This document shows positions 1 to 64,000 of a stretch of 64,000 nucleotides of DNA, piece after piece (positions within the stretch are counted from its first letter, which is position 1; each line of letters opens with the position of its first letter). The position numbers and the translations under genes were made by a program. Below the pieces are notes generated by a model, which did no database searches, was not told the origin of the DNA, and saw nothing but the letters and a program-made list of their open reading frames with translations. The stretch spans positions 74,899-138,898 of the forward strand of contig CACLJX010000001.1 of NCBI GenBank assembly GCA_902607435.1, written 5' to 3'. Source of the DNA: an uncultured Alphaproteobacteria bacterium. GTDB lineage: Bacteria > Pseudomonadota > Alphaproteobacteria > HIMB59 > GCA-002718135.

Positions 1-594
1 CGCGTAGCAGCTTTTATGGGGTTGCCCATGGATCAGTTATACCTCGTAACAAATTCCAATGATATTTTACACCGTACGATTACAAGTGGAGATATGAAAA
101 AAGCAGATGTACAACAAACATATAGTCCAAGTATGGATATTCAGGTATCAAGTAATTTTGAACGTCAAATTTTTGAAAGTTTAGAACGTAATAGTGATGA
201 GTTACAACATATTATGAGATCGTTTTTAAATACAGGCCAATATGTACTTTCAAGTAAAGTTGTTAAAGATCTACAATCAATATACAATTCTTATTCTGTA
301 TCAAATGCACAAGTTCTTGAAACAATAAAAAATTTTAATGAAAAATATAACTATTTAGCTGATCCACATACTGCAACAGGTCTTTATGTATTGAATGGAG
401 AACAAAGTAATAATCCATTGGTGAGTTTAGCATGTGCCCATCCGGCTAAATTTGGGGATGCGATCAAAATAGCTACAGGATCAAAACCAAGTTTTCCCGA
501 AAAACTTAAGAATGTTTTTGATAAGGAAGAAAAATTTACTATATTAAAAAATAGTACCGAAGATATAAAAAAACATATTATAAAAAATTTATAA
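1..594 (+). CDS. thrC: Threonine synthase, C-terminal part (5' truncated by window edge)
   Basis: The reading frame is open from base 1, so the listed ATG at 16 is internal and the gene begins outside the window. About 197 codons remain. The segment reading MGLPMDQLYLVTNSNDILHR matches the region of PLP-dependent threonine synthases after the active-site lysine, and DPHTATGLYVL is typical of the bacterial family. The enzyme turns O-phosphohomoserine into threonine. Homoserine kinase (thrB) sits 17 kb away in this window, so the two last steps are not in one operon here. The stop is 5 nt before the M16 peptidase start; thrC next to an M16 peptidase is a common alphaproteobacterial arrangement. 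Confidence in the family is high. Confidence 0.93.
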   Translation, partial: RVAAFMGLPMDQLYLVTNSNDILHRTITSGDMKKADVQQTYSPSMDIQVSSNFERQIFESLERNSDELQHIMRSFLNTGQYVLSSKVVKDLQSIYNSYSVSNAQVLETIKNFNEKYNYLADPHTATGLYVLNGEQSNNPLVSLACAHPAKFGDAIKIATGSKPSFPEKLKNVFDKEEKFTILKNSTEDIKKHIIKNL

Positions 595-599
595 TCATA

Positions 600-1853
600 A
601 TGAGAAAAAAAACTACATTAGATAATGGATTACGAATCGTAACCCATTATATGCCTGCTGTTGAATCAGTCACATTTGGTGTATGGAATGCTGTTGGTTG
701 TCGAGATGAAAGTGAGGAAATTAATGGCACTGCTCATTTTTTAGAACATATGGCTTTTAAAGGAACCAAAACAAAATCAGCTTTGGAGATTATGGAAAAG
801 GTTGAAAGTGTTGGAGGTTATATTAATGCATATACATCAGAAGAAATCACTGCCTATTGGGTTAGATTATTATCTGAAGATTTGCATATTGGTATTGACA
901 TTATCTCTGACATTTTACAGAATTCTACTTTTGAACCCAAAGAGCTAGAAAGAGAAAGAGGCGTTATTCTTCAAGAAATAGGTATGTACTTAGATGATCC
1001 AGCACAAATGGTTGGCGATTATTGGCAAAGAACAGCTTTCCCAAACCAACCTATTGGAAGATTAATCTTAGGCAAAAAAGAAATCATACAATCTATTAAA
1101 AGAGAAAAAATTGTTAATTTTATGCAAAGTCATTACCATCCATCGAAAATGGTAGTAAGTGCCGCTGGCAAAATTAATCATGATAATTTTGTCGAACAAA
1201 TTACTAATTCAATGAACAATCTTCCCCAAGGAAAAATTAATAATAGAATAAAAGCTACTTATCAAGGAGGGGAATACCGTGAAGAAAAAGAATTAGAACA
1301 AGTTCATCTAGTTTTAGGTTTTGAAGGTTTAGATTATCACGATGATGATTATCATGCACTTTTGATTTATTCTGCCATTATGGGAGCGGGAGGTTCTTCT
1401 AGATTATTTCAGGAAATAAGAGAAAAAAGAGGTTTGGTGTATAGCATTTATGCAGGTGCGGAATCTTTTTCTGATAGTGGAACGTTTCAAGTTGTTGCCG
1501 GTACTGGCAAAAATGAAATTAAAGAATTGTTACCCGTGCTTTGTGAGGAATTAGTTAACTCTCCAAAAAATTTAACAGAAAAAGAAATCGAAAAAAGTAA
1601 AGCTCAATTGAAAACAAGTACCTTGATGAGTATTGAATCGACTATGACTAATGCAACAGTGGCTGCTTATCAATTATTTCGTTATGGAAAGCTTATAGAC
1701 ATGCAAGAAAGAATTGAAAAAATTAATAATGTTACAAAAACATCTATTGAGAAAGTTGCCAATAAACTACTTTCATCAAAACCAACTATATCTTCTATAG
1801 GGCCCATTAAACTGCTAGAATCTTTGGACAAAATACAAAATCGTTTGAATTAG
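600..1853 (+). CDS. M16 family zinc peptidase (processing-peptidase-like)
   Basis: 417 aa, close to the usual length of single-chain bacterial M16B peptidases. The inverted zinc motif HFLEH is at residues 46-50, and the distal glutamate that completes the metal site is in ERGVILQEIGMYLDDP near residue 125. The second half carries the inactive M16 repeat with the GGSSRLFQEIREKRGLVYS stretch that follows the substrate-binding loop. It has no signal peptide, so it is probably cytoplasmic, degrading or trimming peptides; it belongs to the family related to mitochondrial processing peptidase beta. It is probably co-transcribed with thrC (5-nt gap). The physiological substrate cannot be read from the sequence. 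Confidence 0.92.
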   Translation: MRKKTTLDNGLRIVTHYMPAVESVTFGVWNAVGCRDESEEINGTAHFLEHMAFKGTKTKSALEIMEKVESVGGYINAYTSEEITAYWVRLLSEDLHIGIDIISDILQNSTFEPKELERERGVILQEIGMYLDDPAQMVGDYWQRTAFPNQPIGRLILGKKEIIQSIKREKIVNFMQSHYHPSKMVVSAAGKINHDNFVEQITNSMNNLPQGKINNRIKATYQGGEYREEKELEQVHLVLGFEGLDYHDDDYHALLIYSAIMGAGGSSRLFQEIREKRGLVYSIYAGAESFSDSGTFQVVAGTGKNEIKELLPVLCEELVNSPKNLTEKEIEKSKAQLKTSTLMSIESTMTNATVAAYQLFRYGKLIDMQERIEKINNVTKTSIEKVANKLLSSKPTISSIGPIKLLESLDKIQNRLN

Positions 1854-1982
1854 TTAGTATTTATAAAGGGTTTTTGGCTAATATTGATGGGTATTAAAAT
1901 TAGTTTTTATTAATTTTTTTTTGTATAAGATCTTAAATATATAATTATTTATAATTAAATTATATTATTTTTTGGAGGAAAT

Positions 1983-3218
1983 ATGGATTTAATAAAAAAA
2001 ACTTTATCCATTTTGTCAGTATTTATTTTTTCAATAGCCCTAGCGCTACCATCTAATGCTAAGGTTGAAGGCGATACTATTATTCTTGGAGCTGCTGTAT
2101 CTTTAACAGGTAAATATTCTACAAATGGAGAACATACTAAAAATGGTTACAACATGGCTGTTGATAGAATTAATGATATGGGTGGAGTCACCGTAGGTGG
2201 AAAGTCCTATAAATTTGATATTATCTATTATGATGATGAATCTGACTCTAGTCGTGCAGCGCAGCTTGCTGAGCGATTAATTAAACAAGATGGCGTTCAT
2301 TATATGCTTGGTCCTTATAGTTCTGGACTAACAAAAGCAATGGCTCCAGTAACAGAGGAAAATAAAATTCCAATGGTTGAAGCTAATGGAGCATCGAGAT
2401 CTTTGTTCACAAAAGGATATAAATATTTATTTGCTGTTTTATCTGCTGCTAATCAGTATCTGGAAGTAGCTATTGATTTAGCTGTAGAAAAAAATGGTGG
2501 CAATCCAGTAAATATTGCAATGGCATTTGAACAAGATGCATTTTCACAAGATGTAAGAATTGGTGTTGTTGAAGCTGCGGAAAGAACAGGCTCAACTATT
2601 ACTATTGATGATAAATTGCCGAAAGAACTTAATGATATGGCAGCAACATTAGCTAAGGTAAAAGCAACCAAGCCTGATGTACTTGTTGTGTCTGGCCATT
2701 CAAAAGGTGCCTTAACAGCAATTCGTCAGATTTCTGAAATGCAAGTTGATGTACCAATGCTAGCTATGACTCATTGTGATGCATCCAAATTAGCTAAACA
2801 ACATGGTAAAAATTCTGAGTATGCATTATGTGCAGCACAGTGGCATAAAACTTTATCCTATAGTGATGAGTTTTTTGGAGACGGCGCGCAATATGATAAA
2901 GAATTTACAGAAATATATGGATACGCTCCTCCATATCAAGCAGCAGAATCTTCAGCTGCGTTATTAGTGTATAAAGCTGCTTTTGAAAAAGCTGATTCTT
3001 TAGATAAAGATAAAATACGTGATGCTTTAGCTCAAACAGACATGCAAACATTTTATGGAAATATAAAATTTAGCGATACTGGACAAAATATTGCTAAACC
3101 AATGGTATTATTTCAAGTAAGGTGCGAAGGTGATGTATGTGCTAATAGAGTTGTAGCTCCTACTAAATGGGCTTCACACGAACTAGTGCATCCTATTCCT
3201 TCCTGGTCTAGTAGATAA
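1983..3218 (+). CDS. Periplasmic substrate-binding protein of a Liv-type ABC importer
   Basis: 411 aa with an N-terminal signal peptide ending near SNA (residue 27), preceded by a strong ribosome site (GGAGGA, 5-10 nt upstream). The mature start ILGAAVSLTGKYSTNGEHTK is characteristic of type I periplasmic binding proteins for branched-chain amino acids, amides or urea-like compounds (Peripla_BP_6 class). Four cysteines occur in two close pairs toward the C-terminus and may form disulfides. It is the first gene of a livKHMGF-type operon and is separated from the permeases by a hairpin terminator. The ligand cannot be assigned from sequence alone; amino acids or amides are the likeliest. Confidence 0.9.
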   Translation: MDLIKKTLSILSVFIFSIALALPSNAKVEGDTIILGAAVSLTGKYSTNGEHTKNGYNMAVDRINDMGGVTVGGKSYKFDIIYYDDESDSSRAAQLAERLIKQDGVHYMLGPYSSGLTKAMAPVTEENKIPMVEANGASRSLFTKGYKYLFAVLSAANQYLEVAIDLAVEKNGGNPVNIAMAFEQDAFSQDVRIGVVEAAERTGSTITIDDKLPKELNDMAATLAKVKATKPDVLVVSGHSKGALTAIRQISEMQVDVPMLAMTHCDASKLAKQHGKNSEYALCAAQWHKTLSYSDEFFGDGAQYDKEFTEIYGYAPPYQAAESSAALLVYKAAFEKADSLDKDKIRDALAQTDMQTFYGNIKFSDTGQNIAKPMVLFQVRCEGDVCANRVVAPTKWASHELVHPIPSWSSR

Positions 3219-3235
3219 TTAATTAATATATATTT

Positions 3236-3264
3236 TGCCCCCTATAATTAGGGGGCATTTTTTT
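3236..3264 (+). terminator. Hairpin terminator/attenuator between binding protein and permease
   Basis: A perfect 8-bp stem (TGCCCCCT / AGGGGGCA) with a 6-nt loop is followed by a run of Ts. It lies 18 nt after the binding-protein stop and only 9 nt before the permease start. This has the form of a rho-independent terminator. Its position suggests partial termination, so that the binding protein is made in excess over the membrane components. Confidence 0.85.
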
Positions 3265-3272
3265 CAAGCTTT

Positions 3273-4166
3273 ATGGATTTATTAATTTTTCAAATTCCTA
3301 TTCTAATGGTCCAAGCATCGTTGGATGGAATTCTTCTTGGTACATTATTTGCTTTGATAGCTTATGGCATGGCTCTTCAATGGGGTGTCATGAATATTAT
3401 TAATATTGCTCAAGGAGAATTGGTTATTTTAGGAGGATATATAGCTTATTTCATGTATGTCGCAGGCATTCATCCTGCATTTGGAGTGATAGTTTCTCCT
3501 ATTATTATGTATTTTATAGGATGGTCACTTTATAAAACAATAATTTTTAGAGTCGTTGATAGAGATTTATTTATTTCTATTCTAGCTACTTTTGGGATTA
3601 GTATCCTAACGCAACAATTAATGAATTTTATTTTTGGATCAGATGTTGTTGTAGCTCAATCAAATTTTGGCACAACATTTTTATTTAATTATATGGTGAC
3701 ATTACCAAATGCAAAAATTTTTGCTGCAGCAATTAGTATTATTTTTGCTGTACTTCTTGTTCTTTATATGCGTCGTTCAAAATTAGGACGTGCTATCAGA
3801 GCAACTGCACAGAATGCAAGAGCAGCTAAAATTTTAGGCGTTGATACAGAGAGTGTATATGCAGCAACGTTTGGTATTAATGCAGCTCTTTGTGGAGTAG
3901 CGGGATCTTTGATTGCAATTACTTTTACATTACATCCTTATGTTGGTCTTCCCTATACTGTTAGATCTTTTATGATTGTGATTGTCGCAGGTTTAGGGAA
4001 CTTGCCAGGAGTTGCCTTATCAGGGATGGGACTTGGTGTTTTTGAAGAATTTTCAGATTATATATTTGGTACAGAGTTTCGTATTGCTGCAGTATTTTTA
4101 TTACTCGTTTTGATTTTAGTTTATCGTCGCTTTAAATTATCAAGGAAGAGAGAGTATTTAAAATAA
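3273..4166 (+). CDS. livH: Liv-type ABC importer permease 1
   Basis: 297 aa, hydrophobic, with about eight membrane segments. The text MALQWGVMNIINIAQGE and the later AQNARAAKILGVD (EAA-like loop contacting the ATPase) are typical of LivH. The start follows the terminator hairpin by 9 nt and has only a weak ribosome site, in keeping with lower expression than the binding protein. The stop overlaps the next start by one base (TAATG), indicating translational coupling with the second permease. It acts in the inner membrane as half of the translocation channel. Confidence 0.9.
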   Translation: MDLLIFQIPILMVQASLDGILLGTLFALIAYGMALQWGVMNIINIAQGELVILGGYIAYFMYVAGIHPAFGVIVSPIIMYFIGWSLYKTIIFRVVDRDLFISILATFGISILTQQLMNFIFGSDVVVAQSNFGTTFLFNYMVTLPNAKIFAAAISIIFAVLLVLYMRRSKLGRAIRATAQNARAAKILGVDTESVYAATFGINAALCGVAGSLIAITFTLHPYVGLPYTVRSFMIVIVAGLGNLPGVALSGMGLGVFEEFSDYIFGTEFRIAAVFLLLVLILVYRRFKLSRKREYLK

Positions 4167-5218
4167 TGAATCAAAAAATAATTTTATATCTTTGTCTTCT
4201 TGCATTTGGAATAGCAGCACCATTTTTATTTCCAGCATTTAAGTTACAAATTTCCATTATGTGGATTCTTGTTGTTCTTTCTTTAACTTGGGATGTGCAA
4301 GGTGGTCAAATGGGATATAACACTTTTGGTAATATCATGTTTTTTGGTTTGGGCATGTATATATGTTCCAGCTTTCAGATTGGTTTATTTTTCCCTCTTG
4401 CTGAATGGACTGCAAGTGGAGGGGAAAAAACATTTGTTCATACGCCGACTCAATTTTTCCAAGGTTTCTTTATTGGATTAATTTTAGCTGCAATTATTCC
4501 AGCCATTGTTGCTGCAATAATTGGCTACGGCATTCTTGGTCTTCGTGGTCACTACTTTGCTATTTGCACGCTTGGACTTGGTATTGCTGCTGGAGAGTTT
4601 GCAGGAGGAATTGAGCTAGTGGGAGCAGGTCAAGGAATGACATCACCTCCTTGGCCAAAAGGAATTGGAGATACCGAACTTCGTTCTGAATTTTTTTATT
4701 ACATATGTTTTCTTTTAATGGTTTTTACTTTTCTTTTTTTACGGTGGGCGTATTCAACACGATTTGGTTTAGTTTTAAATGCTATTAGGGATAATGAAGA
4801 TAAGGCTGAAGCGATGGGAATTAACACCATGCGCTATAAAATTACTGGTTGGGTAGTTTCTGCATTTTTTGTAGGAATGGCAGGTGGTCTAATGGGCAAT
4901 ATGATTGGTTATATAGAACCAGTGGAAACAGCATTTGCTGGAAGAACCTTCGGTGTGTTTATGGTATTAATGGCTATTCTTGGCGGAAAAGGTACATTGT
5001 GGGGGCCAGTAATTGGAGCTATTGCATTTCATATCTTTAAAGAAGGTTTTTGGACATTCTTTTTAGGCTGGCAATACGTAGCATTAGGAGCCTTAATTGT
5101 TGTAGTAGTGATTTTCTTTCCTGAAGGAATTATGGGCTGGCTTCGTGAAAAATATCCCGAACGATTTGGAGAGATAATCGACGAAGAAGATCGTAAAGCC
5201 CAAGTGGAGTTAAAATAA
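4166..5218 (+). CDS. livM: Liv-type ABC importer permease 2
   Basis: 350 aa, about ten hydrophobic segments. GGQMGYNTFGNIMFFGLGMY, LRGHYFAICTLGLGIAAGE and AIRDNEDKAEAMGIN mark a LivM permease with the usual coupling loop for the ATPase. It overlaps livH and the following ATPase gene by one base each (TAATG twice), so the three are translationally coupled. Small ORFs in another frame inside it (4293-5040) are shadows. It pairs with LivH in the inner membrane. Confidence 0.9.
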   Translation: MNQKIILYLCLLAFGIAAPFLFPAFKLQISIMWILVVLSLTWDVQGGQMGYNTFGNIMFFGLGMYICSSFQIGLFFPLAEWTASGGEKTFVHTPTQFFQGFFIGLILAAIIPAIVAAIIGYGILGLRGHYFAICTLGLGIAAGEFAGGIELVGAGQGMTSPPWPKGIGDTELRSEFFYYICFLLMVFTFLFLRWAYSTRFGLVLNAIRDNEDKAEAMGINTMRYKITGWVVSAFFVGMAGGLMGNMIGYIEPVETAFAGRTFGVFMVLMAILGGKGTLWGPVIGAIAFHIFKEGFWTFFLGWQYVALGALIVVVVIFFPEGIMGWLREKYPERFGEIIDEEDRKAQVELK

Positions 5219-5961
5219 TGAGGCCAGTACTTAGCGTTGAACAAGTCTACAAATATTTTGGTGGCGTTAGAGCTAACGAAAATATTTCAATGCAAGTAGA
5301 ACAAGGTTCTATTGTAGGTTTAATTGGTCCTAATGGCTCAGGCAAAACTACACTTTTTAATTCGATTGTTGGCACACACCCAATAGATAAGGGTTCAATT
5401 AAATTTGAAAACAAAGAAGTATCAACCTTACCCATCCCTGTTATTGCAAAGTTAGGCTTATTGAGAACATTCCAACAAACAAGAATTTATGGAAAATTAA
5501 ATTGTATAGACAATATGCGTATTAGTGCCAAACCTGCAAAAGATAATTTATTTTCAGTTTTCTCTACTATTCCAGTTGAATTAAGTGATAAAGCTGAAAA
5601 CTTATTAAACTTTGTTGGATTATATCAAAAAAGAAAGTTACGAGCTGGTGATCTTTCTTTTGGTCAACAAAAGTTACTGGAATTAGCAATGGCTTTAATG
5701 AATGAACCAAAGATGCTGTTGTTAGATGAGCCTACTGCTGGGATTAATCCTACGTTAATTAATGGAATTATTGATCGTTTAATTAAAGTTAATAAAGAAT
5801 TTGGGATTACTTTACTTGTTATTGAACATAACATGAGAGTTATAATGAGTTTAGCACAGAAAATATTTTGTTTAGCCCATGGTGAATTAATTGCAGAGGG
5901 CGCTCCTGAAAAAATAAAAAATGATAAGCGCGTCATTAATGCTTATTTAGGAGCACAATAA
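5218..5961 (+). CDS. livG: Liv-type ABC importer ATPase 1
   Basis: 247 aa. Walker A GPNGSGKT is at residues 37-44, the signature is LSFGQQKLLELA (the first G of the usual LSGGQ is replaced by F, common in LivG), and Walker B is MLLLDEPTAG. The insertion LLRTFQQTRIYGKL after the Q-loop is typical of LivG. It couples ATP hydrolysis to import with LivF. One-base overlap with livM upstream; the next gene begins directly after its stop. Confidence 0.92.
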   Translation: MRPVLSVEQVYKYFGGVRANENISMQVEQGSIVGLIGPNGSGKTTLFNSIVGTHPIDKGSIKFENKEVSTLPIPVIAKLGLLRTFQQTRIYGKLNCIDNMRISAKPAKDNLFSVFSTIPVELSDKAENLLNFVGLYQKRKLRAGDLSFGQQKLLELAMALMNEPKMLLLDEPTAGINPTLINGIIDRLIKVNKEFGITLLVIEHNMRVIMSLAQKIFCLAHGELIAEGAPEKIKNDKRVINAYLGAQ

Positions 5962-6750
5962 ATGTCTACAGAACAATATTCTGTTTTAGGTGAAGCTCCT
6001 GATTCTTTAAAATTACAAAAACTCTCTTCTAATGATTTTCATCTCTCTATTGAAAATTTAAATGCAGGTTACGGTAAAATGGAAATTTTACATGATCTCA
6101 ATCTATATATAAGTAAAGGGCAATCACTTTGTTTGATTGGGCCAAATGGAGCAGGTAAGTCAACTATTTTACATTCAATTTATGGCTTTACAAATATATT
6201 CTCCGGCCAAATAAAATTTGATGGCAAAGATATTACAAATCTAACACCAGCGGAAAAATTAAAAACGGTTGGCATTGCCTACATTTTGCAAGATAATTCT
6301 GTTTTTCCTGACATGACAGTTGAAGAAAATTTACTCATGGGCGGATACATTAAAGATAAAGCAGAAGAGTCATATGAAGAAGCTGAAAAAATTTTTGAAA
6401 AATATGATCGATTAAAACAACGACGAAATCAACCAGCAAAAGTTCTATCGGGAGGTGAGAGAAGATTACTTGAAATTTCAAGAGCATTAGTCATGAAACC
6501 TACAATTTTATTAGTAGATGAACCATCTATAGGATTAGAACCCAAATATATTGATATGGTATTTGAAATTCTTCATGACTTGCAACACAATGAAAAAAAG
6601 ACAATCATTTTAGTAGAGCAAAATGCCAAAAAAGGACTTGAGTTTTCTAATATCGGTTATGTGCTAACATCAGGCAAAGTTGTTTTGGCAGGTCAAGGTA
6701 ATGACTTACTTAACGATGCTGCTGTAGGCCGATTATTTTTAGGAGGATAA
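5962..6750 (+). CDS. livF: Liv-type ABC importer ATPase 2
   Basis: 262 aa. Walker A GPNGAGKS is at residues 60-67, the signature is LSGGERRLLEIS, and Walker B is ILLVDEPSIGLEP. About 28 residues precede the usual LivF start, a modest N-terminal extension. The gene abuts livG and its 3' end contains the ribosome site of the next gene (AGGAGG just before the stop), so the operon continues into the flavin reductase-like gene. Confidence 0.92.
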   Translation: MSTEQYSVLGEAPDSLKLQKLSSNDFHLSIENLNAGYGKMEILHDLNLYISKGQSLCLIGPNGAGKSTILHSIYGFTNIFSGQIKFDGKDITNLTPAEKLKTVGIAYILQDNSVFPDMTVEENLLMGGYIKDKAEESYEEAEKIFEKYDRLKQRRNQPAKVLSGGERRLLEISRALVMKPTILLVDEPSIGLEPKYIDMVFEILHDLQHNEKKTIILVEQNAKKGLEFSNIGYVLTSGKVVLAGQGNDLLNDAAVGRLFLGG

Positions 6751-6754
6751 TTAT

Positions 6755-7372
6755 TTGTTTTACGAACCAAAAAAGGGATATCCATTTGATGAAAATCCAT
6801 TTGCAGCTTTAGTTTTCCCTAGACCAATAGGATGGATATCAACCCTTTCAAAAAGTGGTATTGCAAATCTAGCTCCATATTCTTTTTTTAATGCTATTGC
6901 TTATGAACCTCCACAAGTCATGTTTTCTGCCACTGGTTTTCATAGTCAAGGAGGTCTGAAAGATTCTATTGCAAATGTTCTATCAAATAATGAGTTTGTT
7001 GTTAATTTAGCAACAAAAAAATTAAAAACTCAAGTTAATCAAACTTCAATTGATGCCCCACACGGGATCGATGAATTTAATGTATTTAATTTAAAAAAAA
7101 GAAAATCAAGAATAGTCGAACCTCCCTCAATTGCAGAGAGTCCAGTTAGTTTAGAATGTCGATTATTTAAAAAAATTGATTTAAAAACTAAAGTGAAAAA
7201 TCAGAATATAATGATAATTGGAGAAGTGGTCGGCATCTATATAGATGATAAATTTATTAAAAAAGGAAGAATAGACAGTTTAGCCATGAGAGCTATTAGT
7301 CGAATGGGCTATGCTGAATATAGTGAAACTTACACAAAATTTTTAATGGAACGACCTAAATGGAAAAATTAA
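6755..7372 (+). CDS. Flavin reductase-like FMN-binding protein (DIM6/NTAB family)
   Basis: 205 aa. The start is TTG at 6755, supported by AGGAGG at 6741-6746 lying inside the end of livF and by the lack of a suitable ATG. The N-terminal text FPRPIGWISTLSKSGIANLAPYSFFNAIAYEPP is the hallmark of the flavin reductase-like FMN-binding split-barrel family. Such proteins reduce flavin for a partner oxygenase or act as flavin-dependent reductases. Being last in an importer operon suggests it acts on the imported compound or a product of it, which is inference. No partner monooxygenase lies next to it. Confidence 0.85.
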   Translation: MFYEPKKGYPFDENPFAALVFPRPIGWISTLSKSGIANLAPYSFFNAIAYEPPQVMFSATGFHSQGGLKDSIANVLSNNEFVVNLATKKLKTQVNQTSIDAPHGIDEFNVFNLKKRKSRIVEPPSIAESPVSLECRLFKKIDLKTKVKNQNIMIIGEVVGIYIDDKFIKKGRIDSLAMRAISRMGYAEYSETYTKFLMERPKWKN

Positions 7373-7380
7373 AAAACAAT

Positions 7381-7995
7381 TTAAAATTTAATAAAAGCTG
7401 CAATTAATGCTATAATTATTAGAGCAACAGACGATATAATATTTATTGTTCTTGGATTTGTTTTTAACCAAACTACAATTTTTTTAGCAATTAATCCATA
7501 AATCATTAGTGAAATAAAATCTAAAGTCACATAACTAATTCCTAAAATTAAAAATTGAATTATGTAATTTTTCTCGAAATCAATAAAAGTAGGGAAAATG
7601 GTTCCAATAAAAATCCATGCTTTTGGGCTTAGACCTGCTACGATAAAACCATCTTTAAAAAATGAAAAAGTTTTTTTATCAATATTTATTCCTTCTAATA
7701 AAATTTTTTTAGCTTGAGATTGCATTAATTCATATGCCAAATATAAAAGGTAAATAATTCCTAGCCATTTTATAATTGAAAATATTTGTGGATACGCAAA
7801 TAAGAGCGATCCTATTCCAAAAATTACAAGTATCATTTGTATAGTATTGGCTGTAATATCTCCTAGTGCTGTCCACATTGATTTCTTCAAGCCATATCTC
7901 ATTGCATAAGACACAATTAATATTCGCGGTGAACCCGGTGTGATAAAAAGAAATAAAATTATTTGAGTAAAAAGAAAGAAGTTTAAAGGAAGCAT
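7381..7995 (-). CDS. LysE/RhtB family amino-acid exporter
   Basis: 204 aa with about six membrane segments. The N-terminal stretch FLFITPGSPRILIVSYAMRYG corresponds to the TPGP motif region of LysE/RhtB exporters (here TPGS), and GLSPKAWIFIGTIFP to the conserved NPK region. It would export an amino acid or metabolite across the inner membrane. It is convergent with the flavin reductase gene, with only 8 nt between them. Substrate not predictable. Confidence 0.85.
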   Translation of the reverse strand: MLPLNFFLFTQIILFLFITPGSPRILIVSYAMRYGLKKSMWTALGDITANTIQMILVIFGIGSLLFAYPQIFSIIKWLGIIYLLYLAYELMQSQAKKILLEGINIDKKTFSFFKDGFIVAGLSPKAWIFIGTIFPTFIDFEKNYIIQFLILGISYVTLDFISLMIYGLIAKKIVVWLKTNPRTINIISSVALIIIALIAAFIKF

Positions 7996-8037
7996 ATTAT
8001 TATAGTTATGACAACAATATTATTATTTTAAAAAAAC

Positions 8038-8679
8038 TTACAAATTAATAAGTGAATAAATTCCAATTCCTGCAAAACAAATACCAGTTATTCTTAGTAT
8101 CACTATGCTTAATTTTGTTTTAATAGCAAAATAACCTAAAATAACCCCAAATATATGTAGAGTTGCCGTACCTGTAGCAAAACCAAGTGCAAACAAAAAA
8201 GGATTGACTGCCCATGGCATTTCGAATCCATGTGCAGATCCATGAAAAAAACCAAAAATTCCAACAAAAATCATAGTTATTCCCACAGGTAATTTTTTTT
8301 CAATTGCAATAGATAAACCTAAGGCAATTACAGACACTAAAATTCCAATTTCAATTAAAAAATATAAAAAATCAGCAAAAATAAATGTTTGTCCAATTTC
8401 ATTTAGAGCAGAAGATTTTAATAATTGATTCATTTCAGCGTAAATTCCAATTAAGCCACCAACAATCATAATAAGTACAAAAGTTGAAGGTATTGTCCAA
8501 ATTGCTCTGTCTCCTATTTGGGCACTTATAATTCCTACGCTAACCATGGCCAAAAAATGATCAAAACCCAAAACAGGATGGGATAAACCATCATAAAATC
8601 CAATCATTCCTGTATAAGTGTGTGCATATGCAACTGAAGATATTAAAAAAAAAGAAATAATATAAAAAATAATTTTCAT
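8038..8679 (-). CDS. HupE/UreJ family membrane protein
   Basis: 213 aa, N-terminal signal-like segment then six to seven membrane helices. HPVLGFDHFLAMVSVGI with the HPxxGxDH motif and the later GFFHGSAHGFEMP are diagnostic of HupE/UreJ, a family implicated in nickel or cobalt uptake. No hydrogenase or urease genes are in the window, so the metal link is from the family only. It is 14 nt downstream of an unrecognised membrane-anchored protein and probably co-transcribed with it. Confidence 0.85.
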   Translation of the reverse strand: MKIIFYIISFFLISSVAYAHTYTGMIGFYDGLSHPVLGFDHFLAMVSVGIISAQIGDRAIWTIPSTFVLIMIVGGLIGIYAEMNQLLKSSALNEIGQTFIFADFLYFLIEIGILVSVIALGLSIAIEKKLPVGITMIFVGIFGFFHGSAHGFEMPWAVNPFLFALGFATGTATLHIFGVILGYFAIKTKLSIVILRITGICFAGIGIYSLINL

Positions 8680-8693
8680 GATACTTAAAAAAA

Positions 8694-9365
8694 TTATTTT
8701 TTTCTTAGAATTAATTTGTTTACGATAAAATACACAATAAATATTAAAACTAATAATATAATGTGTGGAAAATAAGCACGTACATCAAACTTTTGCCAAT
8801 GTATAATATCCATGTATGGTCCAATATAAAATAAAATTGGTGTCCAAGTTAATATTTGTTCCCATAAATTATCTCCAAAAAATTCAGCTTCACCTATTGC
8901 TAACGAATAATGACCTTGATTATTTTTATTGTAGACTTTTATAAAATAATTGCCTCCTGAAAGTGGAAAGCTAGTTTTAAATTCTGTATTTGTATCTGTT
9001 CCTATCTCAGGACCTTTCCAATAGTAATCACGTGCATAAGGTTCGTACCAAGCATTCCATTGAAAAGATTCACCATCTGCTTGGAAAAGGATAGTATTAT
9101 TTTCATCAATAACCTCTAATGATAGTGATTCATAAGTATCACTTACTTTTGGACTCAAGATGCCAGTATAAAATAAAAATTGTGTATCTGAATAAATTTT
9201 AAAATAATGTGGTTCACCTCTTAGTTGACCATAAAATGCTTTAGAGATTTCTGGATCATTAACCATGAATGGATTGTCTTTAGTAGGTGATTGATAAACT
9301 AATTTTGGTTGATGAGCTTCTAATGCACATGAAATAAATATTAAAAGCAAAATCAATCTATACAT
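8694..9365 (-). CDS. Unrecognised secreted, C-terminally membrane-anchored protein
   Basis: 223 aa. A short signal peptide (LLLIFISCALEAHQ; a cysteine near residue 13 could be a lipobox-like site but the following residues are not ideal) is followed by a soluble, beta-rich and aromatic-rich region, and near the C-terminus by a single membrane helix (HIILLVLIFIVYFIVNKLIL) with a basic tail, so most of the protein faces the periplasm. FPLSGGNYFIKVYNKNNQGHYSLAIG resembles the bacterial pre-peptidase-type beta domain in character. It is first in a two-gene operon with a HupE/UreJ protein. Function unknown; a role in metal delivery to that transporter is a guess from context. Confidence 0.6.
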   Translation of the reverse strand: MYRLILLLIFISCALEAHQPKLVYQSPTKDNPFMVNDPEISKAFYGQLRGEPHYFKIYSDTQFLFYTGILSPKVSDTYESLSLEVIDENNTILFQADGESFQWNAWYEPYARDYYWKGPEIGTDTNTEFKTSFPLSGGNYFIKVYNKNNQGHYSLAIGEAEFFGDNLWEQILTWTPILFYIGPYMDIIHWQKFDVRAYFPHIILLVLIFIVYFIVNKLILRKK

Positions 9366-9431
9366 AAAAAAAAATGCCTATATAGAATTTTGTTCTATAG
9401 TTAAACTATTTTTTTAGTGTAAAGATATTTT

Positions 9432-9878
9432 ATGAAAAAAATCTTATCCTTCCATACAAGACTAGGTTGGATGACTGCCATTGAACAAGATGGTAAAATT
9501 ATTGAACTTAAATTTATAAAAAGTAAGAGCGAGGGAAAATCACTAATTCTTCAAAGAACAAAGAATAATATTAATGATTTTTTTTCAAAAAAAACTAAAT
9601 CTTTTAAAATTCCATGTAAAATACATGGAAGTGATCTTCAAATTAGAATTTGGAGAGAATTAAAAAAAATACCTTATGGTAAAACTAAAAGCTATGGTGA
9701 TATAGCGAAGATAGTAAGAACATCACCTCGTTATGTTGGAAATGTGTGCGGACAAAATAAACATCTATTAGCTATTCCTTGTCACCGCGTCATAAGAACA
9801 GATGGAAATTTGGGAGGATTTTCTGGAACTGGTGGACTTTCTCTTAAAAAACGATTACTTAAATTGGAACAACAATAA
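9432..9878 (+). CDS. ogt: Methylated-DNA--protein-cysteine methyltransferase
   Basis: 148 aa, matching the usual length of Ogt. The active-site motif PCHRVI with the alkyl-accepting cysteine is followed by GGFSGTGGLSLKKRLL, and GKTKSYGDIAKIV is the helix-turn-helix entry. It removes O6-alkylguanine damage by moving the alkyl group to its own cysteine. It reads divergently from the HupE pair and is 8 nt before the amidotransferase gene. Confidence 0.93.
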   Translation: MKKILSFHTRLGWMTAIEQDGKIIELKFIKSKSEGKSLILQRTKNNINDFFSKKTKSFKIPCKIHGSDLQIRIWRELKKIPYGKTKSYGDIAKIVRTSPRYVGNVCGQNKHLLAIPCHRVIRTDGNLGGFSGTGGLSLKKRLLKLEQQ

Positions 9879-9886
9879 TATTTTAC

Positions 9887-10606
9887 ATGAAAATACTTAT
9901 TCTTCAACACATAGAGTTTGAAACTCCAGGATATATCAAAGATTTGATGTTGAGTGATGGTTTTGATTTGACCACTATTGAACTTGATGTGGGAGAAAAA
10001 ATACCTGACAATATTAATCAATTTGATGGTATGTTTTGTATGGGCGGTCCCATGGATACTTGGATGACGGATAAATATCCTTGGATTATTGATGAGAAAA
10101 ATAAAATAAAAGAATTTATTATAGATTTAGAAAAACCTTTTTTAGGATTTTGTCTTGGATGTCAATTTTTAGGAGAAGTTGTTGGAGGAAAGGTAATAAA
10201 ATCAACCCCACCTGAAATAGGTATTCTTGATATTAATATGGAAGAACAAAGTAAAGAAGATCAATTATTTTCTACTTTTCCAAATATTATTAAAGCACTA
10301 CAATGGCACTCTTATGAGGTTGTTGGACTTGAAGATAATAATAATATTACTCTTTTAGCTTCATCCCCAACAACGAAATATCAAATTTTTAAATACAAAA
10401 ATAATGCTTATGGCATTCAATTTCACATAGAAATCAAGAGCAATACAGTCAGTGATTGGGGATGTATTCCAGAATATAAAAATGCATTAGAGGATAGTTT
10501 GGGACAAGATGCATTAGAGAAATTTGAACAAGTTGCAGCAGAAAATATGCAAGACATGAATACTTATGCAACAATACTATATAAAAATTTTTGTAAATTA
10601 ATGTAA
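9887..10606 (+). CDS. Class I glutamine amidotransferase-like protein
   Basis: 239 aa. The nucleophile elbow GFCLGCQ places the catalytic cysteine at residue 89, and FHIEI supplies the His and Glu of the triad (FHIEIK, not the more common FHPE). The fold is that of stand-alone GMP synthase-like amidotransferases. No synthase domain or partner is attached, so the acceptor is unknown. It follows ogt by 8 nt. A gene remnant on the other strand ends 2 nt after its stop. Confidence 0.82.
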   Translation: MKILILQHIEFETPGYIKDLMLSDGFDLTTIELDVGEKIPDNINQFDGMFCMGGPMDTWMTDKYPWIIDEKNKIKEFIIDLEKPFLGFCLGCQFLGEVVGGKVIKSTPPEIGILDINMEEQSKEDQLFSTFPNIIKALQWHSYEVVGLEDNNNITLLASSPTTKYQIFKYKNNAYGIQFHIEIKSNTVSDWGCIPEYKNALEDSLGQDALEKFEQVAAENMQDMNTYATILYKNFCKLM

Positions 10607-10607
10607 C

Positions 10608-10691
10608 TTACATTTTCCAGCCTATAACTTTTGCGCGAACAGGACTATCCCTTACTGCAGCGACATGTATATGGAGGGATTGTTTTAGTTC
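10608..10691 (-). pseudogene. Possible remnant of a protein C-terminus
   Basis: On the minus strand 27 codons lie between two stops and read like protein (HIHVAAVRDSPVRAKVIGW...), while the flanking bases are plain AT-rich spacer. The stretch is visibly richer in G and C than its surroundings. It has no start codon. It may be the leftover tail of a decayed gene; I do not recognise the family. The remaining 10692-10848 shows nothing else I can name. Confidence 0.25.
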
Positions 10692-10848
10692 TTAAGAAGA
10701 AGTTTATATTAGATAACATATAATATTTATATATGTTTTTTCATGCAAAGAAGAAAAATCCAAGGCTATATAAAATTTTTGATATTGAGAGCAGAGCTTA
10801 TATTAAAGACTTATGGTATATAAAAATATTATAAAATTAATTTTATAT

Positions 10849-11400
10849 TTAAGCATTCCCTGAGAATAGAGAAAGATTAGTAGGATCAATGCCTATTAAT
10901 TTATAAGCATCATCCCATTTGGTCGTTACTTTTTCATCAAACAAAAAACTAGATTCTATTGGCATATTCATCCAACTATTTTTTTTAATCTCATATTCTA
11001 ATTGACCAGCACTCCAACCGGCGTATCCTAAAGCTAAAATACTATATTTTGGGCCTTTATTATTTGTTAAATTATCAAAAAATTCAGCTGTATTTGTTAA
11101 AGCTACACCTTTATCTATAGTAAGTGTTTCTTTACGAATTAAATCATCAGAATGAAGAATAAAACCTCTCCCAGTTTCAAGAGGACCACCATATCGGATA
11201 AAAAACTTCTTGTTTTTGAGAGGCTTATCAATGCCTAATTGTTGTAAAAGATCGGGATATAGATCATGATCAATTTTTTTATTAATAATAATACCCATTG
11301 ATCCTTCTTTAGAATGAGCGCACATGTAAATAACGGTTTTGTAAAATCTTTCATCTTTTAATGATGGCATGGAAACTATAATTTGACCAGTTAAATCCAT
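10849..11400 (-). CDS. yqgE: YqgE/AlgH family protein (UPF0301)
   Basis: 183 aa. TGQIIVSMPSLKDERFYKTV near the N-terminus and GSMGIIINK are the conserved blocks of the YqgE/AlgH family, and LALGYAGWSAGQLEYEI is its C-terminal signature. Proteins of this family are widespread in Proteobacteria but their biochemical role is unsettled. The gene reads away from the DsbD-like gene. Confidence 0.92.
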   Translation of the reverse strand: MDLTGQIIVSMPSLKDERFYKTVIYMCAHSKEGSMGIIINKKIDHDLYPDLLQQLGIDKPLKNKKFFIRYGGPLETGRGFILHSDDLIRKETLTIDKGVALTNTAEFFDNLTNNKGPKYSILALGYAGWSAGQLEYEIKKNSWMNMPIESSFLFDEKVTTKWDDAYKLIGIDPTNLSLFSGNA

Positions 11401-11489
11401 TAAATTAAGTAAGACTTTCTATAAACGTTTTTTTTACAATATATTAGTTATATAGTTACCATATCAAAAACAATAAAAATGTTAAGTAA

Positions 11490-13544
11490 ATGTTAAGAAT
11501 TATTTATTTTTTTCTAATCTGGGTAATTTTTTTTCAATTTAAATTTGTTTATGCTCTTCAAAGTGATTGGAGTAACGGAATAGAAGCAAAAATACGTATT
11601 ATTTCACCTTTAACACACAACAACAATCATTCGTTATTGTATTTAGGTTTAGAATACCAACTCCAGGATGGTTGGAAAACGTACTGGAAATCTCCTGGTG
11701 AAGGAGGGTTTCCTCAAGAATTGGATTGGAGTAAATCCACAAATGTATCTAATATAGAAATCTTGTGGCCGACACCTGTTGAATTTGAAATTTTAGACAT
11801 TAAATCTCTTGGATATCAAGAAGAGGTTATTTTTCCTCTTAAAATTTTTTTGAAGAATATTCATAAAGATACTTTTTTATCATTTAATATAAATTTTTTA
11901 ACATGCAAAGATATTTGTATACCAGGCAAAGCTGATTTAGAATTAACATTACCTGCTGGAACTGGCCAGTTAACTAATCATTCTTTTTATCTAGAAAAAA
12001 GTTTATCTTCCGTACCAGTTCTAAATAAAAAAATAAAAGGACTAGAAATTATAGATACAGAAGGTTCGGTAAATAATAAGCATGTTTTTATAAATATTGA
12101 AGCAATATCTGATTCAATCTTTGAAGATCCAAAACTATATTTAGATTCAAACTTAGGACTGCCTCTTGTGGAATCTTACTATACTTATTCATTAGATCGA
12201 AAAAATGTAAAGGTACTTTTTGTTTTTAATAAATCGTTGTTTAAAAAAGACAAAATTGATTTGTCAGTTCTTCTTAAAGATAAGAAAATTGCTATTGAAC
12301 ATAAAACAATAATAAAGCTAAAAAAAGTATCTGATTCATTAAATTTTCAACAATCTTTTTATTATATTTTATTTATTTCATTAATCGGAGGAATCATATT
12401 AAATGTAATGCCTTGTGTGTTGCCCGTGTTATCAATTAAATTACTTTCTATATTAAATGATGAATCTTCATTAAAAATAACTAGAAAAAGTTTTTTAACT
12501 ACAGCACTTGGTATTATTTTTTCTTTTTTATTGCTTTCTATTACTTTATTAAGTTTAAGATACGTAGGTATAAGCATAGGTTGGGGAATCCAATTTCAGC
12601 AACCGTTATTCTTAATGGTGATTGCATTAGTATTGTTTTTATTTGCACTGAATCTATTGGGTTTTTTTGAAATTCTTTTACCAAATTTAGTTACAAATAT
12701 TTTTTCATCAAATAATAATACAAACTTATTGTATAAGGATTTTTTTAATGGTTTTTTTGCAACACTATTAGCCACACCTTGTTCAGCTCCCTTTGTTGGA
12801 ACAGCAATTACCGCTGCATTTACACAGACACCTTTTGTAATGATTAGCATTTTTTTAAGCATGGGTTTGGGTATGGCATCTCCATATATATTAGTGAGTA
12901 TATTTCCTAAATTAGTTAAATTCTTACCAAAACCTGGTAGTTGGATGAATGCAGTTAAATTTATTTTAGGTTTATTATTACTTGGGACGCTTGTATGGAT
13001 TGGATTTATTCTTCAAAATCATTTTAACTATTTATTTATTGTAATTTGTGCTGTTTTAGCTCTATTACTAACAATTAGTATTAAAATTTTTTTCAAAGAA
13101 AAACTACTAATTATTATTTTTTTTATCATTATTTTTTTTAGCCTACCTTTTTTTTCATTTTTAAAAGCTAACCAACCAATAGTTGAAACTGACTGGATTG
13201 ATATTACAACAGTCAAATTAGAAGATTTATTGGTAAATAATGATATTTTTTTTGTTGATATCACTGCTGATTGGTGTGCAACTTGCCAATTTAATAAGTT
13301 AAATGTTATTAATTCTTCAATTATTCAAGAAACTTTCGAACACAATAATATTATCAAACTTCGCGGTGATTGGACTAAACCAAACAAACAAATTGAAAGT
13401 TTTCTTCAACAACACAATCGATTTGGTATACCATTCAATATTATGTATAGTAAATATTATCCTAAAGGTATAATTTTGTCTGAATTATTAACTTCAACTG
13501 AAATCATTAAAACAATTGATCAATTACAGCAGGAAAATAAATAA
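11490..13544 (+). CDS. Thiol:disulfide reductase of the DsbD/ScsB type
   Basis: 684 aa. A signal sequence is followed by a periplasmic N-terminal domain with a CxxxC pair (CKDICIPGKA near residue 140). A central eight-helix region follows with the two membrane cysteines in NVMPCVLPVLSIKLL and LLATPCSAPFVG, and then a C-terminal periplasmic thioredoxin-like domain with ADWCATCQ. This is the ScsB/DsbD architecture, moving electrons from cytoplasmic thioredoxin to periplasmic clients. The ATG at 11478 runs into a stop, so 11490 is the start. A peroxiredoxin follows after 5 nt, suggesting joint use in thiol redox or peroxide defence. Confidence 0.88.
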   Translation: MLRIIYFFLIWVIFFQFKFVYALQSDWSNGIEAKIRIISPLTHNNNHSLLYLGLEYQLQDGWKTYWKSPGEGGFPQELDWSKSTNVSNIEILWPTPVEFEILDIKSLGYQEEVIFPLKIFLKNIHKDTFLSFNINFLTCKDICIPGKADLELTLPAGTGQLTNHSFYLEKSLSSVPVLNKKIKGLEIIDTEGSVNNKHVFINIEAISDSIFEDPKLYLDSNLGLPLVESYYTYSLDRKNVKVLFVFNKSLFKKDKIDLSVLLKDKKIAIEHKTIIKLKKVSDSLNFQQSFYYILFISLIGGIILNVMPCVLPVLSIKLLSILNDESSLKITRKSFLTTALGIIFSFLLLSITLLSLRYVGISIGWGIQFQQPLFLMVIALVLFLFALNLLGFFEILLPNLVTNIFSSNNNTNLLYKDFFNGFFATLLATPCSAPFVGTAITAAFTQTPFVMISIFLSMGLGMASPYILVSIFPKLVKFLPKPGSWMNAVKFILGLLLLGTLVWIGFILQNHFNYLFIVICAVLALLLTISIKIFFKEKLLIIIFFIIIFFSLPFFSFLKANQPIVETDWIDITTVKLEDLLVNNDIFFVDITADWCATCQFNKLNVINSSIIQETFEHNNIIKLRGDWTKPNKQIESFLQQHNRFGIPFNIMYSKYYPKGIILSELLTSTEIIKTIDQLQQENK

Positions 13545-13549
13545 TTATA

Positions 13550-14044
13550 ATGCTTTCTCGTAAAATTCTCAATATACCATCCATTAAATTGCCTGTTATT
13601 TTAAAAGGAAAATCTTTTATAAATTTATTATCTGAAATTACCGCCAACAAAAAAATAATCATATTTGGTGTGCCTGGTTCTTTTACTCCTACATGTTCAG
13701 AAAAGCATTTACCAGGATATATACAATTAAGTAATCAATTTAAAAACATGGGTATTGATGATATTTTTTGTTTAGCTGTTAATGATGTTTTTGTTTTAAA
13801 AGCCTGGCTGTCATCTTTTACTAATGGAAATTTAATTAATGGAATTGCAGATGGCAATGGAGAACTTACAAAAGCTATGGATCTTGAAATGGATTATTCA
13901 GGAAATTTTATGGGTATACGTTGCAAAAGATTTGCTCTTATTGCAAATAATAATCTTGTAAAAAAAATATATATAGAAAAACAGGGAGAATTTTTAGTCA
14001 GTTCAGCAGAATATGTTTTAAATAATTTTGTTACTGAATTATAA
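13550..14044 (+). CDS. Peroxiredoxin, Prx5 type
   Basis: 164 aa. VPGSFTPTCSEKHLPGY contains the peroxidatic cysteine at residue 49 with the PxxxT/SxxC context of Prx5 enzymes. DLEMDYSGNFMGIRCKRFALI is the family's C-terminal block. No signal peptide, so cytoplasmic. It reduces peroxides using glutaredoxin or thioredoxin. The start is 5 nt after the DsbD-like gene, so the two form an operon. It is convergent with the FAD-linked oxidase gene, only 6 nt apart. Confidence 0.9.
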   Translation: MLSRKILNIPSIKLPVILKGKSFINLLSEITANKKIIIFGVPGSFTPTCSEKHLPGYIQLSNQFKNMGIDDIFCLAVNDVFVLKAWLSSFTNGNLINGIADGNGELTKAMDLEMDYSGNFMGIRCKRFALIANNNLVKKIYIEKQGEFLVSSAEYVLNNFVTEL

Positions 14045-14050
14045 TTTTAT

Positions 14051-15427
14051 TTATTCAAGATCAATTACTTTTCCAGGGTTCATAATATTATTTGGATCAA
14101 TACTTTTTTTTAAAGTTTGCATTAAAGGCAAATTATCAGGATGTTGTTTTTTTAAGTATTCTTTTTTATTAATGCCAATTCCATGTTCACCTGTTACAGT
14201 TCCATCTAATTCAAGTGCTTTATCAATTAACTTATTACTAAAATTTCTAATCATTTTATAATCTTCTTTTTTATTTGGATCATAAATGATAGTTGAATGA
14301 AAATTTCCATCACCAACATGCCCTACCATAGGAGCTTGAAGTCCATACTTTTTTATTTCTCTTTCGGCAAATTTTATGCATTCAACTAAATTAGATATTG
14401 GTACGCAAATATCTGTAGTATAGATTTTTATATTAGGAAGTTGAGATTTAACAGAATAGTAAACTTCATGTCTAGCTTTCCAAAGTTTATTTCTTTCTTC
14501 TGTGCTTTGTGCCCACTTGAATTCATTGCCATTATTATTCTTTGAGATTTCTTTAACAACATCTATCGCTTCACGATTAGAATTTGTACTTCCATGGAAC
14601 TCAAGAAATAGAGTTGGCTTGGCTTCTAAATTTTCTAGTTTTGAATAATTAATACTTATTTGCATTTGATCTTTATTCAGCATTTCAATTCTAGCAATTG
14701 GAATACCATATTGAATAATTTCTTGAGCAGTTAAAACAGCAGATTCTAAATCTGGAAAATGACATACTGCACTCATTATATTTTCAGGAATTGGAGATAA
14801 GCGAAGATGAATTTCTGTTATAATTCCAAGAGTTCCTTCTGAACCAATAAATAAATTTGTTAGATTATAACCCGCAGAGGTTTTTTTTGTCCTTGTTCCA
14901 GTTTTAACTATTTCTCCATTAGGCAATACAACAGTCAATCCTGTTACAATTGTACGCATCGTTCCATACTTTACAGCCATCGTTCCAGAAGCTGAAGTGG
15001 CAGCCATACCGCCAATAGAAGCATCAGCACCTGGATCTATTGGGAAAAAAAGCCCTTTATTTTTTAATTCTTCATTTAATTGCTTTCTTGTTACATATGC
15101 TTGAACACGACAATCAAAATCTTCAGCATTAACAGATATTATTTTATTCAAATTTTCCAGTGATATTGTAATACCTTTTGTATTTCCAAGGACGTGTCCT
15201 TCAAGAGAAGTACCAGTTCCAAAAGGAACAATAGGTATTTTATTATCATTACATATTTTAACTACTTTCGATACTTCATTATTATTATTAGGAAAAGCAA
15301 TGCCTTGAGACAAAATTGGGTCAAAGACATCTTCTCCTCTTGCGTAATTTGCCCTTGTTGATTCGGCAATAGTAAATCTATTTCCTAATAATGAATTAAG
15401 CTTTTGATGTAAGATATCTATTTTCAT
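14051..15427 (-). CDS. FAD-linked oxidase, GlcD / D-lactate dehydrogenase type
   Basis: 458 aa. The FAD-binding PCMH fold is marked by IPVPFGTGTSLEGHVLG near residue 70 and DPGADASIGGMAATSASGT. The C-terminal cap carries MVGHVGDGNFHS and VTGEHGIGINKKEYL, which hold the substrate and metal ligands in D-2-hydroxyacid dehydrogenases. The likely reaction is oxidation of D-lactate, glycolate or a related 2-hydroxyacid to the keto acid. It reads divergently from a second hydroxyacid-type dehydrogenase gene, 77 nt away. Confidence 0.9.
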   Translation of the reverse strand: MKIDILHQKLNSLLGNRFTIAESTRANYARGEDVFDPILSQGIAFPNNNNEVSKVVKICNDNKIPIVPFGTGTSLEGHVLGNTKGITISLENLNKIISVNAEDFDCRVQAYVTRKQLNEELKNKGLFFPIDPGADASIGGMAATSASGTMAVKYGTMRTIVTGLTVVLPNGEIVKTGTRTKKTSAGYNLTNLFIGSEGTLGIITEIHLRLSPIPENIMSAVCHFPDLESAVLTAQEIIQYGIPIARIEMLNKDQMQISINYSKLENLEAKPTLFLEFHGSTNSNREAIDVVKEISKNNNGNEFKWAQSTEERNKLWKARHEVYYSVKSQLPNIKIYTTDICVPISNLVECIKFAEREIKKYGLQAPMVGHVGDGNFHSTIIYDPNKKEDYKMIRNFSNKLIDKALELDGTVTGEHGIGINKKEYLKKQHPDNLPLMQTLKKSIDPNNIMNPGKVIDLE

Positions 15428-15504
15428 ATTTTATTTCTTACCTTATACTGAAATACTGTTAAAATTAAATCTTAGGTTAATTAATTAATATTAGGTAAAA
15501 ACAT

Positions 15505-16506
15505 ATGTCAACAATATCTCTTACTTTGGAAGATATCTATAATTTATCAAAAAAAACACTTTTATTTAATGGTTGTGATAATCAGAATGCAAGTATTTTA
15601 TCTGACACAATTATGCGTGCGGAAAGGGATGGCTCATTATCTCATGGATTATTTAGATTACCTGCTTATGTGGCTTCTCTTAGGAGTAAAAAAGTAAAAG
15701 GTAATGCCAAACCAACGATAGAGAACAAAGCCCCAGGGGTTATTCGTATACTTGGAGATGGTGGATTTGCTCCTATAGTTTTGAGTGTTGGCTTACCTGC
15801 GATTATTGATCTAACAAAAAAAAATGGTGTAGGTGTTTTAGCTATAACAAATTCACATCATATGGCCGCATTATGGCCCGAGACAGAAGCAATAGCAGAG
15901 GCGGGGCTAGTTGGATTTGCCTGTACTGCTTATAAACCTATGGTAGCTCCTGCTGGAGCAAAACAATCTTTGTTTGGTACTAATCCAATTTCTTTTGCCT
16001 GGCCAAGACCAGGAAAAACACCAGTTGTATATGATATGGCGACAGCTTCGATGGCAATGGGTGAAGTACAAGTTGCTGCTAGAGAGGGGCATTCTGTGCC
16101 ACTTGGAACAGGATTAAATAAGGATGGAAAAGAAACAACAAATCCATCTGAAATTGCAGATGGAGGCGTACTTCTTCCTTTTGGCGGTTATAAAGGGTCA
16201 GCAATATCAATGATGGTTGAATTGTTAGCTGGAGCATTATTAGGAGAATGGTTTAGTTTTGAAGCAAAAGAACTAGACAATAATGATGGAGGTCCTCCAA
16301 AAGGGGGTGAATTTATTTTGGCTATGTCACCAGATAAAATTGCTGGACAGAACTGGGAGGAGCATGCTGATCAATTATTTGAAAAAATGTTGGCTTTAGA
16401 AGGTGTGCGTTTACCTGGAGAAAGGCGTCATAAAAACCGATTGAATTTAGGTCCAAGAGAAATCAATAAAGAATTAATAGAAAAAATAAATAAACTATCT
16501 GAATAA
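15505..16506 (+). CDS. Ldh family (LDH_2) NAD(P)-dependent oxidoreductase
   Basis: 333 aa. HGLFRLPAYVASLRS, ITNSHHMAALWPETEAIAE and LFGTNPISFAWPRP are conserved blocks of the malate/L-sulfolactate/ureidoglycolate dehydrogenase family (not the classical Rossmann lactate dehydrogenase). GGYKGSAISMMVELLAGAL is the C-terminal signature. Members also include delta-1-piperideine-2-carboxylate or pyrroline-2-carboxylate reductases, which this one resembles about as well, so the substrate is open. It probably shares a promoter region with the divergent FAD-linked oxidase. Confidence 0.87.
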   Translation: MSTISLTLEDIYNLSKKTLLFNGCDNQNASILSDTIMRAERDGSLSHGLFRLPAYVASLRSKKVKGNAKPTIENKAPGVIRILGDGGFAPIVLSVGLPAIIDLTKKNGVGVLAITNSHHMAALWPETEAIAEAGLVGFACTAYKPMVAPAGAKQSLFGTNPISFAWPRPGKTPVVYDMATASMAMGEVQVAAREGHSVPLGTGLNKDGKETTNPSEIADGGVLLPFGGYKGSAISMMVELLAGALLGEWFSFEAKELDNNDGGPPKGGEFILAMSPDKIAGQNWEEHADQLFEKMLALEGVRLPGERRHKNRLNLGPREINKELIEKINKLSE

Positions 16507-16554
16507 ATAAAAAAAAATTTGTAAGTCAAATTCATATTAATTTTAAATAGAATT

Positions 16555-16992
16555 TTATAATTTTTTTTCTTCAATAAATTTTCTTGCTAAATAGTCTGCC
16601 TTTTCATTGTGCTTATTACCCGAGTGACCTTTTACCCATTGCCAATTAATTGTATGTCGAGCTATTTGTGAGTCTAATTCCAACCATAGTTCTTGATTTT
16701 TTACGGGTTTTTTTGCTGATGTTTTCCATCTGTTTTTTTTCCAATTTTCTATCCATGATTGAATACCTTCTTTAACGTATTTGCTATCCGTAAAGAGTGT
16801 TAACGTTGAGGGATTATCGAAATATTTAAGTGCTTGAATTGTCGCTTGTAATTCCATTTGATTATTTGTTGTATCTTTGTTTCCACCGTTCAAAAAAACA
16901 GGATTATCTTTATTAATAAGAATCACTACCCCCCAACCACCGATACCAGGATTTCCAGAACATGCTCCATCAGTATATATTTCTATTGTCAT
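16555..16992 (-). CDS. rnhA: Ribonuclease HI
   Basis: 145 aa. The catalytic acidic residues are seen in IYTDGACSGNPG (Asp8), NNQMELQATIQAL and LFTDSKYV, with the late Asp in HNEKADYLAR. It cleaves RNA in RNA-DNA hybrids. It is the third gene of the ispH-thrB-rnhA run, whose order is conserved in many Alphaproteobacteria, and directly follows thrB with no gap. RNase HII is encoded separately at 27.8 kb. Confidence 0.95.
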   Translation of the reverse strand: MTIEIYTDGACSGNPGIGGWGVVILINKDNPVFLNGGNKDTTNNQMELQATIQALKYFDNPSTLTLFTDSKYVKEGIQSWIENWKKNRWKTSAKKPVKNQELWLELDSQIARHTINWQWVKGHSGNKHNEKADYLARKFIEEKKL

Positions 16993-17952
16993 CTAAATTG
17001 TTTTTAATATTAGATTCTTGTTTTTTTGATGAAATTCAAGAATTCGAAAAAATTCCATTGGATCTTTTGGTTTTACAAAAGCGCCTTGTGGATGATAAAT
17101 TTTATCATGAAGGCGCGTTAGAAGAATGCGTATCGAAGCTCCTCTTAATAATATAGGAAGAGTTGTTATTTCTTCCGCTGATAATTTTTTTTTATTTTGA
17201 TATCCTTCAACTAAGAGACTTAATTTGTTATTATTTATGACATTGTTTTGTTCAAAACACCAAGCATTGATGCAGATTGCTAAATCATAGGCAAAATAAT
17301 CATTGCATGCAAAATAAAAATCAATAATTCCAGAAAATACATCATTTATAAAAAAAACATTGTCTTGAAATACATCTGCATGAATAACTCCAAAAGGTAA
17401 TTTTTTTGGCCAATTCTGGTCTAAAAAAACTAATTCACTTTCTATGGACTCAAATATGTGTTGATACGAATTTTTTTTATCATTTTTAAATTTTTCAAAT
17501 AAATTTTTCCAATTTTTTTGTTGTAGACTATTTTTTCTTGATAATTCAAAGTCATTAGTATGTTGATGCATAATTGCTAGTTGTTTTCCAACTTGATTGC
17601 AATGATTAGTTGATGCTTTTGTTGTTTTATTTCCCTTTAAAAATGACATAATTACACAAGGTTTGTTATTAATTTTATTAATATATTCTCCATCTTTATT
17701 TTTGATAGGTTTGGGATTTAAAAATTTTTTTTTGGAAAGATGGTTTTGTAAATTAATAAAAAAAGGTAAGTCCTTTTCTTGAACTCTCTTTTCAAAAATT
17801 GTTAAAATATAATAATTTTTTGAAGTTAAGATTTTAAAGTTTGTATTATCGATTCCTTCTAATATTCCCTCAAAACTTTTTATTTCTCCTATATCATAAT
17901 TATTTAAAAAAGATTCTAGAGTAGGTTTATCAATAGGTGTGAAAACTGCCAT
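16993..17952 (-). CDS. thrB: Homoserine kinase (type with choline-kinase fold)
   Basis: 319 aa. The start MAVFTPIDKPTLESFLNNYDIGEI and the middle GVIHADVFQDNVFF (HxDxxxxN phosphotransfer loop) then GIIDFYFACNDYFAYDLAI identify the alphaproteobacterial ThrB related to aminoglycoside and choline kinases, unrelated to GHMP-type ThrB. It phosphorylates homoserine for threonine synthase (thrC at the window's left end). It lies between ispH and rnhA with gaps of 3 and 0 nt. Confidence 0.93.
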   Translation of the reverse strand: MAVFTPIDKPTLESFLNNYDIGEIKSFEGILEGIDNTNFKILTSKNYYILTIFEKRVQEKDLPFFINLQNHLSKKKFLNPKPIKNKDGEYINKINNKPCVIMSFLKGNKTTKASTNHCNQVGKQLAIMHQHTNDFELSRKNSLQQKNWKNLFEKFKNDKKNSYQHIFESIESELVFLDQNWPKKLPFGVIHADVFQDNVFFINDVFSGIIDFYFACNDYFAYDLAICINAWCFEQNNVINNNKLSLLVEGYQNKKKLSAEEITTLPILLRGASIRILLTRLHDKIYHPQGAFVKPKDPMEFFRILEFHQKNKNLILKTI

Positions 17953-17955
17953 GTT

Positions 17956-18918
17956 TTAATTTGTTTCTTTTAATTTTTGTGGGATTTTAAACGTAACATC
18001 TTCTTTTATATAATTTGTTTCTTGTAGGATAATATTAAAATTTTCTTTTAAATAACTTATGAAGTTTTGTACAAGAATTTCAGGAGCGGACGCACTTGCT
18101 GTTAACCCCACACTTTTTATTTTTTTAAAATATTTTAAATCAAATTTTTCTATTTTATCTGCTAGCATACTTTTCTTAGCACCATATTGTTTTGCAACTT
18201 CAACAAGTCTTAATGAATTAGATGAATTTTTTGCACCAAGTACAATAAATAAATCACATTGGCTGGCTATTTTTTTTACAGCTTCTTGACGATTAGTTGT
18301 TGCATAACAAATATCATCTTTTTTTGGTTCAATAGCATTAGGATATTTTTTTTTAATAGCTAAAATAATTGATTTAGTATCATCCACTGATAGAGTTGTT
18401 TGCGTCACATAAGCAATTTTCTCATTTTGATTAATATTTAAAGAAACTACATCTTTTTCATTTTCTATAAGATGTATTTTAGAAGAAATCTGTCCCATTG
18501 TGCCAATCACCTCTGGATGACCAGAATGACCTATCAAAATAATATTATATTTTTTTCTTTTAAAATTTTCAACTTCACGGTGAATTTTACTTACTAACGG
18601 ACATGTAGCATCATGATATTCCAAGTTTAATTGTTTAGCTTGTTTTGGCACAGATTTAGGAACACCATGAGCAGAAAAAATAACAGGTCTTTTTTTGTTT
18701 TTTATTTCACTGAGCTCATCAATAAAAATAGCTCCTTTGGAGCGAAGTTTATCTACTACATATTTATTGTGTACAATTTCATGCCGTACATAGATTGGTT
18801 TTCCATATTTCTTTAGAGCTTCTTCAACCATATTAATCGCTCTTTCAACACCTGCACATAGTCCCCGAGGTCCAGTAAGGTATAATTTTATAGTTTGTTG
18901 ATTTACTTTTTTTTGCAT
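17956..18918 (-). CDS. ispH: 4-hydroxy-3-methylbut-2-enyl diphosphate reductase
   Basis: 320 aa. The three iron-sulfur cysteines occur in GLCAGV (residue 21), HDATCPLV and ICYATTNRQ, the usual IspH spacing. HGVPKS and GHSGHPEV are further conserved substrate-binding blocks. It makes IPP and DMAPP in the last step of the MEP isoprenoid pathway; ispE of the same pathway is at 32.8 kb. First gene of the ispH-thrB-rnhA run. Confidence 0.96.
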   Translation of the reverse strand: MQKKVNQQTIKLYLTGPRGLCAGVERAINMVEEALKKYGKPIYVRHEIVHNKYVVDKLRSKGAIFIDELSEIKNKKRPVIFSAHGVPKSVPKQAKQLNLEYHDATCPLVSKIHREVENFKRKKYNIILIGHSGHPEVIGTMGQISSKIHLIENEKDVVSLNINQNEKIAYVTQTTLSVDDTKSIILAIKKKYPNAIEPKKDDICYATTNRQEAVKKIASQCDLFIVLGAKNSSNSLRLVEVAKQYGAKKSMLADKIEKFDLKYFKKIKSVGLTASASAPEILVQNFISYLKENFNIILQETNYIKEDVTFKIPQKLKETN

Positions 18919-18974
18919 TAATTATATTTATATTAATATATATTTTTTAATAATTATAATAATAGAATTATTTA

Positions 18975-19493
18975 GTGAAAATTTTTTTAATCTATATTGT
19001 TTTGCTATTTCTTTTAAACTGTAATGGTGAAAAACAACAAACTACAGCGGAAAAATGCCCAAGAGCCTTCTTTTCAAAAGAACATCAAATTTATATAACA
19101 AGTGATCAAATCCCATTAGATATTGAAAACATTAGTTATAAAGCAGAGTTAAATAATTATTTGTTTAACAATGATTGTTTTGTTTCAAATAATGTTTTAA
19201 CTGTTAACATAACCTTACTTTTTGTTATAAAGCCAATTAATGTTGGCAATGAAAACATTCTGCTCCCATTCTACATAGCTACATTGAATGCAGAAGATAA
19301 AGTTGTGGATATGCAATATTATAGTGTTGAAGCAGTAATGCAAAAAGATTCTGAAACATTTAATTACACAGAAACAGAAGTTACTAAAAATATTGTTATT
19401 AGAATTCCAAACAAAGATATGGAAACAAATCTAAAAACCAAAATGATTATAGGATTTATGTTAGATCAAGAAAAGATTGAATTATTAAACTAG
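18975..19493 (+). CDS. Putative lipoprotein of unknown function
   Basis: 172 aa from a GTG start at 18975. The N-terminus is a lipoprotein signal with a lipobox-like LLLNC (cysteine near residue 16), followed by a polar linker and a mainly beta-predicted domain. Conserved-looking cysteines occur in AEKCPRAF and NNDCFVS. I do not recognise the family. It is convergent with the F0 ATP synthase operon and overlaps the end of atpF by 4 nt, as expected in a compact genome. Confidence 0.6.
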   Translation: MKIFLIYIVLLFLLNCNGEKQQTTAEKCPRAFFSKEHQIYITSDQIPLDIENISYKAELNNYLFNNDCFVSNNVLTVNITLLFVIKPINVGNENILLPFYIATLNAEDKVVDMQYYSVEAVMQKDSETFNYTETEVTKNIVIRIPNKDMETNLKTKMIIGFMLDQEKIELLN

Positions 19494-19975
19494 TTTTTTA
19501 ATGCTGAGTTTAGTTCTTTCATAGATTGATTGATTAGATTTTGTTTTTCTTTATCGTTTAATTTTTTTTCAAGAATATCAATAGTAGCTGTAATAGCAGT
19601 TTGTGCAATATATTTTTGAACATTAATATTTGCATCTCTTGTCATTTGATCAATTTTTATTTTTGCTAGTTCATTGCGTTTGTTTATTAGTTCTTTTAGT
19701 TTGATATGAGAATTATTTTCTATTAGTGAAATTTTATCTTTGGTCTCTTTCTCAATAATTATTATTTCTTGTTTTACTTCTTTTTGTTTTTTTTTAATTT
19801 CACTTAATGTTTGTTGAGATTCGTTTTTTAATTTTTCTGCCTGATCAATACTTTCTTTAATATCATGAATTTTACTATCAAGACTTTTTGATAGTATTTT
19901 GCGCGTAGGATTAAATATTATTCCAACAAAGATAATAAAAGCTATAAAAACCCAAAATTGAGGATCAGCAAACAT
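19490..19975 (-). CDS. atpF: ATP synthase F0 subunit b
   Basis: 161 aa. A single N-terminal membrane helix (FWVFIAFIIFVGIIF) leads into a long charged coiled coil, the peripheral stalk that holds F1 against F0. It is the last gene of atpI-atpB-atpE-b'-b on the minus strand and follows b' by 2 nt. The presence of two different b-type subunits is typical of Alphaproteobacteria and photosynthetic bacteria. The F1 genes are not in the window. Confidence 0.92.
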   Translation of the reverse strand: MFADPQFWVFIAFIIFVGIIFNPTRKILSKSLDSKIHDIKESIDQAEKLKNESQQTLSEIKKKQKEVKQEIIIIEKETKDKISLIENNSHIKLKELINKRNELAKIKIDQMTRDANINVQKYIAQTAITATIDILEKKLNDKEKQNLINQSMKELNSALKN

Positions 19976-19977
19976 AA

Positions 19978-20472
19978 TTAATTTATAGGCCCGGATTGAG
20001 CTTTTGTAATGGAAGCTTTAATTTCTTTATCATTAAAAGACACAGAAGATAATTTTGCAGTTATAAGTTTAGTGATTTCAAGTATTTGATTACTAATTTT
20101 GTTTAATGAATCTTTCTTATTATTTTCAATAATGACAGATGTTTCATCAATTTTTTTTGAAAGATCATTGTCAATTTTGCTCAACTCTTTTGCAAATGTA
20201 TTTTTTAATTTAAGATTTGATTTTTTGATTATATTGCTAGCTTGATCCCGCGCACTAGTTAGTTGCCTATCGATTTCATTTTGTATTTGTTCTGCCTCAG
20301 TTTGTAATTTTTTTGCTGTTTCAATATCATTACTAATTATATTCTGTCTTTTTTCTAAAACTTTGCTAATGCGAGGAAGAGATATTTTCCAAAGAAAAAA
20401 TAATAGAAAAGAAAAAGTAACTACTAACCAAAAAAGTTGAGATACAAAAAATTCAGGATTTAACTGAGGCAT
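19978..20472 (-). CDS. atpX: ATP synthase F0 subunit b'
   Basis: 164 aa. MPQLNPEFFVSQLFWLVVTF is the characteristic N-terminus of alphaproteobacterial b', with the helix starting later than in b. The rest is a charged coiled coil. It forms the heterodimeric peripheral stalk with the b subunit encoded next. Its position after the c-subunit gene fits the class-typical order. Confidence 0.92.
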   Translation of the reverse strand: MPQLNPEFFVSQLFWLVVTFSFLLFFLWKISLPRISKVLEKRQNIISNDIETAKKLQTEAEQIQNEIDRQLTSARDQASNIIKKSNLKLKNTFAKELSKIDNDLSKKIDETSVIIENNKKDSLNKISNQILEITKLITAKLSSVSFNDKEIKASITKAQSGPIN

Positions 20473-20487
20473 AGAAAATAATTACAA

Positions 20488-20712
20488 TTAACCAAACAAT
20501 ATAACTAAAGCAATAACCAGTGCAAAAAGTGCTATTGCTTCTACCAAAGCGAATCCTAACATTGTCATAGTAAAAACTTCACTTCTTGCAGCTGGATTTC
20601 GACCAACGGCTTCAATGAAAGATGAGAATATATTCCCAATACCAATTCCAGATCCAATTACGCCAATTACTGCTAAACCGGCTCCGATAACTTTTGCTGC
20701 TTCAATTTCCAT
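20488..20712 (-). CDS. atpE: ATP synthase F0 subunit c
   Basis: 74 aa in two membrane helices joined by the polar loop GRNPAARSE. The ion-binding carboxylate is Glu58 in LVEAIALFALVIA, and the glycine-rich first helix (GSGIGIGN) allows tight ring packing. No sodium-site residues are apparent, so proton use is likely. A strong ribosome site (GGAGGG) lies just upstream of the ATG, in line with the many copies needed per complex. Confidence 0.96.
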   Translation of the reverse strand: MEIEAAKVIGAGLAVIGVIGSGIGIGNIFSSFIEAVGRNPAARSEVFTMTMLGFALVEAIALFALVIALVILFG

Positions 20713-20727
20713 AAACCCTCCTTAATT

Positions 20728-21468
20728 TTAATGTAAGTGCAATGCATCGTTTATATATAAGCATGTTAATATAGCAAATACATAAGCTTGCAAAAAAGCG
20801 ATTAATATTTCTAAGCCGGTTAAAGCTACGATGAATGCTAAAGGCAAAAAACCAGCAAAGCCTAATGATACAACGAAACCAGCAAAGACTTTTAGTAATG
20901 TATGACCAGCCAGCATATTGGCAAACAGTCTTACAGATAAACTTATTGGCCGTGATAGATAAGAGATCACCTCTATTGGAATTAAAAGTGGAAGCATATA
21001 CCAAGGCAAACCAGGAATAATAAATAAAGAAAAATAATGAAAACCATGTTTTATAAATCCCAAAATAGTAACGCCTATAAATACTACTGCAGCCAATGCA
21101 AAAGTTACAATGATATGGCTAGTAAAAGTGAAACTATAAGGAATCATTCCGACCATGTTGCCAATAAGGACAAACATAAAGATAGTAAAAACAAAAGGGA
21201 AATATTTTCTACCTTCATTTCCTACAGTATCTTTAAGAAGTTGAGCTATAAAATCATAGGATAATTCTGAGAGCAGTTGAAGCCGGGAAGGCACAATAGC
21301 TCGTGTATTAACTGAGAAAGTTATAAATAAAGTTATAATGACAACAGTTATGATCATAGATATTGAAGAATTTGTAACTGATAAGTCTAAATTTCCTGAT
21401 TTTATATCTATTAAGGGAATGATTTCGAATTGTTCTAAAGGACTATGTTTTGTTTCTGATGATGACAT
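20728..21468 (-). CDS. atpB: ATP synthase F0 subunit a
   Basis: 246 aa, with five to six membrane helices. The essential arginine is in SLSVRLFANMLAGHTLLKV, and the C-terminal helix FLQAYVFAILTCLYI carries the conserved QAYVF. Together with subunit c it forms the proton path. It lies between atpI and atpE on the minus strand. Confidence 0.96.
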   Translation of the reverse strand: MSSSETKHSPLEQFEIIPLIDIKSGNLDLSVTNSSISMIITVVIITLFITFSVNTRAIVPSRLQLLSELSYDFIAQLLKDTVGNEGRKYFPFVFTIFMFVLIGNMVGMIPYSFTFTSHIIVTFALAAVVFIGVTILGFIKHGFHYFSLFIIPGLPWYMLPLLIPIEVISYLSRPISLSVRLFANMLAGHTLLKVFAGFVVSLGFAGFLPLAFIVALTGLEILIAFLQAYVFAILTCLYINDALHLH

Positions 21469-21494
21469 AATATAAAAGTATAATATTTATAAAA

Positions 21495-21779
21495 TTATTG
21501 TTTTTCAATGCGACGCATTACACGATATATATTTAATAATCCAGCAAATGCGCCAAGAATGAAAAAAATAATTAAACCAAAAGGACTTGTTTCAAAGTAA
21601 TTATCCACAACAAGACCAATGCCCACTCCTACAACAAGTGTGGCAACAATTTCTGTACTTATCTTGAATCCAAAACTAGCCCCACTGTTTTTTGTATTTT
21701 GTGAAATATCAGTTTTATTTTTTTCATAATGTTGGATTTTTTTCTTTAAATTTTTTAATTTATTTTTTGAATTATTCAT
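21495..21779 (-). CDS. atpI: ATP synthase assembly protein I
   Basis: 94 aa. A charged N-terminal half is followed by two membrane helices containing ISTEIVATLVVGVGIGLVVD and GLIIFFILGAFAGLLNIYR, matching the short alphaproteobacterial AtpI, which helps assemble the c-ring. It heads the F0 operon and its start overlaps the end of smc by 8 nt, so smc and the F0 genes may be partly co-transcribed. Confidence 0.9.
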   Translation of the reverse strand: MNNSKNKLKNLKKKIQHYEKNKTDISQNTKNSGASFGFKISTEIVATLVVGVGIGLVVDNYFETSPFGLIIFFILGAFAGLLNIYRVMRRIEKQ

Positions 21780-24405
21780 TTTGTTTTATATCAACCGCAC
21801 TTTCAAGATCAACAGAAACAATTTGTGATACTCCTTTTTCAGACATTGTAACTCCATAAAGCCTATCTACTCTGGCCATAGTAATTCTATGGTGCGTAAT
21901 TACTAAAAATTTAGTTAAAGATGTTTTTGCTATTTCTTCTACAAGAGAACAGAAACGATCTACATTTGTATCATCTAAAGGAGCATCAACTTCATCTAGT
22001 ACACAAATCGGAGCAGGATTTGAAAGAAATACGGCGAATAATAAAGAAAGTGCTGTTAGTGCTTGTTCACCACCAGATAACAAAGTTAAATTTTGTAATT
22101 TTTTTCCAGGAGGACTAGCATAAACTTCTAAACCTGCTTGTAGAGGATCACTTTCATCTGTAAATTTTAAATAAGCTTTTCCTCCTCCAAATAATTGAAC
22201 AAATAATTTTTGAAAATTTTCATTTACAATGCCATAGGCAGCTAATAATCTTTGACGTCCTTCTGTATTTAATTTATTAATTGCTTCTCTCAATTTAGAA
22301 ATAGCAGCAAGAAGGTCAGATTGATCTTTTTTAATTTTATTTACCTTTTCTTCTAATTCTTTGGCCTCTTGTTCTGCAAGTAAATTAACACCACCTAATC
22401 GCTCTTGTTCAGCAATTAACCGCTCAAGTCTTTTTTCTAAGTATTCTGAGGAAAGAAGGGGTTTATTTGGATTAATTTTTGCTAATTCATATAATTCTTC
22501 TAAAGAAACAGCAAGACGTTCTTTTACCTGTTCAGTTAATTGTTTAATAGTTTCATCATGTTTAGCCATGATACCTTCTATTTTAATTTTTTCTTCTCTG
22601 AGTTCATTTAAACGAACTTCTTCTAATTTTAATTTTTTATTTTTTTCATTTGCCAATCTTTCAGTATTTTGAAGATTTGATATAATATTTTCATATTCTT
22701 TTTTATTAGATTGGATTAATTTATTAAGTCTTTGTTTTTCGAAGGAAATATTTTTTGGCATGGTTTGCATCTTTGTTAAATCCTTTTTTAAATTATTTTG
22801 ACGATCAATTAATTCTTTTATTCTGTTTTGAGCTGTGTTTTTAATTTCCTGCCATGATTTTTCTTCAATAGATAACTGCTTCAATCTTCTATTTTTAAGT
22901 TGCTCTAATACAGCTTTTGTTGATGCATTTTGTTTACCTTTTGATGTAAATCCATCCCATCTCCATATTTCTCCCAATTCACTAACTAGTATTTGTCCAT
23001 CGGATAAATTATTCTGTAGGGTTTCGATATTTTTTTTATCTTTGATCAGACCGATAAAATCTAATCTTTTTTTTAGATTTTCTGGAGCTTTAATTAATGA
23101 AGAAAGAGGAACTATTTCTTTTGGAAATACTGATTTATAATTTTTATTTGATAATATTTTCCAGAATGAAGATTGTTTTTCATTAATAGAGGCCATTAGT
23201 TCATCAGCAAATATAGATGCTAATGCATTTTCATAACCATCTTCAAAGTTTAAATAATTAATAATTGGATTGTTATTTTCTTTTGAACCAGTTGAGGTAT
23301 TTGATATATCTATTTCTTCTTGAAAGAGATCCCCTTGTTGTTTTTCTAGGAAGGTTTTTTCTTCCAATAATTTTAATAGATTGTCTTTTGAATCTTCTAG
23401 TAAAAACTGCTCTCTACTAACATCATTATTAATTTGTTCAATTCTAATTTGTATCTCTTCCACCGCATTTTTTGCTCTTTCAATTTCTTTTTCTTGGTTA
23501 ACCAAATTAATTGAATTTTTCTGCAATTCTGATGCTATATTACTTTCATGTTTTCTTAGTTCTGGTAATTGTTGTTGAATATTTTCATAATTGACATTAT
23601 TTGAAGCTACTATTTGAGTTTGATCAGCAACTAGTTTCTTCTGCAAAGAAAGTCTATTTTCAATTTCTTTGATCTTTTCTTTTTCCGTTTCCCATCTTTG
23701 ATAAAAAACAGTAGCTCTAGCACGGCTAATATCGTTTTGAATATTTTTATAACGTTTCGCTTGTCTTGATTGTTTTATTAAAAGTTCTAATTGTTCTTCC
23801 TGTGTTTTTAAAACATCTTTCACTCGTTCGAGATTATTTTCAGTAGAATTTAATCTTAGTTCAGCATCATGTCGACGCGAATGGAGACCGGTAATACCAG
23901 CAGCTTCTTCTAGAAGCAATCGGCGTTGTTCAGGTTTTGCAGCAATTATAGCTCCAATACGTCCCTGACTAACCATCGAGGTTGATCTAGCCCCAGTAGC
24001 TGCATCTGCAAATAGTAACTGAACATCTTTTAGTCTAACTTCTTTGCCATTAACTCTATATTCAGAACCTTCTCCTCTCCAAATTCTTCTAGTTACTTCT
24101 ATTTCACTGGAAAAATTAAACAGACTAGGTGCTTTTCGTTCAGTGTTATCTAGATCAAGAGTTACTTCAGCAATGTCCCATGCTGTACGTTCGGATGTTC
24201 CATTGAAAATAACATCATCAAGCTCGCTTCCACGCATTTGTTTTGGAGATAATTCACCCATCACAAAACGAAAAGCTTCAACTAAATTAGATTTACCACA
24301 ACCATTAGGTCCAACAATACCAGTCAGGCCTTGTTCAATAATTATTTCAGTGGGTTCTACAAAAGATTTAAAGCCTTTAACTTTAAGTTTTTTAAATTTA
24401 ATCAT
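21772..24405 (-). CDS. smc: Chromosome segregation protein SMC, short-armed
   Basis: 877 aa, clearly shorter than the usual 1,100-1,200. The N-terminal ATPase half has Walker A GIVGPNGCGKSNLV (about residues 30-40); a coiled coil follows from about 170 to 365. A hinge-like region (about 375-500) contains LNFEDGYENALASIFADEL. A second coil precedes the C-terminal half with the signature LTLLSGGEQALTALSLLFAV and Walker B ICVLDEVDAPLDD. All catalytic parts are intact, so the missing length is in the coiled-coil arms. It organises the chromosome with kleisin partners not seen here. It overlaps its neighbours at both ends by 8 nt. Confidence 0.95.
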   Translation of the reverse strand: MIKFKKLKVKGFKSFVEPTEIIIEQGLTGIVGPNGCGKSNLVEAFRFVMGELSPKQMRGSELDDVIFNGTSERTAWDIAEVTLDLDNTERKAPSLFNFSSEIEVTRRIWRGEGSEYRVNGKEVRLKDVQLLFADAATGARSTSMVSQGRIGAIIAAKPEQRRLLLEEAAGITGLHSRRHDAELRLNSTENNLERVKDVLKTQEEQLELLIKQSRQAKRYKNIQNDISRARATVFYQRWETEKEKIKEIENRLSLQKKLVADQTQIVASNNVNYENIQQQLPELRKHESNIASELQKNSINLVNQEKEIERAKNAVEEIQIRIEQINNDVSREQFLLEDSKDNLLKLLEEKTFLEKQQGDLFQEEIDISNTSTGSKENNNPIINYLNFEDGYENALASIFADELMASINEKQSSFWKILSNKNYKSVFPKEIVPLSSLIKAPENLKKRLDFIGLIKDKKNIETLQNNLSDGQILVSELGEIWRWDGFTSKGKQNASTKAVLEQLKNRRLKQLSIEEKSWQEIKNTAQNRIKELIDRQNNLKKDLTKMQTMPKNISFEKQRLNKLIQSNKKEYENIISNLQNTERLANEKNKKLKLEEVRLNELREEKIKIEGIMAKHDETIKQLTEQVKERLAVSLEELYELAKINPNKPLLSSEYLEKRLERLIAEQERLGGVNLLAEQEAKELEEKVNKIKKDQSDLLAAISKLREAINKLNTEGRQRLLAAYGIVNENFQKLFVQLFGGGKAYLKFTDESDPLQAGLEVYASPPGKKLQNLTLLSGGEQALTALSLLFAVFLSNPAPICVLDEVDAPLDDTNVDRFCSLVEEIAKTSLTKFLVITHHRITMARVDRLYGVTMSEKGVSQIVSVDLESAVDIKQNE

Positions 24406-25036
24406 CTATTTCAGATAGAAGTTTGTCAATAATTTGTTTGAAATCTTTAAAAGGTTTATTGCCTTCAACCAATAAGCCATTAATTAAAAAAGAAGGTGTT
24501 GATTTTATGTTGAATTCACTTTGGGCATCCATTAACCCTTGTAAAATTTTTTTTTCAAGATCTACATTTTTAATACATATATTAAATTCTTCTTTTTTCA
24601 TGCCCCCACTTTGCATTATTTTATAGAGTTCTTGCGTAGTTTTTTTATTTTCTCTAGAAACCCATTTGGATTGAAGCTGATATAAAGCTTGTGAATATTG
24701 ATAATGAAGATCTTCAGGAATGCAATGGAGTACCATACTTCCTAATAGAGCTGGATAATTAAAAGGAAAATCTCTAAATACGATTTTTATTTTTCCTGTA
24801 TTAACATATTCATTAATTAATTGGGGCAGAGTATTAAGATGGAAATCAGCACAATGGCTACAGGACAATGAAGCGTATTCTATAATGGTTACTGGAGCAT
24901 TATTATCACCAATAACAAAATCATCGTCATTTAAAGTGAGAACAGATTTGGATAATACGGCAAAAGAGACTAAGAATAAAAACAAAAAAACATATAGGTA
25001 AAATTTTGCTAAAATAATATTAACAAATTTATTCAT
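24398..25036 (-). CDS. DsbA-family thiol:disulfide oxidoreductase
   Basis: 212 aa with an N-terminal hydrophobic segment that serves as signal or anchor. The active site is CSHC in EYASLSCSHCADFH and the cis-proline loop is in IKSTPSFLING. HDR-type DsbA proteins of this layout (Thioredoxin_4 class) are common in Alphaproteobacteria just upstream of smc. It would oxidise cysteines in periplasmic proteins. It overlaps smc by 8 nt and dciA by 4 nt. Confidence 0.9.
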   Translation of the reverse strand: MNKFVNIILAKFYLYVFLFLFLVSFAVLSKSVLTLNDDDFVIGDNNAPVTIIEYASLSCSHCADFHLNTLPQLINEYVNTGKIKIVFRDFPFNYPALLGSMVLHCIPEDLHYQYSQALYQLQSKWVSRENKKTTQELYKIMQSGGMKKEEFNICIKNVDLEKKILQGLMDAQSEFNIKSTPSFLINGLLVEGNKPFKDFKQIIDKLLSEIDD

Positions 25037-25557
25037 TTATTTTCTTCATTTGAAATAGATAACTCTAGATTTAGCAGTGATTCTTCCAATTTCTTATCAT
25101 TAATTTTTAAAGTTTTGTTTTTTATTTTAATTTTTTTTTGTTTAATTTGGTCAGTATTTGGTAAAGTTTTTTTTGATGGAAATTTATTGAATTTTAATAT
25201 TTTTTGATGGATTTTTATTCCATGTATAGCTTTATATCCAAAAAATGAATTTATTTTCTCAATGATTTTATTTTGAAAGTGTTGAAACTCTATTGCTGCA
25301 GCTGGAGTGACATCAACATGTAAATATTTTTCATAGATTAATTCCCCGTTTTTATCAGAAGACATCGGTATAGATGTGATTTTATTAGGCTGCGAATGTT
25401 TATTAAAAAATATACCAACAATCTCGGGCCATTTTGCATGTATTGTGTAATCTAATTTTCCAAATTTGTATAATATGTTCTGATTTATTGATTTTAGAGA
25501 TTCACTTATTTTAAGGGGTTTAAAGTTTCTATTTTTTTCTGATTTGGTGAACTTCAT
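25033..25557 (-). CDS. dciA: DciA-like (DUF721) protein
   Basis: 174 aa. The text WPEIVGIFFNKHSQPNKI followed by LHVDVTPAAAIEFQHFQNKI and the KINSFFGYKAI stretch match the DUF721 domain. DciA proteins help load the replicative helicase in bacteria that lack DnaC. The C-terminal third is lysine-rich and low in complexity. It sits between mutY (divergent) and the DsbA-like gene, the usual alphaproteobacterial neighbourhood, and overlaps the latter by ATGA. Confidence 0.82.
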   Translation of the reverse strand: MKFTKSEKNRNFKPLKISESLKSINQNILYKFGKLDYTIHAKWPEIVGIFFNKHSQPNKITSIPMSSDKNGELIYEKYLHVDVTPAAAIEFQHFQNKIIEKINSFFGYKAIHGIKIHQKILKFNKFPSKKTLPNTDQIKQKKIKIKNKTLKINDKKLEESLLNLELSISNEENK

Positions 25558-25604
25558 AATTTGTTTTATTATTATAGTATCAAATTATGATATCAATAAA
25601 TTAA

Positions 25605-26681
25605 ATGAAATTAGTCAACAAGAAAGAAAAGCAAATAATTAATAAGCTTCTTATATGGTACAAAACAAATCAAAGAATATTACCATGGAGGGTTTTGTTT
25701 AAGAATAATTTGCCTAATCCATATTATGTAATGATCAGCGAATTTATGCTTCAACAAACAACAGTTAATTCAGTTATTCCTAAGTTTAATAAATTTATCA
25801 AAATATGGCCAAATATAAAGAGTTTAAGCATAGCTAAGGAAGCTCATATTCTGAAAGTCTGGTCAGGTTTAGGATATTATGCGAGAGCAAAAAATTTATT
25901 TAAATCAATAAAAATTATATCAAAAAGTAATAAAAATGTTGTTCCTAATGAATATAATAACTTAATTCAATTACCAGGGATAGGCGATTATACAGCTAAA
26001 GCTATTTTAGGTATTGCTTATAATATATCTGTAATGCCTGTAGATGCTAATATAGAAAGAATAATTTCAAGAATTTATGGCTTATCCAAACCAATTATTA
26101 ATATAAAATATGATATACTGAATTGTGCAACTAAATTAATTTCAAAAAAACAAACAAGTAATCTTATCCAAGCATTTATGGATTATGGATCACTGATTTG
26201 TTTACCTAATAAACCAAAATGTAACAAATGTATTATATCAACACAATGCATTGCTTTTAAAAAAAATATTACAGAATTAATACCTTTGAAGAAGAAAAAA
26301 ACAAAAATAAAACTTCAAAAAGTGACCAGGGCATACATTATTATTAATGAGTGTAAAGAAATATTAGTAAGGAGACGAGCACCTTTCGGCATGTTACAAT
26401 CTATGCTTGAAGTACCAAATGATAAATGGGTAACTAATAATAAACTTCTTAAAAAAGACAAGATTGCAACATTAGTTTCAAAAAAATATTATATAATTAA
26501 AAATAAATTTATTTATTCGTTTAGCCATTTTGATCTTGTTGTAAAAATTTATTATACTTCAGTTAAAAAAAGAAAAATAAAGAATCACTTTTGGATTTCA
26601 TTAAATAAAATACCACAATCAGGCATGCCTACAATAATGAAAAAATTAACGAGGGTTTATCAGAGCTCAATTAAACGTTAA
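25605..26681 (+). CDS. mutY: A/G-specific adenine glycosylase
   Basis: 358 aa. The catalytic Glu is in SEFMLQQTTVNSV, the helix-hairpin-helix is LPGIGDYTAKAILG and the catalytic Asp is in VDANIERII. The [4Fe-4S] cysteines follow the family spacing C-x6-C-x2-C-x5-C (CLPNKPKCNKC...). The C-terminal part is a weakly conserved NUDIX-like 8-oxoG recognition domain. It removes adenine mispaired with 8-oxoguanine. It converges with ccrM, with ends overlapping by 15 nt. Confidence 0.95.
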   Translation: MKLVNKKEKQIINKLLIWYKTNQRILPWRVLFKNNLPNPYYVMISEFMLQQTTVNSVIPKFNKFIKIWPNIKSLSIAKEAHILKVWSGLGYYARAKNLFKSIKIISKSNKNVVPNEYNNLIQLPGIGDYTAKAILGIAYNISVMPVDANIERIISRIYGLSKPIINIKYDILNCATKLISKKQTSNLIQAFMDYGSLICLPNKPKCNKCIISTQCIAFKKNITELIPLKKKKTKIKLQKVTRAYIIINECKEILVRRRAPFGMLQSMLEVPNDKWVTNNKLLKKDKIATLVSKKYYIIKNKFIYSFSHFDLVVKIYYTSVKKRKIKNHFWISLNKIPQSGMPTIMKKLTRVYQSSIKR

Positions 26682-27746
26682 TTTTTTATTTCTGTATTGA
26701 TTTCTTAGTTCATCTAGAAGTACGTTTGACTTTTTATTTTGCAAATGCCAAAAATCCCATCCATTGCAACTTGGGAGTCCTTGTATTTTGGCTCCAACTT
26801 GGTGTATAGATCCAAATATTTTTTTGGAACTTATCGAGCCATCAATTTTAACTATTGCTTTATATTTATTTTTTGAATCAGTAAGAATTGCCCCAGGTGG
26901 AATAATACCTTGTTCAACTAATTCACCGAAAGGTACTTTTGGCAAATCTTTTCGACTTTGAGACATTTTGACAATTTCATCCTTGAATGATTTTGTTTCT
27001 GATAAACGTTTTTTTGCTAATGTAATATATTCACTATCTTGTTCTATGCCTATAAAATTTCTTTGTAATTTTTTTGCAACTACAGCTGTTGTTCCTGAGC
27101 CTAAAAAAGGATCTAAAATCAAATCATCTTTTTTTGATGAAGCTAGTATAATACGATATAATAAAGCTTCAGGTTTTTGTGTTGGATGAGATCGCTGATT
27201 ATTGTTTTTTCTAAGCCTTTCTTTTCCTGAGCAAATTGGAATATACCAATCACTACGCATTTGTTTTCCTTCATTTAATTCTTTTAAATTTTGATAATTA
27301 AAAGTGTATTTTATATTTCGTGATGTAGTACACCATAAAAGTGTTTCATGAGCATTAGTAAATCGTGTCCCTCTAAAGTTTGGCATTGGATTTGTTTTAT
27401 GCCAAATGATGTCGTTAAGTATCCAAAATCCTATATTTTGAATACAGGTACCAAGACGAAAAATATTATGATAACTACCAATTACCCATAATGAACCCCC
27501 ATCTTTTAATACTCGTTTGCATTCTGAAAGCCATAAAGATGAAAATTGATCGTACTCACTATAATTTTCAAATTGATCCCAATCATTTGTTACTGCTTCA
27601 ACTGTTGTCTGATCTGGTCTGTACAATGTATCTTTTAATTGCAAATTATAAGGAGGGTCAGCAAAAATCAAATCAACAGATTTATTAGGAATTGTTTTTA
27701 ATATTGCCAAGCTGTTTCCATGCAGAATTTTATTTAATATATTCAT
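26667..27746 (-). CDS. ccrM: CcrM-type adenine-specific DNA methyltransferase
   Basis: About 359 aa from the ATG at 27746; the track's longer version uses a TTG that adds 13 hydrophobic residues not seen in the family. Motif IV is DPPY at residues 30-33 and motif I is DPFLGSGTTAVVA, in the order of beta-class amino-methyltransferases. The C-terminal region (VEQGIIPPGAIL ... GAKIQGLPSCNGWDFW) is the RAMA domain that gives CcrM its target recognition. Known CcrM enzymes methylate GANTC and time cell-cycle transcription in Alphaproteobacteria. It is a solitary methyltransferase with no nuclease beside it. Confidence 0.93.
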   Translation of the reverse strand: MNILNKILHGNSLAILKTIPNKSVDLIFADPPYNLQLKDTLYRPDQTTVEAVTNDWDQFENYSEYDQFSSLWLSECKRVLKDGGSLWVIGSYHNIFRLGTCIQNIGFWILNDIIWHKTNPMPNFRGTRFTNAHETLLWCTTSRNIKYTFNYQNLKELNEGKQMRSDWYIPICSGKERLRKNNNQRSHPTQKPEALLYRIILASSKKDDLILDPFLGSGTTAVVAKKLQRNFIGIEQDSEYITLAKKRLSETKSFKDEIVKMSQSRKDLPKVPFGELVEQGIIPPGAILTDSKNKYKAIVKIDGSISSKKIFGSIHQVGAKIQGLPSCNGWDFWHLQNKKSNVLLDELRNQYRNKKLTFN

Positions 27747-27810
27747 AAAGAATAGAATCTTTATGCAGATATAAAAATTGGTCAATCTAACTTATCAACA
27801 GTAAGAATCA

Positions 27811-28434
27811 TTATCTATGGATAAGTTTTTTTATAGGTTCAAAACTTTTTCTATGATGAAATGTTATCCCTTTTTTATAAATTTGTTCAATATGTTTTTT
27901 TGTCCCATAACCAGCATTTTTGTGCCAGTCATAATGTGGAAATTGTCTTCCAATTTTAGACATGTAGCGGTCACGATGAACTTTAGCTATAATTGAAGCA
28001 GTTGCTATTGTAATTGATTTTTGATCTCCTTTCACAATATTTTTGCAAGAAAAATTATTCAATTTTAAATTTATATTTCCATCAATAATAATATTACCTC
28101 CAGTATACTTGAGTTTATATACAGCTCTTTTCATAGATAGTTTTGTTGCTTCTAAAATATTAATAGCATCAATTTCTTGAACGCTAGCATAGCCTATAGC
28201 AAATTTAATAATATTGTTTCGTTTAAATTCAAAAATTATTTTTAATGCTTCTAATCTTTTTTTTTGAGTAAGATTTTTTGAATCATCAATAATTATTAAT
28301 TTATCTTTTGGTATCAAATAATCAAAAAAAATACATGCACAACTAACGACAGGGCCTGCCAAAGGGCCTCTTCCAACTTCGTCTATACCAATTACTGGTT
28401 TATTTAATAAGATCTCCTTATCAAAATTTGGCAA
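27811..28434 (-). CDS. rnhB: Ribonuclease HII
   Basis: 207 aa. GIDEVGRGPLAGPVV holds the first two catalytic acids, IIIDGN and SIIAKVHRDRYM the later conserved ones, and YGTKKHIEQI the C-terminal block. It removes ribonucleotides embedded in DNA. In Caulobacter-like genomes rnhB adjoins ccrM, and the same is seen here (64-nt gap). The moaB stop is 3 nt upstream of its start. Confidence 0.95.
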   Translation of the reverse strand: MPNFDKEILLNKPVIGIDEVGRGPLAGPVVSCACIFFDYLIPKDKLIIIDDSKNLTQKKRLEALKIIFEFKRNNIIKFAIGYASVQEIDAINILEATKLSMKRAVYKLKYTGGNIIIDGNINLKLNNFSCKNIVKGDQKSITIATASIIAKVHRDRYMSKIGRQFPHYDWHKNAGYGTKKHIEQIYKKGITFHHRKSFEPIKKLIHR

Positions 28435-28437
28435 TAT

Positions 28438-28968
28438 TTATAGCTCCTGTAATCGAGGCATAATTTCTATAAAATTACAGGGTTGATAACGATTATCTAA
28501 TTGAAACTTGAGTATGTGGTCCCATGCGTCTTTGCAGGCGCTTTTAGAGCCAGGAAGAGCAAAAACATATGTTCCTTTTAAAAGAGCACCGAGGGCACGT
28601 GACTGAATTGTAGATGTTCCAATTTTTGAAAAACTGATTTGTCTAAATAATTCTCCAAAACCATCAATAGTTTTTTCAGCTATTTCATTTATGGCTTCTG
28701 GAGTAGAGTCTCGCCCTGTCAAACCTGTCCCTCCAGTTGTAATAATAGCATCTATTAATTTGTTTGATGACCAATTTAAAATAATTTTTTTTATTAAAGG
28801 AATATCGTCTGTGATGATCTGTCTTTTAAAAACCTTATGTCCAAAATTTATTATCCTTTCTTCCAAAAGATTACCAGAAATATCATCTTTAAAATTTCGT
28901 GAATCAGAGATGGTTAATATTGCAATATTTATACTTATGAATTTTTTTTTCTTATTAATTGAAGACAT
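28438..28968 (-). CDS. moaB: Molybdenum cofactor biosynthesis protein B
   Basis: 176 aa. ILTISDSRNFKDDISG at the N-terminus and TTGGTGLTGRDSTPEAI in the middle are the MoaB/MogA signatures, with LPGSKSACKDAW near the end. The family binds molybdopterin and activates it by adenylylation or related steps. No molybdoenzyme is in the window. It is 6 nt from the end of slt and 3 nt from rnhB. Confidence 0.93.
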   Translation of the reverse strand: MSSINKKKKFISINIAILTISDSRNFKDDISGNLLEERIINFGHKVFKRQIITDDIPLIKKIILNWSSNKLIDAIITTGGTGLTGRDSTPEAINEIAEKTIDGFGELFRQISFSKIGTSTIQSRALGALLKGTYVFALPGSKSACKDAWDHILKFQLDNRYQPCNFIEIMPRLQEL

Positions 28969-28974
28969 TTTATA

Positions 28975-30717
28975 TTAATAAATTGGATTTTTTCCTTTGG
29001 CTAGCATTTCTAAAGAATTTGATTTTTTTCCAAGTCTATCATTGTATATCCAATATTTTGTCAATACTTTTTCAATAAACCAACGTGTTTCTCGAGAAGG
29101 AATGCTCTCCATAAAAAGAAGAGGATCATTAAGATAATTTGTATTTAATTGCCATTTTTTTAAATTACCAGGACCTCCATTGTAGGCAGCCGTAAGAAAA
29201 ATTAAGTTGTTTTGAATTAGATCCATTTTCATTAAATATTCAATATATTCTTGTCCTACTGCTAGATTGATTTCAGGTACTTTTAAAATATCTGAATTAT
29301 TTCTTTGAACTAATTTATTTGTTGATATAAATTTTGCTGTTCTTGGCATAATTTGCATAAGTCCGATAGCACCTTGAGAACTTTTGGCATATATATTGAA
29401 TGTTGATTCCTGATGCATAAATGCATAAATTAACGCGGGCTCAATGCTAAATCCGTTGGCAGGCTTCCACAGAGGAATTGGATAAAAATATTTGACAGGT
29501 AAATCAACCCCATATTGCGCAAGTTTGTTAGCAATTTTTAATTGAGTATATGCAAGATTAAAATATTGGGCAATATCTAATGACCACATTGCAACTTCTT
29601 TATTCATTACAGAATTAATTTTTACTATTTCATTTTCTAATTCTTGTAACAATCCAATCTGAATAAGAGCCTGTATTCTTTTGCCTGAAGGCAATAGAAA
29701 AATCTTATTTTTAGTTTGTGAGTCTATTGTTTTTGAAGACCATTCAATTGGTTTTTCTACTCCTAAGATTTGGTTTGCTATTGTTCCGTAAAAACTATGC
29801 GGATTTTTTCCAGCTTTTTTTAGCCAAAAATTAATATCTTTATATTGATTTAATTCTGCATAAGCCCGGGCAGCCCAAAAACTTCCTGAAGATTGATGCC
29901 AAACATCTTCTTTTAATGAAACAGCAAAATTTGTAAAAAATTCAGCAGCTAGTTTATAATCTTTTAATCGCCACGCTGATAATCCAGCTGTCCAGTTAGC
30001 ATAAGGAACATATACATCAGATTTCCCAAGTGCTTCGATTGCAAATTGTATGGCAAGCTCATTTTTATCGGAAAGAAAATAACCTTTTGCAATTAACTCT
30101 TTTTGTTGATCAATTTCAACTTGGTCTAATAACAGGTTTACGTCACGTTGTTTTAATAATTTAGCAGCTCCAGTAGGCCAACCTCTGTTCACTCTTGATT
30201 TAATGGCGTTAATTAGTTTTCTTTTTTCAGTTAATTGTGCTTTAGAAAGTTTTTTTGTACTTTTATATTTATTAGAGGTTTTTTTTAGCAAAGGAGTTTC
30301 ATTAATAATGCCAATTACTTTAGAGGGAGAATTTGGTCTTTTATATCCTTTTGGCATACGACGAATTGCTAAACGATAAATTCTTTTTGCTTGTGGGTGA
30401 TCATTATATCGTTGAAGCCAACTAGATAATTCTAGAAATTGCGAGCGATAACATTTAGGATGCAAATATCGTTGCGCCAAAACATGTCCCATTAAAATTT
30501 TATTATTTATATTTAATATGTGTTTATTAGCTAATTTCCATTTACAATTTTCTTGAAATTGAAATATTTTTCGATAGTGGATCACATCTTTTTCTGTAAG
30601 AATAGATTTAGAAAATATATCAAAATATTTTTTGGATATTTCTAAATTCACAATTGCAGATTTGCTTGAAGTAGTAACAAAAATAACAATTATAATAAGG
30701 ATTTTGGAAATATTCAT
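28975..30717 (-). CDS. slt: Soluble lytic murein transglycosylase
   Basis: About 580 aa using the ATG at 30717, which begins a clean signal peptide (MNISKILIIIVIFVTTSS) and does not overlap the UDG gene; the track's start is a TTG nine codons earlier. A long alpha-helical superhelical U/L domain is followed by the SLT domain with catalytic glutamate in FMHQESTFN, then GAIGLMQIMPRTA and AAYNGGPGNLKKW. It cleaves peptidoglycan glycan strands with formation of anhydromuropeptides, in the periplasm. Confidence 0.92.
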   Translation of the reverse strand: MNISKILIIIVIFVTTSSKSAIVNLEISKKYFDIFSKSILTEKDVIHYRKIFQFQENCKWKLANKHILNINNKILMGHVLAQRYLHPKCYRSQFLELSSWLQRYNDHPQAKRIYRLAIRRMPKGYKRPNSPSKVIGIINETPLLKKTSNKYKSTKKLSKAQLTEKRKLINAIKSRVNRGWPTGAAKLLKQRDVNLLLDQVEIDQQKELIAKGYFLSDKNELAIQFAIEALGKSDVYVPYANWTAGLSAWRLKDYKLAAEFFTNFAVSLKEDVWHQSSGSFWAARAYAELNQYKDINFWLKKAGKNPHSFYGTIANQILGVEKPIEWSSKTIDSQTKNKIFLLPSGKRIQALIQIGLLQELENEIVKINSVMNKEVAMWSLDIAQYFNLAYTQLKIANKLAQYGVDLPVKYFYPIPLWKPANGFSIEPALIYAFMHQESTFNIYAKSSQGAIGLMQIMPRTAKFISTNKLVQRNNSDILKVPEINLAVGQEYIEYLMKMDLIQNNLIFLTAAYNGGPGNLKKWQLNTNYLNDPLLFMESIPSRETRWFIEKVLTKYWIYNDRLGKKSNSLEMLAKGKNPIY

Positions 30718-30721
30718 TGAT

Positions 30722-31432
30722 TTATAATTTTTTTTGAATTTCAAGTAAGTCTAGCCATGTTTCTTTTTTTCGTTCTGGTGAGCGCAAAAGAAAAGCAGGA
30801 TGAAAAATAGCACGTGTTGGTATAGGTTTGTTAAGTTTAAGATTATTATAAGTATGCCATATGCCTCTTAATTTTGTTATACCATGATTTGTTGTAAGAA
30901 TTGTTTTAGCAGCAGTGCCGCCCAACAAAACTAAAATAGATGGCTTGATAATTTCTATATGTTTTTGAATGAATGGCAAACATTGTAATATTTCTTCTGT
31001 ACTTGGTTCTCTGTTACCAGGAGGTCTCCAAGGTATTACATTTGTGATATAAACCGTATTGCGATCTAAATTAATAGAAGATAACATTCTATCAAGTAAT
31101 TTACCTGCTCGGCCAACAAAAGGTTTGCCTAATCTATCTTCTTCTGCCCCAGGCGCCTCCCCAATAAGCATAATTTTAGCAGCAGAATTTCCATCTGCAA
31201 AAACTGTTTGAGTGGCTTTTTGTTTTAAGGCACAATCATTAAAGTTCGCAATAAATTCTTTAAGCTCTTCAAGAGTATTAATATCTTGAATATTTTTATT
31301 AGATAACATTTTATCAGATTCTTTTTTTTGATTGTTAATGTCATATTTAGAATTAGGGGTATCTTGAAGAAATTCATTTATGCCGGCATTCAATAAGAAT
31401 TTGAGATTTTTTAATTCCGAATTAATTGACAT
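30722..31432 (-). CDS. Uracil-DNA glycosylase, family 4/5 type
   Basis: About 236 aa from the ATG at 31432 ([14 protein letters not shown]); the longer track start adds ten hydrophobic residues unlike the family. The core starts with [17 protein letters not shown] and has [33 protein letters not shown] and HPAFLLRSP, as in iron-sulfur uracil-DNA glycosylases once annotated as phage SPO1 DNA polymerase-like. Cysteines near the N-terminus and in ILQCLPF are candidates for the [4Fe-4S] cluster. It removes uracil from DNA. It ends 5 nt before slt. Confidence 0.9.
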
Positions 31433-31488
31433 AATAAAGATAAAAGATTTAAGTATGTACATGATTGGATATGGAAGTAAATTTTTAA

Positions 31489-32814
31489 ATGAATAGAATT
31501 ATCCCTGTTATTAAATTAACTATTTTTTTACTTCTCTTATCGTTAAAAGCTCATTCATTTTCATCCTCCTCATATTTAATTGCTCAATCAGCGATAGCTT
31601 TCTATGATTATGAAACGGCTTCGCAACATTATGAAATTGATGATTTGTCAAATTTACATATTCATAATTTACAAAAGAAATTAATAGCTTTCATGAATAC
31701 AAATAATTTATCTAAAGCATCTATTATAGCAAAAAAAATAATTGATTTAGAAATTAACAATCAAGAAGCATGGTTAGTTTATTTAGCTAATGCAAAACTA
31801 ACAAACAATTTATATTTATTTAAAGATTTTGAAAAAATAAAATCAAGAACACAATATAATATTGTTAATTTTGTTTTTTATAATAATAACCAGCTTAAGA
31901 AAAACGATGATATTTCTAAAGCCTTGTTTGACATTATTCAGAGCTCAGAAACAAATAAAATAAATCTAATAAAAGATTATGATTATTTATTATTTTATTT
32001 AACATTAGTATTAAATTTTGATCCTGCATTTAATGAAGCTCTTTTTTTGCAAGCTACTTTTTATCAACAATTAGAAAATTATGAAATGGCTGAACAAATT
32101 TATCAAAAAATTGTTATTACAGACCCTCTATATTTAGAGGCTCAAAAAAATATAGCGTTTAATAAGACAAAAAATGGGAATTTTAAAGAAGCAGAAAAAA
32201 TATTGATAACACTAATACAATCTAATCAAGATAATGATACTTTAATTATTTCTTTGGCTGATTTTTATCGTATTAACAAACAATATGGCAAGGCAATTTC
32301 AAAATATACAGATGTAATTAAATTAAACAATATTGATAATAAGCGACTTTGGCGAGTTTTATATATGAGAGGAATTTGTTTTGAAAGAAATAACCAATGG
32401 AAACAGGCTGAAAAAGATTTTTTATATGCTTTAGAAATTGAACCTAATACTCCTCAAGTACTGAATTATTTAGCTTATGGATGGATTGAGAGAAATATTT
32501 TTATTGATCAATCATTAGAGATGCTAAAAAAAGCTGTACAAAAAAATCCTGATAGCCATTATATTCTAGACAGTCTTGCTTGGGCTTATTTCAAAAAAAA
32601 TGATTTAATAAAAGCTGTTGATTTAATGGAAGAAGTTATAAAAAAAGCTCCAGGAGAGGCAATTTCTCTTGATCATTTAGGTGATATTTATTTTGCTTTG
32701 AATAGAAAAAGAGAAGCATATTTTATGTGGAACCAAGCTAAAGATTTAGCAGAACCAGAAGATGAGATTTTAGATAGTATTCAATTCAAACTGCAAAAAA
32801 ATAATGCTGGATAA
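31489..32814 (+). CDS. Secreted TPR-repeat protein
   Basis: 441 aa with an N-terminal signal peptide and about nine tetratricopeptide-like helical pairs; clear TPR units include ALFLQATFYQQLENYEMAEQ and RGICFERNNQWKQAEKDFLY, and LAYGWIERN is typical of the alphaproteobacterial protein found before ispE. It probably acts as a periplasmic scaffold. It reads divergently from the UDG gene and overlaps ispE by 11 nt. Confidence 0.85.
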   Translation: MNRIIPVIKLTIFLLLLSLKAHSFSSSSYLIAQSAIAFYDYETASQHYEIDDLSNLHIHNLQKKLIAFMNTNNLSKASIIAKKIIDLEINNQEAWLVYLANAKLTNNLYLFKDFEKIKSRTQYNIVNFVFYNNNQLKKNDDISKALFDIIQSSETNKINLIKDYDYLLFYLTLVLNFDPAFNEALFLQATFYQQLENYEMAEQIYQKIVITDPLYLEAQKNIAFNKTKNGNFKEAEKILITLIQSNQDNDTLIISLADFYRINKQYGKAISKYTDVIKLNNIDNKRLWRVLYMRGICFERNNQWKQAEKDFLYALEIEPNTPQVLNYLAYGWIERNIFIDQSLEMLKKAVQKNPDSHYILDSLAWAYFKKNDLIKAVDLMEEVIKKAPGEAISLDHLGDIYFALNRKREAYFMWNQAKDLAEPEDEILDSIQFKLQKNNAG

Positions 32815-33649
32815 AGTTTTCATAAAAGCTCCAGCAAAAATTAATTTGTTTCTTCGTATAATGAACCAAAGACCTGATGGATATCATAATATTAGATCTG
32901 GAGTTACATTCCTCGATCTATACGATGAGGTGAGTATTGAAGTGAGTGATACTAATTCTTTAACATACAGTGGTCCATTTAAGCCACACTTAAATATTTT
33001 TGATAATGATATTATTATCAAAACTTTAGATTTACTAAATCTTAAACAAAATATTAAATTAAAACTAAATATAAAAAAAAATATTCCTTTTCAGGCGGGG
33101 TTAGGCTCTGCTTCGACTAACGCAGCATCTTTAATTAAAGGCTTAAATAATCTTGGTATAATAAATAAAAAAGATAATAAATTCTTATCTAGTTTAGGGT
33201 CTGATGTGCCAGCATGTTTCTATGGGGACGATTGTATTGTTACAGGGAAAGGTGATAAGATTCACACTCAAGTTAATTTCCCAAAATATTATTTTGTATT
33301 AGTAAAACCGAACATACAATTATCTACACATGACATGTATGCAAAAATTAAATATTTTTCTTATTTAGATCAAAAATATAACGATCTCAAAAACAATATA
33401 AATTTTATACATGAAAACGATTCAGAAAATGATTTTGAAAAGATTGTAAGAACTGAATACAAAAACATTAAAAATTTATTGGATTATTTATCTAGCACTA
33501 AAGATAATATATTTGTGAGAATGACTGGGAGTGGTTCTTGTTGTTATGCTACTTTTAAAAAGAAAGAACAAGCAACCAAAGCAATAAATGATATAAATTA
33601 TAAATTTTCAGATTTTTGGTCATATCTTGGACAAAATAATGTTATTTAA
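32804..33649 (+). CDS. ispE: 4-diphosphocytidyl-2-C-methyl-D-erythritol kinase
   Basis: 281 aa, a GHMP kinase. KAPAKINLFLRIMNQRPDGYH is the IspE N-terminus, PFQAGLGSASTNAASL the ATP-binding glycine loop, and VRMTGSGSCCYATF the C-terminal motif. It phosphorylates CDP-methylerythritol in the MEP pathway, two to three steps before IspH (18 kb). The start lies inside the end of the TPR gene, so translation is coupled. Confidence 0.94.
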   Translation: MLDKVFIKAPAKINLFLRIMNQRPDGYHNIRSGVTFLDLYDEVSIEVSDTNSLTYSGPFKPHLNIFDNDIIIKTLDLLNLKQNIKLKLNIKKNIPFQAGLGSASTNAASLIKGLNNLGIINKKDNKFLSSLGSDVPACFYGDDCIVTGKGDKIHTQVNFPKYYFVLVKPNIQLSTHDMYAKIKYFSYLDQKYNDLKNNINFIHENDSENDFEKIVRTEYKNIKNLLDYLSSTKDNIFVRMTGSGSCCYATFKKKEQATKAINDINYKFSDFWSYLGQNNVI

Positions 33650-33752
33650 AATTAATATTTTTTTTAAAAATTACTACAGCGAATAAGAATAGTTTTGAAT
33701 ACATCTAATTTTTTTAATGATGCATTTTAAGTATAAAAATTTTTGTAAATTC

Positions 33753-33780
33753 TTGACTACTATTTATGTTATGTTATAAC
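33753..33780 (+). promoter_or_regulatory. Putative sigma-70 promoter of the Zur-like gene
   Basis: TTGACT at 33753-33758 and TATAAC at 33775-33780 are separated by 16 bp, a good match to a sigma-70 promoter. A start site 6-7 nt downstream would fall at or one base before the ATG at 33788, so the transcript would have essentially no 5' leader. No ribosome site is seen between the -10 and the ATG. Confidence 0.6.
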
Positions 33781-33788
33781 ATATCATA
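33765..33788. promoter_or_regulatory. Putative Zur-box operator
   Basis: A 24-bp palindrome with 11 of 12 position pairs complementary, centred on the perfect core ATGTTATAACAT. Its sequence is like known Zur boxes (GTTATGTTATAACAT type). It covers the -10 element and ends on the A of the start codon, so a bound Fur-family protein would block polymerase. This implies autoregulation of the downstream gene by zinc, which is inference. Confidence 0.65.
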
Positions 33789-34153
33789 TGAATAAAGATA
33801 CTATTTTCCAATTTCTAAACAAAAGTAAAAAACCTATTTCAGCTTATGAAATATTGGATAATTTAAGAGATAAGGGATTTAAAGCACCAATTTCGATTTA
33901 TCGTGCATTGGACATATTAATTGATGAAGGTAAGGTACATAAAATAAATAATGAAAAGAAATATGTTGTGTGTAATTATAAACACAAAGATGATAATCTA
34001 ATTTTTAGTGTATGCAAGAAATGCAAAGTTGTCATTGAGTATCAATCAGAAAATATAAATAAATTAATTGCACAATTGTGTAATAACAATAGTTTTAAAC
34101 AATTAGGAAGCACTATCACAATAGAAGGATATTGTGCAAAATGCACAAGATAG
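33788..34153 (+). CDS. zur: Fur-family metal regulator, Zur-like
   Basis: 121 aa, short for the family. The winged helix (ISAYEILDNLRDKGFKAPISIYRALDILIDEGKVH) matches Fur/Zur DNA-binding domains. Two CxxC pairs, C76/C79 in VCKKC and C116/C119 in YCAKC, form the structural zinc site typical of Zur. The histidine-rich regulatory site of Fur is reduced. The palindrome upstream resembles a Zur box, hence Zur rather than iron-responsive Fur. A membrane protein with a His-rich tail follows after 3 nt. Confidence 0.8.
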   Translation: MNKDTIFQFLNKSKKPISAYEILDNLRDKGFKAPISIYRALDILIDEGKVHKINNEKKYVVCNYKHKDDNLIFSVCKKCKVVIEYQSENINKLIAQLCNNNSFKQLGSTITIEGYCAKCTR

Positions 34154-34156
34154 CAT

Positions 34157-34534
34157 ATGGGACATTTAATTGAAGATATAGTATGGTTGCAAGATAAGGT
34201 AGTAATAAGGGGGTTTGTTTTTGGATTTGTTCATACTCTTATACCACTAATAGGGTTTTATTCAGGTTGGAGCATTAATAGAATGCTTAAAATTGTTTCC
34301 AATGGATATGTGGCAGGAATTTTTGGTGTTGTTTTTGCGCATGTAATTGCTGACTTTATTGCCTCAACTCTAGATCCTCATTTGAGATCAGCGGCTTTAG
34401 GTATAGTTTTGGGAGGATTGCTGCCTTTGATTGCAGTTCCTTTTATGGAAAGATATGTTACCAAAAGTAAATATCATATTGTTGCAGGTGATCACGAAGA
34501 TATTAAAAAAGATCTAGAAGGCCATCATCATTAA
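34157..34534 (+). CDS. Small membrane protein with histidine-rich tail, in operon with Zur-like gene
   Basis: 125 aa with three to four hydrophobic segments (GFVFGFVHTLIPLIGFYSG, VAGIFGVVFAHVIADFIAS, LGIVLGGLLPLIAVPFME). The polar C-terminus ends HEDIKKDLEGHHH and contains further His and acidic residues. I do not recognise the family. The 3-nt gap to the zur-like gene and the metal-ligand tail make a role in zinc handling plausible, but no transport motif supports a mechanism. Start ATG at 34157 has no strong ribosome site; translation may depend on coupling. Confidence 0.7.
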   Translation: MGHLIEDIVWLQDKVVIRGFVFGFVHTLIPLIGFYSGWSINRMLKIVSNGYVAGIFGVVFAHVIADFIASTLDPHLRSAALGIVLGGLLPLIAVPFMERYVTKSKYHIVAGDHEDIKKDLEGHHH

Positions 34535-34601
34535 TTTAATATTTAACATTTTTTGTGATTGATAGTAGATAAATAAATTATGTATCAATATTAAATTATT
34601 A

Positions 34602-35264
34602 ATGAGATTGTTTGTTTTAATTTTCACTTTAAAAAAAGTTCCAATACTTCAATGGAGTTCTTTTGATGCTCTAAATTTTAAGCCAAAAAGTATTACACTA
34701 ATATATCTTATTCTTGGTTTAATATTATTTGGATTAGGTGAAACATTGTTGATTACTTCTAATGTTGGTGTAAGTCCGTGGACTGTTCTTGCACAAGGCA
34801 TGTCTATTAAAACTGAATATAGTATTGGTCTAACAACTTTTTTTGTTAGTATAAGTGTTCTGTGTTTGTGGATACCCTTAAAACAAAAACCTGGTATTGG
34901 AACAATATTAAACACTATCATCATTTCTATTGTTCTGGAAGCGTCCTTACCTTACCTGCCTTCACCTGAATTGTTTTTATTTCAAATATTACAAGTCATT
35001 GTTGGTGTTTTAATTGTAGGTCTTGGAAGTGGTTTTTATTTGATTTCTAATCTCGGTCCAGGTCCAAGAGATGGATTGATGACAGGATTACAAGAAATCA
35101 CAAACTTACCTATAGCTTTAATACGAGCTATAATTGAAATTAGTGCAGTAGTTTGTGGTTGGTATTTAGGAGGAGTAGTTGGAATAGGGACTATTATATT
35201 TGCATTAGGTATAGGCCCTTCTGTGTCAGCTGGTTTGTTTTTCGTAAGTCGTTTTATAAAATAA
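34602..35264 (+). CDS. YczE/YitT-like membrane protein
   Basis: 220 aa with about five to six membrane helices. LFGLGETLLITSNVGVSPWTVLAQG and GFYLISNLGPGPRDGLMTGL are the two glycine/proline-rich repeats of the YczE family. The biochemical role of the family is unknown. It follows the Zur operon by 67 nt and may or may not be co-transcribed. Confidence 0.8.
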   Translation: MRLFVLIFTLKKVPILQWSSFDALNFKPKSITLIYLILGLILFGLGETLLITSNVGVSPWTVLAQGMSIKTEYSIGLTTFFVSISVLCLWIPLKQKPGIGTILNTIIISIVLEASLPYLPSPELFLFQILQVIVGVLIVGLGSGFYLISNLGPGPRDGLMTGLQEITNLPIALIRAIIEISAVVCGWYLGGVVGIGTIIFALGIGPSVSAGLFFVSRFIK

Positions 35265-35347
35265 AAAAACTATACTACAAAGTATCTTTGAATTTGAAAT
35301 TACTTCATATAATGTGATTGTTTTTCTACAATTTTAGGAGACAAAAT

Positions 35348-36256
35348 TTGAACGAAGATATTTTCCCTAATGGGGCGGCTTGGATGAGCGGCAAATTCAT
35401 TAAATTATCAGAAGCTAGAATTCCTGTTTTAGACTGGGGTTTTCTGCGGTCTGATGCGACTTATGATGTTGCACATGTTTGGAAAGGTCGGTTTTTTTGT
35501 CTAGATAAACACATTGATCGCTTTTTTAAATCTGCGGAAAAACTGAGAATGCCGTGCTTAATAAATCGAAATAAACTGAAACAAATACTTGCTGGATGTG
35601 TAAAAAATGCAGGCTTAGAAAATGCTTACGTTGAAATGATTCAAACCAGAGGAATGTCTCAAAACTTTGATAGAGATCCGCGCAAATCCAAACCACGTTT
35701 TATTGCATTTGCCGTTCCTTTTGGATGGATATTAAAACCTGAGGAATTTGAAAAGGGCTTGGATGTAGCAGTGAGCAATATTAAACGTATACCTCATAGT
35801 TCTATTGATTCAACAATTAAGAATTATCATTGGCTTGATTTAGTTATTGGAATGTTCGATGCCTATGATCGGGGACATAATACAGCACTATTAACTGATG
35901 AAGAGAATAATGTTTTAGAAGGACCTGGATTCAATATTTTCTCTGTAGATGAAATCGGTTTAGGTACGCCTGATCGAGGAGTTTTAGAAGGCATAACTAG
36001 ACAAACTGTAATAGATTTAGCAAAGGAGTTAAATCTTCCATTTAATTTAAAACAATTGTCATTGCAAAAATTAATATCTTCAAAAGAGTTATTTGCTACT
36101 TCAACTGCAGGTGGAATAATGCCGATTACAAAAATAAATGGTCAGAGTATAGGAACAGGTATTCCTGGTGAAATAACAAGAAAATTACATAAGATTTATT
36201 GGGATAAACACACCGATCCAACTTGGACCTCGTCTGTAGAAGATCTTCTGAAATAA
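35348..36256 (+). CDS. Class IV PLP-dependent aminotransferase
   Basis: About 302 aa if begun at the TTG at 35348, which lies 7 nt after AGGAG (35336-35340); the track's earlier TTG at 35318 would put this ribosome site inside the gene. The fold-type IV text LDWGFLRSDATYDVAHVW near the N-terminus, the PLP lysine in TIKNYHWLDLV, and LEGPGFNIFSV and GVLEGITRQTV identify a relative of branched-chain aminotransferases, D-amino acid transaminases and (R)-amine transaminases. The substrate is not determined. It converges with an SDR gene, 7 nt apart. Confidence 0.85.
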   Translation: MNEDIFPNGAAWMSGKFIKLSEARIPVLDWGFLRSDATYDVAHVWKGRFFCLDKHIDRFFKSAEKLRMPCLINRNKLKQILAGCVKNAGLENAYVEMIQTRGMSQNFDRDPRKSKPRFIAFAVPFGWILKPEEFEKGLDVAVSNIKRIPHSSIDSTIKNYHWLDLVIGMFDAYDRGHNTALLTDEENNVLEGPGFNIFSVDEIGLGTPDRGVLEGITRQTVIDLAKELNLPFNLKQLSLQKLISSKELFATSTAGGIMPITKINGQSIGTGIPGEITRKLHKIYWDKHTDPTWTSSVEDLLK

Positions 36257-36263
36257 GATTAGT

Positions 36264-36968
36264 TCAAACTGATTTAGTAATCCCACCATCTACGCGAATA
36301 TTTTGACCTGTAATATATGCCGCCCCTTCTGATGCAAGAAAACTTATTACCTCTGAAATTTCTTTTGTTTTGCCGTAACGTTTAAGAGGAATCCGGATTT
36401 TAAATTCTTCTTTTTCAGGTAAACTATCTATAAAGCCAGGAAGAATATTGTTTATTCTAATATTATCTGAAGCATATTTGTCAGCAAATAATTTTGTAAA
36501 AGATGCAAGGCCTGCTCTGAATACCCCTGAAGTTGGAAATACAGGATCAGGTTCAAATGCCGCAAAGGTTGATATGTTAATAATAACACCTGATTTTTGC
36601 TGTTGCATAATGGGAGTAACTAATCTGGTAGAACGTACAACGTTCATGAAATACGTATCCATTCCTTTATGCCAATCTTCATCAGTCAATTCAAGTATTG
36701 GTCCTCTTGGTCCGTGACCAGCACTATTAACTAGTACATCAATACGACCCCACTCATTTTTAGTTTTATTTACAATTTTTTTTAAATCATCATTTGACTG
36801 ATTAGAGCCTGTAACGCCAATACCTCCAAGTTTTTTTGCCAATAACTCACCTTTTCCAGAAGAAGATAAAATAGAAATCTTAAATCCGTCAGATGCTAGT
36901 TTTCTTGCAGCGTCCGCACCCATACCAGTCCCTGCAGCAGTTAAAATTGCAACTTTATTTTTGATCAT
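36264..36968 (-). CDS. SDR-family protein with atypical active site
   Basis: 234 aa. The nucleotide-binding start is AILTAAGTGMGADAARKLA, and NSAG at NAG position plus GQNIRVDGGIT at the end fit classical SDRs. At the place of the catalytic YxxxK the protein reads PTSGVFRAGLASFTK, so neither the Tyr nor the Lys is in its usual position. It may be a non-redox or binding member, or use another mechanism. Neighbours are an aminotransferase and a PhyH oxygenase. Confidence 0.8.
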   Translation of the reverse strand: MIKNKVAILTAAGTGMGADAARKLASDGFKISILSSSGKGELLAKKLGGIGVTGSNQSNDDLKKIVNKTKNEWGRIDVLVNSAGHGPRGPILELTDEDWHKGMDTYFMNVVRSTRLVTPIMQQQKSGVIINISTFAAFEPDPVFPTSGVFRAGLASFTKLFADKYASDNIRINNILPGFIDSLPEKEEFKIRIPLKRYGKTKEISEVISFLASEGAAYITGQNIRVDGGITKSV

Positions 36969-37004
36969 GATTTATTTTATTAGAAACTTATTCATTACGA
37001 TTAT

Positions 37005-37042
37005 TCTACCACGAACCACAAGAAACACTAAAAAAAAGTAAT
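37005..37042. repeat. Possible third copy of the short dispersed repeat
   Basis: TACCACGAACCACAAGAA here matches the repeat flanking the GFA gene (TACCACCAACCACGAAGGA) at 15 of 18 positions, followed by a poly-A-rich stretch in each. It lies in the gap between the SDR and the first PhyH gene. Similarity is short and was judged by eye. Confidence 0.35.
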
Positions 37043-37129
37043 TAAAAAAAGCTTTTTTATTGCGATTATCTTATCATCTACAATGAGAAATGTTTAGGCT
37101 TATTATAATATGTTATAATTATTAATGCG

Positions 37130-37969
37130 ATGATTAAAAAAATTAATTTAACTAATGAGATTGATGCGTTTAACAATAATGGTTTTGTTATATTCGATAA
37201 ATTTCTATTAGAAGAAAATATAGAAGTATTAAAGAATAGATTTAATGATTTATTTGATGGTAAATTTGAAAATACGATAGAACCTGATGAATGGAATTGG
37301 AAAAAAAATTTAAGTGATCCAAGTGCAACAAGACAAATATGTAATGTTTGGAAGTCTGATAATCTGATTAGAAAAATAGTTTGTAACGAGACCATAGGCT
37401 TAATAGCTTCTAAATTGATGGAGTGGCAAGGTGCCCGTCTTGTTCAAGATAATATTTTATGGAAACCATCTGGTGGAAAAACACTTGGATACCATCAAGA
37501 TTCTTCTTATATAGATTGGATTGTTCCCCAAACAATGATTTCCTGTTGGATGTCTCTCGATCAAACCAGTCAAAAAATCGGTACACTTGAATTTGTTACA
37601 GGATCTCATAAATGGGGATTAAGTCCTCCAACAGTAAATTTTCATTCACCAGATGATTATCGTAGAGAATTAATTAATTTTGCGAAAGATAATAATAAAG
37701 AATTAAATATAACATATGTGGAAGTCCCTCCAGGTGGTGCTTCCTTTCATCATGGTTACACTTGGCATGGCTCTGGAATTAATAAAACAAGTTTGAATAG
37801 AAGAGCTATAGTTTCTCATTGTATTCCATCTAATGCTAAATTCCATTCAACCAACATAGGTGGCACAGGTAAGATTTACAAACGTTATAAAAAGCTTAAC
37901 ACCAATGAAATGGATGAGTCCTTCTTTCCTATTCTTTGGAATAAGGAAGGCTATCAAACATTCAATTAA
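37130..37969 (+). CDS. Phytanoyl-CoA dioxygenase (PhyH) family protein
   Basis: 279 aa. The iron-binding HxD is in LGYHQDSSYIDW and the distal His in HHGYTWHGSGINKT, followed by the 2-oxoglutarate-binding Arg in NRRAIVSH. LEFVTGSHKWG is another conserved block. It is a non-haem Fe(II)/2-oxoglutarate hydroxylase. The substrate is unknown. It is the last gene before the tRNA-Gln-derived island. Confidence 0.87.
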   Translation: MIKKINLTNEIDAFNNNGFVIFDKFLLEENIEVLKNRFNDLFDGKFENTIEPDEWNWKKNLSDPSATRQICNVWKSDNLIRKIVCNETIGLIASKLMEWQGARLVQDNILWKPSGGKTLGYHQDSSYIDWIVPQTMISCWMSLDQTSQKIGTLEFVTGSHKWGLSPPTVNFHSPDDYRRELINFAKDNNKELNITYVEVPPGGASFHHGYTWHGSGINKTSLNRRAIVSHCIPSNAKFHSTNIGGTGKIYKRYKKLNTNEMDESFFPILWNKEGYQTFN

Positions 37970-38013
37970 TTTTGTTTACTTTCATTAATTTCGTTAAAAA
38001 ATAACTTAATAAG

Positions 38014-38080
38014 TGACTGGGGCGGTAGGATTCGAACCTCCGAATACCAGCTCCAAAAGTCAATGCCTATCCGAACGGCG
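38014..38080 (-). pseudogene. Displaced, decayed 3' copy of tRNA-Gln (outer att-like remnant)
   Basis: Aligns with the intact tRNA-Gln at 45391-45465 from the CCA end through the T arm and the anticodon arm (CTCCAAAAG is identical), then diverges in the D arm, and the 5' acceptor strand is missing. Point changes break the T stem and the anticodon stem. It has the same orientation as the intact gene. This is the pattern left by site-specific integration at a tRNA 3' end. Confidence 0.8.
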
Positions 38081-38087
38081 CATGAAA

Positions 38088-38158
38088 AATGCTGGTATTG
38101 CTTGTTTTATTTTTTTAGAATTGTAAAAACTGGGTACGTGAGTGTGGCGTATGTGTGG
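38088..38158. repeat. 71-bp direct repeat, copy A
   Basis: Matches 44198-44268 at about 62 of 71 positions without gaps. It begins 7 bp after the tRNA-Gln remnant. It ends with the paired hexamer GTGTGGCGTATGTGTGG (period 11 bp). Its left part, read on the plus strand, ends a hydrophobic frame with a TAG at the same place as in copy B. Confidence 0.8.
38142..38158. other. Paired hexamer GTGTGG/GTGTGG, 11-bp period (candidate integrase arm site)
   Basis: Two identical hexamers start 11 bp apart, that is one helical turn, with the spacer CGTAT. The same architecture with other hexamers is found at 43653 and 45338. Tyrosine recombinases bind such paired direct repeats as arm-type sites near their att cores. 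No binding evidence exists here; the call is inference. Confidence 0.45.
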
Positions 38159-38168
38159 TAAGAAAAAT

Positions 38169-38255
38169 TTAAAAAATAATGATTACATAAACATAAGAGA
38201 TTAATAATAATACAATTGTTATTCCAAAAACTATTATTACTTTTCTCATATTCAT
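38169..38255 (-). CDS. Putative 28-aa single-helix membrane peptide
   Basis: Too short for the ORF track. From an ATG at 38255 it encodes a short basic N-terminus (MNMRK) and one hydrophobic helix (VIIVFGITIVLLLISYVYV). It starts 2 nt after the stop of the 50-aa ORF upstream. Coding status is uncertain; support comes only from the tight spacing, a plausible membrane peptide, and the lack of anything else in the gap. Confidence 0.4.
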   Translation of the reverse strand: MNMRKVIIVFGITIVLLLISYVYVIIIF

Positions 38256-38257
38256 AA

Positions 38258-38410
38258 TTATTTTTTTTTTTTAGATTGTTTTTTAGTTTTTGTAAGTTTT
38301 TCCAAATCTTTAGTAAGTGTCTTTCTTAGCCATGTAAAATCTTTTTTTATAGTAGGAGATACATCCATTTCTATAAATTTTAAAAATTTATCTATTATTT
38401 TATTTTCCAT
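38258..38410 (-). CDS. Putative 50-aa basic protein
   Basis: Too short for the ORF track. ATG at 38410, encoding a 50-residue lysine-rich peptide with an amphipathic look: MENKIIDKFLKFIEMDVSPT, then TWLRKTLTKDLEKLTKTKK. A 12-A run precedes the stop, which could make the end unstable. It lies between the GFA gene (57 nt upstream) and a 28-aa ORF, all on the minus strand, and may be co-transcribed with them. No family recognised. Confidence 0.45.
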   Translation of the reverse strand: MENKIIDKFLKFIEMDVSPTIKKDFTWLRKTLTKDLEKLTKTKKQSKKKK

Positions 38411-38421
38411 TTTATCAAATT

Positions 38422-38466
38422 ATACTACCACTAAGCATATAGAATGTTGAGAGATAAAGAATAAAT
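38422..38466. repeat. Short direct repeat left of the GFA gene
   Basis: About 45 bp sharing a common plan with 38883-38926: ACTACCAC..., then ATGTTGAGA, then AAAGAATAAAT. Over the first 30 aligned positions 22 agree, and the ends agree again after a 2-bp gap. The two copies closely bracket the GFA gene. Confidence 0.55.
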
Positions 38467-38877
38467 TTATTTACTATCCCTTTCAAATGATGGTAATCTT
38501 AAATCTAGATCATAATAATCTAATTTATCTTTTGTAAAAATATTAGAAACCGTTTTCATTGTAGTGGGGTTGGTGAACATTCCAGCAGCAATGTCCAGCT
38601 CCTTGCTTTTCAGCAATTTGAAAAACATGCTTGCCCCACATCTAGAACAAAAACCTCTTTTACCTACTTTGGATGAATGGTACCACTTAAGGGTTTTCTT
38701 TGAAATGAAAGTAACATTTTCCTCTAGGCAGTAGGTATATGCGGCATAGTTTCCATGAGTTTTTCTACATTGGGAACAATGGCAATTAATAACTTTACCA
38801 ATTTTTCCCTTTACTTTTATCTTAATTCCACCGCAAAGACATTTAGCAATTTTATAAGATACTTTCTTTTTCATCAC
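38467..38877 (-). CDS. GFA (glutathione-dependent formaldehyde-activating) family protein
   Basis: 136 aa. The zinc-binding cysteines are arranged as in the family: CLCGG, CHCSQCRKTHG and GFCSRCGASMFF. The fold was described for glutathione-dependent formaldehyde-activating enzyme, but most members have unknown small-molecule or thiol roles. It is closely bracketed by short direct repeats and lies between two displaced tRNA-Gln fragments, so it is probably island cargo. Either of two consecutive ATGs could be the start. Confidence 0.88.
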   Translation of the reverse strand: MMKKKVSYKIAKCLCGGIKIKVKGKIGKVINCHCSQCRKTHGNYAAYTYCLEENVTFISKKTLKWYHSSKVGKRGFCSRCGASMFFKLLKSKELDIAAGMFTNPTTMKTVSNIFTKDKLDYYDLDLRLPSFERDSK

Positions 38878-38882
38878 ATCAT

Positions 38883-38926
38883 CTTACCACCAACCACGAA
38901 GGATGTTGAGAATAAAAAAGAATAAA
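38883..38926. repeat. Short direct repeat right of the GFA gene
   Basis: Partner of the repeat at 38422-38466, with CTTACCACCAACCACGAAGG and then ATGTTGAGAATAAAAAAGAA. It starts 6 bp beyond the GFA start codon, so the gene's promoter would have to lie inside or beyond the repeat. Confidence 0.55.
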
Positions 38927-38986
38927 TCTTCTCTAAATAAAATGTTTTATAGAGTAATTATATTAATTTAATGTAGAAATAAAAAA

Positions 38987-39760
38987 ATGAAACTCAACGC
39001 AACACAACTTAAAGAAATCGAAGAAAATGGATATGTCATTCTACCAGATTGCTTTTCAAATGAAGAAGTAAATAATCTGCGCAAAGCCATGACAACAATC
39101 TTTAAAGAGAAAACTGAAGCTAACATAATTGAAAAGTCTTCTGGCGTTGTTCGTACTGCAATGGGCTTACATCTTCGGAGCAAGATTTTTGATGATCTTA
39201 CACGGCACCCTAAATTTTTTGAACCTGCGTGTCAGATACGTGGTCATAATCTTTATATTCAGCAGACAAAAATTAATGTCAAAGCTGCCTTTACTGGTGA
39301 AGTTTGGCAATGGCATTATGATTTTGCAACCCATTTTGGAGAAGATGGAGTACCCAAACCATTGGCTTTGAATTTACATGTCTTTTTTGATAAAGTTACT
39401 GAATTCAATGGTCCACTTTTCTTCATTCCTAAATCTCATAAATATGGTTCTGCACCTTCAAAACTTGATACAGTCACCACGAATTATCCTTTATGGGTTG
39501 TAGATCAGCAGAACGTCAAAACTCTTGTAAAAGAAAATGGAATTGTATCGGCTCATGGGAAAGCTGGTACAGTTGTTATTTTTGTAGATAACTTAGTACA
39601 TGGTTCAGCACAGAACATGTCGCCTATGGACAGAGCAATTTTTTCAGTTATTCTTAATCCTTGCGACAATGCTCAAACCAAATTTGCCCGACCTGAATAC
39701 AAACATGGACGAGATTTTAAACCTATTAAGGCTTCATCTTATAAAAGTCTGTTAATTTGA
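38987..39760 (+). CDS. PhyH-family dioxygenase resembling ectoine hydroxylase
   Basis: 257 aa. The iron motif is in WQWHYDFATHFGEDGVP, very like the WHSDFETWHxEDG segment of EctD, and GPLFFIPKSHKYG and NLVHGSAQNMSP also match that branch. It is a non-haem Fe(II)/2-oxoglutarate hydroxylase. No ectoine biosynthesis genes are in the window, so the substrate may be another small solute or amino acid. It ends 11 bp before the second tRNA-Gln fragment and is likely cargo of the outer island. Confidence 0.83.
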   Translation: MKLNATQLKEIEENGYVILPDCFSNEEVNNLRKAMTTIFKEKTEANIIEKSSGVVRTAMGLHLRSKIFDDLTRHPKFFEPACQIRGHNLYIQQTKINVKAAFTGEVWQWHYDFATHFGEDGVPKPLALNLHVFFDKVTEFNGPLFFIPKSHKYGSAPSKLDTVTTNYPLWVVDQQNVKTLVKENGIVSAHGKAGTVVIFVDNLVHGSAQNMSPMDRAIFSVILNPCDNAQTKFARPEYKHGRDFKPIKASSYKSLLI

Positions 39761-39771
39761 TTATGAAAAAA

Positions 39772-39826
39772 TGGTTGAGGCGGTAGGTTTCGATCCTACG
39801 AATGTCGGCTCCAAAAGCTGGTACTT
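39772..39826 (-). pseudogene. Displaced, decayed 3' copy of tRNA-Gln (inner att-like remnant)
   Basis: Aligns with the intact tRNA-Gln from its CCA end through the T arm and anticodon arm (GGCTCCAAAAGC is shared), then similarity stops just before the D arm. Several point changes, including in the acceptor stem and T arm, show it is no longer functional. Same orientation as the intact tRNA. It divides the island into an outer (38.1-39.8 kb) and an inner (39.8-45.4 kb) segment. Confidence 0.8.
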
Positions 39827-39891
39827 AAAGCTTTGTGGAGTTCTTTTATATGGTGTTCCTGGGAATGAATAATTTGTAAAAAATTCTTAAT

Positions 39892-41046
39892 CTAAAGACC
39901 GACTTGTAGTTTTAATAAAAGTTGCGATAATATTTCTTCACACTTATTAATTTGATCGATACTTATATATTCATCTGGTTTATGACCTTGTGACATTGAA
40001 CCAGGGCCACAAATAGCTGTGGGAATTTGCAATTCATTACTAAACAACCCTCCTTCCGTTCCAAATGAAACTTTAAAGGTGCTGTTATTTCCAGTTAAAG
40101 ATTTTAACAAATTTACTACATCAGAATTTTTAGATGTCCTAAGAGATGGATATTGATTTGTAATATTAATATGAATTTTTGCTGTAGGGAAATCTTTTAA
40201 ATATTTTGTTAAAATACTTTCAGCACTTTTTCTTATATCTGCTAATATGATATTAGGATCATCTTCAGGTAAATTTCGAATTTCAAAAAGAAAACTAGCA
40301 CTATTTGGGACAATATTTAAAGTAACACCTCCTTCTATTTTTCCAACGTGTAAAGTTGTATGAGGTACTTCATATTCATCATCGTGTGCAAATTGCTTTT
40401 TTATTTTATCTTGAATTAAGCGAATTTCATTGATCATTTCAGATGCTAAATAAATGGCATTTAGTCCACTTGTAGACAAAGCAGAATGTGCTTCTTTGCC
40501 TTTAAGTTTAACTGATACATTTACTTTTCCTTTATGTTCTGTTGCAATTTGCATTAGGGTCGGCTCTCCAACAATACAAAAAAGTGGTATAAAAGGTGCT
40601 TTTTTAAGCATTTCAATCATGGAACGCACTCCCACACATCCTATTTCCTCATCATACGATAAGGCCAAATGTAGAGGGGTAGTTAAATTCATATGTGATG
40701 CTTTAAGTGCTGTATGTAGCGCACAAGCTAAAAAACTTTTCATATCGGCTGTACCTCTTCCATATATTTTATTATTTTTTTTTGTTATTTCAAATGCCGG
40801 AACAGTCCAAGATTGACCTTCTACAGGAACAACATCAGTATGTCCGGATAATAATACTCCAGGAATGTTGCGTGGACCAACAGTTGCAAAAAGATTAGCT
40901 TTGGTACCATTGTCATTCTTTATAATTTTCACTTCGGCTCCGACTTTTATTAATTGATCAGAGCAGTAATCGATTAGTTTGATATTAGAATCTGCACTTA
41001 TTGTTGGCAATGCTATTAGTTTTTTTAGAATATCAATAGTTTCCAT
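39892..41046 (-). CDS. M20 family peptidase/deacylase, ArgE-like
   Basis: 384 aa. The zinc ligands are in LLSGHTDVVPVEG and GRGTADMKSF, the catalytic Glu pair is in SYDEEIGCVG, and the lid domain carries HKGKVNVSVKLKGKEAHSA. It is closest in pattern to acetylornithine deacetylases, but the context (island cargo, divergent from an FMO-RidA-DUF1028 operon) suggests hydrolysis of an amide in a catabolic route. The promoter region shared with the FMO has two copies of TGCATATTT. Confidence 0.88.
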   Translation of the reverse strand: METIDILKKLIALPTISADSNIKLIDYCSDQLIKVGAEVKIIKNDNGTKANLFATVGPRNIPGVLLSGHTDVVPVEGQSWTVPAFEITKKNNKIYGRGTADMKSFLACALHTALKASHMNLTTPLHLALSYDEEIGCVGVRSMIEMLKKAPFIPLFCIVGEPTLMQIATEHKGKVNVSVKLKGKEAHSALSTSGLNAIYLASEMINEIRLIQDKIKKQFAHDDEYEVPHTTLHVGKIEGGVTLNIVPNSASFLFEIRNLPEDDPNIILADIRKSAESILTKYLKDFPTAKIHINITNQYPSLRTSKNSDVVNLLKSLTGNNSTFKVSFGTEGGLFSNELQIPTAICGPGSMSQGHKPDEYISIDQINKCEEILSQLLLKLQVGL

Positions 41047-41266
41047 GTTTTATTAGTCCAATTTTAATATGCATATTTTTCTATTTTGTCATAATACTAA
41101 ATTCAAAACAGCAAATAAGTATAAAGAAATTTATTTTATTTGCATATTTAGAAAAATCTAAGCATTGCAAAATAAAATTATAATTTTCGTAAACAATATT
41201 TTCAATATATCTGCTATAAAGAATCTTCCGAGGATATTATTTTTATTTAAGCAAGAATGGATAACG

Positions 41267-42511
41267 ATGATGACTGAGCATACAAATACTCTAATAGTAG
41301 GGGGTGGCCAAGCAGGGTTAGCGATGAGCGCACATCTTAATAAAATGGTTGATCACATTATTCTAGAAAGACATCGAATTGTTGAAAGATGGCGCACTTC
41401 TCGATGGGACTCATTAGTAGCTAATGGTCCTTCTTGGCATGATCGATTTCCTTCTATGGAATTTTCTGATGTAGAGCCAAATGCTTTTGCTCACAAAGAT
41501 AGTGTTGTAACTTACTTTGAAAATTTTGCTAAAAAAATTAAAGCACCAGTACGTTCTAATGTAAATGTTGAAGAAGTAGTAAAGTTACCTAAGGGAAATG
41601 GTTTTAAGATTACAACTTCTGATGGAATGTTTGAAGCCAAAAATGTAGTTGCTGCAACTGGACCATTTCAGGAACCAATTATTCCAACATTAATTCCAAA
41701 AGATAGCGAGATTAAACAAATTCATTCTCAAAGTTACCGTAATCCTGAACAATTATCTAATGGAACAGTTCTAGTGGTAGGGGCTGGATCATCAGGTTCA
41801 CAGATTGCAGAAGAGCTATTGCGATCGGGAAAAGAAGTTTATTTGTCTATAGGGCCCCATGATAGACCTCCACGACGATATAGAGGTCGTGATAATGTAT
41901 GGTGGCTTGGTGTATTGGGAAAGTGGGAAGCAAAAACTCCTAGTGCTAATACTGAGCATGTTACAATTGCCGTTAGTGGTTATGATGGTGGCAAAACAAT
42001 AGATTTTAGAAAATTTGCGCAACAAGGAATGAAATTACTTGGGTTAACTAAGGAATTTAAAAATGGACATTTATATTTTGCAGATGATTTAAAACAAAAT
42101 ATTGTAAATGGTGATACAAATTATTTATCCTTATTAGATGAGGCCGATTATTATGTTAATAAAAATGAATTAAATTTACCTGAGGAACCAGAGGCTAGGA
42201 TTTTGGATCCAGATCCTGAGTGTGTCACTTATCCTATTCTTGAACTAGATCTTATTGAATCTAATATTCAAACTATTATTTGGGCAACAGGATATAAACA
42301 AAATTTTAAATGGTTAAAGGTGAATGCATTTGATGATAAAGGAAAACCTTTCCATAATAATGGAGTTTCTAGAGAAGAAGGAATTTATTTTCTTGGATTA
42401 CCTTGGCTTTCTATGCGAGGCTCATCTTTTATATGGGGTGTTTGGAAAGATGCAAAATATTTAGCGGAACATATTGCGAAGAAGAAAATAGATAGTGTAC
42501 AAGTAAAATAA
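41267..42511 (+). CDS. Flavin-containing monooxygenase-like oxidoreductase
   Basis: About 414 aa from the ATG pair at 41267/41270 (MTEHTNTLIVGGGQAGLAMS); the track's TTG adds 34 unlikely residues. The FAD-binding GGGQAGLA is at the N-terminus, the NADPH-binding GAGSSGSQIAEELL is near residue 180, and ATGYKQNFKWL near the end is the FMO C-terminal motif. It resembles CzcO/FMO enzymes that oxidise N- or S-compounds. It is followed after 13 nt by RidA and DUF1028 genes. Confidence 0.87.
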   Translation: MMTEHTNTLIVGGGQAGLAMSAHLNKMVDHIILERHRIVERWRTSRWDSLVANGPSWHDRFPSMEFSDVEPNAFAHKDSVVTYFENFAKKIKAPVRSNVNVEEVVKLPKGNGFKITTSDGMFEAKNVVAATGPFQEPIIPTLIPKDSEIKQIHSQSYRNPEQLSNGTVLVVGAGSSGSQIAEELLRSGKEVYLSIGPHDRPPRRYRGRDNVWWLGVLGKWEAKTPSANTEHVTIAVSGYDGGKTIDFRKFAQQGMKLLGLTKEFKNGHLYFADDLKQNIVNGDTNYLSLLDEADYYVNKNELNLPEEPEARILDPDPECVTYPILELDLIESNIQTIIWATGYKQNFKWLKVNAFDDKGKPFHNNGVSREEGIYFLGLPWLSMRGSSFIWGVWKDAKYLAEHIAKKKIDSVQVK

Positions 42512-42524
42512 AATAAGATTTTAT

Positions 42525-42941
42525 ATGGCTCATACCCGAATAAGAAAATTTAATACGAGAGATACCTATCCCGAACAAAATTTGGATAATGATCTTTGTC
42601 AAGTAGTTGTCACAGAGGGAGGTAAGATTATTTGGTTGAGAGGCCAATGTCCGCAAAATTTAGATGATGCTGTTAATATTGCTAGTAGTGATCCAGCAGA
42701 GCAGACGCATAAAGTTATGCAAAATATTTCACAGTTAATAAAAGAAGCAGGCGGAGAAATGAAACATTTAGTAAAAATGGTAGTTTACATAACAGATATT
42801 AAAAACAGAGAAGCAGTTTATCGAATAATTGGACAGTATACTAAAGGTGTTCATCCAGTTCAAACAGGTTTGGTTGTAAATGAATTAGCTCGTCCTGAGT
42901 GGTTAGTAGAAATTGATGCAACTGCGGTAATTCCGAAATGA
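42525..42941 (+). CDS. RidA-family protein
   Basis: 138 aa. QNISQLIKEAGGEMKHLVKMVVYITD and the C-terminal RPEWLVEIDATAVIPK carry the RidA/YjgF pattern, including the Arg and Glu that bind the imine substrate. RidA proteins hydrolyse reactive enamines or imines released by PLP or flavin enzymes. Here it probably deals with an imine made by the FMO or a linked amine oxidation. It overlaps the next gene by 4 nt (ATGA). Confidence 0.9.
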   Translation: MAHTRIRKFNTRDTYPEQNLDNDLCQVVVTEGGKIIWLRGQCPQNLDDAVNIASSDPAEQTHKVMQNISQLIKEAGGEMKHLVKMVVYITDIKNREAVYRIIGQYTKGVHPVQTGLVVNELARPEWLVEIDATAVIPK

Positions 42942-43612
42942 CATTTTCACTTGTTGCCAAATGTGAAAAGACAAATATGTTCGGAGTTGCAATTGCTTCT
43001 TCGTCTCCAGCCGTTGCTGCCCGATGCTCATATACACGTGCAGGTGTTGGAGCTGTTTCAAGTCAGAACGTAACCGATCCTTCTTTAGGTCCTTTAATTT
43101 TGGATTTGATAGAAAATGGTCTTTCATCCACACAAGCCATTAATAAAATTAAAGCAACCACTAAAAACTTAGAATTTAGACAAGTTTTAGTAATTGATTC
43201 GAAAGGTCAAACTGCACTCCATTCTGGAGAGAATTCGTTAGGTATTTCAGCTGCTGCAGCTGGATTAAATGTGTTATCTGCTGGTAACCTTTTAGATAAT
43301 AATGGAGTACCGACAGTAATTGTTAACAAGTTTGAAATTTCATCTGGAGATTTAGGTGACAGGTTAATTTCATCATTAATGGCAGGTTTACAAGCAGGTG
43401 GTGAAGCTGGACCAATACATTCAGCTGGTATCAAAATAAGCCATAAAGTTTCTTGGCCCATAGTTGATCTTAGGTGTGACTGGTCTGAAGCTTATCCAAT
43501 AGAAATGGTTGCTGAAGCTTGGAAGGTTTATAAACCACAAGTCAATGATTATCTTCAAAGGGCATTGGATCCAACTAAGGCGTCGTCATATGGTGTAATA
43601 GGGGACCTCTAA
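42938..43612 (+). CDS. DUF1028 protein (Ntn-hydrolase-like)
   Basis: 224 aa. MTFSLVAKCEKTNMFGVAIASSSPAVAARC and AGVGAVSSQNVTDPSLG are the DUF1028 hallmarks, and GVPTVIVNKFE fits the middle. The domain has an Ntn-hydrolase-like fold and often travels with RidA and M20 peptidases. An amide-hydrolysing role in the same pathway is likely but unproven. It is translationally coupled to ridA. Confidence 0.9.
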   Translation: MTFSLVAKCEKTNMFGVAIASSSPAVAARCSYTRAGVGAVSSQNVTDPSLGPLILDLIENGLSSTQAINKIKATTKNLEFRQVLVIDSKGQTALHSGENSLGISAAAAGLNVLSAGNLLDNNGVPTVIVNKFEISSGDLGDRLISSLMAGLQAGGEAGPIHSAGIKISHKVSWPIVDLRCDWSEAYPIEMVAEAWKVYKPQVNDYLQRALDPTKASSYGVIGDL

Positions 43613-43652
43613 TTAGGCTTGTAAAGTGCTCACATAGTGCATACACACGCAA

Positions 43653-43669
43653 GTGACGCCTATGTGACG
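43653..43669. other. Paired hexamer GTGACG/GTGACG, 11-bp period (candidate integrase arm site)
   Basis: GTGACGCCTATGTGACG: two identical hexamers starting 11 bp apart, spacer CCTAT. Just left, GTGCTC at 43626 and GTGCAT at 43637 also start 11 bp apart. It lies in the 111-bp gap between the DUF1028 gene and the next membrane protein, inside the inner island. Same plan as 38142 and 45338 but with another hexamer. Confidence 0.45.
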
Positions 43670-43723
43670 GAAAACACATTTTTATTGAAAAATTATTAAA
43701 GAAATAATATTGAGGAGATAAGC

Positions 43724-44104
43724 ATGAATTTAAACGCAAAGACAATTCTTAATCACAAAGTAGTTGCAGCAGTTAATTTGTTTTGGGCAATCTTCCACAT
43801 TTGGATTGCTATAACAATAGAGCAAGATTATTTTTTCTTGGCTATTGTTATCGTATTCGTGCTGACATTCATTGGCGCCTACAGGGTTAGTGAAAACATA
43901 GCTCGAAATGTTTTCCTCGTAACTGGTTTGCTCTATTTCTTCCCCCTTGTGGGAGGCGTCATACCTACATTGATGTCAAGTGATTTATCGATGTTGGATA
44001 CAGGGGGCTCACTGATTTGGTTAGTCATCATTGCGTGGACCTTATTGGCTGGTACAACAAAATGGACCGGTCTCGGAAAATCCGAATCTGAGGCGTCTGA
44101 ATGA
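43724..44104 (+). CDS. Four-helix membrane protein of unknown function
   Basis: 126 aa with four hydrophobic segments and a short acidic C-terminal tail (GKSESEASE). A good ribosome site (GAGGAGAT) lies 6-10 nt before the ATG. Its 3' half is clearly richer in G and C than every neighbour, and its codon choice (gcgtgg, accggtctc) differs from the AT-rich surroundings, which suggests recent arrival. It is flanked by the GTGACG and GTGTGG repeat pairs. No family recognised. Confidence 0.7.
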   Translation: MNLNAKTILNHKVVAAVNLFWAIFHIWIAITIEQDYFFLAIVIVFVLTFIGAYRVSENIARNVFLVTGLLYFFPLVGGVIPTLMSSDLSMLDTGGSLIWLVIIAWTLLAGTTKWTGLGKSESEASE

Positions 44105-44453
44105 AGCCAAAGATTCCTTTCTAAATAAGGTTTAATCTCTTACTATTCTCATGTCTGAAATCCCAATAGATCTTATTTGGAATCTTGATAATGGAGCAAT
44201 GTTGATATTGCTTGGTTTATTCTTTTAGAATTTTAAATACTGGGTGCGCGAGTGTGGCGTATGTGTGTCGAAAATTCAATTAATTGCACGGGTGTTTTGA
44301 TCGTTATTACAAACCAGAAGTATCAAATTTTAACAATTCAAAATTAATGTTTTTTTGATTAGTTAATTTTATTATATCTTTATTTAATATAATTTTTAAT
44401 ATTGTCCCCCTCTGGATCATCAAAAAATGCCGAGATAAAACTTGCTAAAAATA
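44105..44453. other. 349-bp gap in the island, holding repeat copy B
   Basis: No gene of normal size. A 25-codon frame from ATG 44151 to TAG 44228 encodes a short peptide with a hydrophobic end (GAMLILLGLFF) and runs into the 71-bp repeat. Beyond the repeat, 44270-44453 is AT-rich with nothing I can name. Whether the 25-codon frame is translated is unknown. Confidence 0.5.
44198..44268. repeat. 71-bp direct repeat, copy B
   Basis: Matches copy A (38088-38158) at about 62 of 71 positions. The paired hexamer is at 44252-44268 (GTGTGG then GTGTGT, 11-bp period). Unlike copy A there is no tRNA fragment at its left edge; instead the short hydrophobic frame from 44151 leads into it. Confidence 0.8.
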
Positions 44454-45212
44454 TTAATATTCTATTTTTTTATAAAAATAATCATTATTGAAAGAAAATA
44501 ACAAAACAAATTTCATTTTAGTTAGTATTTTATTTATTTCTAAAAAGTTATTTAATATCTCAACCTGAAGAAACACTCTATTTGCTTCAAGTAATTTTTT
44601 TGCTCCTTCAATTACAAATTTCTCGTGTCCTTCAGTATCAATTTTTATTAAAATATTTTTATTATTAAAAGAAATTATGTCATCTAGTTTTCTTAGTTGA
44701 CTTGTCACTTTCCCTTTTTTATGAGCAACATAACCAGCAGATTGATAATGTCCGAATTTTTTTTGTGTTTTCATTTTTGAAATATAGTTTTTATTTGATA
44801 ACCCACAATTGTAAGTAACTACTTTATTTTCCAAATTATTTAATTTTAAATTTCTTAAAAGTTTTGCATATGTGCGAGTAACTGGCTCAAAAGCAATTGT
44901 TTTAATATTAGAATATTTTTTTTTAATTATTAAAGAGTAAATACCCGAGTTTGCACCCACATCAATAAAATTATCTATTTTGTATTTATCTATATACTGA
45001 TAAATATTTTTGAAATTTTCCTCTTCATAAGATTGTGTAAAAAAAATTCTTCTATCGTGTGTATCTAAAATATTAGTTTCTAGCAAAATATCTTTGTAGT
45101 TTATAACAAAATCTTTTTTGTTGATTAAAATTAATAATCTTCTTAATAAGCTGGGCAATAGTCGTTTCAATATCGGCAGTTTAATTAAATAAGAAAATAA
45201 AATCATAACCAA
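44454..45212 (-). CDS. FkbM-family methyltransferase
   Basis: 252 aa. The SAM-binding motif is in FIDVGANSGIYSLIIKKKY, the acidic end of strand 2 in IAFEPVTRTYAKL, and IKIDTEGHEKFVIEGAKKLL is the FkbM-type post-motif. Such enzymes methylate hydroxyl groups of sugars or lipids. It lies just inside the island border next to tRNA-Gln and could modify surface glycans built by the genes beyond the tRNA. Confidence 0.85.
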   Translation of the reverse strand: MVMILFSYLIKLPILKRLLPSLLRRLLILINKKDFVINYKDILLETNILDTHDRRIFFTQSYEEENFKNIYQYIDKYKIDNFIDVGANSGIYSLIIKKKYSNIKTIAFEPVTRTYAKLLRNLKLNNLENKVVTYNCGLSNKNYISKMKTQKKFGHYQSAGYVAHKKGKVTSQLRKLDDIISFNNKNILIKIDTEGHEKFVIEGAKKLLEANRVFLQVEILNNFLEINKILTKMKFVLLFSFNNDYFYKKIEY

Positions 45213-45337
45213 AAAAAACTATAATATAATCAATAAATAAAAATGTAACAAACTTCATAAGAACTTTATATTGTTATATGGAAAGAAAAAATAATTTTTT
45301 TCTTTCGAACGAGTGCTTGCCATTTCTTCCTTTCCGA

Positions 45338-45355
45338 GTGAGACATATGTGAGAC
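45338..45355. other. Paired heptamer GTGAGAC/GTGAGAC, 11-bp period (candidate integrase arm site)
   Basis: GTGAGAC is repeated exactly, starts 11 bp apart, spacer ATAT. It lies 36 bp beyond the CCA end of tRNA-Gln, where the island side of an att junction would be. An imperfect inverted repeat (GAGTGAG...CTCACTC) overlaps it. Confidence 0.45.
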
Positions 45356-45390
45356 AAACTCACTCTACTCGGAATTAAACGGCAATTTTT

Positions 45391-45465
45391 TGGCTGGGGC
45401 GGTAGGATTCGAACCTACGAATGCCGGCTCCAAAAGCCGGTGCCTTACCGCTTGGCGACGCCCCA
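45391..45465 (-). tRNA. tRNA-Gln(TTG)
   Basis: 75 nt with encoded CCA. The acceptor stem TGGGGCG/CGCCCCA pairs, the T arm has GTTCGAATC, and the anticodon loop TTTTGGA gives anticodon TTG. It starts with T, as usual for tRNA-Gln. Two decayed partial copies lie to its 3' side at 39772 and 38014, so it has served as an integration site. Confidence 0.95.
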
Positions 45466-45513
45466 AAAACTCTGTGTTTAATATTTAATTGGGACAATCA
45501 CAAGATATAAATT

Positions 45514-46335
45514 TTATTTAATTATTCTTCTCATTGTAAATATATTTTTATTTTTTGTAATTTTATTAGTTTTTTTTTCAAGTACACTTACTTTATCCCA
45601 GGTAGATGATAGAATTTTTCCATTAATAGATTTATTTTTAAATAAAAACTTAATCATATCCAAAACAGTTTCAAAAACGATATTTTTATTTTTTAATTTT
45701 AATGATTTTTCTATGATTTTAATCTCATTATTTAAATATTTTTTTCCTTTATTCAAAATTTTTTTAGATAGATTTGTTGGCATTAATCCTGGTGCAATTA
45801 CATTAATATTTATCAAATATTTTTTTGTATCCAATGAACTAGCTAAGTTTTCTGAAAATTTAATTAAAGCAATTTTTGAACAAGAATATTCATTTAAATT
45901 TTTTCTAATTCCTGTTGGATAAGTAGTAGCACCACCACCTGAAAAAAATATAATTGAACCTGTAGTATTTTTTTTCATCATTTTTAAAACAGTATCCACA
46001 ATAATTGTTTGAGAAAAAATATTCACCTTAAATACACCAATCCAGGATTTATAGTTAGTATTAAAAGGGTGAGAAATTTTACCTAAATCAGCACTACAAT
46101 TAATATAAAGTGATAAAGTTTTAAATTTAATTTTAATTTTTTTTAAAGTTGAAATTAATTTTTTTTCATTCAATAAATCACAAATATATTGTTGATGGTT
46201 CTTTGAATTGATACTTAATTCTTTTCTATTTAAAGAAATTACATTGAAGTTTTTATCAATAAAATATTTTAATAAAAAAAAACCTAACCCACCTGTTGAT
46301 CCACAAAGTAATATATTATTATTATTATTATTCAT
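45514..46335 (-). CDS. SDR-family oxidoreductase
   Basis: 273 aa. The nucleotide-binding loop is CGSTGGLGFFLL and the catalytic pair is in YSCSK (YxxxK), with VIAPGLMPT after it. Six consecutive Asn codons at the N-terminus come from an (ATT)6 repeat on the plus strand at 46315-46332. Lysine- and asparagine-rich composition reflects the very AT-rich region. Probably acts in surface sugar or lipid metabolism, judging from neighbours only. Confidence 0.82.
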   Translation of the reverse strand: MNNNNNNILLCGSTGGLGFFLLKYFIDKNFNVISLNRKELSINSKNHQQYICDLLNEKKLISTLKKIKIKFKTLSLYINCSADLGKISHPFNTNYKSWIGVFKVNIFSQTIIVDTVLKMMKKNTTGSIIFFSGGGATTYPTGIRKNLNEYSCSKIALIKFSENLASSLDTKKYLININVIAPGLMPTNLSKKILNKGKKYLNNEIKIIEKSLKLKNKNIVFETVLDMIKFLFKNKSINGKILSSTWDKVSVLEKKTNKITKNKNIFTMRRIIK

Positions 46336-46339
46336 TGGA

Positions 46340-46717
46340 CTAATATAGGTCTATGGCATATTTTTTAAGTATTTTAAGAGGTATTAGTTCTAAGGTTTTT
46401 ACATTCGTTTTTCGTAAGTAGATTTGACATGCTATTCCTGCTTCAATTGCTTGAGCGTAAGATTTTGCACACACACACCAGGAGTCATTATTTTTTAGGC
46501 CTGGAAAACCAAAATTAGGACTAGGAGTAATTAAATCGTTTCCAGTTATTTGAAGAAATTTTAAAAATTTCATGTTGACTTTGGCACATACAGTATGCGA
46601 TCCTAGATCTGCTGCATCAGTATTACAACAACCATCTCTATACCAGCCAGTTAAAGGTTGATGAGAACAATCTTCAAGTTTTTCACCTAAGACATTTTTT
46701 TGATATTTTTCACTCAT
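46340..46717 (-). CDS. DUF2237 family protein
   Basis: About 125 aa from the ATG at 46717 (MSEKYQKNVLGE); the track's ATG 14 codons earlier is possible but reads unlike the family. NVLGEKLEDCSHQPLTGWYRDGCCN, DLGSHTVCAKV, and FGFPGLKNNDSWCVCAKSY are diagnostic of DUF2237, a small cysteine-rich protein of unknown function common in marine bacteria. It follows the SDR start by 4 nt with the same orientation, so they may form an operon. Confidence 0.88.
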   Translation of the reverse strand: MSEKYQKNVLGEKLEDCSHQPLTGWYRDGCCNTDAADLGSHTVCAKVNMKFLKFLQITGNDLITPSPNFGFPGLKNNDSWCVCAKSYAQAIEAGIACQIYLRKTNVKTLELIPLKILKKYAIDLY

Positions 46718-46853
46718 AATTTCTATACTATATCCTTCGCTTGAAGTTGCGCATAGCAAAAAAATATTTTTAATATTTGTTACTGCTTACTTAAGATTAC
46801 TTAGAAACATCTAGGTTTATTTCAAAAAACTTTAGCTTATACTGTGTCTTAAA

Positions 46854-47696
46854 TTACTTATTTTCCCTATGATTATTTAGTAGGCCTAAGCAATTTTCAA
46901 AAATTGGATTTGGTAAAATTCTTAAATAAGACATTACATATGTTGGTAAAGTTACAAAATATTGTGTTTTTGGCTTTTTAGATTTTAGAGCAATATAAAC
47001 TTTTTTTGCAACTGATAATGCTGGAAGTGTAAAAAAATTTTTTCCTTCTTCTAAATATTGCATTATTTTATAATATTTCTTCTTGTAAACACTATTATTA
47101 ATTTTTAGACGTTTTAAATTTTTTATAGCATTAATATTAAAATTTGCTTCAATAGGACCTGGTTCAATTAATGAAACTTTAATATTTGTGTTTTTTAATT
47201 CTAACCGCAAACTTCTAGCGAATGCTTCCATTGCGAATTTAGTAGCATTATATGCAGAACTAAAAGGCAAAGAAACTAACCCTAATACAGAACTATTAAA
47301 TATAATTCTTCCTTCATTTTGTTTTCTCATAAATGGAATAAATAAATTTATCAGCTCAATATGGCCAAATATATTTGTTTCAAACTGTTCACTAATTAAA
47401 GTTCTAGTTAGATCTTCAACAGCGCCAAATTGTCCATATCCAGCATTGCAAAATATCCCATACATTAAATCATTTTTCACTATTTTTTTTATTAAACTAA
47501 ATGCTTTTTGAATACTAATGGAGGAAGATGTATCTAATTGAATTGAATAATCAAATTCTTTTGATAAGTTTTTAACATCTTTATTATTGCGGCAACTCAC
47601 TATAATTTTAAAATTTTTCTCTTTCAAATATTTTGCAGTTGCATAGCCTATACCTGTTGAACAACCGGTGATAATGACATATTTTATTTTTTCCAT
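46854..47696 (-). CDS. Classical SDR-family oxidoreductase
   Basis: 280 aa. TGCSTGIGYATAKYL is the cofactor loop, CNAGYGQFG the NAG motif, and SSAYNATKFAMEAF the catalytic YxxxK. Typical of the retinol dehydrogenase-like group acting on lipids or ketones. Isolated on the minus strand in the glycan region, and not overlapping neighbours. Confidence 0.87.
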   Translation of the reverse strand: MEKIKYVIITGCSTGIGYATAKYLKEKNFKIIVSCRNNKDVKNLSKEFDYSIQLDTSSSISIQKAFSLIKKIVKNDLMYGIFCNAGYGQFGAVEDLTRTLISEQFETNIFGHIELINLFIPFMRKQNEGRIIFNSSVLGLVSLPFSSAYNATKFAMEAFARSLRLELKNTNIKVSLIEPGPIEANFNINAIKNLKRLKINNSVYKKKYYKIMQYLEEGKNFFTLPALSVAKKVYIALKSKKPKTQYFVTLPTYVMSYLRILPNPIFENCLGLLNNHRENK

Positions 47697-47739
47697 CGAA
47701 CAATTTCAATATAGTAAATTTTTTGATATTAATATAAGA

Positions 47740-48666
47740 TTAATAAACATCAGAATAAGACATAGATAAATTCCATTTTTTTTTATTAATTTTTTTCTTA
47801 CTTCTATAGAGAAATATTCTATTTTTTAAACTGACTTTTTTAAAATTGGAATATTTAATAAGAATATTCGCATCATTAATTGTCCATATAGAAAAATTAT
47901 TAATTGATAAATTGTAAAAAAAATTATTAGCAAATTTAATTGCATCTAGTATATAATTTTTAGGACAAACTAATTGACAAATATGACCAATTTTTGTTTT
48001 ATTTTTTGATAAATATTCTTTTAAAATGATAAACCCAATTGGTCGAAATTGATTTTTTATTTCGAAAATAGTATATTTTGATTTTGGATTAAAAACATAT
48101 CTCCAGTTGAGATAATTCTTGCTACATAAAATATCTAATCTATTATTTAAATTTTTTTCCCATAAATCTTGATGAATATTTTTAAATTCTGTAATTAAAT
48201 TGTATTTCAATGATTTTTTTTCAATTTTTGTAATTTTTTTTTCTAGTAAAGGAATTAGACTAACTTGAGACCAATTTGTTTTAATAAAAAAAGGAACAGA
48301 TTGTTCATTTGGAAAAGTAATATTTAATTCAGTATATTTATCCATATAATTATTGTTATTAAATAATAATTTAGAAAAGATTCCTTGTCCTCTATAATTG
48401 ATATTGGTCAACGCATGTTGGTTTCTATATCCATCAAAAATCTTATTATTCATTTTCATTTTAATAGGTATTGAAGTTGATAAGCCAACTAATTTATAAT
48501 TTGATAAAGCTATAAAAACTTTAGCTTTACCAAATGGATTATTAAAATACTCCCATTCAATAAATTTTTTATTCCATCCTATAATTGGAAAAAATTCTTT
48601 TAAAAATAAAGGAATTAAGTCAATATCATTATTGTTTGCTATTCTGTAAAATATTTTATGGCTCAT
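47740..48666 (-). CDS. GNAT-like acyltransferase
   Basis: 308 aa. The acetyl-CoA-binding loop is seen in NINYRGQGIFSKLLFNN (R/QxxGxG type), with a preceding strand VGLSTSIPIKMKMNNK. A second half resembles duplicated GNAT or FemAB-like domains found in polysaccharide clusters. It probably transfers an acyl group to a sugar amine, which is inference from location. Confidence 0.72.
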   Translation of the reverse strand: MSHKIFYRIANNNDIDLIPLFLKEFFPIIGWNKKFIEWEYFNNPFGKAKVFIALSNYKLVGLSTSIPIKMKMNNKIFDGYRNQHALTNINYRGQGIFSKLLFNNNNYMDKYTELNITFPNEQSVPFFIKTNWSQVSLIPLLEKKITKIEKKSLKYNLITEFKNIHQDLWEKNLNNRLDILCSKNYLNWRYVFNPKSKYTIFEIKNQFRPIGFIILKEYLSKNKTKIGHICQLVCPKNYILDAIKFANNFFYNLSINNFSIWTINDANILIKYSNFKKVSLKNRIFLYRSKKKINKKKWNLSMSYSDVY

Positions 48667-48960
48667 CTTGAGTTAGTTATTTAATTTATTCTATTATCAC
48701 AATCACAATAAACTTTGAAAAGCAAAGTCTCTAGCAAAAATATCCTATATGTTTATTGTGTTAAATGATAATATTTTTAAAACCACGGTGTTTTTTATTA
48801 ATCATTTTCACTATTTTTTTCAAAATAATGATACGGTCTATACAAAATGAATTTGATTATGTTATGAGAAAATTGTGATATTGATAACTAAGCTTATTTC
48901 AGTAAATGAATAATATTATTATAAAACAAAAATTCTAATTTTTACTCATTGCAAAAAAAT

Positions 48961-50367
48961 ATGAGTAAAAATCGTGGTATATTGAACTATAAAATTTCAT
49001 TAAAATATATTCTTTTATTTTTGTATTTAAATTTCTTTATAATTATTTTATTTGGAGCAGCAGTAAATCATGGAGTTGCAAAAGGAAAGTTTTCTGATAC
49101 ATTTATAATTAGATCAATAGTATTAATAAGTTCTTTGCCATCTTTAACAGTTAATTATCTTAATTGTGGTATTTTCGAAAATGTACAATCATGTTTTAAA
49201 CTTGGTAATGCAGGTTTAGAATTTTTTACTGAAAAAACAGGAAAAGGAAATTTTTTTGCTGATAAACCAATTGGCTTAACACATTTTACAAAATCTTCAG
49301 AGGATTTAGAAGGTTATTTATTAATTCCTTTGTACTTCTTGGACGAAAAAAAAACTAAAATACAATTAGTAGATATTAACACAAAGAAAATTATTAATAC
49401 TTGGGATTCTGACATCAATAAAATTAATTCACAATCCTTAATTGATAGAAATTTAAGTAATTTAGAAAGAGACAGCAATCAAAGTCGTTATCAATATTTT
49501 AATCCTCTTTTATTTGATGACGGCAGTATAGTAGTTAATTCGGACTCACCATTGATAAAGATTGATAAATGCTCAAAATTGGTATGGCAAGTTGATGAAT
49601 TATTTCATCACGCCAGTAATTTTGATCACAATGGAAATATTTGGACCCCAACTACAAAAATACCAGGAAATTTTTTAAAGTTTAATATTAATTATTATGA
49701 TGATGAAATAACAAATATAGAAGCAAAAAATGGAAAGAAATTATATCAAAAGTCTGTGACTGAAATACTTGTTGAGAACAATTTAATAAATCTCATAACC
49801 AACTCGTATGAAGGCAATGATCCTATTCATTTAAATGATATTGAGCCTGTATTAAATGAAAGTGAATTTTGGAAAAAAGGTGATGTGTTTTTATCATTAA
49901 GAAATTTATCTATGATAATTTTATTCAGACCCTCTGAAAATAAATTAGTATGGTATAAACAGGGTCCATGGAGGCATCAGCATGATATTGATATAATTGA
50001 TAATGAAACCATAGCTGTTTATGACAATAATACAGATCTAAAACCTGAATTTATAAAAGCAGATCCTCAATCAAAACATAATGATGTTTTGTTTTATAAC
50101 TTTGCTTCAAAACAAATAACAAATCCATATGGAAAGTTGTTTTATAAACATAATATTAGGAGCAAAACAGGTTCTCTGTTTACAGTATTAAGTAATAAAG
50201 ATATTTTTGTAGAAGAAACAGATTATTCTAGATTGCTGAGGGGCAATACAGATGGAAGTGTAAAGTGGGAATTTATTTGGGACGCAAAAATTAATTGGGC
50301 ACGTTTTTTAAATGAAAAAAAATATAATAAAATTATAGAAACATTATATAAAACAGAATGCCCTTAA
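48961..50367 (+). CDS. Arylsulfotransferase (ASST)-like membrane-anchored protein
   Basis: About 468 aa from the ATG at 48961; the track's TTG is four codons earlier. One N-terminal membrane helix is followed by a beta-propeller-like domain with HHASNFDHNGNIWTP, DPIHLNDIEPVLNESEFW, and GPWRHQHDIDII, which match the Arylsulfotransferase_2 family (PAPS-independent in characterised cases). The conserved histidines of the propeller are present. It overlaps the next small gene by 10 nt and lies upstream of a P-loop sulfotransferase-like gene. Confidence 0.8.
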   Translation: MSKNRGILNYKISLKYILLFLYLNFFIIILFGAAVNHGVAKGKFSDTFIIRSIVLISSLPSLTVNYLNCGIFENVQSCFKLGNAGLEFFTEKTGKGNFFADKPIGLTHFTKSSEDLEGYLLIPLYFLDEKKTKIQLVDINTKKIINTWDSDINKINSQSLIDRNLSNLERDSNQSRYQYFNPLLFDDGSIVVNSDSPLIKIDKCSKLVWQVDELFHHASNFDHNGNIWTPTTKIPGNFLKFNINYYDDEITNIEAKNGKKLYQKSVTEILVENNLINLITNSYEGNDPIHLNDIEPVLNESEFWKKGDVFLSLRNLSMIILFRPSENKLVWYKQGPWRHQHDIDIIDNETIAVYDNNTDLKPEFIKADPQSKHNDVLFYNFASKQITNPYGKLFYKHNIRSKTGSLFTVLSNKDIFVEETDYSRLLRGNTDGSVKWEFIWDAKINWARFLNEKKYNKIIETLYKTECP

Positions 50368-50546
50368 TTATTTTATTTTTATTATTTGTTTCAAATCCAG
50401 TCTACGCCTATATCGGGCCAGGAATGGGTATCGGAATATTTATAATGATTATTTTATTTATAATTTCTATTGTTTTATTTTTATTTTCTTGTTTATATTA
50501 TCCATTTAAGATTTTGTTTCAAAAATTGAAAAAAAAGAAACTATAA
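50358..50546 (+). CDS. Small YIGPG-motif membrane protein
   Basis: 62 aa. A short signal-like segment ends near VYA, followed by YIGPGMGIG, one hydrophobic helix, and a basic tail (FQKLKKKKL). Small proteins of this plan are common in Alphaproteobacteria next to ASST-like genes. Function unknown. It overlaps the ASST-like gene by 10 nt and is 2 nt from the following gene. Confidence 0.78.
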   Translation: MPLIILFLLFVSNPVYAYIGPGMGIGIFIMIILFIISIVLFLFSCLYYPFKILFQKLKKKKL

Positions 50547-50548
50547 AA

Positions 50549-50926
50549 TTGACTTTTTTTATTCCTTATCTAATTATTATTGTATGCTATGAGTTATTAA
50601 CTAGGTTTAACATTGTTAAAGACATTAGAAATTATATAGATATTCTTAAAAAAATTCCAAAAACGTTGAAACAAAAGTCATATTCAGATGAAATGAAATT
50701 TAAATTTATGATTCAGAATAGTGCAGAGCTAATGTTTTTAAGCATATATTTTTTGATGAAAATAATATTTATAATATTCCCATTAATAGTATTAATGAGT
50801 TTGGATTATTTTTTTGGTTCTAATTTTTCAAAATTTATTTATGATATATTTTTTTATATAATAGCATTACTAGTTTTATTTATTTATATTAGATTAAAAA
50901 AAATGATTTATGATTGGGAATTATAA
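50549..50926 (+). CDS. Membrane protein of unknown function
   Basis: 125 aa from a TTG start 2 nt after the previous stop. Three hydrophobic segments (FFIPYLIIIVCYELL, LSIYFLMKIIFIIFPLIVLM, and the C-terminal DIFFYIIALLVLFIYIR). No family recognised. It overlaps the sulfotransferase-like gene by 17 nt, so it belongs to the same operon. Confidence 0.65.
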   Translation: MTFFIPYLIIIVCYELLTRFNIVKDIRNYIDILKKIPKTLKQKSYSDEMKFKFMIQNSAELMFLSIYFLMKIIFIIFPLIVLMSLDYFFGSNFSKFIYDIFFYIIALLVLFIYIRLKKMIYDWEL

Positions 50927-51917
50927 TTTTTTTGAAAGGTTTTTACACAAGATAGTATTAAAAAATAATATATTAAGTAATTTTCTTTTTGATATTGAAA
51001 AATACCTTTTTCTTCAAAAAGAACATACTAATTATTTAAGTATTTTTATTACTGGCTTGGCAAGAAGCGGCAGCACATCTTTGTTAAACTCTTTTTATAA
51101 TACCAATAAATTTGCGTCACTTACCTATAAAGATATGCCCTTTATTATAGCACCAAACCTGTGGAATAAAATTAATTTTAGATTAAATAAAAAATATTCT
51201 CAAAGAGCTCATAATGATAATATTTATATAAATTATGAAAGTCCTGAAGCATTTGAGGAAGTTTTTTGGAAAAAAATTTTAAAAGAAAAATATATTTTAA
51301 AAGAAAATTTAATTTCCCATAATCTTTCTGAAATTGAATTAAATCAATTTAAGTATTTTATTAATTTAGTTTTACGATGTAAAAATTTAAATTACTACGT
51401 ATCAAAAAATAATAATAATATTTTAAGAATTAAAGCATTATCAAACAATTTAAATAATGCATTATTTATTGTACTTTTTAGAGATCCAATAAATCAATCA
51501 AATTCATTATTAAATCAACATTTAAAATTTATAGATTTACAAAATAAAAATAATTTTATTGAGGATTATATGAACATGCTTGGACATTATGAATTTGGGA
51601 ATAATCATAAGAGAGTTAAGTTTAAAGAAAATTATATACATAATAATTTCAACAATTTAGATTATTGGATTGAAATTTGGTATAAAACTTACAGTCATTT
51701 ATTTTTGAATTATAACAAAAAAAATGTTTATTTTATTTGTTATGAAGATTTATGCAAAAATACAAATATTTATCTTAAGAGAAAATTAAAAGACTTTGAT
51801 GTGTTTGAAAATATTACTTTTACGTCCATGTTTAACAAAAATCAATTTTATAAAAAAACTAATGGTTTATTAGAAAAAAAATCTTATGAATTATATGAAA
51901 AAATGAAAAATATTTAA
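50910..51917 (+). CDS. P-loop sulfotransferase-like protein
   Basis: 335 aa. The 5'-phosphosulfate-binding loop is seen in FITGLARSGSTSLLNSFYN near residue 50, and the 3'-phosphate-binding motif in FIVLFRDPINQSNSLLNQH near residue 190. Both fit PAPS-dependent sulfotransferases. ENYIHNNFNNLDYWIEIWYKTY and VYFICYEDLC match the C-terminal half. It would sulfate a sugar or another surface component. Very asparagine- and lysine-rich. Last gene of the ASST-like operon. Confidence 0.78.
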   Translation: MIGNYNFFERFLHKIVLKNNILSNFLFDIEKYLFLQKEHTNYLSIFITGLARSGSTSLLNSFYNTNKFASLTYKDMPFIIAPNLWNKINFRLNKKYSQRAHNDNIYINYESPEAFEEVFWKKILKEKYILKENLISHNLSEIELNQFKYFINLVLRCKNLNYYVSKNNNNILRIKALSNNLNNALFIVLFRDPINQSNSLLNQHLKFIDLQNKNNFIEDYMNMLGHYEFGNNHKRVKFKENYIHNNFNNLDYWIEIWYKTYSHLFLNYNKKNVYFICYEDLCKNTNIYLKRKLKDFDVFENITFTSMFNKNQFYKKTNGLLEKKSYELYEKMKNI

Positions 51918-51950
51918 TTTATTTCTTAATTTTTTATTATTACCATGTAG

Positions 51951-52958
51951 TTATTTTTTAATTTTTCTAAACTCATTTAAAAGATTTTTTATTGAATTAC
52001 TGAAATCTACTTTAGTTTTCCATTTTACATCTTTTTTAAATTTATTAACATTTGGTATTTGGTAAGTAACATCCTGAAGTCTTAAACGTTTGCGGTCAAG
52101 TTTTAAGACAATCTTTTTCTTAGAAAGTTTTATTAAATTTTTTAAATAACTTTTAACAGTAATAATATGATCTCCACCAATATTATATATTTCTCCTACT
52201 TTGCCATAAAGAGCAGTTTGCCAATATGCATTCATCGCATCTGCGATATCTTGAACACATCTTACACTATCTAAATTGCCATGTTTAAGAGTTTTTTTTC
52301 TACCTTTTTCGATATCAACTATTTGTTTAGCAAAAGCACTCATAAATAAATTTTCTCTTCTTGCATTAGAATAGGAAAACATACGTGTTATTATAATATT
52401 AAGACCATAGCTTCTATAATAAACCTGAGACATTAAATCCTGAAATGCTTTCGATACTGCATAAGGACTCACAGGCCTCATTGGTTGGTTTTCTTTTATT
52501 GGTGTCTCGCTTTTGGTTACATTGCCATATACTTCTGAAGAACTACAGGTAATTATTAGTGATTTAAGTTTTAGAATTCTTATGGATTCAAAAAGATTTA
52601 TTGTTATTAAATTATTATTAGTGATTATTTCTGCTGGCAAATCAAAAGATTTCCTCACGTCTGCATTGAACGCTAGATTATATATTAGATCAGGCTTTGT
52701 TTTTTTTAATACCAGTTGTAATTTTTTCTTATTTTTTAAATTTAATTTAAAAAAGGAAACTCTTTTTGGTGATATTTTTTTAGAAGGATTTTCTTTAAGA
52801 AAGTTAATTAATTGTTTTAATTTTTTTTCTGATCTATATGTGCCATATATTCTAATTTTACTATCTTTTTCTAAAATCGTTTCACACAAATAACTGCCTC
52901 CTGATCCAGTAATTCCGGTAATAAAACATTTTTTGAATTTTCTTTTGATATATTTCAT
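51951..52958 (-). CDS. NAD-dependent sugar epimerase/dehydratase, GDP-mannose 4,6-dehydratase-like
   Basis: 335 aa, extended SDR. TGITGSGGSYLCE is the cofactor loop, CSSSEVYGN holds the catalytic Ser/Glu region, and PYAVSKAFQDLM is YxxxK. The late RCVQDIADAMNAYW resembles the GMD/RMD branch. It acts on a nucleotide sugar. It follows the split transketolase genes on the same strand (31-nt gap), so it probably makes or processes the same unusual sugar. Confidence 0.83.
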   Translation of the reverse strand: MKYIKRKFKKCFITGITGSGGSYLCETILEKDSKIRIYGTYRSEKKLKQLINFLKENPSKKISPKRVSFFKLNLKNKKKLQLVLKKTKPDLIYNLAFNADVRKSFDLPAEIITNNNLITINLFESIRILKLKSLIITCSSSEVYGNVTKSETPIKENQPMRPVSPYAVSKAFQDLMSQVYYRSYGLNIIITRMFSYSNARRENLFMSAFAKQIVDIEKGRKKTLKHGNLDSVRCVQDIADAMNAYWQTALYGKVGEIYNIGGDHIITVKSYLKNLIKLSKKKIVLKLDRKRLRLQDVTYQIPNVNKFKKDVKWKTKVDFSNSIKNLLNEFRKIKK

Positions 52959-52989
52959 TGAATTAAAATTTATTAAAAAATCTAATATA

Positions 52990-53934
52990 TTATTTTGTTA
53001 ACTCTATAATAGCCTTTTTAATTTTTTTGATAGACAATCCATTGATGTCTAGTAACTTTGATCTACCAATATTTTCATAAATGAATTTATCCGGAAGACT
53101 AAGATTTTTTATTTGTTGATTTTTATATATATTTTCATAAATTAGTGAGCCCAAACTTCCGGACAAAGTTTGTTCGTCTAACGTTAATATTGATTTATAT
53201 TTACTCAATTCTTTTTTTAATTTTTCAGGAAAAGGTTTGGATCTTATTAAATCAATTATAGTAATTTTTGATTCATATTTTTTGCTTAAGTCATTTACAG
53301 CCTCAATTGCTCTCGAAATGATAGTTCCATGGCTAACAATACAAACCCCACCTGTCTTTAATTTAGATTTTTTCAAAATCCTATATCCATATTTAATTTG
53401 ACTTAAATTTAATTTTGTTGATAAATTTAATCCAGGACTTCTATCCAATCTAATAAATTTAGGTCCATTATTTAAAGTAGTTTGCTTAGCTATTAATTTT
53501 GCAACCAATGGATCAGAAGCTGTGTAAATTTCACAATTCGGTAAGGTTCTTAAACATGCAAAATCTTCTGTTGAATAATGAGTTGGACCTGAATTAGCAT
53601 AACTTAATCCAATACCAGTAATAATTGAACAAACATCTAAGTTCATTAAACAAGAAGCAGTTTTATGTTGTTCAATGCATCTTAAAGAAAGAAATGGAGC
53701 CATTGCATAAATATAAGTTTTGTTGCCCTCTAAAGATAAACCAGCAGCAAAATCAACCATATTCTGCTCACAAATTCCTAAATGTAAAAATTGTGATTTT
53801 AAATTAAATCTGAAATTATCAAGTGCCGGCGCTCCAAAGTCAGCACTTAAAAAAAAAATTTTTTTATTTTTTTTTGCTAATTTATAAATTTCCTCAATAA
53901 ATTCGTCTCTTTGAAATAAAATTTTGTTAACCAT
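52990..53934 (-). CDS. Transketolase-like, C-terminal subunit
   Basis: 314 aa. It covers the pyrimidine-binding and C-terminal domains: DFAAGLSLEGNKTYIYAMAPFLSLR, SYANSGPTHYSTEDFACLR, then IVSHGTIISRAIEAV and LDEQTLSGSLGSLIYE. The glutamate that activates TPP is expected in the GICEQNMVDF segment. It needs the N-terminal subunit encoded 1 nt upstream. In surface-glycan clusters such split transketolases are thought to build branched or otherwise unusual sugars. Confidence 0.87.
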   Translation of the reverse strand: MVNKILFQRDEFIEEIYKLAKKNKKIFFLSADFGAPALDNFRFNLKSQFLHLGICEQNMVDFAAGLSLEGNKTYIYAMAPFLSLRCIEQHKTASCLMNLDVCSIITGIGLSYANSGPTHYSTEDFACLRTLPNCEIYTASDPLVAKLIAKQTTLNNGPKFIRLDRSPGLNLSTKLNLSQIKYGYRILKKSKLKTGGVCIVSHGTIISRAIEAVNDLSKKYESKITIIDLIRSKPFPEKLKKELSKYKSILTLDEQTLSGSLGSLIYENIYKNQQIKNLSLPDKFIYENIGRSKLLDINGLSIKKIKKAIIELTK

Positions 53935-53935
53935 A

Positions 53936-54751
53936 TTAATTATTTAATTGTTCTAAGACTTCATTATAAGTTTTCTCAGAAATATTGTTCCAATAATGCC
54001 AATTTGGTTTATTCTCCATTATTTTTATACCCTTACCTTTGATAGTATAAGTCATTAAACAAGTTGGTTTTTTTGAAATTTGTAATTTTTTTAAATTTTT
54101 ATAGATTTGTACAAAATCATGACCATTACATTTTGCAGTTTTAATTCCAAAACTTTTTAATTTTGCTTCAATATTACCAAGATCTAAACATTTTTTTGGA
54201 TTGCCTAAGATAATGTTATTGTTAATATCTAAAATAATATACAAATTATCGAGTTTCAAAGAAGACAATAATAATAAAGATTCCCAAGTAGAACCTTCAT
54301 ATAGTTCTCCCTCACTTATGATAATAAAGATCTTTTTATCATTTTTATTTTTTTTTGCAGAAAAAGCAATTCCAGTTCCAAAACCTATTCCATGACCTAG
54401 AGATCCAGTTGCAGCTTTAATGCCTGGAATAGAGTTATTTCCAAAAATTCTTAAATTGGTTTTATTATTAATTCCCCAGTTATTCCAATCCTTGGAAGAT
54501 ATGATATTTAAATCATGAAGAATAGGATATTGGGCAAATGTTGCATGACCTTTGCTGACAATAATATCATCTTTTAATGGATGCTTTTTATTTTTTTTGT
54601 TCAATCTAACAAATCCTGAGTAATATAAAACAACTAGCACATCCATTATAGACATTGCCGAACCAGGATGTCCTTCCTTAAGCAAATAACATTTTTTGAA
54701 GAGTTTTCTTCTCATTTCATTTGCTTTGTTTTTTAATAAATTAATATTCAT
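53936..54751 (-). CDS. Transketolase-like, N-terminal TPP-binding subunit
   Basis: 271 aa. KEGHPGSAMSIMDVLVVLYY and SKGHATFAQYPIL are the transketolase N-terminal blocks, GSLGHGIGFGTGIAFSAKK and EGELYEGSTWESLLL contain the GDG-like TPP/metal motif region (GE here for GDG, as in other split enzymes), and YTIKGKGIKIMENKPNWHYW is the domain end. Overlaps the radical SAM gene by 11 nt and precedes its partner by 1 nt, so the three are translationally coupled. Confidence 0.87.
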   Translation of the reverse strand: MNINLLKNKANEMRRKLFKKCYLLKEGHPGSAMSIMDVLVVLYYSGFVRLNKKNKKHPLKDDIIVSKGHATFAQYPILHDLNIISSKDWNNWGINNKTNLRIFGNNSIPGIKAATGSLGHGIGFGTGIAFSAKKNKNDKKIFIIISEGELYEGSTWESLLLLSSLKLDNLYIILDINNNIILGNPKKCLDLGNIEAKLKSFGIKTAKCNGHDFVQIYKNLKKLQISKKPTCLMTYTIKGKGIKIMENKPNWHYWNNISEKTYNEVLEQLNN

Positions 54752-56270
54752 TTGAATTTTCTAAAATTTGTCTATTTAATTTTATGTTAGAAAGCTTTGT
54801 AATATTGTTCTTGCTTTCTTTACCAAATTTTTTTTCAATCATATTTAAAAAATTTGGATTAGTAAAATATTTTTGCCATGCTTCATCTCTAAACTGTAAA
54901 ACTTCTTTAGAAGTACAGTAGTTTGTCCTCAAAGGTTTACACTCATAAGAAAAAAAAGCATATTCTTCAAATGAATTAGGTAAATCCCATTTTTTTTTCT
55001 TTGCTTCGAAATATAAAGGTGATCCAGGCAGGGCTTGGCAAGGGTAAAAATTTGCATGTTCTGTATTTAGTTCCATTGCTAAATCTAAAGTTTCATTCAT
55101 TCTCTGCATGCTGTCTTCAGGTAAACCAAATATATAATTTCCAAGAATATTTATACCATGGTCATTAATTGATTTTGTAACATCTCTTATATTAACCTTT
55201 TCAAATCTTCCTTTGTCTATATTTCTTCTAACTTCTTGATTCCCAGCTTCTATACCAAGACATAACCAGTTGACTCCTGCTTCTTTAAATAATTCGAGTT
55301 GATCATTTCTGACTGTATCTACTCTAGCATAAGCCCACAAATTAAATTTTAATCCACGATTAATTATTTCTTTTAATATTGGTACATAAAATTTTTTATT
55401 TAAAAAAAACATTTCATCAGACAGCCTAATAGTTTTAACCCCATAATTTGCTAGTATTTCAAGTTGATCTACAAAAAACATTGGGTCCCAGTGTCTCATA
55501 AGTTTGAAATCAGATGCTTTGGCATCCGAATTAATGCTATTTCTGTTTACAATATTAATCATACAAAAATTACAACCAAACTTACATCCCAATGAAGAAT
55601 AAACTGCAACAAAAGGCGTTCTATTTTTTTCTGAAAAAAAAGTATGCCAATAATGGGCTCTATATAAATCTAGTATATTTTTATTTTTAGGTAAAAGATC
55701 CCATGCGTAACCTGGTAATTCATTATTTATATCTTTTTCAAGTACAACTTCGCTAGGGGAATTTAATATAGGATTATTTTCTTCATCTTTGTAGCCAATT
55801 CCTTTAACTTTGTGGAGATTATTTTTAAGATCAGTTTTTAATAAATTATTTAATGAATATACCCCTTCATTAATGAATACAAAATCAATATAATTGTAGG
55901 AGAGCACCTCCATTGGTAAAGCACTGATATGTGAGCCTATAAAACCTATTTTTATCATTGGATGATGCAATTTTAACTGTTGGGCCAATCTAGTTGCTCC
56001 AATCATTAAAAACGTTCCTTGGTTTGGTTGTTGGCCATACAGCACAAAACATGCTAATCTGCACTTAGAGTCATTAATTTCTTCAATTGACTGTTCCTCA
56101 GTTAATCTTAAAGCATCACAATCAAGTATTTCACAAGATAAATTATTTTTTCTTATATTTGAGGCAAGCAATAAAGCCCAAGTGGGAGGCTCAATGGCAG
56201 TATAAATATTGGCTAAGTTTTGGTAAATCTTTTTAGCAGAATTTGGAATTACAAAAAGAACGTCAATCAT
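54741..56270 (-). CDS. B12-binding-domain radical SAM protein
   Basis: 509 aa. The N-terminal cobalamin-binding-like domain (about residues 1-180) contains GFIGSHISALPMEVL. The radical SAM cluster motif CxxxCxxC is in GCKFGCNFCMINI near residue 230, then WAYARVDTVRND and GLPEDSMQRMNETL continue the barrel. Members of this class include methyltransferases and ring-forming enzymes. It heads an operon with the split transketolase, suggesting a C-C bond step on a sugar or lipid precursor. Confidence 0.87.
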   Translation of the reverse strand: MIDVLFVIPNSAKKIYQNLANIYTAIEPPTWALLLASNIRKNNLSCEILDCDALRLTEEQSIEEINDSKCRLACFVLYGQQPNQGTFLMIGATRLAQQLKLHHPMIKIGFIGSHISALPMEVLSYNYIDFVFINEGVYSLNNLLKTDLKNNLHKVKGIGYKDEENNPILNSPSEVVLEKDINNELPGYAWDLLPKNKNILDLYRAHYWHTFFSEKNRTPFVAVYSSLGCKFGCNFCMINIVNRNSINSDAKASDFKLMRHWDPMFFVDQLEILANYGVKTIRLSDEMFFLNKKFYVPILKEIINRGLKFNLWAYARVDTVRNDQLELFKEAGVNWLCLGIEAGNQEVRRNIDKGRFEKVNIRDVTKSINDHGINILGNYIFGLPEDSMQRMNETLDLAMELNTEHANFYPCQALPGSPLYFEAKKKKWDLPNSFEEYAFFSYECKPLRTNYCTSKEVLQFRDEAWQKYFTNPNFLNMIEKKFGKESKNNITKLSNIKLNRQILENSNEY

Positions 56271-56387
56271 AAATTGTGGTATGTTGTTTCCAACTGAACA
56301 TTCTTGTATATTATATATTTTTTAATTGCCATTGCTATTTTATATTATTATTCTCTATTTCTTTATAACAGAACGAATAAAGCAAGC

Positions 56388-57464
56388 ATGAAGGTTGCCA
56401 TACTAATTCCTACTTTAAACCGGCTTTCTTTTTTAAGGCGTACGGTATTATACTATGATGCTATACAAAGCCCGCATCCTATATATATTGGTGATGCAAG
56501 CAATACTGAAACATCTAATGATGCAATTGCATTCCTGACAGATATTAACAATGTTGTAGTAAAGTACTTTCATTGGGAAAAATTGAGTTTTGAAAAAACA
56601 ACTATCAAACTTGCCAAAGAAGCTTCTGCTGAATTTGAATATTGCACATATCAAGGAGATGATGATTATTTCATTCCTTCTTCATTGACCAAATGTGCTA
56701 TATTTCTTTCTAAAAATTTTGATTATCGTACAGCACAAGGAAGGGCTGGACTTGTTACTATGGATGGACAAGAACCCTTAGGCACGATCAAAGATATATC
56801 AGAATACTGGGGAAAAAATTCACTTGAGGAGTCAAGTAAAATTGAAAGGTTATTATCCTTTCACGATAATTATTTTGTAGCACAGTTTTCTGTACATCGA
56901 ATTAATGAATTCATAGCTGATAGTAGTGATTTTTCAACTATTATTAATTCTCATATCAGTGAACAATTACACTGTTATACATTTGCTATTAAAGGAAAAT
57001 CTAAATTTATTGATTGCTTATATTTAATTAGAGTTCGTCATCCTGATTTATACATTCGTCATTATGAAGATGATGTTTTTGAAGCCATGTCTCGTGAAAA
57101 TTGGCATTATGATTATAACAAAATAATTGACTCTTTGAGTATTATACTCAGTGACGATGATAAAATATCTCTTTCAGAAGCGAAAAAAATTATTTCAGAT
57201 TTGATAAAACAAAGATTGAAATTTACCATAAAGCATTATCTTCAATTATCTATAAACAACGAAAAGAAAAAGAGTTTTTATATAAGATTGAAAAATATCG
57301 TACCTTGTTATTTAATAAATAAATTAAAATACACGAAAAATAAATTATTAAACAAGGAAATGAATTTATTAATGATCAAACATTCACGTTTTCGTTTAGA
57401 TTTTTTGCCGATTGTAAATAGTCTAACAGGTAAGAAATTTAGTGATGATGAAAAACAGATTTAA
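56388..57464 (+). CDS. TIGR00180-type family 2 glycosyltransferase
   Basis: About 358 aa from the ATG at 56388 (MKVAILIPTLNRLSFLRRTV). The track's TTG at 56304 would add a hydrophobic 28-residue N-terminus, which could be a genuine membrane anchor, so the start is uncertain. The GT-A-like fold is marked by IPTLNR and CTYQGDDDYFIPSSL (the DDD metal-binding acid cluster). It transfers a sugar to a surface glycan. It reads divergently from the radical SAM operon. Confidence 0.75.
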   Translation: MKVAILIPTLNRLSFLRRTVLYYDAIQSPHPIYIGDASNTETSNDAIAFLTDINNVVVKYFHWEKLSFEKTTIKLAKEASAEFEYCTYQGDDDYFIPSSLTKCAIFLSKNFDYRTAQGRAGLVTMDGQEPLGTIKDISEYWGKNSLEESSKIERLLSFHDNYFVAQFSVHRINEFIADSSDFSTIINSHISEQLHCYTFAIKGKSKFIDCLYLIRVRHPDLYIRHYEDDVFEAMSRENWHYDYNKIIDSLSIILSDDDKISLSEAKKIISDLIKQRLKFTIKHYLQLSINNEKKKSFYIRLKNIVPCYLINKLKYTKNKLLNKEMNLLMIKHSRFRLDFLPIVNSLTGKKFSDDEKQI

Positions 57465-57498
57465 AAAAAAATTATTAACCTAATATTAAAAGTTTATT

Positions 57499-58326
57499 TT
57501 ATATCTCCATCTCATCTATTGAAATATTATTATAATAGCTTCCAGGTTTATAAATTACAGGCCTTCTTCCAAAAAGGCTTTTGTAATATTTCTTTGTACG
57601 AGTCATTACAGAAACAATCACAATTCTGGCATCAACTGATACCCTCGTATAATTCTTAAGAGGCAAAGTACTGTGTAATTTCTTTGCATCGAATAGAGAT
57701 ACTTTTCCATATTTAAAGTTTTGAACAATAGAACTTTTATGAAATTTTAAAGAAATTTCAAAATTATTTTGTCTCATTTTATCTATATCAAAATTATATT
57801 CTTCAAATAATCCAACACTTTTTTTCAAAGAGTTTAAAGCAAATCCATATCCTTCACTTTTTGAAGGACTATTAAGAGGTAACCATAAATTTATTTCATA
57901 GGGAGGATGGCCATTCATCAAATCTGAATGATAAACAGGATAAAAACTATCTAAGGTTGAATGAGGAAAAAATACTCTTAAAGTTGGATGTTGCTGAAAA
58001 TAAAAATTTTCACCAATAAAATCTCGAATACCTGTTTTTAGTATTTCAATGTATTTGCTTTTAAAAGACTGATTTAATTCAGCAATATTTTTTGTAAACT
58101 TATTCAATCCATAAGTTTGATCAATAATCTTTAATTGATCATCAATTATTAAATGCAGATTTGATAAATCATTAAATGAACAAGAAATATTGTATTTTTC
58201 TTTTATCATTTTCAAAAATATATTTGAAAGTTCATTTATATTATTAACATCAATTAATTTATATCCATCATCATATTTATTAGTAAAATAATTATTTTGA
58301 TAAAAATCTTTTTTAAAATTTTCCAT
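57499..58326 (-). CDS. Fe(II)/2-oxoglutarate oxygenase-like protein (glycan cluster type)
   Basis: 275 aa. A HxD motif is in PVYHSDLMNGHPPYEINLWLPL and a distal His and Arg are in KLHSTLPLKNYTRVSVDARI, spaced as in non-haem dioxygenases. Similar proteins (StrG-like) occur in aminoglycoside and surface-sugar clusters. It may hydroxylate or oxidise a sugar intermediate. It is the last gene before tRNA-Arg on the minus strand. Confidence 0.7.
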   Translation of the reverse strand: MENFKKDFYQNNYFTNKYDDGYKLIDVNNINELSNIFLKMIKEKYNISCSFNDLSNLHLIIDDQLKIIDQTYGLNKFTKNIAELNQSFKSKYIEILKTGIRDFIGENFYFQQHPTLRVFFPHSTLDSFYPVYHSDLMNGHPPYEINLWLPLNSPSKSEGYGFALNSLKKSVGLFEEYNFDIDKMRQNNFEISLKFHKSSIVQNFKYGKVSLFDAKKLHSTLPLKNYTRVSVDARIVIVSVMTRTKKYYKSLFGRRPVIYKPGSYYNNISIDEMEI

Positions 58327-58339
58327 AGTTTGTGTTCTT

Positions 58340-58416
58340 TGGCGCGCCCGAGAAGAGTCGAACTCCTAACCTCCAGATCCGTAATCTGGCGCTCTATCCA
58401 ATTGAGCTACGGGCGC
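58340..58416 (-). tRNA. tRNA-Arg(ACG)
   Basis: 77 nt with encoded CCA. The acceptor stem GCGCCCG/CGGGCGC pairs, the D arm is AGCTCAATTGGATAGAGC, the anticodon loop TTACGGA gives ACG (read as ICG), and the T arm has GTTCGACTC. It borders the glycan region on the right. No displaced tRNA-Arg fragment was seen in 45.5-58.3 kb. Confidence 0.96.
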
Positions 58417-58801
58417 TGGTATATAATTTTTTTTTAACTTTAATAAAACTTAACTTCTTTTTGTGCTTTATTGTTATTATACAAATAACATAAAAATTTC
58501 CATATAATAACATTTGAGTATGATAACAGTGGAGTCAGTTAAAATGTATACAATTTAATAAATATTCTTTGGAGCTTTACCTGGAACGAAGGGGAAGATC
58601 TATCTAGAATATAGCATTAATATATTAAAGCTCGCTTTGTTTTATATTTACCTTGGAAAAACATAGTTTAATTTAGCTTTTGTTTTTTAATTTCATCCTA
58701 ATTCTGTTTCGAAGATCTTATTTTTAGATTATCATATTTGGATTAATGGAAATTTTATTGAATTTATTATGTTAAGTAATGAATGATTTAATTTATTTAT
58801 C
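58417..58801. other. 385-bp gap without a recognisable gene
   Basis: AT-rich throughout except for a short GC-richer block around 58570-58605 (GGAGCTTTACCTGGAACGA) that looks out of place and might be a decayed gene end or a small RNA. It is bounded by tRNA-Arg (minus) and the SH3 gene (plus), so promoters for both should lie here, but I could not assign boxes with confidence. Confidence 0.4.
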
Positions 58802-59347
58802 ATGAAATTATTAATACAAAATTTATTTATTTTTTTATCAATAATTAATTTTAATTATGTATGTGCTGAATCTTTTGGACAAAGTACTGGTTACAAATTA
58901 CCAAGATATGTTTCATTAAAATCTGATGAATCTAATCTAAGAGTTGGAGCTAAAAAAGATTATCCTATTTTGTTGACATATATAATTGAAAATTTTCCTA
59001 TAGAGATAATTAATGAATATAAGCAATGGCGCGAAGTTCAAGATATAGATGGCAATCACGGATGGATGCATGAAAGTTTGTTTCAAGGAGATCGGTACGG
59101 CATTATAAAGAGTCATCATAATGAAGCTACTCAAATTTATAAAAAACCTGAAGGTTCTTTTATTTGGAAAATTGGGAATAGAAATATTGTCAAAATAAAT
59201 AAATGTTTAAAACATTGGTGCCATATCAATTTTAATGGAAGGAAAGGCTGGATAAATAAAATAAATTTATGGGGAATATATGAAGATGAAGAATTTAATA
59301 TTCCTTTTTATCAGGCCATAATTAATCTTTATTGGAAATTTATATAG
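58802..59347 (+). CDS. Secreted SH3-domain protein
   Basis: 181 aa. A signal peptide ending near VCAES is followed by two bacterial SH3-like units: RYVSLKSDESNLRVGAKKDY with WREVQDIDGNHGWMHESL, and then IVKINKCLKHWCHINFNGRKGWIN. This is the SH3_4 type found in alphaproteobacterial envelope proteins, probably binding cell-wall peptides. Standing alone between two long AT-rich gaps. Confidence 0.85.
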   Translation: MKLLIQNLFIFLSIINFNYVCAESFGQSTGYKLPRYVSLKSDESNLRVGAKKDYPILLTYIIENFPIEIINEYKQWREVQDIDGNHGWMHESLFQGDRYGIIKSHHNEATQIYKKPEGSFIWKIGNRNIVKINKCLKHWCHINFNGRKGWINKINLWGIYEDEEFNIPFYQAIINLYWKFI

Positions 59348-59635
59348 AATTATTGTCTGTTATAGAGGAAATTCAGCTAATTAATAATTACTTGCGTTTA
59401 TGAAGCTATGAGGAATATTGAGAATCATTTTAATATAGAGGATTCTTATGCCTCATTTTTATTTTAAAATTATTATTAAAGTTTTATTTCATTAACGAAT
59501 TTGTTTTCTAAAGGATTTTTGGTGTAATAAAGTGTAATAGGGAAATCTAATTCACTGGTAAGAGACTACGAATTCTAATACTGGTTGCTTTATTTATTTG
59601 ATTCACATAATTAATTAAGTAGAAGGTATAAAAAT

Positions 59636-60682
59636 ATGGCTATTAAGAATTTAAGAGAAGCAGATATAACTAATAATCCTGCTATAAATTCAAATTTTTT
59701 ATCTATTTCACGTGATAAAATTAAATTAAATTGTAAAATTTATAAAGGAGATTTTTATTCCGATTCATTCAATTGTTTTCCTATTACGACTGATAATTTA
59801 TCTTTCTTGGAACTTTTTATGTGGGGAGAAAAAACAAAATATCAAAAATTTTTTACACAAGATTTTGATTTAAGTTTTGACAATAATAAAAAAAATTTTA
59901 AAACTTTTGATAATGTAATTGTTCTTGGATCAAGTATTGCAAATAATTATTATAGGAATTTGATTACCTTTTTGCCAAGGATTTTTTTTATTCCAGATAA
60001 GAAAATAAATTTAGCTATTCATAGAAAATCATCAAATAATTTTAGAGATTTTCTTGAGAGTATCATTGTTTCTTTAGGTATTAAGTTGAATAAATTTATT
60101 TATCTTGATGATAATTTTTTTCTTTTTAATAATTCTCAAATACCCCAGTTTTTTTCAAAAAATAATTCTATAACAATCCTTAATCAATTATTAGCAAAAA
60201 AAGATGTTAATCAAAAAATTAAATTGTATGTAACCAGAAAAAACGCATCATGTAGAAAGATAATTAACGAAAGTAATTTAATTGATGAATTAAAGATAAA
60301 TAATTTCCAAATTGTTGATACTGAAAATATGACAATTAATGAGCAAATAAATATTTTTTCTGCCGCTGAGATTGTGATTAGTTCTACAGGTTCGGCTTTA
60401 GCTAATATAGTATTTTGTAGAGAAGGAACAAAAATTTTAGAAATAACACCAAAGTATAATTTTGATTATGAGAATGTATTTAAAAATAGATATTCTGATA
60501 TTTGTAATCAATTAAAACTAAAGTATTATTCTCTCGAAGCTGATCCAATTGAAAATGAATTAATTAAAACTAATTCTGAAAAATTTCAATTTATTGATTT
60601 AAATATTATTAATAAAAGTAATTATTATAAAAATTTATTAGTAAAAGTGAATGAATTTAAAAAATTAATCGATCAATTTTAA
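59636..60682 (+). CDS. Family 61 glycosyltransferase-like protein (DUF563)
   Basis: 348 aa. KLYVTRKNASCRKIINESNL and INIFSAAEIVISSTGSALAN followed by FCREGTKILEITP are the conserved blocks of DUF563/GT61 proteins. The GSALAN segment corresponds to the GxxLxN/H donor-binding loop. The start ATG follows AGAAGG. It probably adds a sugar to a surface polymer. Its stop overlaps the end of the convergent S49 peptidase gene by 4 nt. Confidence 0.8.
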   Translation: MAIKNLREADITNNPAINSNFLSISRDKIKLNCKIYKGDFYSDSFNCFPITTDNLSFLELFMWGEKTKYQKFFTQDFDLSFDNNKKNFKTFDNVIVLGSSIANNYYRNLITFLPRIFFIPDKKINLAIHRKSSNNFRDFLESIIVSLGIKLNKFIYLDDNFFLFNNSQIPQFFSKNNSITILNQLLAKKDVNQKIKLYVTRKNASCRKIINESNLIDELKINNFQIVDTENMTINEQINIFSAAEIVISSTGSALANIVFCREGTKILEITPKYNFDYENVFKNRYSDICNQLKLKYYSLEADPIENELIKTNSEKFQFIDLNIINKSNYYKNLLVKVNEFKKLIDQF

Positions 60683-61734
60683 CAACTATTATTTAAATTA
60701 TTTTGGATAAATATAACGCTTATATGATTATTTAGTAGATTGCATATTTCTTGCTTTTTTAAATTTATTGTGTTGTTATTAAATACTGAACTTCTGATTT
60801 GAATTAATTTTTCAAAAAAAGACAATTTATTTTTATTCTGTTCAATTATTTGATAATCTTTCAAAGATAGATCTGAAACTAGATTTTCTATTGCGTCAGA
60901 TAAACCTATAACATCATCTATTAAAAAATTCTTTTTTGCATGTTCTGCATCGAAAATTAGAGCTCCTAAATCATTAACAATAAAATTGTTTTCAATATTT
61001 CTATTCTTGGATACTAAATTTACAAAATCATCATAAATATTATTCACTATATCTTGTAAAGAACTATATTCTTTATCGGTGGGAATTCTAAATGAATCAA
61101 ATAAATCTTTGGATTGTCCAGCAATTGTATTGAATTTTTTAATTCCCTTTTTAGTTTCAATTGATTCACCAAGTATACCTTTTGAAATGGAAATAGGAGT
61201 ATCAAAATAAATCCAATCTGGCCCTCTTACTCCTATGCTTCCAATGAGAGAACCATAATTTGCGTAAATTTTATCACTTGCTAAAGAAACCCAATAAGCC
61301 CCTGAAGCCAATAATTCATTTGTATGAAAGAATATTTTTATATCATTTTTAATTTTAAAATCATTTAATATTTTGTGCAAATTATATGAAGCTGATACAG
61401 AACCTCCTGGAGAATTAATTGAAACAATCATTCCTTGAATTTTTTCAAGCTCTAATTTTTCAAGAATATTTTTAATTTCGGTAACATAAATTACTTTATA
61501 ATTATCAAAAAAATCAAACTCTACTATATTAGATGGCTCATTAAAAATAGGACCTCTTAGTTTTAGTATAGCAATCTTGTTGTTTGAGTTAATATTTCCT
61601 TTTTTAAAACTAAACTTATTTTCACTGAATTCAGTTTTAGATAGGGAAATTAAAAATGATAAAATTACAACAAAAAAAGTTATCGCAAGAAGGAAAGCCA
61701 AAACTCTAAGAAAAAAATTAATGAAAATGAGCAT
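60679..61734 (-). CDS. S49 family peptidase (SppA/SohB-like)
   Basis: 351 aa. An N-terminal membrane helix precedes the S49 domain. INSPGGSVSASYNLHKIL and LLASGAYWVSLASDKIYANYGS are the conserved strands, the second with the catalytic serine, and the lysine of the dyad lies in the SIETKKGIKKF region. Such enzymes cleave signal peptides or membrane protein fragments in the inner membrane. The C-terminal 80 residues are poorly conserved. Confidence 0.88.
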   Translation of the reverse strand: MLIFINFFLRVLAFLLAITFFVVILSFLISLSKTEFSENKFSFKKGNINSNNKIAILKLRGPIFNEPSNIVEFDFFDNYKVIYVTEIKNILEKLELEKIQGMIVSINSPGGSVSASYNLHKILNDFKIKNDIKIFFHTNELLASGAYWVSLASDKIYANYGSLIGSIGVRGPDWIYFDTPISISKGILGESIETKKGIKKFNTIAGQSKDLFDSFRIPTDKEYSSLQDIVNNIYDDFVNLVSKNRNIENNFIVNDLGALIFDAEHAKKNFLIDDVIGLSDAIENLVSDLSLKDYQIIEQNKNKLSFFEKLIQIRSSVFNNNTINLKKQEICNLLNNHISVIFIQNNLNNSC

Positions 61735-61823
61735 TTTAAGTTTTTTTAAATACTATACTAATATTATTGATATCAAAAAAAAATTAATTAACACTTGAAT
61801 AGTTTTTTTTAATGATTACATGT

Positions 61824-61850
61824 TTAGCACTCTTAGTATGTGAGTGCTAA
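61824..61850. promoter_or_regulatory. CIRCE element (HrcA operator) of groESL
   Basis: TTAGCACTC, nine bases, GAGTGCTAA: a perfect CIRCE inverted repeat, 45 nt before the groES ATG. HrcA represses heat-shock genes through this site, so groESL should be under HrcA control here. hrcA itself is not in the window. Confidence 0.97.
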
Positions 61851-61895
61851 GTAGTAAATATATATAATTTTCAATAACTTAGATTGAGGAAAACT

Positions 61896-62216
61896 ATGAA
61901 ATTTAAACCTTTACACGACAGAGTGCTCGTTAAACGTGTACAATCTGACGAAAAAACTGCTGGTGGTATTATAATACCAGATACAGCGCAAGAAAAGCCA
62001 ATGGAGGGTGAAGTACTTGAAGCTGGCTCAGGCGCAAGAGATGAGAGTGGTAGACTTATTCCTCTAGATGTAAAAAAAGGCGATAAAATCCTTTTTGGGA
62101 AATGGTCTGGTACTGAAGTTAAAATGAATGGTGAAGAATATCTTATCATGAAAGAGTCTGACATAATGGGTATCATCATTTCTGGAAAAACAAAAAAAAC
62201 AAAAAAAAATAAATAA
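61896..62216 (+). CDS. groS: Co-chaperonin GroES
   Basis: 106 aa from the ATG at 61896, which has TTGAGGA just upstream; the track's start at 61884 is this ribosome site read as a TTG codon. [20 protein letters not shown] opens the fold, [13 protein letters not shown] is the mobile loop that binds GroEL, and [18 protein letters not shown] closes it. A lysine-rich tail (KTKKTKKNK) extends about ten residues past the usual end. It caps the GroEL chamber. Confidence 0.97.
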
Positions 62217-62233
62217 ATATTAGAGAGGAATAA

Positions 62234-63901
<1,668 letters not shown>

Positions 63902-63927
63902 TTTATAAATTTCTTTAAATTTAATTA

Positions 63928-63954
63928 GAGCCGCTATAGCGGCTCTTTTTTTTT
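63928..63954 (+). terminator. Rho-independent terminator of groESL
   Basis: Perfect palindrome GAGCCGCTATAGCGGCTC followed by nine Ts, 26 nt after the groEL stop. It is the strongest terminator in the window. Beyond it, to base 64000, nothing can be assigned. Confidence 0.93.
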
Positions 63955-64000
63955 AAATTAGATTATCAATTCTATTAATGATTTTTTTACTATTCGGTTT

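Follow-up and report, generated by a model that had tools for sequence, protein, structure and literature searches.

A review of ThDP enzymes for branching keto sugars recognizes three classes: YerE-like enzymes, E1-like α/β pairs and split transketolases (PMC12247030). Both the PDH-E1-like pairs and the split transketolases are proposed to branch keto sugars, and the split-transketolase class comprises only 13 putative sequences, all from Streptomyces and uncharacterized (PMC12247030). The split-gene transketolases of miharamycin and amipurimycin lie beside keto-sugar genes and are proposed to transfer a hydroxyacetyl group to a ketone (PMC12247030). In the aKADH2 systems (AviB1/AviB2, aldgamycin, kibdelomycin), a PDH-E1-like α/β pair adds a pyruvate-derived two-carbon unit to a keto sugar; in yersiniose formation, the ThDP enzyme YerE branches a 3,6-dideoxy-4-keto sugar at C4 for the O-antigen.

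A route to keto-heptoses has been described in Campylobacter jejuni, where the capsular GDP-heptose enzymes (Cj1427, DdahA and the HS:5 C3-dehydratase) lead to GDP-4-keto-3-deoxy-heptoses (PMC10680097, PMC7949155). Cj1427 is a C4 oxidase (PMC7949155); with the C3-dehydratase it yields GDP-4-keto-3-deoxy-heptose in vitro, and a 4,6-dehydratase with the C3-dehydratase yields GDP-3,6-dideoxy-4-keto-heptose (PMC10680097). The Campylobacter route then proceeds by epimerization and reduction, and neither ThDP branching nor a radical SAM step is described there.

Here we describe a gene cassette that, like the miharamycin and amipurimycin systems, joins a split transketolase to keto-sugar genes, but which occurs in T4-like phages as well as in Gram-negative bacteria and includes ColD-, HddA- and Cj1427-type partners and a B12-type radical SAM enzyme (rSAM). 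Some copies carry a PDH-E1-like pair as in aKADH2, although this pair is short and alternates with the split transketolase. The pathway proposed below resembles that of YerE, but the latter is an acetolactate-synthase-type flavoenzyme acting on a CDP-hexose with no rSAM, whereas the cassette combines split ThDP enzymes with the same C4-dehydrogenase, 4,6-dehydratase and C3-dehydratase types as Campylobacter. We found no published description of the gene set and read it as a probable further form of ThDP-dependent sugar branching, with GDP-heptose as the sugar.

Organization of the locus

The locus lies in a 64,000-nucleotide stretch of DNA (the window) from an uncultured alphaproteobacterium. 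The initial annotation described four minus-strand genes that are coupled or nearly so, and all four are indeed open reading frames in close spacing (Table 1): the rSAM and TKN genes overlap by 11 bp, TKN and TKC are 1 bp apart, and 31 bp separate TKC from the SDR.

Table 1. Features of the operon and its neighbors in the window.
Feature	Position	Strand	Remarks
Radical SAM enzyme (rSAM), B12-type	54741-56270	-	509 aa; Pfam/NCBIfam; conserved cassette anchor
TKN, N-terminal (ThDP/Mg) subunit, split transketolase-type	53936-54751	-	271 aa; Transketolase_N 88 bits
TKC, C-terminal (pyrimidine and C domain) subunit, split transketolase-type	52990-53934	-	314 aa; Transket_pyr 71 bits, Transketolase_C 41 bits
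SDR, GDP_Man_Dehyd-type, GDP-heptose 4,6-dehydratase-like	51951-52958	-	335 aa; SSSEVYG motif common to 7us5
Glycosyltransferase, divergent neighbor outside the conserved set	56304-57464	+	TIGR04440 156 bits (cut-off 70)
2OG oxygenase-like neighbor outside the conserved set	57499-58326	-	TIGR04324 62 bits (cut-off 150)

The initial annotation noted the glycosyltransferase and the oxygenase, the latter as StrG-like, next to the operon. Neither travels with the set, as no match to them was found near rSAM in the bacterial and viral loci tallied below, and the oxygenase gene had no StrG-family match, resembling only TIGR04324 at a score below that model's cut-off. A link to the NCBIfam 'sporadic carbohydrate cluster' that this model denotes was rejected on the same score and for want of linkage to the cassette; we found no paper on that cluster.

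The genome assembly, which spans 1.5 Mb on 37 contigs and is 84% complete, encodes a second split transketolase pair as well as a separate full-length transketolase of 656 aa (C1:174217-175161). Because of the latter, the split transketolase of the window is not the central one; a role of its close homologues in central metabolism, which the initial annotation named as speaking against its reading, did not emerge. A fuller, E1-type cassette is found on contig C13, with a Cj1427-like SDR (51% identical to a Bradyrhizobium copy), HddA, a GDP-fucose-synthase-like protein (GFS), a second rSAM (45% identical to that of the window), E1a, E1b and ColD (61% identical to a Methylobacter ColD). The window operon is therefore a second, transketolase-type branch. 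In the window only the dehydratase-like SDR stands beside rSAM and the transketolase, with the ColD, kinase and Cj1427-like genes on the other contig; the operon could share precursors with the C13 cassette, a link that we infer. The genome also encodes a GmhA-like protein. Its best HddC candidate, in an assembly that is 84% complete, reaches 30% identity and is not a close match.

Distribution of the gene set in bacteria

Among 200 related genomes, rSAM occurs in only five besides this one, spread over genera. SDR, rSAM, TKN and TKC are contiguous (8234-12491) in another gene order in L018, whose genome belongs to a different family, and in L020 rSAM, TKN and TKC are contiguous, so that a chance grouping is very unlikely. 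The set also recurs more widely, as the search suggested by the initial annotation revealed. At locus L206 a heptose-dehydratase-like SDR, a ColD-like protein, rSAM, TKN and TKC are contiguous, while in genome G124 the 9 kb read contain a close TKN/TKC pair but not rSAM. When 84,980 species genomes were scanned with an rSAM alignment, 209 loci emerged, the best 80 of which fall in at least seven phyla: Pseudomonadota, Nitrospirota, Verrucomicrobiota, Cyanobacteriota, Chlorobiota, Planctomycetota and Acidobacteriota, along with one deltaproteobacterium.

Partners were tallied by tblastn wherever rSAM had 4.5 kb or more of sequence to either side (56 bacterial and 21 viral loci), with ThDP genes counted within 9 kb. 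A split ThDP enzyme lies near rSAM at 54 of the 56 bacterial loci and at all 21 viral ones; relatives thus gave no sign that rSAM belongs to another pathway, an outcome that would have spoken against the initial annotation. The bacterial enzyme is a mini PDH-E1-like pair at 31 loci, a split transketolase at 22 and both at one, and no ThDP gene was detected beside rSAM in L024 (the same locus as L017) and L074. Other bacterial partners are HddA-like (52 loci), ColD-like (52), HddC-like (50), Cj1427-like SDR (48), GFS-like (37) and GmhA (20); in viruses, HddA is found at 21 loci and ColD and the Cj1427-like SDR at 20 each. The idea that GmhA marks transketolase-type loci only was discarded, since gmhA occurs with both ThDP types (11 transketolase, 9 E1) and is often missing from transketolase-type loci.

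Other alphaproteobacteria have a more remote rSAM group (38% identity), for which two loci were inspected and showed the same partners; one or the other group is present in 18 of 386 alphaproteobacterial genomes by profile search.

Partner genes and the probable substrate sugar

By NCBIfam, the closest models for the kinase, the nucleotidyltransferase and the isomerase of the cassette are the D-glycero-D-manno-heptose kinase HddA, the guanylyltransferase HddC and GmhA, respectively; these matches, like the GFS match, score under the equivalog cut-offs. For the DegT-family protein the closest relative is ColD (2gms), a PLP/PMP 3-dehydratase with His in place of Lys, and the active-site AHH motif is found in 117 of 119 cassette ColD-like proteins. 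The 312-aa cassette SDR matches 6vo6 (392 bits), which we take to be the GDP-heptose C4-dehydrogenase Cj1427. The SDR of the window is closest to GDP-heptose 4,6-dehydratase (7us5), though it scores nearly as high against GDP-4-keto-6-deoxy reductase.

The cassette at large thus contains the gene types of GDP-heptose metabolism (dehydratase or C4-dehydrogenase, kinase, guanylyltransferase, isomerase), and genes forming 4-keto (deoxy) NDP-sugars are linked to the ThDP gene: ColD and the Cj1427-like SDR at most bacterial loci, and a dehydratase-like SDR in the window, L206 and L018. Judged by these relationships, the substrate sugar is most likely GDP-heptose rather than a mannose derivative. 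The initial annotation had a two-carbon transfer and a radical step acting on a nucleotide sugar; recurrence of the set with ThDP and nucleotide-sugar genes agrees with this. By analogy with Campylobacter, GDP-4-keto-3-deoxy-heptose and GDP-3,6-dideoxy-4-keto-heptose would be suitable sugars for a ThDP enzyme to branch.

The radical SAM enzyme

The rSAM protein matches Pfam Radical_SAM (58 bits) and, under the 32.1-bit cut-off, the B12-binding family (23.6 bits). Its best NCBIfam match is HpnJ at 122 bits against a cut-off of 578, and it stays below all equivalog cut-offs. An N-terminal B12-type Rossmann domain and the CxxxCxxC cluster motif are both present, the motif (C229/C233/C236) being invariant across 53 homologues. 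An AlphaFold2 model built with 53 sequences has a mean pLDDT of 92.7, and a Foldseek search of the PDB with it returned AprD4 first, then TsrM, MgmA, CysS, OxsB and TokK. The predicted structure clearly belongs to the B12-type radical SAM fold class. AprD4, whose substrate is paromamine, is a 1,2-diol dehydratase rather than a methyltransferase, and it ranks before the methyltransferases in this search. AprD4, HpnJ, TsrM and OxsB share the fold and cluster motif with the cassette enzyme but differ in substrate, and identity to the nearest solved structures is only ~16%. Methylation, dehydration and ring closure are all candidate reactions, and homology predicts none of them. Other B12-domain proteins are also encoded in the genome.

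Active site of the split transketolase

The best solved relatives of TKN and TKC are 6yak, a split transketolase, and 6yaj, respectively. Residues were compared by alignment against the genome's own canonical transketolase and are numbered as in E. coli transketolase. In TKN of the window, Asn 185 is kept and Asp 155 is replaced by Glu, a residue also found at this position in BCKDH E1-alpha. TKC keeps the catalytic Glu 411, and the acceptor-phosphate residues Arg 358, Ser 385 and Arg 520 are retained. All aligned cassette transketolases have Glu 411, Asn 185, His 66, His 473 and either Asp or Glu at 155, and the cassette enzymes also keep Glu 160 and Arg 358. With Glu 411, Asn 185 and the acidic residue at 155 in place, their ThDP/Mg site is predicted to be intact; His 26 is kept in the window/phage type.

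Three canonical donor or acceptor contacts, His 100, His 461 and Asp 469, are absent in the window protein, where they are Phe, Gly and Ser. In the yeast and E. coli enzymes, His 100 contacts the C1-OH of the donor. Position 100 is Phe in all 57 sequences of the group formed by the window protein, its relatives and the phage proteins, and Ile in 24 of 25 bacterial cassettes; all cassette transketolases but one have lost the histidine, which is kept in eight of eight unrelated viral split transketolases. Throughout the cassette enzymes, position 461 is Gly and position 469 is Ser or Ala. Loss of His 461 is less telling because it is mostly absent in the unrelated viral split transketolases as well. 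(In the viral scan for TKN a single-sequence query gave no match, and an alignment query was required.) The combined loss of His 100 and Asp 469 suggests a changed donor or acceptor, without indicating which of the two.

Exchange of the two ThDP enzyme types

The E1-type pair is short (about 199 and 176 aa), and its β part lacks the C-terminal domain. In a tree built from 69 rSAM sequences by a quick search, with some long branches meeting, the transketolase/E1 label changes 13 times, with at least seven changes forced by well-supported branches, while phage versus cellular origin changes only twice. The nearest relative of the window rSAM itself (71%), from a Pelagibacteraceae single cell, stands with an E1 pair. 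Because of these repeated swaps, the two enzyme types are probably functionally equivalent in the cassette.

Occurrence in T4-like phages

IMG/VR contigs with rSAM have a T4-like gene order: portal, gp21, gp22, gp23, gp3-like, UvsY-like, UvsW, a gene of ~138 aa, the cassette, gp55, gp47 and gp46. Between uvsW and gp55 the phage cassette comprises rSAM, a ThDP pair, HddA, ColD and SDR, and both ThDP types alternate at this one site. The gp23 of contig L159 is 64.7% identical to that of cyanophage P-TIM40, and P-TIM40 and S-SSM7 have the same gene order without the cassette. A tblastn search of 50,697 phage records with the window and phage rSAM gave no match; since rSAM is absent from this cultured-phage collection, the phage link rests on the IMG/VR contigs, checked by gene order and the gp23 match. 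A pelagimyophage study reports rSAM gene cassettes in a hypervariable region, with no mention of this gene set in the parts of the article consulted (PMC7029224).

Proposed pathway

On balance we favor a role of the four genes as the C4-branching and radical SAM tailoring core of a GDP-3-deoxy-4-keto-heptose pathway whose final sugar is placed on a surface polysaccharide. If, as we infer by analogy, the cassette proteins act as the matching Campylobacter enzymes do, the SDR of the window, or the Cj1427-type dehydrogenase of other loci and the C13 cluster, would form a 4-keto GDP-heptose, from which the ColD-type enzyme, encoded on C13 beside the second rSAM copy, would take off the 3-OH. The split ThDP enzyme would then transfer a two-carbon unit from a presumed donor onto the ketone at C4. 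The product would be a 4-C-branched 3-deoxy (or 3,6-dideoxy) GDP-heptose with nine carbons in total. This branched sugar may be modified by rSAM and placed by glycosyltransferases on a surface polysaccharide, its putative destination.

The split transketolase might instead merely supply sedoheptulose-7-phosphate for heptose synthesis, with rSAM and the SDR acting on GDP-heptose and no branching at all. Many cassettes do contain gmhA and HddA/HddC-like genes, whose products act after that metabolite, and the window protein keeps its acceptor-phosphate residues; yet the genome has its separate transketolase, gmhA accompanies both ThDP types, the three substrate contacts are lost, and the slot often holds a PDH-E1-like pair, from which no sedoheptulose-7-phosphate would be expected, all of which renders this role improbable. 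The repeated exchange of transketolase and E1 types in one slot, including the single site in T4-like phages, speaks for another arrangement, in which the pathway is as proposed but the cassette transketolase uses pyruvate and transfers acetyl, so that both types of locus make the same sugar. Loss of the donor C1-OH contact at His 100 points the same way, whereas the retention of His 66 and His 473, with His 26 in the window/phage type, and an ordinary split transketolase as closest solved relative argue for the usual chemistry; we regard acetyl transfer as a possibility to be kept in mind, though doubtful.

As for destination, the product could be a small molecule rather than a surface sugar or, in phages, serve DNA or virion glycosylation. 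The T4-like phage genes do lie among head and recombination genes (L159) and not with tail-fiber or O-chain genes. However, L023 and L059, the bacterial copies inspected over their whole length, adjoin O-antigen-type ABC transporter genes, glycosyltransferases and methyltransferases, and the pathway steps fit capsule and LPS heptose routes, making a non-surface product rather unlikely.

Within the favored branching pathway, a more specific and speculative suggestion, which we consider unlikely as it stands, is that rSAM closes a carbon ring: once GDP-3-deoxy-4-keto-heptose bears the C2 unit at C4, joining C7 to C8 by radical chemistry would turn it into a carbocyclic nonose. Caryose is a 4,8-cyclo-3,9-dideoxy-nonose (PMC9671505), for which we found no biosynthetic route in the literature. 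A caryose-like product is considered because the skeleton fits, with 7 + 2 carbons, a 3-deoxy position, a C4-C8 bond and a terminal methyl, a match of carbon count and deoxy positions only. If ring closure were true, T4-like phages too would carry this pathway, which might exist in an acetyl and a hydroxyacetyl form. Bradyrhizose, a sugar of 10 carbons, has an 11-gene cluster of unknown steps (PMC4743980); a link of the cassette to this sugar was considered, and the only strong 8-Mb alphaproteobacterial carrier encountered has no photosynthetic reaction-centre gene.

Implications

Earlier proposals of ketone-acting split transketolases concern a few Streptomyces clusters, none characterized (PMC12247030), and the cassette offers many candidates in Gram-negative bacteria. 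Their likely acceptor is defined, and its synthesis in vitro has been published (PMC10680097). Nature also offers here an unusual experiment in enzyme replacement, since two unrelated types of ThDP enzyme exchange freely next to a single rSAM. Judging by the cassette in uncultured T4-like viruses, some phages may encode most of a pathway to a rare sugar. With such a gene set in hand, the origin of unusual higher-carbon bacterial sugars becomes directly testable.

Metal-binding motif and viral forms of the ThDP enzyme

In the N-terminal half of the split transketolase (TKN), SEGE stands where the metal motif for thiamine diphosphate (ThDP) is usually GDG, both in the window and in its relatives and the phage enzymes; the aligned BCKDH E1-alpha likewise has GEG. 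T4-like phages of uncultured hosts (IMG/VR contigs L102-L181 and L182-L203) carry the cassette, as five to six genes, at a constant site, after the 138-residue gene that follows uvsW and before gp55, with its ThDP slot filled by either the transketolase or the E1 type. In some of these contigs, a CTP-transferase-like gene follows gp55. Other viral contigs (L204, L205, L207 and L209-L213) encode split transketolases outside the cassette, and those aligned retain H100, a phenylalanine in the window protein. A mini ThDP enzyme pairs a PP domain resembling that of E1-alpha with a pyrimidine domain and lacks the transketolase C domain, both parts being covered by a single function-unknown family, phrog_34187 (405 residues).

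Coordinates of the features discussed
Feature	Location	Remarks
TKN	window 53936-54751	SEGE, residue E147
Arylsulfotransferase-like (ASST) protein	window 48949-50367	strand opposite to operon
Sulfotransferase	window 50910-51917	strand opposite to operon
Distant rSAM group	L230 7069-8532; L231 8603-10099	other alphaproteobacteria; 38% identity
Mini ThDP enzyme	L118 11499-12625, plus many other loci	about 199 + 176 residues

Genomic neighbourhoods

On contig C13 of the same genome (L005/L016, about 15-32 kb), the E1-type cassette and a second radical SAM (rSAM) paralogue lie inside a large sugar cluster. Upstream is an additional pair of transketolase halves in unusual gene company: its neighbours are a GmhA-like gene and the genes for a shikimate-dehydrogenase-like protein and for a fusion that resembles a nucleotidyltransferase joined to a kinase. 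The distant rSAM group is partnered by HddA, Cj1427-like SDR, ColD-like, NTase and E1-like genes.

The ASST-like and sulfotransferase genes are the immediate downstream neighbours of the operon, and their products could possibly sulfate a surface polymer.
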